Assembly: GCA_027382625.1 (NCBI GenBank)
Contig: JAJKFJ010021154.1
Span: forward strand, 62,001 to 126,000
Direction: 5' to 3'
DNA: 64,000 bases
From: Tetmemena sp. SeJ-2015
Taxonomy: Eukaryota; Ciliophora; Spirotrichea; Sporadotrichida; Oxytrichidae
Made by a program: the position numbers and the translations under genes. Under the pieces are notes generated by a model. The model was not told the DNA's origin. It saw nothing but the letters and a program-made list of their open reading frames with translations, and made no database searches. Each line of letters opens with the position of its first letter. The stretch's first letter is position 1. Positions 1 to 64,000 of the stretch are shown here, piece after piece.

Positions 1-413
1 AAGATCTTGAGCATTGGAGCGTTGCCAAAGTTCTAATAGCTGTCATGATTAGTTAAGGCTGCTTAGCTATCATTAGCAAAAGCATCTGGCAAATTTTAAC
101 GATGAGCTAAGTACCTACTACTTGCTCCATTATTCTCAAAACCAGCTTTTATATTGTTGCCATTGATTTCATTTTAGTTTTAAGCCGAAGCGACGAGGCT
201 TGATCTCTGACTGTGAGCAGCTGCTCCTTACAAATCGTAGTCTAACTAAATCATGTGAGTCACTTTTCTATATTCAAATTACAAAAGTTAATATGGCTAC
301 CTTGGGGCGGCGTTGTTTTCTGGACTATTAATGATTGCGGCTCTTTCCACTTTGGACATATATGATCTGCTGCTAAGAGCACTGAGTGAGGGTTGGCAGC
401 AAGCTTCGACCAT
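1..413 (-). CDS. Unknown protein, N-terminal part only
   Basis: The frame starts with ATG at 413 and runs off the left edge of the window. It opens MVEACCQPSLSALSSRSYMS and becomes rich in Asn, Gln, Ser and Ala. One GT-AG intron near 268-300 is needed to keep the frame open, and after it the frame stays free of TGA to position 1. No domain is recognised. It is the divergent partner of the leucine-rich/ankyrin gene. The composition suggests a low-complexity, perhaps regulatory or cytoskeletal protein, but that is a guess. Confidence 0.55.
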
Positions 414-535
414 GTTAGTTTCAATCTTTTTTAAATTATAGAGATATAATTATAATAGTATAAAATTAATGAGGAGAGGTGGCAGAAAGTAAGAAAACTC
501 AGTTGAAAGTTAAATTCTCCAATAGTGATCAAGTG
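414..535. promoter_or_regulatory. Short divergent intergenic spacer
   Basis: Only about 120 bp separate the start codons of the minus-strand gene and the plus-strand leucine-rich/ankyrin gene. The AT-rich stretch at 425-470 is the likely shared promoter. An alternative ATG for the right-hand gene at 470 is out of frame unless an unresolved insert lies between. Confidence 0.4.
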
Positions 536-3500
536 ATGGCAGGCAGCTTCAAGAAATCAGCCTATGCAGATGATGAAGAGGAAGAATTTGAAGAAGAGTT
601 AGAGGAAGAGGACGAGCAAGAAATGCAGCACACTCAGAGTGCAGCAGGAAATACCTAACCTAGAGCTAGAGCAAATCTTCAAAGAGGCAAAACTATACTC
701 AAATAGTTACTTAATCTTCTTCTTAATTATTCTAAAACTAATGCAACTATGAAGACTATTAACAGAGATGCACAATCTATTGTAGATAACTCTCAGACTA
801 CATTTCAAGGCACATAGCAATAAATACAGGCAAGGCCTCCTTTAAATAACTAGTCTAAAGCTGCAAGTCAAGCCTCAAATTAGCAAGTTATAAATTAAAA
901 GCAGAACCCGAGAGCAACTCGCTAGTCTAAGAGAGCATCAAGAACTTATTACAATTTAGATGAGGGAGAAGAAGGAGAGGATGGGGAAGAATATTACGAA
1001 GAGGAGGAAGAATATGAAGAAGATATGGAAACACAACAGGATGGCCACTCCAGATTTAAAGATCAAAAAATTGGGTTTATCGTCCATTAAATTGTATCTA
1101 TTGTCGGATTCCATGATGAAAACACCTGAGATAGGCTCGACAGTTTCGGCTACAAAGCTAAAATAGCCAAGGAAAGATCAGGCTTACTACGATAAAATAT
1201 ACTCAATGCCAAATAAGCCTCGTCCTAAAGGTCATGATGAATACTTCAGGAAAATGAGACAGAGGAAAAGTGGGATGCCAATTGAAGTAAGCCTGCCCAG
1301 CAATATTGAAATGCAAGAGTATAACTCGGATCTCCCTCCTCCCCTTGATCCTTTACTGGGCAACTCATTTGTGAGCTTAAATTAATACAAGGATGTCATA
1401 CCCTCATTCCTGCCTAATGAGAACAAGTACCAAAAGTTCATATCGAAGTTGAACTAAGATGAAGAGGAAATTCAAAAGAAGTTAAGTAAGAAGTAGTAGT
1501 AGTAAGATGATGGATATGATATTAAGAGGAGGAGAGTGCCAGCATACTAAGATCCCTTTGAGCAGCACATTTAAAAGTTGGAGGATAACACTCTGAACTT
1601 AAGGGCCGGGTCCAATATGCGCTCTCCTAATGACTCACTGTACAAGGTTTATAATGGAGAAGGGTAAAGATAGGGCCAGAGATCGAATGGATTTTTATCA
1701 GTCCAGCGTAATAGAGAGTTGCTACCCAGATTGAATGAATCACTGCTGGATGGAAAGAATCCTAACAAAGGAAAGCTATAAAATCTTAACGTGAGCAACA
1801 TAAGTTTGCCTCAGATACGGGACTAGATTGGAACTATGGAGAAAAAGATGGAAAGGGAATTAGACAAGGAGGCGAAACTTAAAAAGGACGCTAAACGCTT
1901 GATTGGCCATGCTATGGGTAAAAACTTACACGAGTTAGACAGAACTGTCAAAGCTTGGCTTAAACATGACAATAAACCAGGTATGATTAGCCAATGAGTA
2001 AATATTTTAGCATACATAAATTAGATGGGTCCAATTTACACTCTAGAATACAAAGGGATGATTGATAAGGAGAGGAAATCAGAATTCGGGGGTGTTAGTC
2101 CAACAGTAGGTAAAACTCTAAGGAAAATACAGTTGAACCAAATCAATAAGAGCAATTTAGTGGTCCTTAAGGAAAAATTTCAAGTAAAGTTAACTTTTTT
2201 TTGTAAAATCTTCTAAAGAGTGAGAATCAGCAGAGGATTGATAAGATGAAGAATTAGAGCGAGCACCAGATAGATTTTAATTATCAAGAAATTAAGTACC
2301 TGTACAACATCTCGTTGTTGGATCAGCATTTTGGAACAGCAGAGGCCTATCTCTTGAAGAAAAAATTAGATGCAAAGTAAACCATTCAACACGTGTTTAA
2401 GCGCAAGTTTGAGGAGAAACTCATATTACTTTTAATATTCCAAGAGTTGAATGACAATAAAACTCTAAGAAAAGACAAGGTTAAACTAGAAGAGAAGCTG
2501 AAAATGATAAACATTGCTGTTGAACTTGCAAAGTAAAGACTTGAGTGGCTCATCTATGACACTCCTTTCACAGTATAGCAATTAGAGGAAGAGGTCAAGG
2601 ATCAGAGAGCAGGGCTATAAAATCTTAAGTTCATTTATAAATGAGGAAGATGAGCGACAGCAATTAAAAGAGATGGCTTCGAACTTCAAGATGGACAGAG
2701 GACTCTATGATGAAATGTAGAAGAAAGCTAGAGATGCAAGGAATATTCTTAGAATCCAAATCTTAGAGGCAAGGTCCTTGAAGAATAGAACTGGCTGTGA
2801 GTCTATCTCAGACTTTGTTCTCCTTTACAGATATTTATTTACAGAGAGTTTCATCACATTGAAAAGTTGCCAGATTTGTTGGTGCTCTTAGAAGATGCCT
2901 TACTCAATAAAAGAAGAGCCTAAGCTTTCTATGATTGTGAATAATAAATTTTATCAAGAAAGGTTATAAAGTGTGGGAAGAATATCCGTCTATATTTTAT
3001 GATTTCCTGAAGAGGGTAGTTGAATTTGAAGACGAGACTTTGAAGGTGAAGAATGATTTTTAGGATTAGAAGCTACAACAGAATTAAATTGAGTAGGACT
3101 AGTTCTACAACTATGATGAGCTTGCAATAGAGAGGACTAAACTAACTGATAAGGAATAGTTTGCTGCATAATTCAAGCAGGAAAAGATCATCTTCTAGTT
3201 CATAATAATGATAATAAATTTAAGTTCATTCCTTATTGGTTTGTGCCAATAGACGAGGACAACAATAAACTATCTATTGAATTGAGAAAGCTCCTGCAGT
3301 TTGACATCTTACACACACGTACCCTCACTTCTTTTCTTTCATGCAAAAATCTTGATGAGATGATGACCTATGCCAAACATAACAGGAGGATGAAAGAGTT
3401 TATAGTATTCGAAAAAGAAGAATTACAGTACCTTATCAGGGAACATAAAATCTCAAAAAATATAGATTATATTTTTATCCCAGAAATCAACCTCAGAAAC

Positions 3501-6500
3501 TTCGCACAGCTCTTAGTTATCATTCAAAATGAATACATCATGGTCCCAAACTTACTCTTTAAGTTGGCAAAACCTACTCGCATCCAAGAGGTAAACTTTT
3601 CAAACTTCAAAGGCATGCACCTTACTAATGATGCAATTAGCTCCATTCTGTAGTGCATAGAGATGCCATATCATTTATATTTTTACATTATGCACCAAGA
3701 CAATGCTTTAAATTTCTTTATCTTACTCTTCTTTTAAATGTTAAGAGAATAATCTTCGAAAACTGTGAGATCACAGATGAAAAGGCGAAGCTCTTCAAGA
3801 TTCTACTTGCTGATTCTGAATATTTTAGTTTATCTTATCCCACAAAGCCTATGATTTTTTGCAGTTTCGAGCAGAACTAAATCGGTGATGCTGGCATTGA
3901 TCATTTGATCCAAGCCATTAAGAATAATCCAAAGGGAGATATTAGAATCTTAAAGTTCTCTCACAATAAACTCTCTATCCAGGCAGCTATTAGACTATCG
4001 CATGTGCTCAAAAAGAGGCCCATAGAGATGAAGCCTTTAAACTTGCAAATCCTGAAAATGTCCCACAATCAAATAGGGAACATAGGAACTGAGACACTGG
4101 CAAGCTTCATCAAGAAAAATAAGACTCTCAAGTACCTAGATATCTCCTTCAACTTAATTGGCGATAGAGGGCTCTATGCTATGGGGGATTGTCTTCTTGA
4201 AAATTTTATTCACCATTATTTCATGTTTAAATGAGAGAATAGAAGTCTTGAATCTCTTGGGGAATGAGTTTGGGGAAAAATCTCTGGGCTCTTTTGGCAA
4301 CTCACTTGTAGAGAATCAAAAGCTGAGACTTGTAATTCTAAAGATTGGCGAACTGAGAGGTGATAAACAAAGCTTCTTGAACTTCATAAATAACGGTTAT
4401 ATGGTTTCTAAGTAAGTAAGGTATCTTTACATAAATTCAAAGTACTACGCTGAGCCAAGTCTATAGCAGATAAATGAAAGCTACCTGCCCAAAATATTCT
4501 TAGCTACTGAGGCTCATGACGAGAAGATAGACTCTAATGTGGTCGTTGATTTCTTAAGTTAGGTTGTAGAGTATTAGCTATTTGAATAGGGAAATTAAAG
4601 CAAGGTACTTAAGTATGGAGAGAGGCTTTTGAAAGAGATTATCAAGCAGAAATTTGAGTTGAATAATATTGAGATACTCATCTATCTTTTTGACAACATC
4701 TTTGGACCAGACTATGTCTTACAGGAGAATCTTACTCCCTTCCATATGTTTGCGATGCATGGCTAAGTTGAGGCCTTGTCCTATAGCTTGAAGTTAGGAA
4801 TTAGTCCTAATTTCAAGACTTCAATAGCCTATGAAGAGTATCCTTCTGCAACTGCACTACATATAGCTTCTGGCTATTCTCAATTAGAGACTTGTGAGCA
4901 CTTACTCAAATTTGGAGTTGAGGTAGACAGTAAAGATCTAAATGGAAATACAGCTCTGCACTATGCTGCAGTCTAAGGTTCTCTATAGTTGGCTCAACTT
5001 CTAATAAATCATGGTGCATCCTGTCTTGTGCTGAATAAGAAGGACATGATGCCTTTGCACTCAACTATCTTCTCAGACAATTTAGCTTGCTGGAGATTCA
5101 TCTTGGCTGAGACAGAGAAGCAAAAGAAGCTGCAGTTTTTGGGGAAGCAAGTGGAGAAGATTATAGACATTAAAACTTACTCTGGTTTCACTCCTCTGAT
5201 GATAGCCCTGGAAGAAAATGCAGAGAATGTTTTCCAGTACTTGATAGATGCAGAGGCTGATCTCAGGGCTCAAGACTCAGAAGGAAACACTATCCTCCAT
5301 AGAAGCATTCTAGTTAAGAATCAGAGGAAGGCTAAGTTGGTAATTAAAAGAGGAGCAAACATCCACATCCGATCATTTGCAGGAGAGACACCAGTCATGA
5401 TGGCTGTCAGATTTGGACTACTAGAGGTAATAAGAGCTCTAGTGCTTGGAGGCGCAGATATAAACGAGAAAAATTATAAAGGAGATTCGCTGCTACACTT
5501 GGCAGCGAGAACAGATAAAGCAGATGTAATTGGCTACCTGCTAGATAGAGGCTTGAGTACTTTGGAGCGGAACAGAGAAGGATTAAGACCAAGTGACCTT
5601 GCTGTGAGACCTGCTATTAAGGAAATGCTTTTTGCACCCTAATAACAGACACAACTTATACACAGATTAATATGACTCCCCAAGTAAAAATATTTTGAAG
5701 CTCAAGAAGAATCAACCTCAATCTGCGGCAAGTGATTCAGATGAAGAGGGCAAAAAGATCAGAAATAAGAAAAATTAGCAGCTAGATGATCCCACAAAGA
5801 GAGGAAAGCTGCTTAATGAAGAGATGATTAAGTACAAAATCAATCATAGAGAGGTGTTTGGGAGTTCCTATGCGAAGAAATTCGACGGTTATGATGCAGC
5901 AAAGCTGACTTAGGATCCGAAGAACTTCTAGAGATAGGAGAAAGAGGAGCTTAAGAATCAAGCAAGACTGTCTGATAAGATAAAGGTGATTGATGGGAGG
6001 GGAAATTATGATGAGGAATACGATGAGGAGGACGAAGAAGAGTATGGTGAGGAATATGATGACGCTGAGGAGGACGAGGATGAAACTAGGCAAACCAAAA
6101 GAGGATAGGATTAGAATAGGAAGAATCAACTAGCTGCTTCAAATAAGAACATGAAGTAGAATTATTAAATAATTATTATATAAGCAACAACAACCTCTGA
6201 AATCCAATGGTGCTGCGACTGATAAGACTCGTAAGAGGCAAAAGGAATCTGCTGGATTCAGAGGCACCATAGATGTCCCTCTCAACTAAACTAAGAACCA
6301 GCTGCAGACACAAAAGCTTCAACAATAGAAAATTTAAAGAGCTCTTGGAAATCCTGATACCACTAGGAAAATGAAGGACTCTCTCAGACTCAGCGAAATG
6401 CATGAAGACTATGAAGAAGGAGCTGAGGATGGTGAGTACGGAGATGAGGGATATGAGGAAGAGGAGGAGCAAGAGAGACACACTAAGACTGGCAAGGTAG

Positions 6501-6562
6501 AGTCACACACAGTCTCAAAATAAGATAAGCAAAAATAAGAAAGTGAAACAGATTATTAATGA
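536..6562 (+). CDS. Large leucine-rich repeat and ankyrin-repeat protein
   Basis: The exons encode a very long protein with acidic, low-complexity ends. After an acidic N-terminus (about 580-1060) and a Lys/Glu-rich helical region (1200-3200) come RNI/NLRC-type leucine-rich repeats (about 3240-4390), with motifs such as LKYLDISFNLIGDRG and LNLQILKMSHNQIGNIG. Next are at least seven ankyrin repeats (4690-5640; for example DLNGNTALHYAA, GETPVMMAVRFG, GDSLLHLAARTDKADVIGYL), then an acidic tail ending at TGA 6560-6562. GT-AG introns of 26-52 nt interrupt the first half. Two pointer-flanked inserts (5640-5672, 6154-6184) break the frame near the 3' end. The likely role is a scaffold or protein-interaction protein; no enzyme domain is seen. 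The start at 536 is the first in-frame ATG after a TGA. It could be two genes, but no TGA-plus-promoter gap was found between the repeat blocks. Confidence 0.7.
5640..5672. other. IES, pointer TAATA
   Basis: TAATA occurs at 5640-5644 and 5668-5672. The frame ending in the ankyrin region hits TGA unless 28 nt are removed. After removal it continues in the Asp/Ser-rich tail. There are no GT-AG ends. Confidence 0.75.
6154..6184. other. IES, pointer AAG
   Basis: AAG at 6154-6156 and 6182-6184 flanks an insert made almost only of A and T. Removing 28 nt joins ...ATG AAG to CAA CAA CAA and restores the acidic tail frame. Confidence 0.75.
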
Positions 6563-6658
6563 TTGAATATTTAAACTTGAGGTTAGTTAATTAGGGAAAA
6601 GTCAAATGAAAACAAAAATACAGTGGGCATAATTTCATCAATATCAAAATTCTCACTC

Positions 6659-9600
6659 TCATTCAATCACAACTTATGATTTATAAAATGACTTTATATT
6701 TGATTATTGAGTGAATGTCGTCGTCTTACTATGGGAATGCTTGATTGAATGAGACGTCTTGGTTCCTCTGTTTGGCTGTGCCTGATTCAATGAGCATGGA
6801 CATTTTTAGTTTGCCTCCTAAATAAAACATAATAAATTAGAAGTGTTGATGAGTTGGGAAGTATTCATGCTCTGGTCCTTCACCATCTAATTGTAGTTGT
6901 CGATCATGGCTTGCACTCTCTCTTCGCACAACTCCAACTTCCACTGCTCAATGTTGTCAAAGCGCTCTGTCTCTTCTTCAATTAACACAACTACAGACAC
7001 ATCATCATCAATAAATCATAATAACATACATTCGTCCTCTTCAAGATATAAATAGTTGATAAATTATAAGTTAGATCCAGTCTCTTAATGTCCACATCTC
7101 TCACGTCCTGGTCGAAGTAAATTGACAAGTTGTATACTCAATAATAAAATAGTAACTCCATATTCTCCTGCGTTTCTGGTGCATGGCACAATCACGTACT
7201 TCCCTGGCTCGAGATGCAGTCTCAAAGAAATCTCTCTGTGCTCCTTCAAAACTGAGGAGCCTTTCAAAGCAGCTCTGTCGAATTTCTTCATGATGCCTGT
7301 GTGGTTATCTGGCAATTTGAAAACTGAAAAGATCACCTAGTGGATCAAGTCAGAGTAGGGGAACTTCAGGTAATTAAAAATTTTCAAATTAAGATGTTTA
7401 AAAGTAGAATTCATAGGGAATTAGATTTGTTTATAGAAAATCATGCAAGTGAATTTTTTTAAAGGTATTTTCCATCTGGCTGGATGACTCTTCCATCAGG
7501 CTAAGCAAGAGAGATGAAAATTTCACAAGGGTCTTCAGTTTCGAACATGTACTGTGGATTCTTAGACCACTTGATCATGTTCTCTTCTGTCATAGGAGAG
7601 GGCAGACCTCCAGAGCACTCTTCTGTCCATTTTCCTTTAAACCTGACTGCACTCCAGCTCTCAGGGAAGTCACAGCAGATGTACATGTTGTTGAAAATAA
7701 TACAAATAAGTGAAAATATCCCTCCAGTTTGAGTAGTTAATCAAGAAAGTGCCATCGTTCTCTCCTAGAGTGAATCTATCCTCTGCGTCAAGAGTGTTAA
7801 TGTACTGCTCCATGATTTCCTTTCTATAGGTCTGAATCTCATCGCTCTAGTCGCTCCACTTGCCTTGCCACTCCATCTCTCCCCAAGGGTTTCTCACTCT
7901 CAGAAGTCGTCTGCGCTGTCTCTCGGGCCCAGTGTATATCTCGAACAAGTCGATGAGTCCGTAGGCGTGGCCAGTCATAATTCCAGTCATTATCAATAAA
8001 TAACTTCATGAATCCATCTATGCAAATCTGTCGCTCCACGTCTCCCACCACTGAGCAGCCCATCTTATAAATAATATCATCATAGACTTGAGAGCCTTCT
8101 GCCTCATCAGGAAATCCCAAAACTTGTCCTTATCAGGAATTTGCTTGTGGGGGAACTTCTTCTGCTCATTATGAAGGAAAATCTTTAAATTTAATCTTCA
8201 TGATTGCTTTAATAAGATATGTAACATCTTTTCAGCAACAAGACCAGTCATGTCACTCAAAGCATCATCAATGAATCCTGAGATCAGAGATTCATAGCAC
8301 CCATGTAACTTTGCATAAGCCTTCTCCAAAAGAGGAACCCAAAGCTCGTGCATTTGTGAGCACTGACCAAACACTGGTCTGCGAGAGTGAGTGAAGCAGG
8401 GGATTCTATCATCTATGATAACATATCTCCAGGCGAACTCCTTGAAGAATCTGAATATATAGATACCCTTCTTTTTGTAGTGGTGGAACAAAGGTGGATA
8501 AAATTAAATAAACTCCATCTGAGAACACTTAAGCATGCTCCTACGTGATTCCTTCACTGAGATCAATCTCAAGAGAACCTACTCCTCCTCTCAGTAAATC
8601 ATCTCTCATAGCCAAAACGGAAAGAGCACCGATGAACCAGCAATCAATATAATTTTTAATCTCCGATCTTACCTTGCTTCACATCATTTGCAGCAGCTCC
8701 ATCATCTATGAACACTGGAGTTTTGTTATCAATTGGCATCTCCTCAGGTCTGATCCATGATATTTGCTCAGGATCTATATATCCCCTTGGAGGTGTTCCA
8801 TTAAACTACACTAAATCTTTTGTTTTCATAAATTAATACTATATAGTCTACAGTACCTATTTGAATGATAACTTGTAAAATTTACAAAGACATGCGGTTT
8901 CCTTCCATATCATCGTCATCCTTAGGTCCAAAATCTTTGTCATAGAATTCTTCTTCATCTGGAAGATCGTTGTAAATCTTTTCAGCCATGACCAGAGCAG
9001 CTTTCTCGTTGTTCAATATAGTAGATACTCCTCTGTAATAGTCTTGGTCTGGAATCATGAAATACTCAAGAGGTCCACAGGTGTACCTCTGTCCCCTATC
9101 AATTATTTAATCATTACTGATCTTACTTGATACTTCTCTTGTCCAGCTTCCTTTAGATCTTTGATCCAATTTCAGACTCAAAAGGCACATCGTACCTCTC
9201 ACAAAAATCTAAGAAATCGAACACATTAATCTTTCCTGTCTCATTTAGGTCCATCAAAGATTCCATTTTCCTAAAAGCAACAATGAAGGACTTAATCTTA
9301 ATTCTTACTCGAGACATTTATTGTTCTCTTCAGTCTTAGTATCGAAAGTTTCTAGGTCGTGAAGAAAGAGCTTGAATCTTCTGTAATACATAGAATGAGT
9401 CTTAGAGGTCTTGAAGATATCCTCAAGTATTTTTACATTATCAGGATTCTTGAACATTTCTCTCATCCTATTTAGAACTGGGGCCATTTTGATCTTCTAT
9501 TTATCTACCTTTTATTAAAATTGTCCATAAATTTAAATTTTACTATGTTGACTGCTTTTTCAATTTGTTATTGTCCTTGTCCTTGTTTTCCAAGGTCTTT

Positions 9601-12600
9601 TGCGATTTTAGAGCTGGACTTGGTGCACTTTTAATTCCCAGATACTCTTTTATGGCAGAATGCACTTTTCTAAGGATCTCAAGATGATAAGGAACCATTT
9701 TCTAATCTATTTGAACAGCTCTGATGAATCTAATGCATTTCTCCAAATCAACCACCACAGGATCATCAGCCACAGTGTTTGCGTATTAAAAAAGTGGTAT
9801 AGGAAATTTAAGACGAGCTTCTACTACTCAGATAGTCTCTAGAGGTCTTTTATGGTGTCTAATTACTGACGCAGCAAGTCGACTGTTACCTTGGTATCAC
9901 CTGATGGAGAAAGTTAAAATTATTAAGTTGAGTGATCGCTTAAGTTGAAGACTTGAAGCTTTCAAGGTATTACTTAAAGCTAAGAACCGCTTCTTTGATG
10001 TTTCTATCTTGGTCTGAGGTAATTTTGTCAAACTAGTCGTAGAATTACTGGCAAGTTACATATAAAAAACAATCATTTAGTTGCTTTGATCCTGATTTCA
10101 TCCCTCTTGACTTCTTCTCCTCCAAATCTGACATGCTTCTTCTCTTCTTATCTTTGAGGTGATTGCTGTAAGCTTTTCTTGATTGGCTTTCCTGCATTAA
10201 AGAAAGCTATCACATCGCTAATCTTTACTGCACTTGCTCCTCTTTCAAGTTCAAAGAATACGCACAGAATGTGGAATAGTGAGAGATTACAAATGTCCTT
10301 CATCGTATCTAAGAAGTCATTCTTATCGAGTACTATGGTAGGCGACAGATTACTGGCTTTGAAAAACTGATCAACAGATCCTTCTACCCCAGAGTTGAAT
10401 TGAGCAACCACACTCTCCTGACTATACTTATTGGGCTGCTACTTAAGGATTTAGACCAAGGATTGAGTTGTGATAACTATCATAAAACTAAAGTTAAATG
10501 AAATAGAATGAACTCCCTCATTTTGAGGATCTAACTTTTGCATTAGAAGCTTCAAGCCCTCTAAGTCTTTTACTTATTGCATTTTAGCAAGTCCTTAATT
10601 TAGTTTGAAGATGGTTATTTGATCTTGATAGTACTAGAACTCCAGTGCCTGTTCTATTCTCTATGCAATTGATTTCTCAACTCTCAGCACAAGCTATTCA
10701 AGAGACAACTAGCCTGCAGCACTTGTATCTCTATCGTTGATAGATTGGCTCATGGGATCATTGAGTATGCTCTTTGAGGGTAAAGCTGCTCTATTATTGT
10801 TCAAGAACTTGAGGAACTTGTTATCATCTCCTTCTATTTTGAAGGGAGTCCCTCCTAACTGTCTGAAGATGGATTTAGGGAGAGCATGGAGTGCTCCTTG
10901 ATTTCTCCTAGTCAAAGCCTGGGACTCTCTTCCTAATGGAGCAACAATAATAAAGTAAGATAAATGAATAAATGGCCTCTTCAAGTTTCTAGTACATATT
11001 TGCAAAGCCTTTCTCATCTTGGATATAGAGAGACTGAGGACACAGCTCATAGATTGCGTTGAAGGAGGTCTTGTTTGGAGCAGCCTAGTCAAACAGCTTT
11101 CCTAGGTACCTCATCAAAATGGGAGTCATGAATTCCTTAGTCCTTGTGAATTTAGCCATCAATTCACTCACCACCCAGAATCTGCATGTGTCTAGCTCAT
11201 TTATCAGGTACTAGTTTATATATTCATCTGCTTGCAAAAATATAATTATAGCAACTGCTCTCCATCACGAACTCATAGTTATAATAAACAAGTGGAAATT
11301 TAATTAGACTTAAGTTTAAAGCGAATAATACTTATATATGAAAGACCTGATTAGAATAAACTACTTTGATAATTTGAATATTCAAATAGTTTAATACATT
11401 AAGTAGAATCATTTAATTAAACTAAAATATTTTATTATTGATGACTATTATAAGAGAGCCTTAAATCTCAAAGCATAAGGACTATCTTAAGGTTGTGTTG
11501 CCGGTTTGTTTGTGATATTAAAATTCATGAGATGTTCTTTAAATCCACTCTTACTCAAAAAGCCAAGGTCATTCATTTTAATTTTAGTGAGACCCTTAAA
11601 AACAGTTTCTCCTTGAGCGTTTACACAGTCTGAAAGAGCCTCAACTTAAGCATTTCTAATCTGGCCTTGAATTCCAAGAACTTACTTTTAGAATACATCG
11701 GCTTCAATTTGTCTTGGTTTCTTACCTAGCTAGCATAAACTTTCGAACAAAGCCTTGCTTTCAGTGTTATCAAGTAAATTAAATTCCAAGGTATCTAAAA
11801 GTATAATTTCGTAACGAGGTTTATATTGAGTTCAGTTACAAAGATGTCAAAGAAATTACTGAAAGGTATTGAACCATCTCTCGAGATGATCTCGTCTATT
11901 TGGCGATCCACAAATTCCCTTCTTCTCGGGTTCAAGCCCAAAATCCCAATTCCGAATTTGAGCAGCAACTTTGATGAGTCTATTTTCTAAGAAGAAGTTT
12001 TGACTAGTTCATTCTCAATTCTCACTTAAACAAGTCTATACTGATCAATTATCTGAGCAAGATGCACTAGAGTAATATCCTCTCCATTCGAATGCTTTTA
12101 AAGAGCTTAAAATACTAGTCTTGCAGATTAGTTAGAAATGCTGAACACCTTATTCAGCTCAATAATTACTTCTGCCTCAAGAAAATAAAAAACAGAAGTC
12201 GTCTATCCTTCAGGAATCTGGAATTCTGGAGGAAGAACTGAATTGTATTAAAAATTAAATGGTAGGTATTCTAGTTCATAAAATCCCAAGAATAAATTAA
12301 GCAAGAAAAATTATAGTTCCTCATTTGAAACTCAATGAAATTAGCCATATACTTTAGCTCCAAAATGCAATCAGTGTCAAAGGAGATTGAGTATCTTTCA
12401 AGCAGTCTTAGAAGATCTCTTATTTAAATGAAGCCTTGCATGTTAGGATCAAGCGTTTTTAAGAATGGCAAATACTCAGAGGGAGCAAAGCCCGATCCAT
12501 CTCTCTATGATTTATGGTTTTTGAATTTTTAGGATGCTTGTGTCATGACGATGGTTCCATTCTCTTAGAAATTCAACTCACCGAATAACTTTTTCAAGTT

Positions 12601-15397
12601 GGCCTTCTTTTCGAGATTTTCGATTATCGACTCGATTGTCTAAAGATTTTAAGCTTGCCTTGATGGCTCAAAATTTTTAGTTGGCAATCCCCTGTTCTAT
12701 CTCTCATCTTCATAAATGCTCCTTCCTTGTTTTTGTGGAGTTTCTATAATGGTTAAGTTTGAATTCCTGGCTCTCTCTATAAGTCCAATAAACTCAGTCT
12801 CCTCTATTATTTGATTATTGTTCTAGTCAAAAGCAGCTATAATATTCTTCAAATCAAGAAGAGTCAAAGTTTCTTGAGGTATAAGCTTCTTAATTGACTC
12901 TTTTAATTCATCCATTGTAACAACACCGTTATGATTGACATCTGCAGATCTGAATGCCACACCAGGACTAATCTTTTCTCTGAGCATTGCGTTGTCAAGT
13001 TTTCTTATCCAAACCATTGCAGCCTCTTCATCGGGAGATGCTTAGGATTTAGTTGGGGTAAATGAACTGTTAGCTGTTTTTTGTAGAGACTAGGAATTTG
13101 GGATATAGTTACCTACCTCTGAGAATATTCTTTAGAAATCTTGTCTTGAAACTTAGTCTCTTGATGTCCTAGAGACTAATGCCTGCATAGCTTCTTTGAT
13201 AATGTCTGGAAGGACTTAAGGTAGCATCTTTTTGAAGGTTTCAAATAAAATATGGGCAAGAGTTTACTCTATCACTGACACTGCAACAGATCCACTATTC
13301 GTAATATCAGCCATTTTGTAAATATTCAGTGGCTTCAAGTTCTTCTTATTCAATTCAGCTATTATCAATTGGATGAGTTCTTCTTGCCTTGACCTAGGAG
13401 ACATCGTTTCAAATCCGGGAATGATCCTACCAATCTCTTTCAAATTGAGGGACGGCTTCTCCTCTTAGCTGCAGTAAGAAACCAGTATTCTTATCAAGTC
13501 AATTACTTTCACAAAGTCATCGTAATCTGTATCAGCTGTTACAAACGCTTGTTCTATTTCTGCTCTGCTAAGATTTCCTAGTCTCGAGAAAATCTGGAAA
13601 AATTGTACTTATCCGATCTCTTCTGAATCTCTAAGATTTTGTGCTCTGAAGAACTATTTATTAATTTGAAGATAAAAAATATTTGACAGCCTCACTAGGG
13701 GAAAGACCTGATCCCATCATCTTAACTATATTGTTGGCTAGCACTGAAAAAGTTTGCTATGTCGAGGGCATCAACACTTTTGAAAATCTAGTGAATAAGG
13801 ACTCTAACTCTATGAAATCTATCTTTCTCGCATCTTTTTAGCAAATTTGAATGAGAAAACTTCTATCTTAATTTGAAATATGAGGATAAGCTTGATCTAG
13901 AGCCTTTAAAAGTATTCCTAATTAGATTGTTCCATTTGAGACATCGGGCTTGATAGAGGCAAAGAAAGATGTGAAATTTTATCCATCCCTTTCCATTCTC
14001 TCAATGATTTGCTTTCTTCTCAAAGTATCAGGATCCAAAGCAGCAGATTTTGAGGAGGACTGCCCCTAACGAGAGGGAGGTTAGTCTTACTTCTTGGGCT
14101 CATTCTTTTTACCGCCAAATATATTAAGAGCATATAGTTTGAAATAAGTTTTCAGCAAATCCAAACATTGACTATGTTCCCGCACCGACTGCAGTTTCTT
14201 CAAAGAAATTATCTTGCTAAGGTGAGAGTCTATTATTCCTCATGTTGCTTTGAGTTGATGGCCTATCTTAAATAGATTTGTTTAACGCTTGGCTTTACCT
14301 GTAAGTTTACTCTCCCTTGTTTAGTTGCCTTAAGAACTCATCTTTATCTACGATGCCGTTTTTATCAATATCGAGATAGTTCATTAGAGCGTGAATCTCC
14401 TTCTGTTTTATATCTGATGAAAGACCTTGGATGAAATTTTGAATCTCAGAAATATTGACTCTAGTGTCATCATTGATATCACAAGCTGAGAACATCTCAA
14501 GGAAAGATATGCTCTTTTTCTTCAACTCGGTGATAAGTTTAAACAAAGCTCTGTGCTCAAATGGGTGATACAACGAGCCATCAAGAGATTTGTGTTTCTC
14601 TCCTGATACGTTATATGCCTCTAAGGCGTTATAGTATTCCTCTCTGGTTATATTTCCCTCCATATCTTCATCCAATATTAGAATTAATCGGCTTTGCTAT
14701 CCTCTACTAAGTTTCAGACCAAGCTTTGAAATCATATCCTTAAAAACGCCTACTGGCACACTTTGCTTATAGTCAGGATCGCATATTCTAAAGAAAGACT
14801 CTGGAGTCAGATTCTTAGTAACTAGCTATTGGCAAAGCTCTTTAATTGCCTGTTCCTCGGGAGATGATAACTGCTTTCGTTGCTAAAATACTACCTTAGA
14901 ATCTCTCATCTCTCTGTTCAATCTTTTCCTTGTGATGAACATTCTGAACCAGGCTTATAGCTTTACGATCCTTTGAGTAACTGATATCATACTATAAAAG
15001 TTGGGACCCTTGTTGTTGGCAGATTTTTCTGAAGATTTAGGAGCTTAGGCAGAATTCTACTGTAGGCCTGCAATCTGCTGTTAGAGTGAAGTATTTAAAG
15101 CTACTACTTATTTGATATCAGGGTTGACCAAGTTAACTTTTTCGCAAAAAGTTTCAAATGCTTCAAAAGCCTTTTCTGCTGCGAACTATAAAGCAATTAA
15201 ATTGGTGAGATACTTACATCCCCGTCCAGAGTGTCATCATCTTTATCAAAATCTGGATCTGTGAGTTCATAGAACATTTTTACCATGTCTTTGGGGTGGT
15301 AGTTGTGTATACCCTTCACTTAAGAGAGTCTTTCGATTAAAGTGAGAAGTTCTTTGATGTTTGATTAAGCTTGCTAGATTCTAGCTTTGTCGCTCAT
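6659..15397 (-). CDS. Giant EF-hand protein with C-terminal calpain protease domain (copy 1)
   Basis: Reads from ATG 15397 to TGA 6659-6661. The N-terminal part contains an IQ-like motif (AWFRMFITRKRL) and several EF-hands, for example [26 protein letters not shown] and DVNHNGVVTMDEL. The C-terminal third is a calpain (family C2) cysteine protease: active-site segment [14 protein letters not shown], His segment IDGIMTGHAYG, then RNPWGEMEWQGKWSD with the catalytic Asn, followed by two C2L-like beta domains. Calcium-regulated proteolysis in the cytoplasm is the expected activity. At least nine pointer-flanked inserts lie in this gene, one splitting Asp from the catalytic Cys. They are removed before the gene can work. 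GT-AG introns also occur (9283-9320 and 9098-9129 approximately). The upstream neighbour is a tandem paralogue with the same domain order. Joining of the EF-hand part to the calpain part through 9490-9620 is inferred from the open frame and from the matching architecture of the paralogue. Confidence 0.8.
7119..7150. other. IES, pointer AAAT (plus strand)
   Basis: AAAT repeats flank the insert. Removal (28 nt) joins GVTIYFDQDVRD in the calpain C-terminal beta domain. Confidence 0.75.
7368..7467. other. IES, pointer AGGTA
   Basis: AGGTA at 7368-7372 and 7463-7467 flanks 90 nt of AT-rich DNA. Removal joins PDGKYLKFPYSDLI in frame. Confidence 0.8.
7692..7717. other. IES, pointer TGAAAAT
   Basis: The 7-nt repeat at 7692-7698 and 7711-7717 flanks 12 nt. 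Removal (19 nt) restores SNWRDIFNNMYICCDF in the calpain domain. Confidence 0.85.
7982..8016. other. IES, pointer TCCA, next to the catalytic histidine segment
   Basis: TCCA at 7982-7985 and 8013-8016. Removal of 31 nt makes IDGIMTGHAYG, the calpain His motif, contiguous with the exon before it. Confidence 0.8.
8064..8089. other. IES, pointer CTT
   Basis: CTT at 8064-8066 and 8087-8089. Removing 23 nt joins RQKALK to MGCSVVGD, matching the CLMGCGAI segment of the neighbouring paralogue. Confidence 0.75.
8181..8231. other. IES, pointer ATCTTT
   Basis: ATCTTT at 8181-8186 and 8226-8231. Removing 45 nt gives VAEKIFLHNEQKKF. The paralogue has YAQEKIQLHD at this place, supporting the join. Confidence 0.8.
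8498..8512. other. 10-nt IES, pointer ATAAA
   Basis: ATAAA at 8498-8502 and 8508-8512, with only 5 nt between. Removing 10 nt turns an out-of-frame read into GVYPPLFHHYKKKGIY. The paralogue reads [16 protein letters not shown] with no insert. Confidence 0.9.
8642..8661. other. 16-nt IES inside the calpain active-site motif, pointer AATC
   Basis: On the coding strand GATT flanks a 12-nt insert of A and T only, exactly between GGA-GA and TTGCTGG. Removal creates [10 protein letters not shown]. The paralogue at about 17455-17490 has [10 protein letters not shown] with no insert. Confidence 0.95.
10950..10964. other. 10-nt IES, pointer ATAAA
   Basis: ATAAA at 10950-10954 and 10960-10964. Removing 10 nt links the frame EEAIYSF to IIVAPLGRESQAL. 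It has the same pointer and size as the IES at 8498. Confidence 0.75.
11235..11460. other. Probable larger IES in the EF-hand region
   Basis: About 225 nt of strongly AT-rich DNA separates two protein-like minus-strand frames, one ending ...PYALRFKALL and the other starting ADEYINQYLINELD. No convincing GT-AG pair explains it. The exact pointer was not resolved. Confidence 0.45.
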
Positions 15398-15480
15398 TTG
15401 TAGATTTAATTTAAATTATTTGAATTCAATAGTCACAACTTAATATTTTATCAACTGAGTAATAGAAAAGCACTAATTAC
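15398..15480 (-). promoter_or_regulatory. Short spacer between tandem calpain genes
   Basis: Only 83 bp separate the TGA of the upstream copy (15481-15483) from the ATG of the downstream copy (15397). It is AT-rich and must hold the 3' end of one gene and the promoter of the next if they are separate genes. Confidence 0.4.
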
Positions 15481-18400
15481 TCAACATATTTCATCATTGT
15501 CTTCAATTTAGTTAAATCCATCGCTCTCCATTTCCTCATCTTAATTCTATTTTCTGTTGACCAGTGTTGATGACCTATTTAGCTAGTTTTCATCATAATC
15601 CTGCACTTAGATTGTTTTGCTCAACCTCTCCTTGCAAAGTTAGAGCTTCCAAAATTTGACATTAAGGATTGGCTACTCCATCTCCTCAACTATTTTTTCG
15701 TCTAAAAAGTAAATGTAAGTTAAATAAAGATCCTACATCCAATCTAATCGTGAATTTTTAGGAATGAATCCTCTCTATCTTTATCAATGGCCTTGATATC
15801 AACTCTCTTGACTTCTATAGAATTATCTGCGAATATATCCTGATTGATGTAGACTGATAAGAAAAATGAAGATCTTTCATCCTTGAATTAGGCACTTGGC
15901 ACTATAAATATATTAACTATCATGTATTAGCCGCGAGGCAAAGTAATGCTAATAGAGACCTCTCTGTAATTTATTAGTTTAGTTTATGCCACTTTTTGTT
16001 TCATGATAAATTTTTAAAGCTTCTGAGGATTTTCTGAATCTAACTTTATCAGAGTCATCTGTATTTTCAAAAGCTTTCTAGAAGAGTCCTATTATAAAAT
16101 ACACTAGTTTTGTAAAAGTGATCTTCCATCTGGCTACTATAAGGATAGGAAAACTTCGTAGTTTTCAACTTATGGATTCATAAGCCTCAAAAGATATTAA
16201 GGGTTTAGAGCCCAGTTATATTCTGAATGGCTTTATTTAGAAACAGATCCACCAGCAGAAATCTTGTCCCATTCGCCTTTGAATCTAACCCCAGACCATT
16301 CATTGGGGAAGTCATGGCAGACATAGAAATTATGGAAGATCCGAAAAAATAATTAACGTTAAGATCTCTCTCCAGCTTTTGTAATTCATAAGAAAAGTGC
16401 CATCTTTCTCGTTTAGGCTGAATTTCTCATCTTATTGAAGTTTAAAATAAAAGGTTTTGAGCTATATTGTTCCTGGATCTCGCTCTAATACTTTCTTATC
16501 TCTTCGCTGTAGTCTGACCATTTGAGTTGCCATTCGTTGTCGCCCCAAGGATTTCTGAGCTTTAATAATCTCACAGAAAATTAAAATTCAGTCCTAGTGA
16601 GACTGGGATGATCATCTCTAGGGATCTCTAACTCAAAGGCATCTAGTAAACTATAAGCATGACCTGATAAAATCCCAGATACCTAAGCAGAATATATAAA
16701 ATCAAAGATTCTTACTTTGCCTTGGTAAATTTTGCTATGTTCAAACTTTCCATCTTCTTTCTTATCTTGAGCTGTGGTGATAGCTCCACATCCCATTAAG
16801 CATCTTCTTTTTCTATTTTCTATTAGACTTTTCCAAAATTTCTCCTTCTATTGCATAATTTTTATTGATTAAACATGTTATAGATATAATGCTAATGAAA
16901 TCTAAATTCGCCAACTCAAATAAATATTGTAGCTATACTCTTTTGATGAGTAAATGAATTAGTTTGTAGTGGTATCATGAAGTTGTATCTTTTCTTAAGC
17001 ATAGCCAGTCATCTCGAATAATCCATCATCGATAAAGCCTGTTATCAATGCCTCATAGCTTCCATGTAGCTTTGCATACGCTTTCTCAATTAGAGGAACC
17101 CAAAACTCTCTAGGAGACTTACACTAACCAAATACCAGATTAAACTCATCTTATAAAAGCAAAATACTATTGGATAAATATTTAATAAATCTTAGTTCTT
17201 CTTTCTCAGACATGGGAGTCTATCATCGATTATAACGTAACGCCATTTGAAGTCTTTCAAGAATCGAAATACATAGAGCCCTCTATCTCTGTAGATGTGA
17301 AAAATAGGAGGATACACTCCTTTGGAAAATCTGTCGATCAACTCTGGTTACTCAGCCAGGCTATCCTCACTAACATTTCTAATGTTTGCGTCTATTCCTA
17401 TCAGCAGATCATCTCTAGTTGCCATCACAGAGAGAGCACCTATAAACCAACAGTCCCCTAGTTTACCTTAAACTACATCGTTAGAAGCTGCTCCTCCCAC
17501 TGAAAATTTATAGCTTTCCTCTGGACAAATGTCTGAGGCTCTTTCCCAGCAAACCTCTTGAGGATTCAGTTTCGCCATCGATTCTCCCAAGCCATAATTT
17601 ACTTTTCCATTTTTGTAGATTGCACGAGCTATTCCAGAGTAAAAATATATTAATCTTCTTCATTCTTTGGTCCGAAATCAGGATCTATGAAATGAGAACC
17701 CTCTGATTCTTGATAAAGCTTTTCAGCCATTACCAATGCTGCTTTTTCATTATTCAAGATTGTAGAGATGTCAGGTAAATAGTATTCAAGCAATAAATAA
17801 AATCCACTAAGTATTGATCCCTTTTAATTATGGTGTTTAAATTGAGTAAAATTTGTATCCGATTTAAAAACTATAAAGAAATATTGAACATTTGCATGTT
17901 AGTCTCGAAGGTATTTATTTTTCATGATTATAATCTATAAAACATAAATAAATTTTAAGAGGCAATAATCTTAAGATGGATTGACTTGATAATTGAGATA
18001 ACCGCATTTCAGTTTCATACCCCTATAAATTATAGCTTTGAGACGTAATGCTTTCTTACTCTTATTGATTATTGGTTGAGCCATCTCGATTCATACTTAG
18101 CCCCTCGTACTTGAAACTATTCAAAATCAGTTTACTCTTAATCTCTTACTTTATTCCTGCTATCTCACAAAACTAGTTTTTAAAAAAAAAAAGATTAAGT
18201 AATTATAAAACTCATTGAATTACTGCAGGCTAAATTACCCGTTCGCATCTTCACTATCTATGAAGTTCTCTATAACTCTAAAAATATCACATCATATAAA
18301 AACTTACTAAAACTACTTTATAACTAAATCTATTTATATATTTGTACTTTAGGAGCATTGCCTTATTAAATCCATGCTTAGATAGGAAGGATTGGAAGCT

Positions 18401-21400
18401 CTTAAAACTAATTTGGTTCTGCTATGAGTTTAAGAACAACTAAATCAACTCAAAAAATATATAAATAAAAATATTTACTCATTTTTGTTGGTGGAGTTTG
18501 CAAATATCTCATTCATTTTGGCTATCAAATCCTATGCGTTTTTCAATATTTACCTATTCACTTCTAACTTTAAAAACATTAAAAAGTAAATCTCGTGCTG
18601 TTTGAATTCTCTTAAGAAAGTTTTCTTTTTTACTAGAGTTGCTGAATAACTTTAGTATTTAGCATTTTGAGATAAGCTGAGTGGCGATGGAGATTAATTG
18701 ATTGGGATTTACTTTGAGGGAGATGCATTGAGATTATTCTCCAAAGCTTCAAAATATTTTCAATATACTTTATCTTTAAATATTCATGATACTTGATAAA
18801 CTTTTGAATTTGAATATAGCTGTTTCTGAGAATCTTGTCATGGATGGGAAGATATTTGTCCTCTGAGGGTATCTGACGCATCTATTTTAAGTAATCAGGC
18901 AAGTTTATTAGCTGATTGTCTTTGAAATTTAATAAATAATAAATGAATATCACACTCAATAAATTCTTGTTTACTCCCAGGAATACTATTACTGATACCT
19001 CCTAGTGAGAAAGAGGACTTTTGAAGCGCACTTATTTAAACTTTAAGTAGCTTATAGAATTAGTCAATAGTCACCAGAGAGTCCTTGAATTCTAGATTTC
19101 TGAATAAGTTTGATAAGTATCTTTGTAAAGTTGAAAATTGATTCAGCAGTTTTTAATAAGCAAAGATTGCACCCTTTAAAGCAGGTTCTTTAATTACTTC
19201 ATCAAAATCATCATTGAATAAAAAAATCAAGTAAAAGATAGTAAATAGATATAGTGAATTAGTTGCATATTTGCAGAAGAACCTAATTATCTGGTTTAAA
19301 ATCATCTTGGTTTAAATTTGGGAATTCAGGGACTTTATTTTTCACTTTATAAACCAAATCTTCATCCTCTTAAGTATTTTCTGAAGATTTTGGAAGCGAT
19401 GGTATAGATCTCTAAAATGAAAAATATATTAAATATGCTTATAGATTATATTTCGTTTCTTTTTTCTGCTTAACCCTCGAATTTAACTTCACGACGTTTT
19501 GTATCTGTAATTGATTGATTAGGTTCTTCTTTAGTTATTTTCTTAGGCTCATTTTTTGATTAAAACATTTCTAAGTTGATCAATATTTTTGCAAAACTCT
19601 GCGAATGCAATCTACTCATCAGAGTTAAATTTCTAGTTGTGAAGCAGCAGCATCTGTTCGCTTATGTTTTGAGGTAATTTGTGCCACTTCACTAGACTTT
19701 CAAACACTTACTATAATCCCGCATCAGCTCCATGCATTAAAGCATAAATTACATTTTTCAATTTAGCTAAAAATTAAAATGCCATAATTCTGGAAATATA
19801 GAATAAAACTGGGGGGGGGTTTAGTATTATTTGAATATTCGTAATTATACATACAACTACAATAAGGAATATATTCAGACTTAAGTATATTTAAATAATT
19901 GCATATTTATTTGCATGGATTGATAGAACTGAATATTAAAATAAATAGTTTGCTAAGTCATTGTTACTATCCTTTCAATTTTTAATTGATTTGGTGGGAG
20001 ATGATTTTCTTCTCTAACTCAAAATCTAGCATGAGAGAAGATAACCCGAAATCTGCGAAGAAGTTAATTACATCTAGACCACTCACGAATCCACTCCCAT
20101 CCTTAAAAATAATTATCAATAGATTTGATGAAAAACTCAATCGCCTATTGCTTCTCGCTATCAATTAAATCTCTGACCCCTCTACACTGCAAATTTAATT
20201 TGCTTTGAATCTCTGCTGTGCTTAAATATCCACTCTCCTCGCTCATTGAGCATTAGCCGATCATAGTTTTGATCGAAATCTCTGAGTCAATCAACCTTAT
20301 AAGCTTTCGCATTTGTATCTTTAGTTTTAATTTCTACTTGGATTTGATGTCTTCAGGCCCAACACTCACACTGACTATGTTGTTATTTCTTGCGTGCTCA
20401 ATAATTTGAATAAACTGATCCTCGCTTACTTGGCCAGTGTTACCACATGCCTAATTCAATGCCAGCAGAAATTAAGTTAGCTCTAACAGACTTAACTACT
20501 CATTAAAAATTCATTAGGCAGCATTTACTTAATCTAGTGTTTAAGCTCATTCAATGTAACCAAGCTCAGTTTATTAACATCAGCTGCTTTGAAAGTCACA
20601 CTCGGAGTCTGAGATAATTTCAAAAGTTCATTATCTATCTTTCTTATTAGTTCCTACTAAGGAGGTGTAAGAGATTCTAATTGCAATAAAGTGTTCTATT
20701 TGATAACAGACTTATTTAAAAATACGTAATATAAAAGAGTTCAATGATTTATTTAGTGTGAGCTAGTTTTTCTTAGAGGTAATTGATTCTGAATAAGGCA
20801 CAAAGCTTGTGTGTTCACTCAAAAGGATTTGGAAGTTTTCTATGGTTACTAAATCGTAGACGCTTTTTATTTTGAAAGCAGCTTTTAAGAGATCTAAGTC
20901 TGCTTAATTGAGGTTTTGAAATATCTTTTTGAAGGCATTAAAAAATAATTCTCCAGTTTTACAAATGGAACTTGTCTCTGATTGGAAACATCTGCTATTC
21001 TGAAGACACTCTGAATATTGATCCCAGTGTTTGTACTCTCTTGGATTAATTTTTTGAGTATGTTTTCTTATTAAAGTCTGGGAGACATCTCTGAATGATT
21101 TACTTAGAGCAGACTGCTCTGATTGGCAGCTTTTGAATTCAGAATCGATTCAATACTTAACTAAATTATAAACAAATAAATCTTCTATTTAGTAGAAAAA
21201 TAGGAATATAGGGAATCTAGTTACATAAAAATAATTTTGAAGAGTCTTTGGAAATATTTTATTCTGAGAGCATAATAAAATGAGAGGGGAAGAAAAGATT
21301 TAAATTTCTTCATATCTTTATTAATGGATATATTTTAAATACATAAATAAATTCAATTACGATATTGATATTTACGAATCCATCTATGTCTGCTCCAAAT

Positions 21401-23104
21401 GAATGAAAAGCATCATCAATTAAATAAAAGTGCAAATTTGCTTTTACTTGATGTTGTTTCCAAGTTTGTTCTGAAAAATAGATTTGAACTCCATGTCGCT
21501 TATATATTCCCCTACACCTTATTCTCTAAAGAATTTCTAAATTTCAGAAAAACTTAGAATTCTAACTTTTTACATTTTTGAAATCATGGAGTAAATATAT
21601 TTTATATTAGAAAGGAAATTTCTGAAAGGATATTTGGTGAGTTACTACCTTTGTTTATCCCAATTTAAGAAGTAGTCACTGTCGGAATAAAAATAAGTGA
21701 ATAATTTGTTTTCTATCTTGCAAAACAGGCTCATTTGGTTTTTATTCTGTATTCTTTGGGATTCTTGCTTTGGCTTAGGTCAACAATACTTTGAGATATT
21801 AACTTGACTTATTAATTTGATCTATAAATTGCGAGCTGCTCATCTCGCCTTACTTGCGGCTATCTAGATATTCAAAAATTGAGAATATCTCTTTCAATTT
21901 GAAGTCTGCACTTTGCCCTTCAATAAAACCTGTGAACTCTCTTAACCCTATTATTTCATAATCATTTTCGCAAGCTGCTGCAACTTCTTCACTGCTAAAC
22001 CTCTTTGATTTTAAGAACAAGAGGAATTTCTTGACGCTTTCAATTTGGAAATTTTGCAAGCCTTGTCCAAATTTTTTCTCCCCTTGTAAGTTGTAAGCTT
22101 CGAGGGCGCTATTATATTCTTGCTTAGTTATGTTTCCCTCCATATCCTCATCCAGCACTAAAATTAGTCTGCCTAATTCTGCTCTGTTAAATTCTATTCC
22201 GTATCTCGGAAGCGCTGCTTTAAAAACTGAAACAGGTACACTCCTCTTTAGATCGCTATCCAATACTCTAAAAAAGGCCTCGGGTGTAAGTTTGCTATTG
22301 AATTTCAATGTTGTTACAAATTTGCTAAGAATTTAATGCTCTGGGGAAGTTAGTGCTGAATTGGATTACTGTGAAAGAATCGAATTATTATTTTGGGTTA
22401 CCTTATCAGCAGCGAGGTCTCTTACTTTGTCTTAGCTTTGTTTCATTCTTACGAAGGATTGTATTTTAGTTATCTTTTGGTCATAGTTGATAAGTTGATC
22501 GAAATCTAAAGAGTCTACTTATAAAATTAGCTTGTTCTGATTATAATTTTTTAACTTTGATATTTGTAGTAAATATATAATAAAGAGGTGTGGATGGAGT
22601 GCATTTCAAGTGAGTTAATGGTTTTCTTTAAGTGTGCATTCGAACTGGTCAGATTGCTTAAAACCTAGCCAGTCATCTGCACTAATTTCTCAAATGATTC
22701 AAAAGCCTCATTCTATCCTAATCTCTAAAAGTAAAGCGTACATTTGTCTTACTTTGTTTTGAGAGGACCTCATTGAAGCTGGGTTGCTCTTGTTTTAGGA
22801 GGAAGAGAGGATAGTTTCAAACCTTTCAACTTGATCTCGTGGATGGAAGTACTACTGTCTCCTTAGCTTATCTAATTCCTGAAAAAGGTCTCAAATAAAT
22901 TAATTTTCAAATTTCAAATCAAAAATAAAATTATTAAGATATTTAAATAGAATCAACTTTATAATTTATCTAGAAAGAGCTTTTCTTTTAACAATTTCAA
23001 CAACAACAACAAAACAGCTTATATTTTTTTAAATAGATAAAATTAATTTATAAGCTAAATTAAAGGTCGAGAAGTTATATTGGATCTTTGATTTCACTTT
23101 CCAT
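15481..23104 (-). CDS. Giant EF-hand protein with C-terminal calpain protease domain (copy 2)
   Basis: Tandem paralogue of the gene at 6659-15397. ATG is at 23104, and a 178-nt insert with a 7-nt pointer separates the first about 19 codons from the rest. EF-hand region: [20 protein letters not shown] matches the copy 1 motif almost exactly. Calpain region (about 17870-15500): [31 protein letters not shown] and NPQYLL-type segments, with catalytic Cys and His visible. The Asn region lies around 16500-16560. In the protease domain this copy has no inserts at two places where copy 1 has them, but has its own insert at 17148-17194. Segments at 17830-18480 and near 19750-19950 are AT-rich with frame breaks and probably contain further IESs or introns; 19811-19819 is a run of nine G. 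The function should be calcium-dependent proteolysis, as for copy 1. Confidence 0.75.
17148..17194. other. IES, pointer ATCTTA
   Basis: ATCTTA at 17148-17153 and 17189-17194. Removing 41 nt joins LPCLRKKNQ to [11 protein letters not shown], aligning with copy 1 (IPCFTHSRRPVFGQC), which is uninterrupted here. Confidence 0.85.
22884..23068. other. 178-nt IES after the first codons of calpain copy 2, pointer AAAGGTC
   Basis: AAAGGTC at 22884-22890 and 23062-23068. Removal joins [14 protein letters not shown] to [10 protein letters not shown] in frame. The product aligns with the start of copy 1 (IKELLTLIERL ... YHPKDMV against FHPRDQV). Confidence 0.85.
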
Positions 23105-23574
23105 TTAAATTTAGAATTTCGAATATCGTAATATTTAAGATATAATATCTATGTAGTTACTTTAGAAAATGATTAATGAGGAATCTATACCTTGTTAATT
23201 TAAATATTGAGTTCATTAAAATTAATTTAAATAAATAATAAGGAGATTCTTTATTTTTAAAAAATGTTAACTTTTCTTTTTCCTTTGAATCTGTTATAAA
23301 TAAGTTTGTTGCATAATTAAGAAATATGGATTTTATTTTCAAACTTTAAATTTGTTATATTTGTATACCACTACCAATGAATTGAATAAGAATTAATATA
23401 TATATATATATATATAATTTTAAAGTGTATTATATTTGAGCGATATGTTTGTAATGATTTGCTAACCCTGACATCATAAATACATACTATCTCACTGATC
23501 TTTCATAAAAGAAATAAAATTTGTTCTCATGATCTAACTAAGCAGCTATTCGTGATGAGATAATGCAAACTCAC
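23105..23574. other. Intergenic AT-rich region
   Basis: Lies between the start of calpain copy 2 and the stop of the MaoC-like gene, both on the minus strand. No protein-like frame is seen. Contains the (TA)n tract at 23395-23416 and presumably the promoter of calpain copy 2. Confidence 0.5.
23395..23416. repeat. (TA)n microsatellite
   Basis: An uninterrupted alternating TA run of about 22 nt. Confidence 0.9.
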
Positions 23575-24247
23575 TCACTGAACAAGCTTTGCATAAGGAA
23601 CCTTTACAATAGAGTCGCCCTCAACGCACACGATCATTTTGTTGTTATCTGGGCAGATTTTAGTGATCATGGTGTGGAAATTAATGTCAGTTTTCTCTGG
23701 ATTGAACCCTGTGATTGTGATCTTAGCAGTCACTAATTCACAACTATTTAATCACAAACTTAACCACCTTTATGAAGAGTATAAATAATTCGTTTTGGAG
23801 AACTGGGTGCTTGAAGGTCATGACTTGGTGCTTGTAGATGCACTTGGGGAACACTGATCTGTACAGAGAGGTGAACATGGATGATGAGAAGATTCCATAG
23901 ACAATATCATTTCAATTTTAATGTCGGGTCTGAAGAAGGTACCAGAGTTTCCGTTCAAAATTACAAAACAATGGATGATTATAAACCGTCCTTCTTGTGA
24001 GCGGCGAACTGATCGTGAATATAAATTGAATAGCCTCTGAGAAGTGCTTCATGTCATCAGAGTCGAAGGTTCTGCTGTACATGGCGTAGTCTCCAATCTG
24101 GATATCTAGTCTGTTGATGCCTACTGGGTCTTCGGGAGGGAAGAGTTGCTTGGCGAAGGATCTCTGAGAACCATAGAGCATCTGCTGAGCCATGGAGAGG
24201 TTCTTGTTCTGTCTGAACAGCATCTTGGTGAGTTGGAAAGAGTTCAT
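23575..24247 (-). CDS. MaoC-like hot-dog dehydratase (enoyl-CoA hydratase / hydroxyacyl-thioester dehydratase type), copy 1
   Basis: ATG 24247, TGA 23575-23577. The first 40 residues look like a mitochondrial targeting sequence (basic, Ser-rich, ending near QRSFAKQLF). The body has the hot-dog core: FSEAIHDQFAAHKKDGNSG, then FRPDIVYGIFSSSMFTSLYR and FPKCIYKHQVMTFKHPV, which corresponds to the usual segment G(hydrophobic)-SS-F...IY--Q-L-F--P. Four pointer-flanked inserts break the frame (23734, 23903, 23951, 24016), and all four joins give sequence parallel to copy 2 next door. The likely reaction is hydration/dehydration of (R)-3-hydroxyacyl thioesters in fatty acid metabolism. Subtype is uncertain. 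Confidence 0.8.
23734..23791. other. IES, pointer TAATTC
   Basis: TAATTC at 23734-23739 and 23786-23791. Removing 52 nt joins VLQNEL to VTAKITITGF. Copy 2 reads ILQNEQVTGRVEVTGW without an insert. Confidence 0.9.
23903..23922. other. 17-nt IES, pointer AAT
   Basis: AAT at 23903-23905 and 23920-23922. Removal joins FRPDI to VYGIFSS, identical in layout to copy 2 (CRPDIVYGIFTS). Confidence 0.85.
23951..23989. other. IES, pointer CCGT
   Basis: CCGT at 23951-23954 and 23986-23989. Removing 35 nt joins AAHKKDG to NSGTFFRPD. Copy 2 has AAHKNPDTSTFCRPD uninterrupted. Confidence 0.85.
24016..24031. other. 11-nt IES, pointer TGAAT
   Basis: TGAAT at 24016-24020 and 24027-24031. Removing 11 nt restores FSEAIHDQFAAHK. 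Copy 2 has FSEAIQDKYAAHK. Confidence 0.9.
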
Positions 24248-24575
24248 TCAACAATTAAAAATGAAAAGAAGGTATGTTCATTTAGTGTATGTTTGGTATT
24301 TGCTACGTTTAAATTTATTATATCTTCTGGGCTGTGCGAGTTTAAATAGCTCAATTATTAATATAACCTACTAGTAAGGAATCTATCCCCTAGGATCAGA
24401 CAAATTCTATTTAAAAACGGACGTCAAGAATGTATCTGCTTCGTTAATATTTTAATCATTTTCATATTATGCACACTAGTCTCTATATTCGGAATTAGAT
24501 ATTTTGAATGTTAATTGAGATGATTCAAAAATCATCATTGGATATCGAAATTAAAGTATACTAAGCTTATCGTTA
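24248..24575. other. Intergenic region
   Basis: AT-rich spacer between the two same-strand MaoC-like genes. It presumably carries the promoter of copy 1. No coding signal is seen. Confidence 0.5.
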
Positions 24576-25155
24576 TCAATGTGTAGCATTACTTTCCCCT
24601 TCTACTTCAATATAAGGTACCCTTAGGGTTGCTTTACCTTCAACGCAAAGTACTTCTTTTCCGGTGTCAGAGTCTATTTTTGATATGGTAGTTTTGAAGT
24701 AAATATCTTTTCTCTTTGGATCCCACCCAGTGACTTCCACTCTGCCCGTAACTTACTCATTCTGCAATATTGGCTTTCTGAATTTGAGATCCTGGCCCAT
24801 GTAAATTCCTTTTGGGAAGACGAGTCTAAAAATGCTTGTGAACATAGCTGAAGTAAATATTCCATAGACTATATCTGGTCTGCAGAAAGTGGAAGTGTCT
24901 GGATTTTTGTGAGCAGCATATTTATCCTAGATGGCCTCTGAGAAATACTGCAAATCTTGTGTGGTATAGATACGCTTCTGCAGAGCGTAGTCTCCTACTT
25001 TCACTTTCAGATGTTTTATGTTAGCCGAGTCTGCTGGCTCGAATAACTTTAAAATAACTCTACTCCGAACAATCGTCTTTGGGCACCAATTATAATAAGA
25101 ATTGCTACTCAAATTAGATTGAATCGATATGCTAAATATTGTAAGTTAAAATCAT
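24576..25155 (-). CDS. MaoC-like hot-dog dehydratase, copy 2
   Basis: TGA at 24576-24578. Most of the gene (about 25060-24576) is one clean frame with no inserts: VGDYALQKRIYTTQDLQYFS, AAHKNPDTSTFCRPDIVYG, FPKGIYMGQDLKFRKPILQ, and a C-terminal beta strand region. This is the hot-dog fold of MaoC/R-specific enoyl-CoA hydratases. It is the uninterrupted counterpart of copy 1. The 5' end is less sure: ATG 25155 lies in a different frame from the body, so a small insert or intron in 25060-25120 is likely. The same role as copy 1 is expected. Confidence 0.75.
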
Positions 25156-25425
25156 TTTTGATATCCTATTTCTTCTAGAAAAAGGTGTATATATAATTGT
25201 TAAGTATTTTAAATAAGAGATTGTTTATATATTTCATAAAGCTAGAAACTATTTTGTTGATAAGACTTGACGATAGAATATGTTGTGCTATCTTGGTAGA
25301 TTTTTGAAGACATTTATATTCTGCATTTCAAGTTTTTGGTTAGAGGATAGAATCTTGAAGAAATTAATTATAAATTTATCTTTTTCTTATTATACTTCTC
25401 TTAAGTGAGGATTTGAGACTTAAAA
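25156..25425. promoter_or_regulatory. Divergent intergenic spacer
   Basis: 270 bp of AT-rich DNA between the start codons of the MaoC-like gene (minus) and the MORN gene (plus). It is the probable shared promoter region. Confidence 0.35.
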
Positions 25426-28424
25426 ATGGAAAATTAAATGAATATGAGCAGAAACGGAAAACGAGTGGAAACATTGAATTCCGACTTGGATTATGGCTTG
25501 AATTTAAACTAGAGAAGCATGTTTGACAATAACTTCTCTACTGAGGAGTCTCAGCGAAATTATTTTATCTTAGAAAGCAAGAACCTAATTCAAGAAACTA
25601 ACCGCATCAAATAGGTGGATAGACGCAATCACTTGTAGCTAGAAATGCAAAGTCCTTTGACTGATACTTGAAAACCCATAATAGAACTTTCATGAATACC
25701 TCTTTCTACAAAGGCGACTCTCACAACCAAAATGATTCTAATAGGATAGCAGCTACTGGCCAGCAAATAGCCTTAAAACAAAACTTTATCAACTATGAGC
25801 AACCTTATGGACACCAAAAGAATGAAGAATTCAAAAGAATGCTTGGGCAAGGATAACTCATCAATAAGCAAACTGCTATGCAGAAATTATTTGAAGGCCA
25901 AAGAGACAACTAAGTTCAGAGATGAAATTTTCAGAATGAGGAGAAAGATTCAATGATAACATTTTGATTTGCTTAAGTTTGATAATGATTGTTGCAGCAA
26001 ATTAGAATAAAACTTATGACTACCGAAATGCCTATGATATCGACAGAGTCTATAGAACTGAAATAGATACCAAGCCTTTTCTATCATATTTTTATATTTT
26101 TTTAACTTTAAATTTCTCAAAAGGCCTCAGTCTTCTGTTCAAAATCAGAAGAACCAAGAGGAGAAATCTGCAACTGCAAAAAACTGAAGATCGTTAACCT
26201 CCTCAGCAAAAGTAGGCAATGAGTATTTATCAACCAAACTTAGTATGATAAGAGAAATCCAAATTTGAGATCAATCAGCCTTAAGAATAACTAAAGCTGA
26301 CCTAATTTTAGCTGCTCAAAGAAACTTAGATTGAAAAATACTAGCAAAAGTAACAATCTTCATAGAGTAGTAGCAAGCAAGTAAGGAATTTATAAACTTC
26401 TAGATTAGCAATTGCAGCTTTAAAGCTTTATCGGCAGGCAGTTGCAAGAGACAGAAGACAAGTTTGGCCCTAGATTTTAAGATAATAGAGAGTTTAGTAA
26501 CAATTTTAAATTCCCTTTTTAATATGAAGAACTCTTAGAATAGGAAAGATGCTCAGAGCTTCTGGATAAGATAAGTCTCAAAGATATTGTCTGTAAAAGA
26601 AGTAAGATGGGACTTGTTTGAAGAAGCGATTACAGACTATATAAAGACCTTCCTCATAATGAATTCAGCAATCATTAAGCAGATTAAATGGGTGAATTTC
26701 TTGTAAGAGCTGAAGTCTTAGATTAGTGATGATATGCCAAAAGGGGAATATGAAAATAGTGAAACTGTGTATCTACCTCAAGTAGCTTAGTCAGATATCT
26801 TATACTTTACAGGACCTGTAGTAACTTTTGACTCTGTAGTAAGATTTAGTGAGCAGCTATCTCTCGATGGGCATATCATGAAAATCATAGAGCAAACTGC
26901 TACTATATAAAAAGAGCAAGTTATTGAGAGATAAAATGAGCCAGAGCTTTTTCAGCCTTCTTCTTTTCATTCTACTGCTGTATAAGGCTCTAATTTTAAA
27001 GATAGAAATGCCTTCAAAGGAGAAGCTTACTTGGTTGAGCATGATATGAAAAATGGTATTGTTAGGTAAACTTAATTAATAATTTAAAATTGAATCTAAT
27101 AAGCATAAAAAACATCTTGTTTTACATATGCGGCTCTACTTATAAAGGATCGCTTTTGAGAGGCAAGAAAGAAGGAGAAGGGTTTTTGGAAATGAGTAAT
27201 GGAAACACTTATGAAGGTAGTTTTAAAGACGGAAAGCGAAATGGTTTTGGAACTTATACATGGCTAGCTTAAGAAGGACTTTGCGGATTAGTCTATAAAG
27301 GAGAATGGAAAGATGATATAAGAGAGGGGTATGGGGAATGCATTTGGGAGAATGGCTAAAAATATTAGGGTTAATGGTCGGAGGGTCGATTTAAATAAGG
27401 CACTTTTATATGGAGTGATGGCTCAGAATACACAGGATCATTTAATCCTTAAAATTCAGAACTGGAGGGCCAAGGCATCCTGACTCTTGATTTATTTTAA
27501 GTATTCGGAGGTTATAAGTGGCTAATGGAAAAACTCGAAACTGAACGGATACGGAATGAGGAAATCTGCTATTGGTGATATCTATAAAGGACACTGGGTT
27601 GATGGCCGTCTTGAAAATGAAGGAGAATATGAAACCTCAGAAGGAAGGTACAAAGGAAACTTTGTGAATAATAGAGAAGAAGGGTTTGGAACTAAATGGT
27701 TCAATGATCGATCAGTCTATAAGGGGAATTGGAAAGACGGCCTTCAAAAAGGTAAAGGTGAGCTTATGTGGAGTAACGGGGATCATTATGTTGGTGATTT
27801 TGAAAATGGATTTAGACATGGGAGGGGAGTTCTAAATTATGGCATTTATCTTATTTTTCGGGCAACGGCAACTACTTATTTTAGTTTCAACATTTATGAA
27901 GGTGAATGGAGGAACGATATGCAAAATGGGATGGGGAAATTTCAGTTACCAAAGCTAAACAATCGGAGTCCTTTTCCCAATGAATACATAGGAAACTTTA
28001 AAGACAATTTGTTCCATGGGAAAGGAAAAATCATTAACGAACTAGGAGTTATCTACGAAGGAGATTGGATCAATTAAAGAAAAGAGGGTTTTGGGAAGTT
28101 GACTGTGCCAAGGGAGGGGTAGAACTTGTTCGCAAAAAGTCTTTTCTAATAAGAGTATGTAGGGGAGTTTCATAATGATAAAATCCATGGATATGGAAAG
28201 ATGATCTTTGAAGATGGGTCTTCATATGAAGGCGAGTGGGTAAATGGTAAAAATAGGGGAAGGGAATAGAAAAAAGCAGTTAAGATGAAAAGACTGCAAA
28301 GGTATTTAAAGGATTATTTGAAGGTAATCAGAGAGTTGGCCCCGACTGGAAAGCTTTAGCAGACTAATACAAAAATAATGCCAACAATTTCACTACTATC
28401 CATAGAACAATCAATAATTACTGA
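25426..28424 (+). CDS. MORN-repeat protein with long N-terminal extension
   Basis: ATG 25426, TGA 28422-28424. The first 1.5 kb codes for a Gln/Asn/Ser-rich region with no domain recognised. From about 27130 to 28270 there are about 12 MORN repeats (pattern YxGxWxxGxxxGxG), for example YEGSFKDGKRNGFGTY, YKGEWKDDIREGYGE, YVGDFENGFRHGRGVL and YEGEWRNDMQNGMGKF. MORN proteins act at membranes and in the cell cortex or axoneme of protists, so a structural or membrane-tethering role is likely. Two pointer-flanked inserts (25631, 25915) break the N-terminal part, and further frame breaks near 25970-26000, 26090 and 27500 suggest more inserts or introns. The neighbour downstream is convergent, 73 bp away. 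Confidence 0.75.
25631..25670. other. IES, pointer ACTTG
   Basis: ACTTG at 25631-25635 and 25666-25670. Removing 35 nt joins DRRNHL to KTHNRTFMN and avoids the TGA at 25668. Confidence 0.8.
25915..25935. other. 15-nt IES, pointer TTCAGA
   Basis: TTCAGA at 25915-25920 and 25930-25935. Removal deletes an in-frame TGA and leaves the frame unchanged (DNQVQNEEKDS). Confidence 0.7.
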
Positions 28425-28497
28425 AATCCAAACTTTTGTATAAAATACGCCTATGTAAAAATTAAAATTTGAGTTAAAAATATTATTTGAAATTAAG

Positions 28498-30950
28498 TCA
28501 CCATTTCTCAGCTAACACTTTTCCATTAGAAGCTACAGATACTCCAACTTGTCCTGAGATGCATCCTTTTCCAGGTCTTTGTTCTTCAATATATGCCATG
28601 AGATTACCATTGTTATAAGAGTTAGCGATTGCTTTCAGGCTGATATTATTCATTTCACCTATGCATTCGCTTAATCTTTCATGGAGCAGCATCATTAAGA
28701 AGATACTGCTTTCATCATACTAACTAGCTAGATTCTTTGGTTTCCCCTAGGCATCAAGTTGATTTTTTTGCTGTAAGCTATCGTTGACTAGATTAGGTTG
28801 TAATTAGTGGAAGTCTTTTTTGGTAAGCTTCATTTCATACTATGTTGCCAAGTACTACCAAAAGCCCTAGCAGCAGTTTAATTTTCTGTTCATGTCATCA
28901 TTAAGGATCGGAAGTACTCTGAACTTTCCTTTAATTAAAACATCACTAACTTTTGAACAGTCTCTAACATACTAGCTCTTGATAACAATCCATTTTCTCT
29001 GCTTTTACAGCTATCTTATTTACTTCTAAATCTCCTCTTCTCTAAGTTTTCTATTTGGAGCATCGTTGAGTGATGGGTCTGTCAGAAGAAGCTTATACTG
29101 TTCTTACTCGACTGTGAATATTTTCTACTAGAGTCTAGCAAAAAACTCTAAGTAATGTGACTACTCTGGCTTCTCTTTGTGCATTTGATATCCTACCAAT
29201 CCAATTTTACTGTCAATTGCAATGGTAAGCCAAACTATTCCCAAAGTATGATCAATTTTCTCGTTTCTGATGTTGTTCCTCTCATCTTGATCAGAAATTA
29301 TGAGAGAAAGTTCGCTTGCAGTTATACAAACTGTGTCTATATAAACGATAGGTCTATTCTTCATTTTAATATCAAGCAACTCCAAAGCCATAAGTTGCAT
29401 AATCTGCTTTGAAGTTGAATCTCTCTTTGGGATGTTGTAGTTGGGAGGTCTTTCTTTGTAGGCAATCTTTGGAACATTGAATTGCTTGTAAATTGCTCTG
29501 AGAGTCACATAGTTAAGTTTGGTGAATCCTTGTTCTTAGCAGCGCTCCTCATAAGATTTGAATTAGTGATGCTAGAGGTTTCTGATGTAGTATTCTAATA
29601 TTTCCGTGGGGAGTCTTCTTGTAAGCTATGACTGCTAGTTATTGTATTTATGACTTATGAATCTGTATGGGAACACAAACTTATCATTTCTCACTGGGAG
29701 GGTTGCTTCGAACTAAATGAGCCTAATAATTTAGACATTTAAACCTAGGCAAAGAGCAATCAAATGAGGTGGCATGTCAAATGAAATAATTGCATGCTTT
29801 AAGTGAGCAATCATAGTATCATCTGTGATAGATATGTCTTTTTGTTGCACCTCAGGCAATTAATCCTTATTTATGTTTCTGACGTGCTTCAATCTATGCG
29901 ATTTTGAAACATTTATTTCTTATTGATTGTTTTCTTCGTCATCATTTATTATCTCCACATCTTCAGGCTACTGCTACTCATCTTAGTTTTAAATATCTTG
30001 CATGGCTTGCATTTAAAGTTGATGCAATAAAGTTGACTCTTATTCGACCTACATATCAGGGTTTTGCTATTAGTCTTCTTAGTTTTGATTATTTTGCTGC
30101 TCTTATGACCCTGAGTTTTAAGCCTATCCTGCTGCTAAGATCAACGGTAGGTGCAGCAACTTGCTGAAGCTATTATTGCTGCTTGATAAATTAAGCTGCC
30201 ATTTCTACATCTTAGGTAAGAGCACTCGATCTCTATTCCTATTCTTGTTCTATGAGTTACTCCTAAGCAATATCTTCCATTTTATTTTCTTCATCATTTT
30301 ACTCTGAAGAAATAATTTGTTCAGCTGCCTTTCCTCCTTCATTTGTTTATCCTGTGATGACTTAAATTTCTGCCGTATTTATCTTTTCAGCAACTTCCTT
30401 ATTCTGGACTTCTTGTTACTTTTCTTCCTCCTGATTTTCTTAGATTTCTTCAAATGAGGATTAATTTTCCTACTAAGAATTAGTTTATTGTTGAGGTAAA
30501 TGTGCACTTGCACTCTCTGATGGTAGTCTCTCACTTTCAAATTATAGTTATTACTCTGTTACTATTTCTTCTTAGTTGGGTTGCTCTTAAATCCCAAGCA
30601 CCTCACTTAGTTTGTAGTTTTGAATTTGATCAGCATACTTTCCAGAATTAATAAGCTCTTGCTTGAAGGATTTCAACTGAGCAGCAAAAGATTTTTCTTG
30701 AATATAAAGCGTGTGAGTTAAACTGCTGTCACTTTACTTCTGGATTTTCATTTTGCAAAATCTTAGCAGCTTCACCTTGCTCGTCTAAGATCTCAAAAGA
30801 GGCATCTTCCTAAAGTCCTTCTGATCACAACACTGCTAATTATTTTATTACAGGGTGCTCCATTATTTCATTGGCAGTTATAGCGTCTTTGTCAATCAGG
30901 AATAGTCCAAACTACTTATTTGGGAAATACAATTTCAGTTTCAATTTCAT
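28498..30950 (-). CDS. Gln-rich protein with a degenerate DDE-transposase-like domain
   Basis: ATG 30950, TGA 28498-28500. The N-terminal 350 residues are very rich in Gln and Glu. The C-terminal half resembles IS630/Tc1-type DDE transposases in layout: VYIDTVCITASELSLI (first Asp position), HTLGIVWLTIAIDSKIGLVG (the usual 'central strand, GLVGYQ' segment), then RKWIVIKSQYVRDCSKVSD where a catalytic Asp would be expected in a V-x-D-N pattern, and FRVLPILNDDMNRKLNCCQG in place of the LPPYSPxLNPIE motif. The second Asp motif is not conserved, so I infer a domesticated or inactive transposase-derived protein. Small frame breaks near 30140, 30740 and 30840 imply IESs or introns. Relation to telomere-bearing germline transposons was considered, but no terminal repeats were seen around it. 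The family assignment is tentative. Confidence 0.5.
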
Positions 30951-31342
30951 CACAATAAAGATCGAATGTAATTAATTATCAAAATCAAACTCAAATGTAA
31001 CATTTTTATTAAAGTCAATGAATATTTAAATTAGATGTTAAATAAGAAAAATTAAGATTAAACTATTTTAAGAAAAATTAAATGAGAATATCTTCAAAAC
31101 GTATTTTTGTAAAACTTCTTTCTTCTATATTTAAAAATAAAATGGATAAATAATCCTAACTAGAGATTGCTCTACAGATTAAACCCATTGTAGTGCATAA
31201 TAATAATTCCTTTAATCAGAAAATTTATAAGTATCAATTATAAGAATATTTTATAAGTGCAAGATAGTAAGAAGTAGAATTATAAAATTTGCTGTCAATG
31301 ATTTACAATTTATATTTATTTGTTATTTAAACTAAAATTTAA
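30951..31342. other. Intergenic AT-rich region
   Basis: About 390 bp between two minus-strand genes. It presumably contains the promoter of the Gln-rich gene. No coding signal is seen. Confidence 0.45.
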
Positions 31343-32435
31343 TCATTTGATCTTTAATAGGTTGGGAAATTGAACTGGACCCATTTGATGATTGTGAATC
31401 AGATTGAAAGCGAACAAAACACAGAGACTGCCTTTGATAATTTTATACAATAGGAAGAACGAGCACTTCTGAATTGGATAGGCGCAGCAGTACTTCTAAA
31501 ATATTGTTCCTTCATCTATCTCCTATTTGTATATATCTTACTAAACCTCCTTTGTGAGTTTAATTTCCTCTAAACTGATATTTTCCTCAATCTTAACCTG
31601 AAACCCTATTCTATTAACAACCTTTTCTAGCTCATTCCTTAGAGCCTTTACTGTGTTGACATTTTAAAAGTGATAGATATGAAGAACTTCGTCATCCCAG
31701 TCAACAGTTTCCATATCCTTTTGCTTTTTTCTATATATTTCCATTCTATCAAGTTGTCTTGTGTCATTTAAGTATTTCATTTTAAAGTAATGAGCCATTA
31801 TATCGTAGTCTGAGATCAATCCAATGTTTTGCTTTACTCTTTTTTTACCAATCAATTCGGCCTCTCCAAGAATTTCTAAAGCTGAATCATTAGTATAAAT
31901 TTAACTTTTCTAGTTGGCTTTTCTAATAACAGCATTAAACTATGGGCTTGTTTCTATTTAATTTTCCGCCACAGCAAGTTCCTCCTCAGTGTACTTAATT
32001 TATTGAAGGAATGATAAATCTTATCCACCTTAATTAAGCCTCTACTTCTAATTATCTGAATATTTTGACAAATGTCTCTCTTCTAAATAGTTTTAGGCAT
32101 TAGATTTATTAATTGTCTCTCTCTGATAATTCACTCTAACTTTATTTGTGGATTTCTTTTAACGTGCTATTCAAATCAATAGCTGATTGAAAGCCAGAAC
32201 TTTGGATGCCTTAGTTTAAAATAGAGATTAGCTACTCGAGAGAGTCGATGATTCTTAGAGGAGGGGCTGAAAAGAGAACGAAGTTCAAGCTTTAGTTTAA
32301 GTTGAGAGAGTCTTTCATTAATTTTAGTAAGTTCTATAAGCTATTAGAGTTGGAACTAGTCTTTAGAATTGACTCTTCTAGGTTGAACAAGTGTCTATCA
32401 CCTGTCTCCATCTCAATTATTAACCTCATTCCCAT
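31343..32435 (-). CDS. Unknown protein
   Basis: ATG 32435, TGA 31343-31345, about 360 residues. Opens MGMRLIIEMETGDRHLFNLE. The mid part is helical and Gln-rich. A Lys/Asp-rich segment (MEIYRKKQKDMETVDWDDEV) is followed by a helical stretch and a Cys-containing hydrophobic C-terminus. No known family was recognised. The frame needs one 4-nt correction at 32108-32114, which has the form of a minimal IES with pointer ATT. The rest is open. Confidence 0.6.
32108..32114. other. Possible 4-nt IES, pointer ATT
   Basis: ATT at 32108-32110 and 32112-32114 with one nucleotide between. Removing 4 nt joins two long protein-like minus-strand frames (SERDN to KSNAQNYLEERH). It could instead be an assembly or polymorphic indel. 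Confidence 0.4.
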
Positions 32436-32936
32436 TTTTAAATAAGAAAATTATATTATTAATTATCTGCAATGGTAATAAAATGATTTTAGGATAATTA
32501 ATTTTGAAAATTTGCACTCACAATTTTTAATTAGTTAGACAAATTAATTTGTGAGATAAGGTGCTCAATTATTCTAAAAATGGCACATTTTTAATTATAA
32601 AATTAATTAATTTGAATGAAAGATATAAAATTAAGATAATTTAAATAACTTAAGATATGTTGAAATATTAAATTCATTCTGGAAAATTAAATTAATATAA
32701 ACTTGGCTAAAATTATATGATTGGAATCAATTCTATTGTAAATTGTTTATTTTATATAGAATCTGAAATTTTCGTTATTTAAACAGAATTTAAAAATCTG
32801 ATACGCTTCTATAAATTAAAGGGGAATTAAAAAAAATTAAATTAAATTTTGACAAAATTCTTATCATTTGAATATTAAATACTTCCATCCAAAATTCTAA
32901 GATTACAGTATAAAAAGATAAATAAAGTAGAACAAA
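32436..32936. other. AT-rich divergent intergenic region
   Basis: 500 bp, very AT-rich, between two divergent start codons. It probably holds both promoters. No protein-like frame is seen. If the region is cut during macronuclear development, a chromosome end could lie here, but no signal shows that. Confidence 0.45.
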
Positions 32937-33902
32937 ATGGAGAGAAGAAGTTTTAAAATGGAGCAAAAGTTATAAGAACTAGAATATAAAACTGAATAGC
33001 AAGAGGAGCAGATTGTAGAGATAAGTGAAGATGAACAAGATTCGGATGAATTAGATCTAAAAGTGGAAGATTTATGCCAACAATTCAATGGAGGAGATCT
33101 ATATCAAAATATTTAAAATTCAAACTTAAAAAGCAAATCTGACATTTCAAAAGAGTCATAAATAATTCAAACTTTTAGCGATAGGAAAAAAGATGTGAAG
33201 TGGAGGCACCATCTAGATTTTACGTATCGCATGGACTTACTAGAAATGATTGAAAAGATAGAGAAGTTTTTCAATTAAATTAATAGCTTTGAAAGAGACC
33301 CAGACAACCCAGAGGAATTCATGAATATACACGAAGCGAAAGACTTAAGGAGTTAAGTAGATAGAGTCATTAAATGGTGTGTTGATAAAATTTTTGAGGA
33401 AAATTTAGATCCGATAGCCATACCTGTAACTATCCCCTATCATCAACTTCATCCCAGTATTATAAAAGCACTCCAAGATCCTAGAAATATGTAGTGTAAG
33501 AGACGTTTTTAAAGAGAGAGTCATTTCTTTACCCCAGACTTCCTTGAAAACTTTGATTTCACAAACGCTCATGAGAGAACTTATCTCAAGTCTAAAATCA
33601 GAGTAGTTTCTCTAAATTTGGGATTCCAAGCTAAGGCTATAACCAATCGCTACAAAGGCAAAATTCACTATGTCCCTATGAGATGCTTGGTGGGAAATTA
33701 ATCGTGGCATTTAAATAGAAAGAGATTCGACAACTACGAGAATTATAAACACATACAACTATGCCCCTTCTACTTAGAATATTAAAGGGAGGTGGAACCT
33801 TGCTCAAGAAGAGGCAAAACTAATTTCGTACTTAAAAGATACGATTTTACACACAGTCATCCACTCACACTTGAGTATGAAAGAGGAGCTAGTTTTCAAT
33901 GA
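32937..33902 (+). CDS. Unknown protein, uninterrupted gene
   Basis: A single open frame from ATG 32937 to TGA 33900-33902, 321 residues, with no intron or IES needed. The acidic, Gln/Glu-rich N-terminus (coiled-coil-like) is followed by a compact C-terminal half with several Trp, Tyr, His and Cys (for example VKWRHHLDFTYRMDLLEMIE, IHYVPMRCLVGNQSWHL, HIQLCPFYLEYQREVEPCSR). The spacing of Cys/His near the end might bind a metal, but no family is recognised. Confidence 0.75.
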
Positions 33903-34019
33903 TAAATAATTAATTATAATTAATAAATAATTTAAGATCTGTCCTGGAATAAATATTTAAATTCCAATCTTATTAATAGATATTTTTTAATTAAATATAT
34001 AATTAATTTAAAATTTGAA

Positions 34020-36430
34020 ATGATGTCATTAAATGATAACGGAATAGCTTACTAATAAAATTAGGGCCAAGTCTAAGACTTATCTTCAATGCTATAAAAT
34101 GTAGCATAATAAGTTCCTTAACAAGAGCATTTTAATTTCTTTAATCTATCAAAAGACAATGAAAAGATGAAAGGAAGAACTAATGAAGACATTGAGAATC
34201 AAAGAATCAATTTTCTTTAAGCTTCTAAGACTAAAGATCAGTTTCATAAGAGATCTGAAAAATACCAAGTTAGCTTGAGAAAGTAGAAGAAAGAAGAAGT
34301 CATTTAGAGTAAGAGGTAGATAGCACAAAAGAAAAACTCAGCTATAAGATTTCCATAAAGCTATGATGATGAAGAGACAAAAGAGAAAATACAACCTATA
34401 ATTGAGGGAAGTTTAGATAATGTGATGCAAACCTAAATGAATAACAGCAGCATACTCAAATCTAAAGAGAGAATATCATTATAATCGTTCTTAAGTAGAA
34501 TTGATTCAGATTTTGAGCAGAAATACAAATCAATTAAAACACACAGTGATTTTCGTATACTAATGTAACTTATCTAGAAAATTAAGATTCAAGATTAAGA
34601 TGCTCCAAAGATTTAAGAACTAGAAAGTTCCGATAAAGAATTCGAGAGATTACTTGGAGTTGTGCTTCTAAATCAAGCTCTACTTATGAATATAGGGAAT
34701 TTAACTGAGTATTATTCTGAGGAAAAACTCCTAAAATCTTTAGTAATACGCTTACACTAGGAGCCAAATGAGTTTATCCTCACAATTAGACTTCAAATTT
34801 TTACATCTTTAGGTCAACTCCACAAAGATAACAAGATCATCATTGACACAATCTATTGTTAATCCTTTTTGCTGCCCGCTTTGACATTACTTCTCAAAAT
34901 GTTTAAAGAGTAGAATTAAGAACATCAAGCAAATAACTTTAGGATATTCGATGAAATTGTTTAAATCATGACAGTGTATGCAGAATTCTCAGAAGAGGCT
35001 AAATAGAATTTGATTGTTACTGGAGTTCTCAATCTCATTTTAGAAATTGTTTCCTAAGAGTCAGATTAACTTCTCTTTAAGTAGGTAGAGGACCTTTATT
35101 CTATTTGCGGATTCCTATCAGAAGTGTTTTAAGTTCAGCAGCCTGTCATTTAAGATGAAGATAATGAAAAAGCCTTTGATTTTTGCATTAACAATATCAT
35201 GTGGATTTTAGCAACTTAAGGACAAGAATCGCTTGACTTTTATAATGAGATACATCTACTTTAAAATCTAATTTAGACCTTGCAATACATTTACGAAAAT
35301 CTAGTTCAGTACCAGAAAGAGGAGAAGATATATCATCACTAAGAAGAATTTGAGACTAGAATCCTTGCTTTTAGTACCTCATTAAATCATTAGATAGCTT
35401 AAGAGACGAGAAGTTCGAATAATGATACAGTTGATATGAAAAAATCTGTCTAATAGGATATTTTTTCTCTATTTAAATGGATACTCTAGTAGGCAGAACA
35501 AGATGGCCAAAACTAAGAAGCCTTGATCAACAGATTGATCCAAAAAGGATTATTAGATACAGTGATTAGATTTTTGCATCTTTCAATGAATGAAACTGAT
35601 TAATACTACAGATTAGCAAATCTTAGTACATGCTTTCTGCTTTTCGATGAAATCTTAGCATTCGATGATGAAGATCATATAATGGTAACTCTGATAAATT
35701 CTAGTCAGGCAATCTAGCAAATTTTTTAAGTAGGATTCAACATTTAGCATTATCGCTTCTGCAACTAGACAACAGACAACTATCTTAACATTCTAGAAAG
35801 GTTTTCTTAGATAAACAATCAATTTGCTTTAGAATTCCTCCTCAATTAGAATTACATGGAGCTTTGCTTTTATCTGCTTTAACTCTTCTAGATCCAAAGG
35901 AACTTTTGTGCTCAATTGTTGACAATTTTTGAGAATATTTCCTACCAAATTTAGATGAAGGATGCACCCTCGAGATTATCTGAAGTTATCATTAGGAAAT
36001 TCAACGAGGGATATAATGATAAGGCAGGATAAAACATATTCGACATAATGCTAGACTTGTTTAAAGATAACATGGAAATCACCTGCTAAATCGAGTCTAT
36101 TATTTGCAGGGGTATAAATGGCATCACAGATGACGATTTAGAATTCAATGGAAATTATGAGGACTTAAATGTCCAGAATGAATTCAGCAAAAATGACTAA
36201 GTTTTTAAGATTTGACTGTTCCTATTTCATCACTTTAAGTTTTAATTCAATATAATTCTTAAAATTATATCTAAATTTCATTTCAGTGAGAGCATATATA
36301 TTTACAGGAAATGGTGTTTCATCCGGATGATGAAAAGTTGATTGGCTTGACTGCATTTGCGTCGACTGATAATATGAATTCTAGCTCTCGAGGACTAAAA
36401 ATGTATTAAAAGATAATAGTTCTCACCTGA
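34020..36430 (+). CDS. Importin-alpha-like armadillo protein
   Basis: ATG 34020. The main exon runs to about 36200, a GT-AG intron occupies 36201-36307, and the last exon ends at TGA 36428-36430. A basic segment around residues 75-105 (FHKRSEKYQVSLRKQKKEEV) fits an importin-beta-binding domain. It is followed by about 550 residues of helical repeats of armadillo type (for example LLPALTLLLKMFKEQ, NLIVTGVLNLILEIVSQ). The expected role is an adaptor that carries cargo with nuclear localisation signals to importin-beta. The repeats are divergent and lack easily recognised W-xxx-N pairs in all positions, so the cargo-binding groove may be altered. The 2.2-kb first exon needs no IES. Confidence 0.65.
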
Positions 36431-36533
36431 ATCATCAAATGTTGTTTCACTGCTTTGCTCCAAATATATCTATTCTAGTGCAACTCCATTCTATTGTCTT
36501 TCTACTTAATTCTCTAAATTGCTTAAATTATTT

Positions 36534-37441
36534 TCAGAGTTAAAATATAAAGTTTATTCTTCTAGGATTAACTTCGGTTTATGAAATATATTTTATGATG
36601 TTTTAGGTGCTTATAAAATAAATATATTGTGACAGGTATTTTTAATGCAAAATTAAGAAATAAAAATTGTAAACATCAGTGTTCATATCTTCGCAATTAT
36701 TTGCCTAAAAGTAAGAATAGATTTATAAATTTTCGAGCTTAGAATTACAAAATAGAGTATTTTTATCAACAAGAACAAGAAATAGGACGGGTTTTCCCAT
36801 AAAATAATGTACATTCAAAATAAGAAGAATCATATTCTAGCTCAGATTTAAAACATTTACAAGATCTTCTATAACTTAATATTTAGAAGCAATAATTTAT
36901 TGTGTAAATTAAAATAACTTACTTTTATATATGCTTTCTATTTCTTCGATTGCAGATGAATCTGATTACTATTGATCTTAATCTAAAGCTTTGTCTTTCT
37001 CAACATTGGCAATTAATTTATCTTCATTAAAGGAAATCAAGTCTTACTAAATCTTTTACTCTAAAATAGGAGCTTAAAAAACAAAATGCAACCTTAAACA
37101 GCTTATTCTTGATTATCATGACAATTAGTATTTTCTGTGTGACTTGGATTTGGTTATGGGTTCCCATTAGGCTCGGAATAAAGTTCCAAGCAATCTTGTT
37201 TATCTATATCTCTTTGAGCACCTATGTTTCCATTGTTGCTAGATTGCGTTTACTCTGAGTTTCTTCTGTAAGCAACTTTCTGCAATTGATTCTCCTTGAG
37301 ATCTATGAAAGCACTCTCATTTATTTTGAATCCGTTTCCATTTTGATATGGCTTTAATCCCGCTTCGAAGGTGCCGATTTCTGGATAGTTATAGTAAGGA
37401 CTTTGAAACTCACTCATGGGAAGCAGCTGAGGGGAATTCAT
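36534..37441 (-). CDS. Unknown Asn/Gln-rich protein
   Basis: ATG 37441. Starts MNSPQLLPMSEFQSPYYNYP. The first 130 residues are polar and Asn/Gln/Pro-rich. After removal of one IES (37073-37098) the frame continues with acidic sequence (EDKLIANVEKDKALD, SSAIEEIESIYKSK), then stays open to TGA 36534-36536. Because two stop codons are sense here, the last 350 nt of open frame may be chance, and the true stop could be after an unseen insert. Divergent from the TBC gene (54 bp apart) and convergent with the importin-like gene. Confidence 0.5.
37073..37098. other. 20-nt IES, pointer CTTAAA
   Basis: CTTAAA at 37073-37078 and 37093-37098. Removal joins NQEQAVQ to APILEQKIQQDL and avoids a nearby TGA. 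Confidence 0.75.
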
Positions 37442-37495
37442 TCTTTAATCACTTCTAAAAATATATAATTTTCTAAATTCGCAATTTTCTGAGCG
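37442..37495. promoter_or_regulatory. 54-bp divergent promoter
   Basis: Only 54 bp lie between the ATG codons of the minus-strand Asn/Gln-rich gene and the plus-strand TBC gene. It is AT-rich. Confidence 0.45.
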
Positions 37496-39760
37496 ATGCA
37501 CTAATTCTTTTATATTTTTTATCTTAAACTTTAGATATAATTGCTTCCAAAAATCGCAACTAAAATTGATAAAAAGACACTCTACTATAAAAAATGCATT
37601 TCTTTTTGATTAATCTGAGTTTTATAACACATTAAGAGAGGACATGTTACGGACCAAGACAGAAGATATATTTGGCTGTTTGTATCAGGAGCACTAAATG
37701 CAATGAATTCATGCCACCAATCTACTTCCTATAAGCAACTCTTAAGAAAATGCGAGGAGGACTTTCCTAATCCTAATTTCAAGCAAATTAAACTCGACCT
37801 TAACAGGACTTTCCAAGAGGAACCTTATTACAAGGAGCCTCGAGTACTTTAAGCTCTTGAGAATATTCTTAGAGCTTACTCTGTTAGGAATCCAACTATA
37901 GGCTATTGCCAAGGCTTCAACTTTATAGTTGGAAGACTCTTATTGGTTGTAAATGAAGAGGTACTATTTTCTAACCTTAATATATTTAGGAAGCATTTTG
38001 GATGTTCTGCATGATTATTGAAACTATGATGCCTCTCGATTATTACTCCAATATGGTGGGAGCTTTGATTGATCAAAAGGCCTTTTCAGATCTCTTCGAA
38101 ATGATTTTCCCTGACCTTTATGAACATCTCTAATCTTTGAGTTGCGATCCTTCATTGATAACCTTTCAATGGTTTGCCTGTTTCTTCTCGTATAATGTTC
38201 CCTTCAAGGTAAAATAGTTTAAGCCTAAAACGTTTTAGACTTTAATAAGAGTTTGGGACTTATTCTTCTTGAAAGGAATAAAAGTGTTGTTCAGGATTTT
38301 CCTCGCAATTTTTGATTAGCTCTAGGACTAATTAATGCAGTCCACTGATTTCTGTAAGCAGTATTTACAATTTATGTTTCTTAGAGGAGATATTCAGGAC
38401 ACTGGATTCCTTCCCTCAACAGCTCAATAACTTTGAGGCTTTAATTTAAGTAGCGAACAAGAAGTCCTTCAAAATCAGCACCAAATACATCAATCATTTG
38501 AGAAACATGAAAAGATATGGCGTCATTGAAGAAATATAGAAAGTGCAAAAAGACATATCTGACTCCTTAGACTTCAAGATGAATAGACTTAAGTTTCTCA
38601 ATAAGTTTTACCTATTTAACGGCATCTCAAAATAACTTGACAGTAAATTTAAGGGGTTTGATGTGAATAAGGAAGAGCATGTCGATGCTATAACATGCGA
38701 TAAAAAGTGGCCAGTATGTTTATTTGATTTCACATACAAGAACAGAGTTCCTGAATACTTTGCAATAAGAGTTGATAGCTCTGTAGTTTAAATTATTCCT
38801 GACTATTTTTAAGGCGAACTAGGAGAAGTAAATCTTTAATAAATGACTCTGCCTTGAATTCTAATAATAGTTTTGTTCACATCTCTAACTAGCCATAAAA
38901 TTCTTAGTTTAATAGCTACGAACAAACAAATGATTTTTAAAATCAGAGAGAAGATAATCCAGGCAATAACTCAAATAAAAAATGTAGTGAGTATTATCAA
39001 GCACCTGGGATTATTTATGAGACCTAATCTGAAAGAAGCGTCCAACCTTTAACTTTATATATAAAAAAAATACTCTAGAATTATCTTTCTCTTAATAAAG
39101 TAGCTATTTTGATGACCGACACTTGCTGATAGAAAGAAACTCGCATTACTGTAACAGCAAGTCTATTCGGCGATTCAAGAATTTGATAAAAAGCAATGAT
39201 CAAAGGATGTTCAAAAGCAGCTAACTAACTTTTAGCATAGATAAAGAAGAGGTATCTAATAGGCAGATTGGAGCATTCGTTCAACAAATAGATGTTATGT
39301 ACCAAGATTATGAGAAGATGCAAAGTCTTTTAAAATGCCTTAAGAGAAGCGACTCAGATATTAACTCTTTCCTTCCATTAAAACCTCATAGGTTTAGCTC
39401 GTAAGAAGAAAGCAAATAACCATTAAAGAATGGCTAAACTAAATTCAAAACTCCGCAATATCCAAGGTTTAAAACTAGAGGCCGAACACGATCCGATTAA
39501 GAAATAACAGGCTATAAATTTTCAGCTAAGAAACTTGAAGCGATACAAGGAAAGTTAGAGCTGTGTACCATATCTACTCTCCTATAGAATCTTAACAGAA
39601 AAGAACTTTTTTAATTTAACTCTTCAAATACTTGAATGAAATGAGAAACAATAAGTCTGGCATGTTCTCTACACAATTGCAATTACTAAACGAGGAAGAC
39701 GAAACGCAAGTAGAATTAAACTAATCGTTTGAAGAGATTAAAACTTAATATAATGTTTGA
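37496..39760 (+). CDS. TBC-domain protein (Rab GTPase-activating protein)
   Basis: ATG 37496, TGA 39758-39760. The TBC domain spans about 37630-38560. It contains both catalytic fingers: the Arg finger in IKLDLNRTF and the Gln finger in IGYCQGFNF. Other core motifs are RVWDLFFLKG and ITFQWFACFFSYNVP. The expected activity is stimulation of GTP hydrolysis by a Rab in membrane traffic. Two GT-AG introns of about 30 nt are clear (near 37960-37990 and 38211-38240). An IES with pointer CATT (37597-37633) and a 4-nt repeat TTCCTTCC (38407-38414) also interrupt it. The C-terminal 350 residues are polar and have no domain; frame breaks around 38840-38850, 39110 and 39620 are unresolved. Confidence 0.85.
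37597..37633. other. 33-nt IES, pointer CATT
   Basis: CATT at 37597-37600 and 37630-37633. Removing 33 nt deletes an in-frame TGA and joins KKTLYYKKCI to KRGHVTDQDRRYIW at the start of the TBC domain. Confidence 0.75.
38407..38414. other. Possible minimal 4-nt IES (TTCCTTCC)
   Basis: Tandem TTCC. Keeping one copy restores the frame GDIQDTGFPQQLNNFEALIQ. It would be an IES consisting of the pointer only, or a replication or assembly indel. Confidence 0.4.
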
Positions 39761-39974
39761 GTGAAATGTATTTATATCAAACTTAAGATTTAATTTACTA
39801 GTCAATAAGATTTATTATTGTAGAGTTTTAAAGTATAAGTCTGGTGATAAGCAATAAATATTTAAAAACAAAATCATATCACTAATTTGTAACACTAAAT
39901 AGCTATTTGCAAAAATCATAGTTATTTTCCTTAATGATTGCTTTATTTAGTTTTTAAATATTAAACCATTGATA

Positions 39975-41146
39975 TCATAGCTTAAATGCAGTCTTTACTC
40001 TTTATTAAACTCCAAGACAGAAGTCTACTACTCTTAGAGCTTTCATTTTATAACTATCTGCTTCTTAGCTCTTACTAGTTACAATTAGAAGTCTAGCTAT
40101 TAGTTTCATAATTTGGGTTGAGAGGAATACCTTAGTATCTTGAGCAAGTACTAATATTTGTACTAAGAGTGATAGAACTTCTTTGATTTTCTTTAAAGCT
40201 TTCTTCTCCTTCTTTTAGGGATCAGCTATATCCTAGTACTCTTTATATGACGTCAAAATTATGTCTATCATTTTATAGACTGTAATTAAGAATATGATCT
40301 GCTTCCTCATCTGAATGACTTATTCTGCGAGTTGCTTCGACTTGACTTGTATGTTTTACAGGAACTCATATTTCGAAATGAGATCTCTTAGCTTTGTAAA
40401 GCCCACTAGTCTGAAGAAACTGTCAATTTTACTGATCTATTTCTCATCACTGATGCTAACACTTATCCCTTCGAAATCGATATCTTTGCTCCCAAGAGTG
40501 AAATCTTTAATCTCTTCGTAGCTGTATAGCAGGAAACTTTCAAAGTTGTAAGGGTTACGCTAAGACATCTTCACGAAGTCAGATATAGTGAAAGTTCCCA
40601 GTTTGTGTACCTCGTAATCAGTCGCTTTATGGACTAGGGACTTCATCCCGGGATTGGTTAGCATTAATGCTTGGAATATTTAGTGAGAGCAAATGATTTT
40701 ATCGGTTGTGCTGTCGTCATATTTTCTCATCTCAAAAAGTGACTAAGATATGAGGAGTGAAATGATGCGATAGACGTCATAGCTCTTCCCCATTGAGATT
40801 TTCTTCACATTATCTAAGAAATCTTCTCGCATTTCGTCACTCTCAAATTTTGGCCTAATGATTAAAGGTAGTTTCCTTTTGTGAGTGAATAGTATAGTGG
40901 GGACAACTTTAGTTCTTGGATAAGAGATGTGCAAACTTAGCTAATCGTCCAAAACTACAGCCTAGAATAAAAGTTAGAGATGGTTTGATAAAATACCATG
41001 TGATCATAATAGCTTTCGCCAAGTCTCCTAAATGCCTCATACAAAGACGATGGGGTTCTAATCAATATCAAATCTCCAGGTTTTAATTTCTCTGCCTTTG
41101 CTTATGATCAAACCCAATTAGTCTAAACAAGTTTTGTATTGGTCAT
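39975..41146 (-). CDS. YiiX-like (permuted NlpC/P60) cysteine hydrolase
   Basis: ATG 41146, TGA 39975-39977. Near the N-terminus LKPGDLILIRTPSSL is followed by SYYDHMAVVLDD (candidate catalytic His) and HISYPRTKVVPTILF. A later DKIICSHQIFQAL segment supplies a candidate Cys. The order His then Cys is that of the permuted NlpC/P60 (YiiX/LRAT-like) papain fold. The C-terminal half (about 190 residues) is helical and basic. A GT-AG intron of about 35 nt lies after YYDHM (near 40965-41000), and another small break is near 41100. The substrate is unknown; lipid-acyl or peptide hydrolysis is possible. Confidence 0.55.
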
Positions 41147-41189
41147 ACAAAATTGAATATTTATTTATCCTATATAAGAATTGCGGGAA
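41147..41189. promoter_or_regulatory. 43-bp divergent promoter
   Basis: Start codons of the hydrolase gene (minus, 41146) and the next gene (plus, 41190) are only 43 bp apart. It is AT-rich, with TATATAAG at about 41172. Confidence 0.45.
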
Positions 41190-43055
41190 ATGAAATTACT
41201 AAAAATGGCAGAGAAATTTTAACTAAAAAAGATTTATCAAAAATATCTTATTATAGAAATTTTGAAAACTCTACAAGAAAACTAAGCAATTCAAGTCCTA
41301 TACAGAGCATGTAAAAAATCAAGAGAACTCTTATTACAGGTCTTCAAGCACTAGTTTGAGTTGAAAAATAAAGAGGTAGAACTCGTAAACCACAATCTGA
41401 GAGGCACTTATGAAATATTTTACTTCCTTCAGAAGATGAAACCTGAATCACTGGCCCTGAAATAGTTTTAAAATATCAAGAAACTCATATTCACGATATA
41501 AAAGAAAGAGGAATTCAATAATTTTGCAAAAGTTCTCAACGAGATCTATTAGGACCCAGAGAATACATTAATTCCTCATCTGAAGAAAGTCAAATTAAAT
41601 TTTCATGGCTACCGAGGTAATCAGTAGCAAAGGCTGAAAGAGTTCTCTTCAATTTCTGATTAGTGGGGTATAAATGTTTACTTTCATATTAGTATCCATC
41701 TTTTGTGTTTAGACTAAATATTAAGAGATGAGCATCTTGGATAATGGCTATTCGAGATAGCTAATAAAATTACATTTCATAAGGACAAATTTAAGTTCAA
41801 GCACGAAGAAGAAATACTCGACTACCTTTAGACTTTCAGCAAAAAGATTGAGCACATCAATTTCATATAAGAGAATCGTAAATTCTTAAATTAATAGGAT
41901 TTGCTTAATTCTGATCTTGAGAGAAATGGATTTACTGTCTCTTAGATTATGGATACTCTTGATGCTTACCCTTTTGTATTGAGCTTTTATACGAACCACT
42001 TAGTAATAGATTATGATATTCCTACCTTTAAGAGATTCTTGGAAGTTTGTCCTCTGAAATAGAAGGATAGAGAAGTTACTTAGCTATCAATTACAGAACA
42101 AATAGACTGGTTATCTCTCATGAATGCAATGGATGTTGTTTTAGCATTTGCGAAGCGAATTTAAATTCTAGGCTATCAAAGAGTTGAATCTAGAAGAAGA
42201 CTAAATAGAATGTAAGGGGATTAATCCTCTTCTGATATTGCTGCTGAGATCATTGATTTGAGATAAGTTTAAGATAAATATTTCTACCGCAAGGTTTTAG
42301 AAAGATATTCTCTTCTCAAATTACTCAAAGCCAATTCCCAATTGCAAATTGCAAATTTGCAATGCGATCTAAATGAAGATATGATATTGAAATACGAAAT
42401 AGATGACTACGAGAGTCTTAGAAATCTTATCCTGAGGGATCAAAAATTGACTTTACGAGGATTGAAAATTAAATATACTCAATCTGAGCCAGTAAGTAGC
42501 GAGTATTTACAATAGCTTTTGAATAGTGTTTTTGAAAGTATCAATCAATAGAAATTGCTAATCTTGAAACTTAAAAGATTAATTTAATAGTAGGATCTAT
42601 ATATTCAATGGTAATGGACTATTCTTAATAGCTTCCTTACAAAATATACAAATTTGAAAGTGCTCTCCTTAGATTTTATAGCTGAAGACTTCTGCTAAAA
42701 TTTTATTATCAAAGATGCCTTAATCAAATTATAAAATCTAGAATAATTGGAGCTTTACTAACCACAAGGGATAAAAACAGAGAAGCAATTTGAAATAAGG
42801 GTGATAGAGTTTTTCAGTGTTAAAAACTATTAGAATCTGGAAAAACTTTAGCTAAGTGGGTGTTGGCTTATTACAGCTGAGGATTTACTTTAAGTATAAG
42901 CGGCAGAGTAATGGATTCATCCTTTTTACATAATTATAGAGAAAACTTAAAAGCCCAAAGCCAAATAAGTAAATCAAGTCAAAATAAGATAAACAATAAG
43001 GGGTCTCCATAAGATTGAAGAGAAAAATTCAAAGAATAAAATTTCATTTAATTGA
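41190..43055 (+). CDS. Unknown protein with weak leucine-rich character, uninterrupted gene
   Basis: One open frame of 622 codons from ATG 41190 to TGA 43053-43055, with no intron or IES. The protein is helical and Leu/Gln/Lys-rich. The C-terminal third shows loose leucine-rich spacing (NLKVLSLDFIAEDFC, LQNLEQLELYQPQG, YQNLEKLQLSGCWL), so it may be a divergent leucine-rich repeat protein of the type common and expanded in hypotrich ciliates. No enzyme motif is seen. Confidence 0.75.
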
Positions 43056-43138
43056 GTTTCTAATAATTAATCTTAAAGTTTATAATAAAATCATTTTTTC
43101 TTCATTAATAAATAATTTAGAATTATAAATTTGCTGAA

Positions 43139-44671
43139 ATGATAGATTTAAAAATCGTTTATACAATTGATCCTCTGAAATGTTGGGAGTTAGATCGACT
43201 GGAATATAATGGCATCCTTAATCTTCATAGACCACAAGTAAGAGGGAACTTATCACTAGAACTGAGCGTAAACTTGGTGGAGATGAAATATGTTGACCAG
43301 CTGATTTCTATAATTGTGAATAGATTCGAGGTTGAGTAGAATGTATACCTAAATCAGAAAAATGATTTGATTGTAGTGCACTATGACTCTAAAGCCAAAA
43401 TTGATGATTTAAAAGCAATCAGAGCAGATGACAAGCTCATGCTCGTATCATAGCCAATATTTCAAAGCTAAGTAGTCAAGAGCGATCAAGCAGAGGAACA
43501 ACTTTTAAAACAGCTTAGAATGTTTTATCTTTAAAAAGAAAACTTTGACAAACCCTGTAAAAGGTTTTAACTATCTAATCCAGAGGAGGATTCAGTCATA
43601 CCATTAGAGTTATCAGTAATTCAGAGCAACTTAAATGAGTGGTATTTCAAGAAATACTTAAAAAGAAGAAACTTGGAAGAGAAATTAGGAAATTTTAAAC
43701 GACTATTTAGAATAATTGAAAACTAAGGAAGAGAGAGAAAAGGTAATGAATTGTTTTATGAATTATATATTATAGGCCCTTGTCGAATATCATGTTGTGA
43801 AAAAGTTTTTAATCAGTAAAGAAGTTATAGCTAAGAATGGGATAAAAACAGACTAAGATCTCTTCGACAAGTTTGATTGCATAATTACACCAGATATGGA
43901 AGATTTCGATATAAGAGACTCAAATTGGAAATAGCTGATGTAATTAGTGAAGAATATTGGCTTGAAGAAGAACATATATTTCAACATTAAACAGTAATAT
44001 ACTTTTATTTTTTGAAAAGACTGATTATAGTTAAGTAAAAGATGGTGTTTTGAAGATAGCCAAATTTTATTGCACAAAAAGTCCTTTCTAAGATGCAAAA
44101 GGATGCTGCCCTTTTCAGATAAGGTATAAAATAGACAAGAATACCAAAGAATTCTACCTCTTTGATTATGACGAGATGCACAATCATCTTTTAATCGAAG
44201 AATTTAAAGTTCTTCACAAGCCTGTAAAGTATAATTTGAAGCATAAATACAAGACACCTGACTTTGCGGCATTTGCTAAGATCAGAGCAGATAACATCAT
44301 CCAATTAAAATAGATAGGTAATACATTTTAATTCATAAAGTAATTTAGTGAAAGGAAAAAGTGAAGACAGAGGGTTTGAAATATGCTCGCTTCTTTAAAC
44401 AACTCAAAATGATAAAAATTCAAATGAAAAGTAGTACACTTTCAGATGCTAGTTTGAGATACAATCAGAGTTGCCAAAATAAAAATGTGATGATAAGAAG
44501 GAATAAGACATGTAAGATGCACAAGAAAATGCTATTTATTGTTTCAAGTGCCCATTCTTTTTGAGATATAAATAACAGCAGGATTAAACGAATACTCTCC
44601 AAGAAAAGATTGATGCCACATTTTATCTTGTTGATAGCTATGATAGACATATGCATCCCTTGAAAATATGA
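43139..44671 (+). CDS. Protein with two FLYWCH/FAR1-like zinc knuckles
   Basis: ATG 43139, TGA 44669-44671. After a helical N-terminal region there are two similar Cys/His modules. The first (about 44045-44190) has the order YCTKSPFQ...KGCCPFQIRYKI...MHNHLL, and the second (about 44535-44660) has YCFKCPFFLRYK...RHMHPL. The C-C-H-x-H pattern is that of the FLYWCH/WRKY-GCM1 DNA-binding fold often derived from Mutator-like transposases. A DNA-binding role is therefore inferred. A GT-AG intron of about 31 nt sits near 43741-43775 and another near 44318-44348. Frame breaks near 43690 and 44000 suggest two IESs. Confidence 0.6.
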
Positions 44672-45193
44672 TTTATCTAATACTTAAACTAATTATAATT
44701 CGGGTTTTGATTCTAATTTCTCCACATGGCTCATTCTAGTTTGGCAATTGTTATTTACAAATATTTACTTTATCTCCCTCGCCTGTGCAATTATGCTCTC
44801 TGGAGCTATCAACTTCGCAACATACTCAAGTACAATTCTATTTTCTTATAAATCAATAAATCTGATATGGTATAAATTGTTACCCTGAAAACTCCTCCAT
44901 TCTTTTGATATTTTTTAATAAAATTGACTCTACTTATTTCAACACATAATTAAACTTTTTATTTAAAAAGAGTATGTAAAAATTGTTATTGTTCCTCTTT
45001 GTATCAACTTATTTCAATTAAAGGAATGAAAGTGCTCAGACTAAACTTTCTAATTTTGGGTTGAGTTACTATTGAATTGCTCTGCAAAGTTATTTGGACT
45101 TTTATCGTAGCTTTAAAAAAAATATGGAAAAATCTTGATCCCACAAGATTCATGTTAGGTTGTACTTATTTGAGCTCTCAGACCTTATGTCAT
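44672..45193 (-). other. Region with a possible small gene or stray MDS
   Basis: Minus-strand frames here look more protein-like than random intergenic DNA: a segment around 44910-44940 (SRVNFIKKYQKNGGVFRVTI) and one around 44720-44870 (RFIDLQENRIVLEYVAKLIA, ESIIAQAREIKQIFVNNN), separated by a few nucleotides in another frame. No start codon or stop could be fixed, and the downstream end would run into the zinc-knuckle gene on the other strand. It could be a small gene or a displaced exon of a scrambled gene. Confidence 0.3.
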
Positions 45194-46428
45194 TCATCTA
45201 TTTGTGGAGTTTATTAATAACATTCTATCGATTTCTCTTCTTAAACTCTACATCTGAAAGTGGTTCCTCCTGTATGCTTATCATGTAATTCTTCCCGTTT
45301 AGGAATGCTCTCGGAGCTATAAATAAAACTATGAAAGAGAAGTAAGAACTTACAATCTTTTCCATCATCAGGAGTTTTGACGAAGAAACCTTGTGGCAGC
45401 TCTCTTCGAGTTAACTTATACTGATTCATATCAATCTGTGGATAGCGGGGAGATGTTTACTCTGAATGAAGATATACATTTCTCTGAGCTCTTATAAAAA
45501 TGAAAAGTGTGATCATATAAACTACTTGGGTCTTAAAACTCGGGAGAAAATTGCTGCTAAGTAAGTAAATCAAGAGCAAGGTTATTAGTATATGAACTAT
45601 CTCTGTCGTTAAAAGTGGCATCACCCATGAATTAACCCATGTTTTGCGATGCTTTTATATGCTCCGATAGTTCCTGGTGCTTTTAGCTTAATCTTTAGAA
45701 GTTAGAAAAATTCTCTTGACTTGCAGGCCTTGGGTTTGATTGATTTTAGAATAAGGGCTAGAAATTCCCAATCTACTAGATACTTCCACTAACACCTAAC
45801 CTAAACTTACATAAATTCAAGTAAATAAATTGGATATCGCAAACTATTTATTGACTTAATCGGGGGTTTCTCTATCAAATGTTGACGTAGATGAATATTT
45901 AAACTTTAAGATAAAAGAATCTCTGCCGTTCCTGTAAATATTTAATCAATGAATCTTTTCTTCATTATCCGACTTCTAGTTATTCTAAGACGCTGATCTC
46001 TTGAACATTGGTAATATAGGTCTAAGGCCCTCTATTTTCACTACTTAGGAAGAAGAACTGATCCTTTTCCCCCATGATCTGTTTTTGGATCTCAGCCTAT
46101 TTTATCTTGAAGTAATCACTTGTGCTATTTAGAAAGAGGAATAGCTCTTTTAGGGCTTCTGAAAATACCGGAGGTTTGAATTTGTACTAGTCCATCTAAA
46201 TTATTTTGGCGAAAAGCTTGGAGAAGTAAGTTCTAAATAGGCCATCATCGAACTATTCTAAAATAGTTGAAATATTAAAGGAGTTAATTACCTTGAGTAT
46301 AAGACTTCAACACCTTCAGCTGCAATAGGTATATCACGTTGTACAGAGCATAAGTAGAAAAATATTAATTAAGCATTATTGTATGCTTGCTGAACTGATT
46401 TCTTGGCGAAGCCGTTGTAAACTGACAT
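45194..46428 (-). CDS. Conserved-looking protein of unknown function
   Basis: ATG 46428, TGA 45194-45196. Starts MSVYNGFAKKSVQQAYNNA. The middle has FRTYFSKLFAKIIQMDQYKF and a Gln/Lys helical part. The end has IDMNQYKLTRRELPQGFFVK and TPDDGKDCKFLLL. The ciliary-protein-like opening suggests an axonemal or basal-body protein, but this is only an impression. Several frame breaks (near 46250-46290, 45990, 45850, 45320) imply inserts or introns that I did not resolve. Confidence 0.5.
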
Positions 46429-46547
46429 TTCTTAATTTGATTTTGATATTTAAAAATATTATTAAAAGTAATAAAGTAGACTGCAAGCAATTAAAGTTAA
46501 ACTCCCTATGTGTGAGGTTTTCATTTCTTCATCAATTAAAAGAGACT

Positions 46548-47894
46548 ATGGGCATATAGAAATTGATGCAGCTTATTTAGGAGAAGGCTCCTAAAGCTGT
46601 AAAGACCATAGAACTTGATCATCTTACTGGCAAGGTGATAGCTTGCGATGCTTCAATGGCTATTTATCAATTCCTAATAGCAACTCAAACTATGAAGCAA
46701 GGGATAGGAATGGGCATAGGTGAACTGAGGGACTAGCATGGAAACTTAACTGGACACTTAGTTGGTATGTTTCATAGAACATCCAATTCCTAGAGAGTGG
46801 AGTGAAGCCAATTTGGGTATTTGATGGCAAACCTCCGGATTTGAAAAATAAGGTCTTAGACCAAAGGAAGGAAACGAAAGAAAAAGCTGTCTAAGAAAAG
46901 TAAAACAGGATTGAGGAGGGAGACTTAGAAGGTGCAAAAAGAATGGCGGGTAGATCTGTTAAAGTAACTTGGGATATGATGCGTGATGCGAAAAAGTTAC
47001 TTGGCTTAATGGGTTGCCCAGTTTTGAATGCTCCTGGAGAAGCCGAGGCCTAATGCTCTGAATTAGTCAAACTAGGTATTGCTTTTGCTACTGCCTCTGA
47101 AGATATGGACTCCCTTACTTTTGGTTCTAAGATTTTGCTGCGAGGCTTTAACAGTAAGAAGGAGCCGATCATTTAGATAGATTTGAATGAGGTACTCGAA
47201 GGATTTATGATGAACTAAGATTAATTCATTGATCTCTGTATCCTTGTGTGGTTGCGATTATACTTGCAATATAACAGGTATTGGCCCTATAAAGGCCTAT
47301 CAATATTTAAGTGAACACGGAGGTAAAATCGAAAATGTAATAAAGAAGGTAGAGTATGAGAATAGTAAACCCTGGAAAAAGAAGAAGTACCATGTCCCAG
47401 AAAACTTTCTATTCAAGGAGGCATGAGAACTATTCAAGAGTCCGAAAGTCTATAACGACATGGAGAAATTAGGAGCAAAAATTAAGTGGCAGAAGCCAGA
47501 TGAAGATGGCCTAAAGGAGTTTTTGATTTAATAGAAGGGATTTAGTGAGATTAAAGTAGACTCAGGTCTTAAGAAACTTAAAGCCTGTTAGGGAAAGACT
47601 AACCAAGGTCGATTGGATTGCTTCTTTGGGAACACTTTTAAAAAGACTTCAAATAATAAAGTAGTAGACCCAAAGAAGAAAGGATCTACTCTTTCTAAGG
47701 AGGATAATGAGACTGACGAATTTTTAGGGTGGTACAATGACCCATTCAGCAGGCCAGGCAAATAAAAGCCAAATCCACTCTCCTCTCCTTAAAAACTGCA
47801 AGAGATAAATAAAAAGGCTGAAGAAATAAAAAGAAAACTCAAAGAAAGGAAATAAATTATTCCTCTAGGAGTAGATATTATAGAGTTATCTTGA
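46548..47894 (+). pseudogene. FEN1: Flap endonuclease 1, reading frame damaged
   Basis: ATG 46548, TGA 47892-47894. Clear FEN1: [81 protein letters not shown], and a C-terminal PCNA box QGRLDCFF. All catalytic Asp/Glu residues are present. FEN1 cuts 5' flaps in lagging-strand synthesis and base excision repair. The frame is broken three times without GT-AG introns: one missing base near 46780 (HRT to IQFLES), one extra base near 47250 (ILCGCDY), and an in-frame TGA at 47425-47427 where the family has the KEAxxLF motif. A perfect 9-nt repeat CTATTCAAG flanks the TGA and would remove it as a 21-nt IES, but that would also delete conserved residues. It may be a germline pseudogene, sequencing error, or an intact gene with unusual inserts. 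Confidence 0.8.
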
Positions 47895-47963
47895 TTTTGA
47901 AAGTTAATAGTGTTGTCTTGGTAATTAATTTGGTAAGTTTAAATTTTAAATTCAAATTAAGAA

Positions 47964-50273
47964 ATGAAACCAGTTAATAAAAGCAGAGATAGAGTGCCTC
48001 TTCCCAAGCAGCAAACTTCATCTTCACAGCATAGACTAAAAACAAATCACACCGCTTCCTAGCATGTGATAACTACTAAGATGATAGGCAAGATAAATAG
48101 CAGAAGAGACAATCTTATATTTAAAGTATATCTTTTGCTCATATTTTGAATATCTTCACTACTCTCATAACTCTCTTTCGACATCTGACTTTAGAGAAAG
48201 CAGCAATCTGAACTACACATCTAATACTTCTGGTCTATCAAATGTGTTGAAGGAAACTAGAGAGCAGTCCAAAGCAGAGAGTATTGGATCACCTTCGAGA
48301 GATCTGGTATAGATCGATGAATCTACTCTAAAATCTTTGCAATCTAAAATTAACCTCATGGAAGATCAAATCTTTTTTAAAATATAGACGATTATGGTAT
48401 TAGATAAAATGTCATCCTTCTTATGTTGATGATAGCAATCTATTTTAATCTCTAAAATAGAGTACTCCTAAGATACGATGCGGCCTGTGCTTCGCTAAAT
48501 TTAGAGCAGTTCAGGGTAATAGTAGCTTCTTTCGCAATTACTAAAGCAGCAGTAATTGATTCTAAACCCCAACGACTTAGAAGTGCAAAAGAAGTAAGCA
48601 GAGTAGCAGCATGAGTTCATCCAAGCATCTAGATAAAATCTATAAGATAACTATCACAAGCAAGATGAATAAGTTAGGAAGGCTCTCGATGGCCTCAAAA
48701 TACAAAAGATGGAGGTTGACTTCAACTTGGAGCAGCAATAGAAATATCTCTTGTCAATGCTCAGAGACACTGAGAGTAGAGTCGTAAATGAGAAGTCATA
48801 AATATTTCAAGACCTGAATAACAAAGCAAAAGATTATCAGGAGGAGATGCAGTCACATATAAGCAGAGTCAAGTAAGAGGCATTTTAGAATATAGAGAGA
48901 CAAGACTAGAGACTGCAGAATATTTATGATCGCCTTGATTCAATTTAGAAAAATTACAATCAAAGAGTCTAAAATGTAGAGCAGAGAGTGCAGATTTTGA
49001 CATTAAAGGCTCAGAAATCAAAATGAAGGCTATAATCAAAATAAGTTTGATCTAAGTCAAATATAGAATCTTATCTAATAGAGAGTGCAAGAATCATCAT
49101 AACAAATTTACAACTAACTTCAGGCTGATTACGAGGACAAGATAAATTTCTCTATAAAAGAGTAAGAAAAAGAAACAGAGAGTCTAAAGGAAAAGTTAAA
49201 GTAATTGCAAACTGTTATCTCTAACAATCAAACTACTAGCTCAATCATTTCCAGTTAGAATAACAACTAAATGGAGAGATCTTCAGACATGAGTTATAAA
49301 AGGACTAAAAATTAAATCAAAAGCGTTGCTAATCTCAGTCCAGATACAATTAAGAATTAGGAAAATCAATAACCTAATAGCAATATGTTAACATAAATAA
49401 AGCCTCCATAACTGTAGATTTAAAAAGAGACTCCAACACAGAGCCAATCATCCAAGGCACTTGCCCAAAGGAATTAAAGTGTATCTATGAATCAAAATAA
49501 TGTAAACCCTTTATATAATTTGAATGTCCTTAATTTTATTTCTATTTTTTACGAGAAGAAATAAAGAAATCTTTCGAGAGCTTAGAGGCCTACTCACTCA
49601 AGACTTCAGAGGACATAAATGAAGAAATCGAGAACTTAGTTGGATGTGTGACTCTAATTCTTAGGCTTTAGAAAAGTCCCTATAAGATCTTTGCGATCTC
49701 AAAGAAGGAAGATCAAGCCAAGAAATTGAAGAGTATGCCAATAGAATAATTTCATAGTTCTAGTAATTTTCAGAGTATATCAAGGTCGAACTTTCTAAAA
49801 TCCGAAAGCTCATTCTTCATAGACAACAATCAGCTGATGGAGAATTAAGGAAATAGGATGGATTTATAGAATAATTATAGAAGATGGTATTGAGTGAGAC
49901 AACCACTTCTGCGATAAGTTAAGGCAGTAAAGTTGAGTAAATAAAGGAGCATTAAGAGGCCTTGAAAAAGCACATATAGAATACTCAGGGTTACTTGACC
50001 AGAGAAGCTAGTCAAATTGATATGAAACTGATGCAACTTTAAGACTTGATTGTGAAGTAAGATGGAAATAAGTAAGTTAAACTTCATTATAGGGAGATTG
50101 AGCCTTTTTTGTCTTTAATTGACGAAGGTGATTAAAGACTGAGTGATAGTACAAGCCAAAAGAATGGAAAGCAAAGTAACATAGTGAAGCAAAACATAAG
50201 TGCTATTCCAGAGGAAGGAGCGGAATATTTACATACTGAGGATTAACTTGATGAGGATTCTATTGGAAATTGA
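47964..50273 (+). CDS. Coiled-coil protein
   Basis: ATG 47964, TGA 50271-50273. The Ser/Gln-rich N-terminus is followed by a long coiled coil (about 48660-49250) with heptad-like Leu/Ile/Val spacing, for example LKIQKMEVDFNLEQQQKYLL and VKQEAFQNIERQDQRLQNIY. A Ser/Asn/Gln-rich linker and a second helical part follow. No enzymatic domain is seen; a cytoskeletal or centrosomal role is possible. One IES with a 7-nt pointer is clear (48128). Breaks near 48420-48480, 48650, 49020, 49520-49560 and 49880 are unresolved. Confidence 0.6.
48128..48156. other. 22-nt IES, pointer ATATCTT
   Basis: ATATCTT at 48128-48134 and 48150-48156. Removal joins DNLIFKVYLH to YSHNSLSTSDFRES and avoids a TGA. Confidence 0.85.
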
Positions 50274-50358
50274 TTATATTTGCAAATTTGGATTTGAATA
50301 CTGTAAATTGCTTATGAAGAGGATAGAACAATTTTAAATAAGAAAATTACGTATTGAA

Positions 50359-50734
50359 ATGGAGAGAAATCAAGATCCTAACCTTTCACCTTATAAAGAC
50401 ATGTACTTTTATATTTTAATCATGATTTAGAAGTTCGATGATGAAAAACCAATGATGGCAACATGCTTCAGAAATCCAAGTTTCATTATTCCACAAATAC
50501 TTTGACCTTAAGAAAATGCTTTTGCTTACTATAATACCTCCAACAATTTTGGGTTTGATTTATTCGTTTTGTGGAGGTCTTGCCTTATTCATGTTTCTTA
50601 TGGGAATGAGTAGTGTAATTGCTGTGGAAGTGTGGATTTTCCACGTGTATTTCAACTTTGACACAGAAATTTGTGATGCACCTGTGACTGCAAAAGTAGA
50701 TAAAGTAAGATTGTAGCCTCTTTTTTAAACCTGA
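50359..50734 (+). CDS. Small membrane protein
   Basis: ATG 50359, TGA 50732-50734, about 115 residues after removing inserts. The first 45 residues are hydrophilic. Two hydrophobic segments follow (MLLLTIIPPTILGLIYSF and LALFMFLMGMSSVIAVEVW), then a short tail with one Cys. A small two-pass membrane protein, family unknown. A 7-nt IES (50482-50491, pointer TTC) and probably a 21-nt IES with pointer CATG (50410-50434) lie in the N-terminal part. Confidence 0.6.
50482..50491. other. 7-nt IES, pointer TTC
   Basis: TTC at 50482-50484 and 50489-50491. Removing 7 nt joins FRNPSF to HKYFDLKKMLLL and restores the membrane-segment frame. Confidence 0.65.
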
Positions 50735-50986
50735 ATAAAGGAAGAACAACGCATAACAGAAATGAATAGAGTTAGCATGTTTGAAGGATAAGGACTTTTT
50801 AATGTACAAAATTTTATTTAAGAACCTTAAAAGGAACTCAGACAAACTATATTGAGAATTAAGAATTGAGGGTGCATCAGTAACCTAAAATTTAAATATT
50901 TAATTAAATCAAATAAAAACCTACTTTTGGAAGTCAAAGTTAATCTCAACAAATTAAGCATTCCTAAATTTTGAGAATTCGAGATA
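50735..50986. other. Non-coding flank of the scrambled eIF2B-epsilon piece
   Basis: Between the stop of the small membrane gene and the 12-nt pointer. The minus-strand frame continues past the pointer for 75 nt to TGA at 50909-50911, but this sequence has no counterpart in eIF2B-epsilon and should be germline-limited. Confidence 0.55.
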
Positions 50987-50998
50987 ACTTTCATCATC
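50987..50998 (-). other. Scrambling pointer, copy 1 (12 nt)
   Basis: On the minus strand this reads GATGATGAAAGT, at the 3' edge of the N-terminal eIF2B-epsilon piece. The same 12 nt starts the C-terminal piece at 58046-58057 on the plus strand. Sequences beyond it on each side differ. Confidence 0.92.
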
Positions 50999-52627
50999 CT
51001 CGTGAGTGGGATTATATCCAATTACTTCACTCTCTTTTAAAGTGCACTCTCTAGGGAGATAAGAGAATACTCCGACTTCAAGAATATCAGTTTTATCTGA
51101 TTCCTCGCTCATCTGGAATTCACCATTCTTAGAGTTGAATGTATACTTGCTCACAATTGATTTCTCTTAAACAGTTTTCCCCTCTTTAACAGACACTCCA
51201 AATGAAAGCATTGAGCCTGATTAAACTGTGACGTTTTTAGAAAGCTGAACTTTGTCGCAAATAATTGCATTTTCAACTATAGATCCGTCCTCAATCCTTA
51301 CGTCATTCCAAATTAAATTTAAATGAAAGAGTTCTTGATGACTACATTATTCCCAATATGGCAGTTTTTGCCTATAGTTGATCTTTCCACTCTTGAATGA
51401 TTTCCAATCTTTGAGCTCTTCCCTATTTAGCAATTGTTGGTAACAACAGATCCAAGTCCGATTGAGACATCTGATTCATAATATTTGTTGAAGCTCTGAA
51501 ATGAGTAGTTTTGATTTGGGAAGAGCAGCTTAGAATCAACAACCATGGGATGAAGATATCTAGAGAGTATATCCTAAGTGACCTCCGAATAGGTTCTTGG
51601 GTCCAATATCCTAGCGAAGTAGCCATTAATCTCATAGGCCATGATTCTATCTTCTATGATTTCACTTGACTGTATCTAGTTGATAAAATCATCACTCAAG
51701 TTCTCATAATCAAAGTTATCGGTGAAGTAATTTAGGACATCTCTGCTACAGATGCAAATATCTGCGTCAACCAAGTCGTATCTAACCTAGTATCTCCTTG
51801 CTTACTGTTTTAGTGGTATATAGAGCTCATTGATTTTCAACTTTTTGGACAACTAGAAAGACTCATACTTAAGAATTTCCTTGGTACCATCATCAAGAAT
51901 TAATGCAACCTCTTGCTAGTTATTTCTGATAGGATTTGAGAAAGGGATCTTCACAAAAAGTTTGGTTAGAATCAACTTTCTATCTTTGTCTAATGCTTGA
52001 GCTCTGAAGTGTTCCTTGATAGCCCCATGAATATTGACATTAGTGATTATATCTCCTCTGCAGAGAATGAATTCACTCTTAATAGTCTGGATCTAATTGA
52101 TCTCTCTGAGGGCATCTCCAAAGTTTGAGCTGCTCTCTAGAGTAATTACATTAATCTTGACACCTTTGTAGCTTTGAGCCTTAAGGAATTTGTCAATCTA
52201 GCTTCTATGAAGGCAGACTGCAATGAAGATCTCAGTGACTTTGTTCATTAGGAGGAACTCTATCACATAGTGCAAAATCTAAACATTGGCGAGAGGGAAC
52301 ATGCACTTTAACTTTTCATGAGATAGAGGCTTGAACTTGTTCTGGAAACTTTCTGCGATATAGCTGAGATATTTTTATTTTGCAATGTATCATGAATTTT
52401 AGGATCAGAATGATTTATTAATGCCAAACAAATTAATGATGATAAAAATTAGACTGCACAAAATTAATCGACAGAGTAAACTGTCGTAATTTTTAAATAA
52501 ACTATCACTTATAAGCATAAAATAATAACAGCTTGGAGTCCATTCTTGATAAACTCTTCGTAATTCTAAAGTATCAGTATTACAAATGCTTGCTTCAGAG
52601 AAAAGATATTAATCTTACAGCTGACAT
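50987..52627 (-). CDS. eIF2B-epsilon: eIF2B epsilon subunit, N-terminal MDS cluster (scrambled gene, part 1)
   Basis: ATG 52627. A 26-nt GT-AG intron (52593-52618) comes after MSA. The nucleotidyltransferase-like domain follows: NGLQAVIIAESFQNKFKPLS, then MFPLANVQILHYVIEFLLMN, CRGDIITNVNI, VALILDDGTKEIL. The left-handed beta-helix of hexapeptide repeats follows (VSIGLGSVVTNNCQIGKSSK, IGKNCHIGNNVVIKNSFIW, VENAIICDKVQLSKNVTVQS). It stops being eIF2B-epsilon after IGYNPTHEDDES at the pointer 50987-50998. The GTP-exchange catalytic W2 domain is missing here and is found at 58046-58819 on the other strand. Full protein: catalytic subunit of the guanine-nucleotide exchange factor for eIF2 in translation initiation. 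Two IESs are resolved inside (51310, 52358). Confidence 0.92.
51310..51324. other. 11-nt IES, pointer AAAT
   Basis: AAAT at 51310-51313 and 51321-51324. Removing 11 nt joins VVIKNSFI to WNDVRIEDGSIV in the beta-helix of eIF2B-epsilon. Confidence 0.88.
52358..52524. other. 164-nt IES, pointer ATA
   Basis: ATA at 52358-52360 and 52522-52524. Removing 164 nt joins KNGLQAVII to AESFQNKFKPL, the start of the nucleotidyltransferase domain as in other eIF2B-epsilon proteins. The short pointer is the best of several alternatives. Confidence 0.75.
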
Positions 52628-52762
52628 ATTTACTATTAAAGTTTTAAAGAAATTATTATATAATTAACTATATGCAATCTCAAATTAGGTTCAAATTAAA
52701 AATGAAATTGGGAACGAAAGATTGCTAAATATAAAACCCCTTTAAATTATTAAATCAACCAA

Positions 52763-53726
52763 TCAGTTAATCTTCATTTTCTATTTGTCTTGGATCAATT
52801 TTAAGTTTGCTTTCACAAACTTCTACTCCTCTCCGTTATTAGAAAGAATCTGTTGGTTGTTTAATGATGATTAAATAAGAGCGTCAGTAAGATCTGTTCC
52901 TACGCTCTTTTCAACTTATTTTACGATTCTGGGCCACATTATATTCGTGAATTTTGTTATTGGAATCGAAAGGGGTCTCTTATTTGGTAAGCAGTATTTG
53001 TCAAATCTCTTTCCCATTAGATCCTCAATTAACTCCCTCAATAGTAAATAAAATTTAGGGATATATTTTATCGAGAACTTGTTGTCTTTTCCAATTACTG
53101 GATCTAAATTGATCTTTATCACTGGCTTCCCTACAAACCCATACCAACAGCCCTTACTCTTATCGTTAGAATAGAAAACTCTTATCTTTCTTTAAAAAGA
53201 TTTAAATTGCACATTATTTATAATTTAACTTTCCATTGATACTTTTGAGTAAAATGTTCACTGCTATGGGAATTTTATAGTAGTTTTACAATCCCCAGTT
53301 GAAGTTAATCTCAGTTTTAATTAGTACTTCCACAGTTCCTCTCAATGAAAGATCAATATCGTGAAGGAATTCATCCGGCTGGGAGTCAAGTCTCTAGATT
53401 TTTTAGAATTAAGGAGCGCTGCCATGGAGAGTAACTTTATGAACTTCAATCTCTGAAAGAATTTTAGGTCTGCCCTTATTTGCTACTAGATATATTTCCT
53501 TCAAGATGAAGTTTTGAAACACCTGAGAAGATTTCCATTCTTGGTAAAATACAGAGAGCGCCTTATTAAACCAGTTTGCGGTCTCTGAGCCAGATTAAGA
53601 TTTCAATAAGTTTTCAGAGGATTGATTTAACTCCTGTTGTTGCTGTGAAGGAATGTTCAATTAGTTTGAACCATAATTGTTGAAGATGTTTATTTACTTC
53701 CCAAGGTTAAAACTGTAATTAGACAT
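52763..53726 (-). CDS. SMP-domain lipid-transfer protein
   Basis: ATG 53726, TGA 52763-52765. After a Gln/Asn/Ser-rich start of about 45 residues comes ETANWFNKALSVFYQEWKSS, typical of the first helix of an SMP (synaptotagmin-like, mitochondrial, lipid-binding) domain. The beta strands follow (EIEVHKVTLHGSAPQFQKI, DIDLSLRGTVEVLIKTEINF, CWYGFVGKPVIKINLDPVIG). It ends with FTNIMWPRIVK and an acidic tail. SMP proteins carry lipids at membrane contact sites. No transmembrane segment or C2 domain is visible, as in simple Mdm12-type members. One IES (53186) splits the domain. The gene lies between the two parts of scrambled eIF2B-epsilon. Confidence 0.7.
53186..53233. other. 43-nt IES, pointer CTTTC
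   Basis: CTTTC at 53186-53190 and 53229-53233. Removal joins LLKSINGK to IRVFYSNDKSKGCW within the SMP domain. Confidence 0.8.
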
Positions 53727-53761
53727 CGATTTCTAAACTTTAACTTTTTATATATCAAATC

Positions 53762-55974
53762 TCAATATATGAAAATGTCTTTATTAAAGAGGGTTTATCT
53801 CTACTCTTAATTCTGAACTGAATTATCTTAGGAGATTAAATCATCCCTTGCAAACATCTCATTAACCAAACCCTCTTTTGCTGGTCTGTATGCACTTCTC
53901 GATCTTGCCCTATTGATGTCTTGCTCCTTGTTTATTGTAATATCGTTTGAGTAATCTATATCTTGACCTTGGAGCAAATTTTAAGGGAAGTAATGATCAT
54001 CAAAATGCAATGTAAAATATTTAAGATCATCTTTGCTAAGTGACTTTTTGGCTGGGCTGATAGATATTGACTTCTTGGAATGCTCAGATTATAAAATAAG
54101 ATGAATAATCCTAAGGGTTAAAATACATGCATTCCCTTTTATGGAATACAGGATCTTGATTTTTCTCTTCATTAGCAATCATAAGGTTTTACTCCATCTG
54201 CTGTTTTTCATCTTCGGTACTCTAATCCATATCAATCATGATGTTCTTTTCGACTGCGGTCATTAGATTCTTAAAGAAGTTTTAGGAGTTGCGACTCCTT
54301 TCTTGATGAGCAATCAATATGTCTGATTTGAGTTCCAATATCTTATCCTTGATAGAGTATTTGATTGGCTCGTATTGCTTTAGAGATTTACTTAAAATAT
54401 AAGTTATAATTATTTTCACCAATGGTTTAATTTATATATATTTTGTGATAATCAATTTAAAGATTGAGTAATATCCCTGAACAACAATTTAAGCTGATTT
54501 GTGATTTCTTCATGCCTCTGTATCTTTTGTGGGAGCATGCTTTATAATTGCTCTATCTCTTATTTTGACAACTAATCTGTCTGAGCTGCATTTAGAACAC
54601 TTTAAATTATAATTAGTATGCTACACTTGGCTGATTGAGATACTTAGATTTAATATTTTGGTACTGCTTAACATACTATTATTGCGGAGAATCATGAATA
54701 ACTTAATTAAATATTTAAAAGTGCGAATATAATAGTAGGTAGAGGTAGTCCTCTATGAGGCTTGAGATGACTTGTCTTGAGCAGAGAGGTGTGAGATGTG
54801 CTTAATATTTGAATTAAGAGACTTAGATTCGTTGATCAGCACTTTGGCTTTACTCAGTTTTTAATTGATGAGAAGTGAAGTTGCATTCTTCTTTTCAATT
54901 GCTTGACTCAAGAAAAGCTCCAAAATTTAAGAGTAGTCTTTTAGCTTGGCTTGCAAAGATTCGTACTGGTGGATATAAGATTTGAAATTTTCTTATTAAA
55001 TAAATTTATTATTTGATAACACTTTAGTTTAACAAAGCTATAATTTATAAAGCATTTTTTAGCCATATTTTATTAATAATTTTAAGCATCCTTGCTTCAT
55101 AATTAAAATTTTTTAAATTTTTAACAATTTTTAGGGTCTTAGAATATTTTATTTCTTTAATTTGAAATTACTAATCAGATCATACCACAATTTTGAAAGC
55201 AATAAATTATTTTTGACTTAATTTGCAATTGATATTTACTTTCTGATTTCCATAAAATTTGAAAAAATTAAATTTAAACTCTAAATTTAATAAAAGCAGG
55301 TCATTGTTATCTTTCTTGATTTTGAGTTGCTTTATCTTCTTTAGAGTTTACTGTTAGTTTTGAATGAGCTCTAATTAATTTTAGTTGTCATCACTCATAA
55401 CATGAGTGGCATTTTCAAATTGAGACTCCATTATATTTTGGAAATTAGAGCAGTAAGTTTTTATACCGCTCACCATTTACTTCTGGTATTAGTTTAAGTC
55501 CTTTGCTCCTTGAATTAGAGTTTAAAGCTACCTCAAACTCACCAATTTTTAATTCTTAAAGAAAATTGTAAATTTATTTAAAAATAGCCTTTTATCATAA
55601 TCAAATGAAATAATTAAAGTCTCTTAATTAAATAAAAAACTTTAACAGTAACTCAAATTATTCTTGTTCTAGAAGGTGTTGAAGTTATTTTCGTAATTTA
55701 GAATGTCGTGGAGAGAGGAAGTATTTAGATTTTATTAAGAGGATTTAGGAGACATTACATTTTCAAAGTTTGAAATATTCTTAGAGATATCGCCACTCAC
55801 TTTCAACTCTTCAAAATCATTTTCTCTGAAAATTACCACATTATAGAATAAGGAAAATACTTTATGGATTTATTTAGAAATTTTTTTGTGATATAAAGGA
55901 ATTATTTGCAATTTGGATAATTCTTCTATAAACTCTCCTCCACCTATATTCTTAAAAATTAGACACGCCACATC
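53762..55974 (-). CDS. Coiled-coil protein of unknown function
   Basis: TGA 53762-53764. The most upstream clear coding is at about 55974 (DVACLIFKNIGGGEFIEELS), where no ATG was found, so the first exon may lie behind an IES or elsewhere. A polar region and a coiled coil (about 55300-54800: NQQQTLKKIKQLKIKK, YESLQAKLKDYSQILELFLS) are followed by a C-terminal part ending with Arg/Ser-rich sequence (INRARSRSAYRPAKEG). AT-rich DNA at about 55005-55290 and 54600-54720 breaks the frame and probably represents two larger IESs. The ATG at 55431 may look like a start, but the IES at 55417-55446 joins the frames across it. The spacer to the next gene is only 35 bp. Confidence 0.5.
55417..55446. other. 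25-nt IES, pointer AAATT
   Basis: AAATT at 55417-55421 and 55442-55446. Removing 25 nt joins GERYKNLLLQ to FENATHVMSDDNQNQ in one frame. Confidence 0.65.
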
Positions 55975-57983
55975 AAATGAATATTTAGTAAATGGTTAGA
56001 AAAGGTAAATCAATTTTCAAAAATTATTATAATTAACCAATTTAATAGTTGTAATTAATCTTAAATTTTAAAAATGGTATATTACTGAGCTACGCTTCTA
56101 ACTTCTTATGCTTCATAGGAGACATGTTATATTCGAGTGGTATGCTGTTCACATTAGCAACTGAGCTATCAAAATCATTTATTTCTAAGTTTTCCTCCTG
56201 CAAGAAATCGTCGTCAGTATCTGAACCCTTAAATAATCCCTCATTACCATCGTCTCCTTTAGCAGACAAAAATGAATAATCTTTAGTCAGATCTAAAAGG
56301 AAAAAGATAAATTAATCCTTAGGGCCTATCGTCCCCATACTCATTCTCCCAGTACCGTTAAAGTTCTAGCTGATTCTTAAGTTAGAAAAAGAGCTCTCCT
56401 CCAGCTGAAGCTAATTCATGAACTTCAAAACTTCATCCTCCTTAAACTTGAGTGATCTCTTCCTGTTTCTATCAAATATAATGTCTTCCTCCTCAGCATT
56501 AGATTCATGTCCTGATGAAGAGGGGTCAAAGCTATTATTCTCTTCTTTATCGTTTAAATGCTTCTACTGATTCTCAACTTATACCATCAGGGCTTTCAAA
56601 TTCAAGTTAAAATAAGTTTGACTACTTTTGGCACTCGTCGAAGTAGTTTTAAGCTTAAAGTTCAAATTCGTGGAAAGTATCGACAACACTCATTATAGTA
56701 CTCTTGAAAATCTCTCCCTTGTTTCGATCTAGAGCCCAAAGCTCTTGTATCATTTCATTAGTCTGAGTTTGAAATTTCTCTCTTGTCTCACACAAGCAGT
56801 CCAAAGCATCGCTAACTTTACTTGCTGTGTCTTGCATCTTCTTATAAGAAAGTTTAAACCTCATCTCTTGTTCAAGTAGCTTCTAGTAGTTATTGATGGT
56901 TTAACTTGCCTTAGTGTATGTTTAGATGCTGTCATCTACTATTTTAGAGTCCTTGGCGTACTCATTGCGTATTTTGATTAGCTTCTTTTCTGAAATATCT
57001 AGCTCTTCACATAGCAATAGATGCTTTATAATCATAATATGAAAGTATTACTTCTGTTAGTACTACTTCACTTTCTAAAGCACTGTTTCATTCAAGGCAT
57101 GGATGTTAGCAAGCACTCCACGTTTCAAAAAGAGTGCGTTCTCTACATGGCATACTCCTATCTCATTGAAAACTTTCCTAATAAGTCTTGCTTTGCAAAA
57201 AGAGAAATATCCCTTGCTTTAGGTCTTTTAAGAACTCAAATTCAAGTGCTAGTGATCGTCAAACATGGGATCTTTGAAGAAAACTAGTTCATTGAACTGG
57301 CCAATCAATTGAATTGAGGGATGACCAAGCCTTGATAAGTTTCGCCCATTCAGTTGCTCGTTTTTCATGAGAGCTGAGTAGAATTACTCAATAAGGCCAA
57401 GGAAGCTTTATATTTTCTGGGACTTAGCTTTTATCACAATTTTAAAACTATCTTTTTCAATTCTGCAATTGCATATCTAGTTTATAATACAAAAATAAAA
57501 TAGCGATTGCTTTTTACCTATAGCCTAGGTTTTAACTGAATTAGCAACTATATCCAGCCTCATAAAGTCAAGCACAATTAACATTAAATGTGTGTAGGTA
57601 TCTTCTATTATCTGGGTATCCATAAAATTAAGATAATATTTACTTAAATGACTTGGGCTTTAAGAAAATATTTATTATGTGTTGTCTATTTTTAAATAGT
57701 TCTTTGCAAGTCTGTCTCCAGTGCCTCCAATTCTTTCAGTAATACTCTAAGATCCAAACTTTTGAATGAGTTCATGAGGCTTGATGTTTTAAAAGTGCTC
57801 TGGTGAGAGATTAGTCAGAGGATTGCTCTATATGTCCTAAAATATGCGTGTAGATTCTTAGTTGACATTTATTAACTCTTAAGTGCATCCCTATGATTGA
57901 TTTGAGTCCACAGATACCTTCTACCCGAAGATAGTACCTCCTAATGAATTTGCGGAAATCTTTTTTCCTGGAGATTGATTCAT
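55973..57983 (-). CDS. Sorting-nexin-like protein with helical (BAR-like) region
   Basis: ATG 57983, starting MNQSPGKKISANSLGGTIFG. After a polar N-terminus (about 170 residues) a divergent PX-like region is suggested by ETYQGLVIPQFNELVFFKDP, produced if a TTCAAT-flanked 17-nt insert near 57293-57315 is removed. A long amphipathic helical region follows (about 57010-56640: IRNEYAKDSKIVDDSIQTYT, YKKMQDTASKVSDALDCL), resembling the BAR domain of PX-BAR sorting nexins. Then comes an acidic Ser-rich tail. The expected role is membrane tubulation in endosomal sorting, by analogy only. The first TGA in the final frame is 55973, but coding quality drops after 56090, so the 3' end is uncertain. The frame in 57320-57960 is fully open, so IES limits there could not be fixed from stop codons. 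Confidence 0.45.
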
Positions 57984-58045
57984 GCCCCCAATTTGTTGAG
58001 AATAATTCGCTTTTAAACTAAATATTTTATGGTCGTATATAGGGA

Positions 58046-58057
58046 GATGATGAAAGT
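58046..58057 (+). other. Scrambling pointer, copy 2 (12 nt)
   Basis: GATGATGAAAGT on the plus strand, followed by coding GATTTCGATGAAGAG. It matches the end of the piece at 50987-50998, which is inverted relative to this one. The codon phase is the same in both (GAT GAT GAA AGT). Confidence 0.92.
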
Positions 58058-58819
58058 GATTTCGATGAAGAGGGAGATGAAGATGAGCACAAGTCTAGTG
58101 AGGCTTTTAACTTAGAAGTTAAAAAGACTATCGAGAGAACTACCTAAGATCAGATCAATAACGCTATCACAGAGGTGAAGTCTCTAAGAATGTCCTACAA
58201 TAAGGACTAATCAGATTGCATCGACTCTATAGTTCCACCTCTGTTAGATAAGGTCACTGAGGAAAATTTGCAAAAGAGATCAAAGCAATTGCAAGAGCTG
58301 TTTAACGACTGGAAGGAGCTACTCATTGAATTCATGCGAGGAGGTGACTCTGACGAAAAGACTTTCAACTAGTTCAGCTTATTAAGAGCTATTGAGATCT
58401 ACTGCGGCACTCATGAGCTGTTCAATAATACTTTCCACTTGATTTGCTAGATAATCTATTAACTGAAGCTGGTTGAATCTTCTATCTTCCTCAAGTGGAA
58501 TCTATTTCATTAAATGAATGCTCATATCTTTAAATCAGTAGGCAAAGAAGAGTGTGGCAAACAAAGACGATGAGGATTAGTAAGATGCTATATTTGAGCA
58601 CTTTGACTGCGCCAAAAGAGAAAGATTCATCAAGGATGTAAGTTAGATGATGATGCTTAATTAAATGACTTTTAGATGGCCAAATTCATAGACTTTTTGG
58701 AGAAGCAGCAAGATTAAGATGAAGAGGAGGAAGAGGGAGAAGAGGAATATGATGAAGAAGAGGAGGAGGAAGCATAGGAAAATGAAGGAGAAGAGGAGGA
58801 AGAGGAGGATGACCAATGA
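58046..58819 (+). CDS. eIF2B-epsilon: eIF2B epsilon subunit, C-terminal MDS cluster with W2 domain (scrambled gene, part 2)
   Basis: Starts directly at the 12-nt pointer, without ATG or promoter of its own, and ends at TGA 58817-58819. Begins DDESDFDEEGDEDEHKSSEA (the acidic linker of eIF2B-epsilon), then EVKKTIERTTQDQINNAI and EVKSLRMSYN (the linker helix conserved in the family). The W2 domain of HEAT type follows: LQELFNDWKELLIEFMRGG, LLRAIEIYCGTHELFNNTFH, LICQIIYQLKLVESSIFLKW, then MAKFIDFLEKQQDQDEEEEE with the usual acidic end. An IES with pointer AATC (58499-58536) and a 38-nt GT-AG intron (58638-58675, GTAAGT...TTTTAG) interrupt it. Joined to 50987-52627 on the other strand, it completes the protein in frame. 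Only one N-terminal part is seen in the window, but another locus could exist outside. Confidence 0.92.
58499..58536. other. 34-nt IES, pointer AATC
   Basis: AATC at 58499-58502 and 58533-58536. Removal joins SSIFLKWNQ to QAKKSVANKDDEDQ in the W2 domain. Confidence 0.82.
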
Positions 58820-58961
58820 TTATCACTTAAATGAAGACAACTTAGAAACTTCTAAAATTTAGTCATTGAATTAATTCACAATCTTTATTTTTTAATAAGA
58901 GTAAAAAAAATATATTTTGAGTTTTAAGGAGAACATATAAGTAAAATACATTTTTGGTGGC

Positions 58962-60985
58962 ATGGAAGTAGAAACTCAACAATCTTTTGATGCAGTGGTG
59001 AATACAAGTGACATGTATATTCACCCTTCGAGATAGGCTGCTCTCTCTGGCTATAAAGAATCTTCCTCTCGGACTGAGTAGAGAAGGGACAGCAGAGAGA
59101 AAAGATACTGAGATAAAAATGATGATCGTGATTACAGGAGCGACAGGTATAGAGATAGCAAGTATAGGTATATTGCTCAAATATTTAAGATATTTAAAAT
59201 AATTGAAAATATAATTTTAAAAGAATAGTGATAGAGACAGAGGGGGTGCTGACGATAGAAGGAAATCGAGCAGATACTCTCCAAATGAGGAAAAGGATAA
59301 GAAAAGAAAGTCATCCAAGTCAAAGTCCTCAGAGAAAACGAAGTAGAGAACTTCAAAATCTAAATCACCTCAAAAAGAGAAGAAGCCCAGATCTCGTACA
59401 CGAAGTAAATCCGCTTCTCCCAGGCATAGAAACTACTCGGAGTACTATCAAGATAAATATAGATAAGAGCGTGAGAGAAGACCCAAAAGGGAGTCTAAGT
59501 GGACTGATAAGCCTTTGAATTATTGTGGAAGCTTCACTCTAAATTAATCATCAACGAATTGTGAGATAGGGCAGTAGCTTACTCCTGATCTTCAGGAATT
59601 GGCAAATAAGTTATATGCTGCAAATCCTGCTCTGACTTTAAATACAACGCCCTATTATTATCACTGGTCACCGGGATTGCACCCAAATATCACTAAGCTG
59701 TTAAATGATCCGATGAAATTCAAAAAGAAAGTTTACATCCCTTAGTCTCAACACATCAATTTCGTCGGACTCTTAATAGGACCTAAGGGAACTTATCAGA
59801 AGAAGCTTGAAGATGAGACGGGCTGCAAACTCTTGATTAGAGGAAAGTAAGTATATTTAGTAGAAGTAAGTATTTATTTAGTCGAAACTAGATAAGAGAT
59901 TATGTGCAGGGATAACCGATAGTAAACCAAAACAATGTTCGAGACGATCCTGAGGACTCTCATGTCATTGTATTATAAATGATAGTTTAATCTGTATGCA
60001 GGTGGTCGGAGATACCGAGAAGTAAGTAAATGATGCTGAAACTACAATCATGAATATCCTATTTGCAAATGATGAAGAGAGAAATAAGATCAGAGCAGAG
60101 TAGTTGAAAGTAGCAGAGGAATTGAATAGTCAAATATTTCCATTTTAGAACGATGACTCTATGATGACACCATATGGACCACCAAGCCCCTCTGCTTTTG
60201 TCCTTCCAATTCCAAATGATTGTGTTGGCTTGATTATTGGTAAGGGAGGAGAGACAATAAGAAATTTGCAGCTCTAAAGCGGAGCAAAAATACAAGTAGC
60301 TAAAAAGGAGTTAGCAGGAAGTCAGCAGAGAAATGTATTCATAGAGGGCCCTTAAGAAAGATACGATTTAGCCAAGAAATTGATTGAAGAGATAGTCAGT
60401 GAGGCCAGAAAGCTAAACAAAACTTCAAGCTCTGGTTATTTCGGAAGTAATCTAAATGGGATTAGTGGAGAGGTGAATCCATTTCCAGGACCTCATATTC
60501 CATTTGCAATTCCAAATCAATTGACTGGACTGATAATCGGTAAAAATGGCGACACGATAAAGTAGTTGCATAATAAATGCGGTGCTTACATTTTTATTCC
60601 CAAGGTTCATGATGCAACAAGTAATGAAAGAATACTAGAGTTGTCTGGCAGTGAGGAGTAAATAGAAAGGGCCAAATTAGAAATTGGCAAACTACTAGGA
60701 AACGCAGTATTCGTGAAGCAGCAAGACTATTCAGGAAGTAGTAGTTATAATAACTCTGAGGGGAGGAGTGGAGAATACAAATCCTCAAGGTATAACTATC
60801 CTCCCTACACCAAGAGTGGAAACGAATATCATAACTCTGGTGACTAAGGTAATAGAGCTTAGAGTCATATGCCAAGCTCAAATCAGTATTAGGGAGATGA
60901 GCCAGGAATAGAAGCATAAGATATGATTATGCAATACATGTAAAGTTTATATGAAAATAAAGATGAAATTCTTAAGAGAAATTGA
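58962..60985 (+). CDS. RS-rich protein with three KH domains (SF1/FUBP-like)
   Basis: ATG 58962, TGA 60983-60985. The N-terminal 200 residues are Arg/Ser/Lys-rich ([20 protein letters not shown]-type repeats), as in splicing regulators. The first KH domain resembles SF1/[35 protein letters not shown]. Two more KH domains carry standard GxxG loops: [18 protein letters not shown] and [18 protein letters not shown]. The C-terminus is Tyr/Ser/Asn-rich. The likely role is single-stranded RNA binding in splicing or mRNA control. A 32-nt GT-AG intron lies near 59969-60000 and more splicing or IES near 59849-59920. An AT-rich insert is at about 59170-59223. An in-frame TGA at 59109-59111 disappears if a TAC-flanked 27-nt segment is removed. 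Confidence 0.75.
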
Positions 60986-61042
60986 TCATAATCCAATATT
61001 CATCAATCTTATTTTTAAAAATTAAGCGAGATAAAAATAAAT

Positions 61043-62529
61043 CTCAAAAAATTAACTGCTCAATTTTTATTTGGTATAATCTTTTGATTTATAAGATCTA
61101 TTTTAAGCCTATCCAAAAGTTCGAAGCATTTTTTTCTATAAATTTTTATCTCCCTTGCTAGATATTCTCTAGTTTGGACATCCCTCACGTCATTCCATTG
61201 GCAAAAAATAAGCTTGCTATCTACTGCTATTTCAATAGCAGCTTAGTTATTCCCATGGACGAATCCGATATTCTTTATATCTGTGTATTCTGTGACGAGA
61301 GGTCTACAATCCTCTTGAGTTATTTCGGTCTTTTACTTGGTAGAGTGATCTGCTCTAAGGAATTTGTATCCATTCGAGATCACACCCTATCTTAGGAAAG
61401 CATCAGTTTACTCAAGATTAGGCACTTGAGCCTTCAAAGGTATTGAATTCTGGATTATTTGTACTTGAAATTCAGGATTTTGCATTCTTTCCTATAATCA
61501 TATCTAATTGAAAAATGTTTACTTATTGAATGAATGAGATAACTTGCTCTGAGGGATCCTTCTGATATCTTCTGATCATAAATGATGGAATCTTATTTTG
61601 GTATCTCTGCTTTGAAACTGAGACATCCTCAGGGTGATTGATCAAGTGCTGTTGGCCCTCCTCTGAGAACATGGTAATCTAGTTTTCTACCATTGCTCTC
61701 CAAAAAATCTTTACTTAGTCATCCAAGAGCTTCAACACTGTCGATTTATCAGTTTCATGCATCATACGCACATTCCCTCCAAGAAGGGGGTATGTTTACT
61801 GGAGGGCTTCATCAACTTCAGGCATTCCAAGCTAAACAATATTTTAAAATTGAAAGGCCTAATTCCTTATTAAGAATGCTTAAGTCAGATATTCTCGTTA
61901 AAAGACTTACATATATTCCCGCAGTTGAAACATCAAAAGAGTACGTTACTGGAGAAGCTACTTTTGTTTCCTAGTAAGTTTTCAGGTCAAATATTTTCTC
62001 ATCTCTCAGTTGGAAGTTATAGACCCCAAACTCAGGCAAGTAGTTCCACGATAGGTTGCTAACAGTAAATCTATTTGCATCATTCTTGATCTTGAATAGG
62101 TTTGTTTGCTGATCATAAGTGAAGTAGAATTGCACAGTGAGTAAGTAGAGACTATTATCATTTAAATTCAACCAATCGAACTTAAGTCTCTATGAGAGTT
62201 CAGCTAGATTTTATCTCGTGTTGGGATCTTAGGGGCCTTTCGGGACGGTTATAAAACTCTAGCTTTAATTCACACTATTATTTTAAGTAGAAAGACTAAT
62301 AAACTTTAAGGATTTCATTTGCGTTAGTCCGATCGTTAGGATTTTTTATTTGGCCATCATAATTGATAGAATTTTCATGGAAGGCATCATCTGGAGCATT
62401 CAATCCCATTATACTATTCTGAAGATTAGTTTGTGCTCTGGATAAATTATTTTCAAGATATTTTTCTCCTTCTTAAGGAACTCTTTGAGGTTCCACAACT
62501 TGCTGTTTCTTTGAACATCCACAACCCAT
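61043..62529 (-). CDS. Unknown protein with N-terminal myristoylation/palmitoylation signal
   Basis: ATG 62529, nominal TGA 61043-61045. Begins MGCGCSKKQQVVEP, a strong signal for N-myristoylation (Gly2) plus palmitoylation (Cys3, Cys5), so membrane anchoring is expected. The following region has a beta-rich segment (SLYLLTVQFYFTYDQQTN, RFTVSNLSWNYLPEFGVYNF) and a helical part (LLGGNVRMMHETDKSTVLKL). No catalytic motif is recognised. Frame breaks near 62200, 61840 and 61680 indicate inserts. Beyond about 61500 the frame is unclear, so the 3' end is tentative. Confidence 0.5.
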
Positions 62530-62781
62530 TTTTAGCTTAATAAAACTTAATTTGATAACAAATACAGTCAAATCTGAATTTAAAAATATTGAAAATATCT
62601 CTTGAAGATATTCTTTGATATTCATATATTATAATAAAATCTCTTAGTGTAAAAAAACCTTAAATGATAGAATTAATAACCTTATCCAAGTATCTTTAAT
62701 TAAGAATATTAAATTAAAATCTTAAAATTCTAATCAAAACTTACTACATAATTAATTAAGAAAGTACTTTCATTGAAGGAA

Positions 62782-64000
62782 TCAAGTGAGAATATCGTTA
62801 TCTTCTTCTTCTGTGCTAGAATTCTCCTAAACCTCTTTTTAATTAGGTGTTGATATTTTATTTATAACTGACTACTCAAGTTATTTTTAATCGTTCTCAG
62901 CTCTCGCACTTTATTTTTCTTGTTGTGCACCTTCTTCATCATAGTCACAAAAGTCAATCATTTAGTCTTGCTGTCTAATTAAATTTTCATCTAATTATTA
63001 CTCCTTCCCCTATGCATTCTAAACTCTTCCTCTTTGTTGTATCATTTCCTTCTAATTCTAATTATCATTAAACCCTTTCTATAGGATCTAAAGTTGCTCC
63101 TTAAGTCTCAAGTTCATCAAATTTTGTTGATTGAATTCTTCTAAAATTTAAGGGTGCAATATATTATCCTCTTTTTCTGGACTGTCAATAGTGATGGCAT
63201 GTTGCATTCTGCTTTGATTTCTTTAAGAAAAGTTTTCAAACTCTTCTTGCTAGCTTTCTCCACTCTCATCCAAATTCCTCTTTTGTTGTGTAAACATGTT
63301 TTCTAAGTGAAATTAATGCTGCTACTCCTGCTCGTGTTCTATTCTTCTTTCTTGAGAGATATTTTCCATAGGCATCCTTTGATAAAACTGGTTGCTAGAG
63401 TCCTACTCCCGATCCAATGCTTCTTCACTTTGATAGTCAGAAGTTTACTTGTTCCCAGGAAACAAACCTAACTTTTTGTCTGATGCTATTTGAGACTGAA
63501 TGAATTCTTTATCTAGCTATTCTTAAATTTAGGGATCTACTGGGAGGAGGGAGCTCAGAGGATTATTTACAAATAAGGCAGCATATTGAGGCCCCTAATT
63601 CACTCCCAAAAGATTTTGAAGGGTTGTAGAAGATTAGTTCATCTACAATTAAGAGTCTGCTTAGTGCTATCTATGCATCATCTCTTAAGTCTAATATTGA
63701 TCGTAAGCTCTGGCTTCTGAAAACTGAAAATCTTTGTTAAGAAAGTTTTGGCCAGGTTATTAGAATACTTAATTATGCTGAAAGTTTAGATTAGCAAGTA
63801 TTTAATCTTGCTAAGTCACCAACCCTTAAAAGTAATGATGAAAAAGATGGGGCGGCACTGGAGGATAACAATCTATGGGTGGATAAATTGGGTCATGCCT
63901 CTGCCTTAATTCTTTGTCACCATGTGCGAATGTGCAATTACTCCCAAAAGGACATTATCCCTCTATTATTAAAAATTACTATTACCTAATTCGACTTACC
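62782..64000 (-). CDS. CCCH zinc-finger protein, Gln-rich (C-terminal part)
   Basis: Runs from the right edge to TGA 62782-62784. Just inside the window is the second half of a CCCH (TIS11-like) finger, CPFGSNCTFAHGDKELRQRH, fitting C-x5-C-x3-H. It is followed by a Pro/Tyr segment (PPIDCYPPVPPHLFHHYF) and a long Gln/Asn/Glu-rich tail of about 330 residues. The exon seems to begin at a GT-AG intron acceptor near 63958; GTAAGT lies at the very edge of the window on the minus strand (63998-63993). CCCH proteins of this type bind AU-rich mRNA and control its decay or translation. Most of the zinc-finger region lies outside. Confidence 0.7.

Follow-up and report, generated by a model that had tools for sequence, protein, structure and literature searches.

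In a 64,000-nt stretch of Tetmemena sp. germline-type DNA (here called the window), the gene for eIF2B-epsilon is laid out as two oppositely oriented pieces (minus strand, 52627 to 50987; plus strand, 58046 to 58819), both homologous to one protein. We read these as two sides of a single scrambled germline (micronuclear) gene of the hypotrich type, separated by an inverted 7.07-kb block, and place the probability of this reading at about 94%. The original prediction of a scrambled, inverted gene joined through a 12-nt pointer is strongly supported, because the protein of a relative (P0029) continues in one frame across the join and because no second copy of the gene was found.

The contig appears to be germline (micronuclear) DNA. 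A germline-type genome is indicated by frame-breaking, repeat-bounded inserts that no GT-AG intron accounts for within the scanned ranges, by DDE_3 transposases (150 scored matches, from 921 first-look candidates), and by C4A4 telomere repeats, which lie inside contigs as well as at some contig ends. The probable hypotrich assignment is based on the code, the telomere repeat, the inserts, and the transposons.

Results

Layout of the eIF2B-epsilon gene

The minus-strand piece (piece 1) codes for the nucleotidyltransferase domain and beta-helix, and the plus-strand piece (piece 2) codes for the acidic linker, helix, and W2 domain (Table 1). After the first exon, ATGTCAGCT, the protein goes on as ..NGLQAVIIAESF, as judged from the alignment of family members. 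The gene is interrupted by three inserts that break the frame, modeled at 164, 11, and 34 nt and each flanked by direct repeats of 3 to 4 nt. Excision of IES 1 as a repeat-bounded deletion yields LQAVIIAESF, the 11-nt excision of IES 2 agrees with P0001, which has KNSFIWNN at the corresponding place, and excision of IES 3 brings back ..FLKWNQQAKK.. of the W2 domain; alternative boundaries exist for all three. Introns were rejected as an explanation of these frame breaks, since none of the frame-restoring deletions (at least 5 nt, enumerated within a range around each break) had GT-AG ends.

Table 1. Features of the eIF2B-epsilon locus, by position in the window
Feature	Positions	Strand	Basis
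First exon of eIF2B-epsilon, start of germline piece 1	52619..52627	-	Gene model
GT-AG intron, 53 nt	52566..52618	-	Gene model
MDS 1, remainder; pointer TAT (52524-52522) at its end	52522..52565	-	Gene model
IES 1, 164 nt, pointer TAT; 167-nt reading possible	52358..52521	-	Repeat-bounded deletion
MDS 2, nucleotidyltransferase domain and first part of beta-helix	51325..52357	-	Pfam NTP_transferase, LbH_EIF2B; own-genome match
IES 2, 11 nt, pointer ATTT; 5-nt deletion also possible	51314..51324	-	Repeat-bounded deletion, P0001
MDS 3, end of beta-helix and linker; 12-nt pointer last	50987..51313	-	Gene model, P0029 comparison
Pointer E, copy 1 (GATGATGAAAGT)	50987..50998	-	Window search
Pointer E, copy 2 (GATGATGAAAGT), start of MDS 4	58046..58057	+	Window search
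MDS 4, acidic linker, conserved helix, first part of W2	58046..58501	+	Gene model, Pfam, P0029 comparison
IES 3, 34 nt, pointer AATC (58499-58502, 58533-58536); other boundaries possible, e.g., 28-nt deletion	58502..58535	+	Repeat-bounded deletion
MDS 5, end of W2 domain and acidic tail; stop TGA 58817-58819	58536..58819	+	Gene model
GT-AG intron, 38 nt, within MDS 5	58638-58675	+	Gene model
Block inverted relative to the proposed somatic arrangement, 7,071 nt	50987..58057		In silico flip
Nested SMP/MMM1-domain gene, complete-looking 318-aa model, one 7-nt insert	52763..53726	-	PF10296
Nested ORFs, "coiled-coil" of the original prediction; identity unconfirmed	53762..56016	-	ORF list, Pfam
Nested ORF, "sorting-nexin-like" of the original prediction; identity unconfirmed	56574..57983	-	ORF list, searches
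Repeat S, copy 1 (TCTCAACAAATT), proposed second pointer	50944..50955	+	Repeat search, in silico flip
Repeat S, copy 2, 6 nt upstream of the ATG of the neighboring minus-strand ORF	57990..58001	-	Repeat search, in silico flip

The joined protein

With a single pointer copy at the join and with two introns and the three IES-like inserts removed, the pieces give a 700-aa eIF2B-epsilon in which codon phase is preserved across the join. The joined protein matches S. pombe eIF2B-epsilon in a single stretch (residues 9 to 625; E = 8.2 × 10−77) and exceeds the Pfam cutoffs for LbH_EIF2B (109.6 bits; cutoff 54), W2 (35.8 bits; cutoff 30), and NTP_transferase. The human eIF2B-epsilon chain matched the C-terminal part weakly (12.3 bits). 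P0029, which is 73% identical, spans the join without a change of frame, and the alignment through the join has identical residues at 119 of 164 positions; when left unjoined, piece 1 matches P0029 up to the last pointer residue only, and piece 2 from the first pointer residue only. The gene model and the Pfam and S. pombe matches bear out the predicted contents of the two pieces, the kept codon phase, and the family-like joined protein, and the comparison of the unjoined pieces with P0029 bears out that similarity to eIF2B-epsilon ends at the pointer.

Like other members of the eIF2B-epsilon family (yeast GCD6 and human EIF2B5), the protein has a nucleotidyltransferase-like domain, a left-handed beta-helix, an acidic linker, and a W2 domain. 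It differs in its acidic C-terminal tail, which is longer than in the five aligned members with a C terminus, and in the germline layout of its gene.

The 12-nt pointer

The pointer, E, has two matches in the whole window, inverted to each other and located, as predicted, at the two broken ends; there are none elsewhere. Shuffled sequences had a mean of 0.02 matches, and two matches were reached in 0 of 100 shuffles. In the 84-nt surroundings of both sites, the longest common match is the 12-mer itself. Among overlapping control windows across the window, 12-nt matches to piece 1 were seen in 6 of 10,574, all at one site, and to piece 2 in 0 of 10,574; with purine-rich windows, compared with piece 1 only, matches of at least 11 nt were seen in 0 of 859. 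The shuffles and window controls rule out a chance 12-mer as the source of E, which coincides with both homology ends and is in phase there. On one side of E, similarity extends to 18 of 20 positions (a level reached by 5 of 858 sides when random inverted 12-mers were compared); on the other side there is no extension (4 of 12).

A second inverted pair

Flipping the block in silico puts the two copies of a second inverted pair, repeat S, in the same orientation, 99 nt from each other and just ahead of the neighboring ORF, as at an ordinary IES. Matches like the S pair were seen in 337 of 198,123 random 100-nt window pairs, and its sides show no extension (5 of 12 and 2 of 12). A general excess of order-swapped (crossed) inverted repeat pairs, which would support the one-step model of origin discussed below, was not found in 254.5 kb (144.5 kb of C2233, the window included, and 110 of the 166 kb of C2193): pairs of at least 12 nt were crossed in 3 cases versus nested in 2, no real excess, and pairs at 11 nt within the window were about equally divided (4 crossed, 3 nested). 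The double-repeat geometry is therefore improbable by chance only given the eIF2B pointer. Coding sequence of the neighboring gene upstream of S was also considered and rejected, since the open frame there lacks an in-frame ATG. Open frames say little in a code whose sole stop is TGA.

Genes inside the block

Three genes had been placed between the two pieces. The SMP gene is backed by a family match (PF10296, 22.9 bits versus a cutoff of 21.9), whereas neither the coiled-coil ORFs nor the sorting-nexin-like ORF had an above-cutoff Pfam match. The sole PDB match of the latter is meaningless (E = 0.75), and none of 3,846 candidates was a homologue at E = 0.001.

The further claim, that these inner loci require separate molecules or an alternative route of processing, is not a necessary consequence of the layout. 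When inverted repeats recombine, the 7-kb block between them is flipped and retained, and the genes it contains therefore need not be processed in any alternative way. A different handling of the same structure, in which MDSs 3 and 4 are joined on DNA copies that discard the block while the inner genes come from other copies (a Russian-doll locus), is conceivable, and parts of PMC5940158 document nested loci that enclose other genes. We nevertheless consider it less likely, given that inverted pointers flip rather than excise, that one reaction can serve all the genes, and that S takes on the form of an ordinary direct pair only once the block is flipped.

Search for a second copy or a somatic form

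A protein search of the 146-Mb assembly of the same genome (E up to 1) gave five matches, all within the two eIF2B-epsilon pieces. DNA searches with part of piece 1 and with piece 2 agree with a single copy, the other seven of the eight matches to piece 2 falling in the acidic tail. Thus, a second complete eIF2B-epsilon gene, which the original prediction had named as evidence against itself, was not found in the assembly by protein or DNA searches, and neither was a somatic copy. In IMG/VR contigs, a 27-nt joined pattern had 0 matches, and a P0029-based search gave two pattern matches, neither of them a relative.

The DNA searches of the assembly also found no second haplotype of either piece. 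This would be compatible with a truly collinear germline in which assembly or amplification produced the 7-kb inversion as an artifact at the 12-nt inverted repeat, and an inversion between inverted repeats would leave exactly such a pattern. However, as a matter of general knowledge, 12 bases are far below usual assembly overlaps, and both junctions would need to be wrong. Inverted scrambled loci are moreover described as common in such genomes in sections of PMC10901763, and we regard an artifact as very improbable. The possibility that the pieces are independent genes, one for a truncated eIF2B-epsilon and one for a free W2-domain protein (through gene fission or trans-splicing), can practically be set aside: although the frame of piece 1 continues for 25 codons to a TGA and that of piece 2 stays open as far upstream as 57866, the tail beyond piece 1 does not match P0029, the in-frame ATGs upstream of piece 2 sit antisense inside the neighboring ORF, the relative's protein is one frame, and there would be no explanation for an exact 12-nt repeat that is in phase where homology ends on both sides.

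Discussion

Scrambling, inversion, and nesting are documented already, and the eIF2B-epsilon locus is a clear further case of the known scrambling. Sections of PMC9797194, PMC10901763, and PMC5940158 describe scrambled and inverted loci in Oxytricha, Tetmemena, Halteria, and Strombidium, and nested loci in Oxytricha and Tetmemena. For Oxytricha, PMC5940158 gives 1301 MAC contigs (8%) that contain MDSs of others and states that joining is guided by maternal RNA. Like the inverted scrambled genes of spirotrichs (Oxytricha trifallax, Tetmemena, Halteria, and Strombidium), the locus has opposite-facing MDSs with one pointer copy per broken end, a scrambled pointer longer than the modeled nonscrambled ones (12 versus 3 to 4 nt here), and IES-like inserts elsewhere in the gene. 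It differs in concerning another gene, known here from germline-type sequence alone, and in having one scrambled junction and a large gene-filled inverted block, with no odd-even series. With the nested Russian-doll loci of Oxytricha, as portrayed in parts of PMC5940158, it shares at least one complete-looking gene model (SMP) between two MDSs; in contrast to them, the enclosing junction here is an inversion, so that, if recombination is direct, the inner genes would turn over with the block rather than being removed as part of an IES.

In this species, the pieces are most likely joined somatically, with a flip as the most likely mode and, by analogy with Oxytricha, RNA as the most likely guide. 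During macronuclear development, the inverted copies of E would recombine under such guidance; this single reaction would flip the block, make eIF2B-epsilon continuous, and retain the genes between, and the three ordinary IESs would be excised as well. The somatic join is predicted to read ..CACGAG-GATGATGAAAGT-GATTTC.., and, if S is a pointer, the somatic leader of the neighboring ORF would read ..AAAGTTAA-TCTCAACAAATT-GGGGGCATG...

A tentative proposal, to which we give slightly less than an even chance, is that one germline inversion, occurring via or duplicating a short repeat, made both the scrambling and its undoing, the repeat at its ends being pointer E, and that the same event inverted the pointers of a 99-nt IES of the neighboring gene into the S pair. 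The developmental flip at E would then restore eIF2B-epsilon and return S to an ordinary IES pair. The order-swapped 12-mer pair at the block ends suggests such a one-step, reversible origin, which bears on the origins of scrambled genes; if true, the inverted scrambled locus would have been born in a single step and not by gradual duplication and decay.

If our reading of a scrambled eIF2B-epsilon gene is right, the locus is a simple and almost minimal case of inverted scrambling, with one scrambled junction, one pointer, and a gene found once in the assembly. The eIF2B-epsilon gene is essential in yeast; here, on the same reading, the cell must repair it at every new macronucleus.

Joined eIF2B-epsilon is matched by a continuous frame

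Two pieces of eIF2B-epsilon lie in opposite orientation in the window, and the original prediction read them as one scrambled, inverted germline gene; this core reading is right. A single open frame of a relative, P0029 (164 aa), spans the join. P0029 is identical to the joined protein at 119 of the 164 aligned positions. When piece 1 was read on past the pointer, the match stopped at the last pointer residue, and when piece 2 was read on upstream, it began only at the first; the joined slice matched along all 164 residues (across the join, ..EDDESDFDDEE.. in P0029 and ..EDDES/DFDEEG.. in the window). A second relative's protein, P0002 (34% identical, 554 aa), was likewise collinear through the join. 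Of the evidence for the join, P0029 is the strongest. The split, inverted structure is real.

With TAA and TAG read as Q and TGA as stop (ciliate code), the joined gene encodes 700 aa. Two GT-AG introns, of 53 and 38 nt, have to be spliced out of the model, and three inserts have to be cut out as well: as modelled, one of 164 nt with repeat TAT, one of 11 nt with ATTT, and one of 34 nt with AATC. Frame-restoring deletions were enumerated within limited ranges around each of the three breaks; none in the ranges scanned had GT-AG ends, and alternative boundaries exist for all three. At the 11-nt site, the relative's protein P0001 (420 aa; 63% identity over 421 positions) reads FIWN, agreeing with the prediction from 11-nt excision. 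All Pfam matches exceeded curated cutoffs (LbH_EIF2B, 109.6 bits; W2, 35.8; NTP_transferase, 30.7). Schizosaccharomyces pombe eIF2B-epsilon aligned in a single stretch (residues 9-625; E = 8.2e-77), and the human chain matched strongly at the N terminus and weakly in the C-terminal part (12.3 bits). The tail after the W2 domain is long and nearly pure Glu/Asp, exceeding that of the 5 aligned family members having a C terminus.

Coordinates of the features discussed (window positions unless a contig is named)
Feature	Position	Strand	Remarks
eIF2B-epsilon piece 1	52627-50987	minus	nucleotidyltransferase domain, beta-helix
eIF2B-epsilon piece 2	58046-58819	plus	acidic linker, helix, W2; TGA at 58817-58819
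Glu/Asp tail	58676-58819	plus	
Pointer GATGATGAAAGT, copy 1	50998-50987	minus	
Pointer GATGATGAAAGT, copy 2	58046-58057	plus	
TCTCAACAAATT, copy 1	50944-50955	plus	
TCTCAACAAATT, copy 2	58001-57990	minus	
Open frame beginning MNRVSMFEGQGLFN	50762-50866	plus	directly after likely stop of left-hand gene
SMP/MMM1-domain gene	52763-53726	minus	318 aa; 22.9 bits, cutoff 21.9
469-aa ORF	57983-56577	minus	
KH-domain gene	58962-60985	plus	KHDC4/BBP-like match, 36.1 bits
C4A4 cluster	G000:C2828:3805-4156		21 pattern matches, inside contig
Perfect 99-bp inverted repeat	G000:C2233:141336-141890		arms ~360 bp apart; close to contig's right end

Copy number and germline character

A second complete eIF2B-epsilon gene, which would have spoken against the original prediction, was not found: when the 146-Mb assembly was searched at the protein level in six frames (E up to 1), all five matches lay within the two pieces. 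DNA searches of the assembly placed 51400-52400 at a single site and piece 2 at eight, seven of them short and within the acidic-tail coding part; together, the protein and DNA searches of the assembly yielded no somatic copy. The germline character of the contig is supported by sequence features, namely the gene inserts, a 7-nt insert flanked by TAAAT in the SMP/MMM1-domain gene (a 10-nt reading is possible), DDE_3 transposase matches (150 scored from 921 first-look candidates), and C4A4 repeats, which occur within contigs and also at the ends of some. The organism is accordingly most likely a spirotrich of hypotrich type. The C4A4 cluster in contig C2828 is possibly an internal telomere-like tract or a transposon end. 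The window's own contig, C2233, also carries a perfect inverted repeat.

The pointer and a second inverted repeat

The claimed 12-nt repeat at both piece ends was borne out. GATGATGAAAGT has no third copy in the whole 64-kb window and is exactly the longest match common to the 84-nt surroundings of both sites. Each site was compared with overlapping windows along both strands of the whole window, leaving out the two pointer positions: the piece 1 site found a 12-nt match in 6/10,574 windows, all 6 at one site, and the piece 2 site in 0/10,574 (longest, 11 nt). Against 859 purine-rich windows, the piece 1 site gave nothing above 10 nt. The linker's acidic coding bias therefore does not account for the repeat. 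The repeat extends on one side (18/20 identical), a similarity equaled or exceeded in 5/858 sides of random inverted 12-mers; the other three of four sides inspected (both pairs) had no extension.

A second inverted 12-mer, TCTCAACAAATT, unique in the window, lies near the two ends of the block between the pointer copies. Among 198,123 pairs of 100-nt windows drawn at random, 337 had such a match, as did 366 of 197,862 pairs with 25 to 36% GC. Relative to the pointer its order is swapped between the two ends. Among 12-mer pairs with a spacing of 0.5 to 20 kb and no more than 80 nt from one another, this is the window's only crossed one. At 11 nt, four crossed versus three nested pairs is chance level, and no general excess of crossed 12-mer pairs was seen (three versus two nested in 254.5 kb of two contigs). 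When the block was flipped in silico at the pointer, the TCTCAACAAATT copies became a direct repeat, 99 nt apart, 6 nt upstream of the neighboring ORF's ATG. An ordinary IES (an insert removed) with 12-nt pointers would have this appearance.

A single flip would restore the gene

Pointers of inverted MDSs, the gene segments retained, form inverted repeats, and recombination between inverted repeats inverts the intervening DNA rather than deleting it. Therefore, a single reaction at the 12-mer would flip the block, restoring eIF2B-epsilon, which is how the locus most likely works; the inner genes would be retained, to be cut later into somatic chromosomes. The alternative processing proposed earlier for these genes is thus not required.

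The label "sorting-nexin-like", which the original prediction gave to the 469-aa ORF, was not confirmed: no Pfam family matched it above cutoff, the homologue search was empty at E = 0.001, and the one PDB match had E = 0.75. Beyond the SMP/MMM1-domain gene, which has a further IES-like break, Pfam searches gave nothing above cutoff for ORFs in the block. Un-inverted, the block would have its inner genes on the plus strand, as are the right-hand KH-domain gene and the unassigned left-hand ORFs, which is an observation and not a test. About 140 nt separate the eIF2B-epsilon stop from the start of the KH-domain gene, which is very close spacing for germline DNA. The frame beginning MNRVSMFEGQGLFN may be open by chance, TGA being the sole stop.

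Relation to published scrambled genomes

Scrambled inverted genes are already known as a kind. For Tetmemena loci a share of 13.6% is cited, and for E. one of 7.3%. One source reports 29.2% of Oxytricha chromosomes scrambled (5285/18,111), 21.4% of these by inversion; the share by inversion is 37.7% for Halteria and 69.4% for Strombidium (PMC10901763). Another gives pointer lengths of 2-20 nt and 1301 Oxytricha MAC contigs (8%) with MDSs of others nested within (PMC5940158). eIF2B was not mentioned among the matches listed from the scrambled-gene literature, a coverage that leaves out most subscription journals and so does not show the locus to be unpublished.

The germline inversion behind the locus may have made use of GATGATGAAAGT, or given rise to it; its scar could then be the eIF2B pointer. 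What the locus adds is its simple flip geometry and second repeat pair, with which a one-step origin becomes testable.
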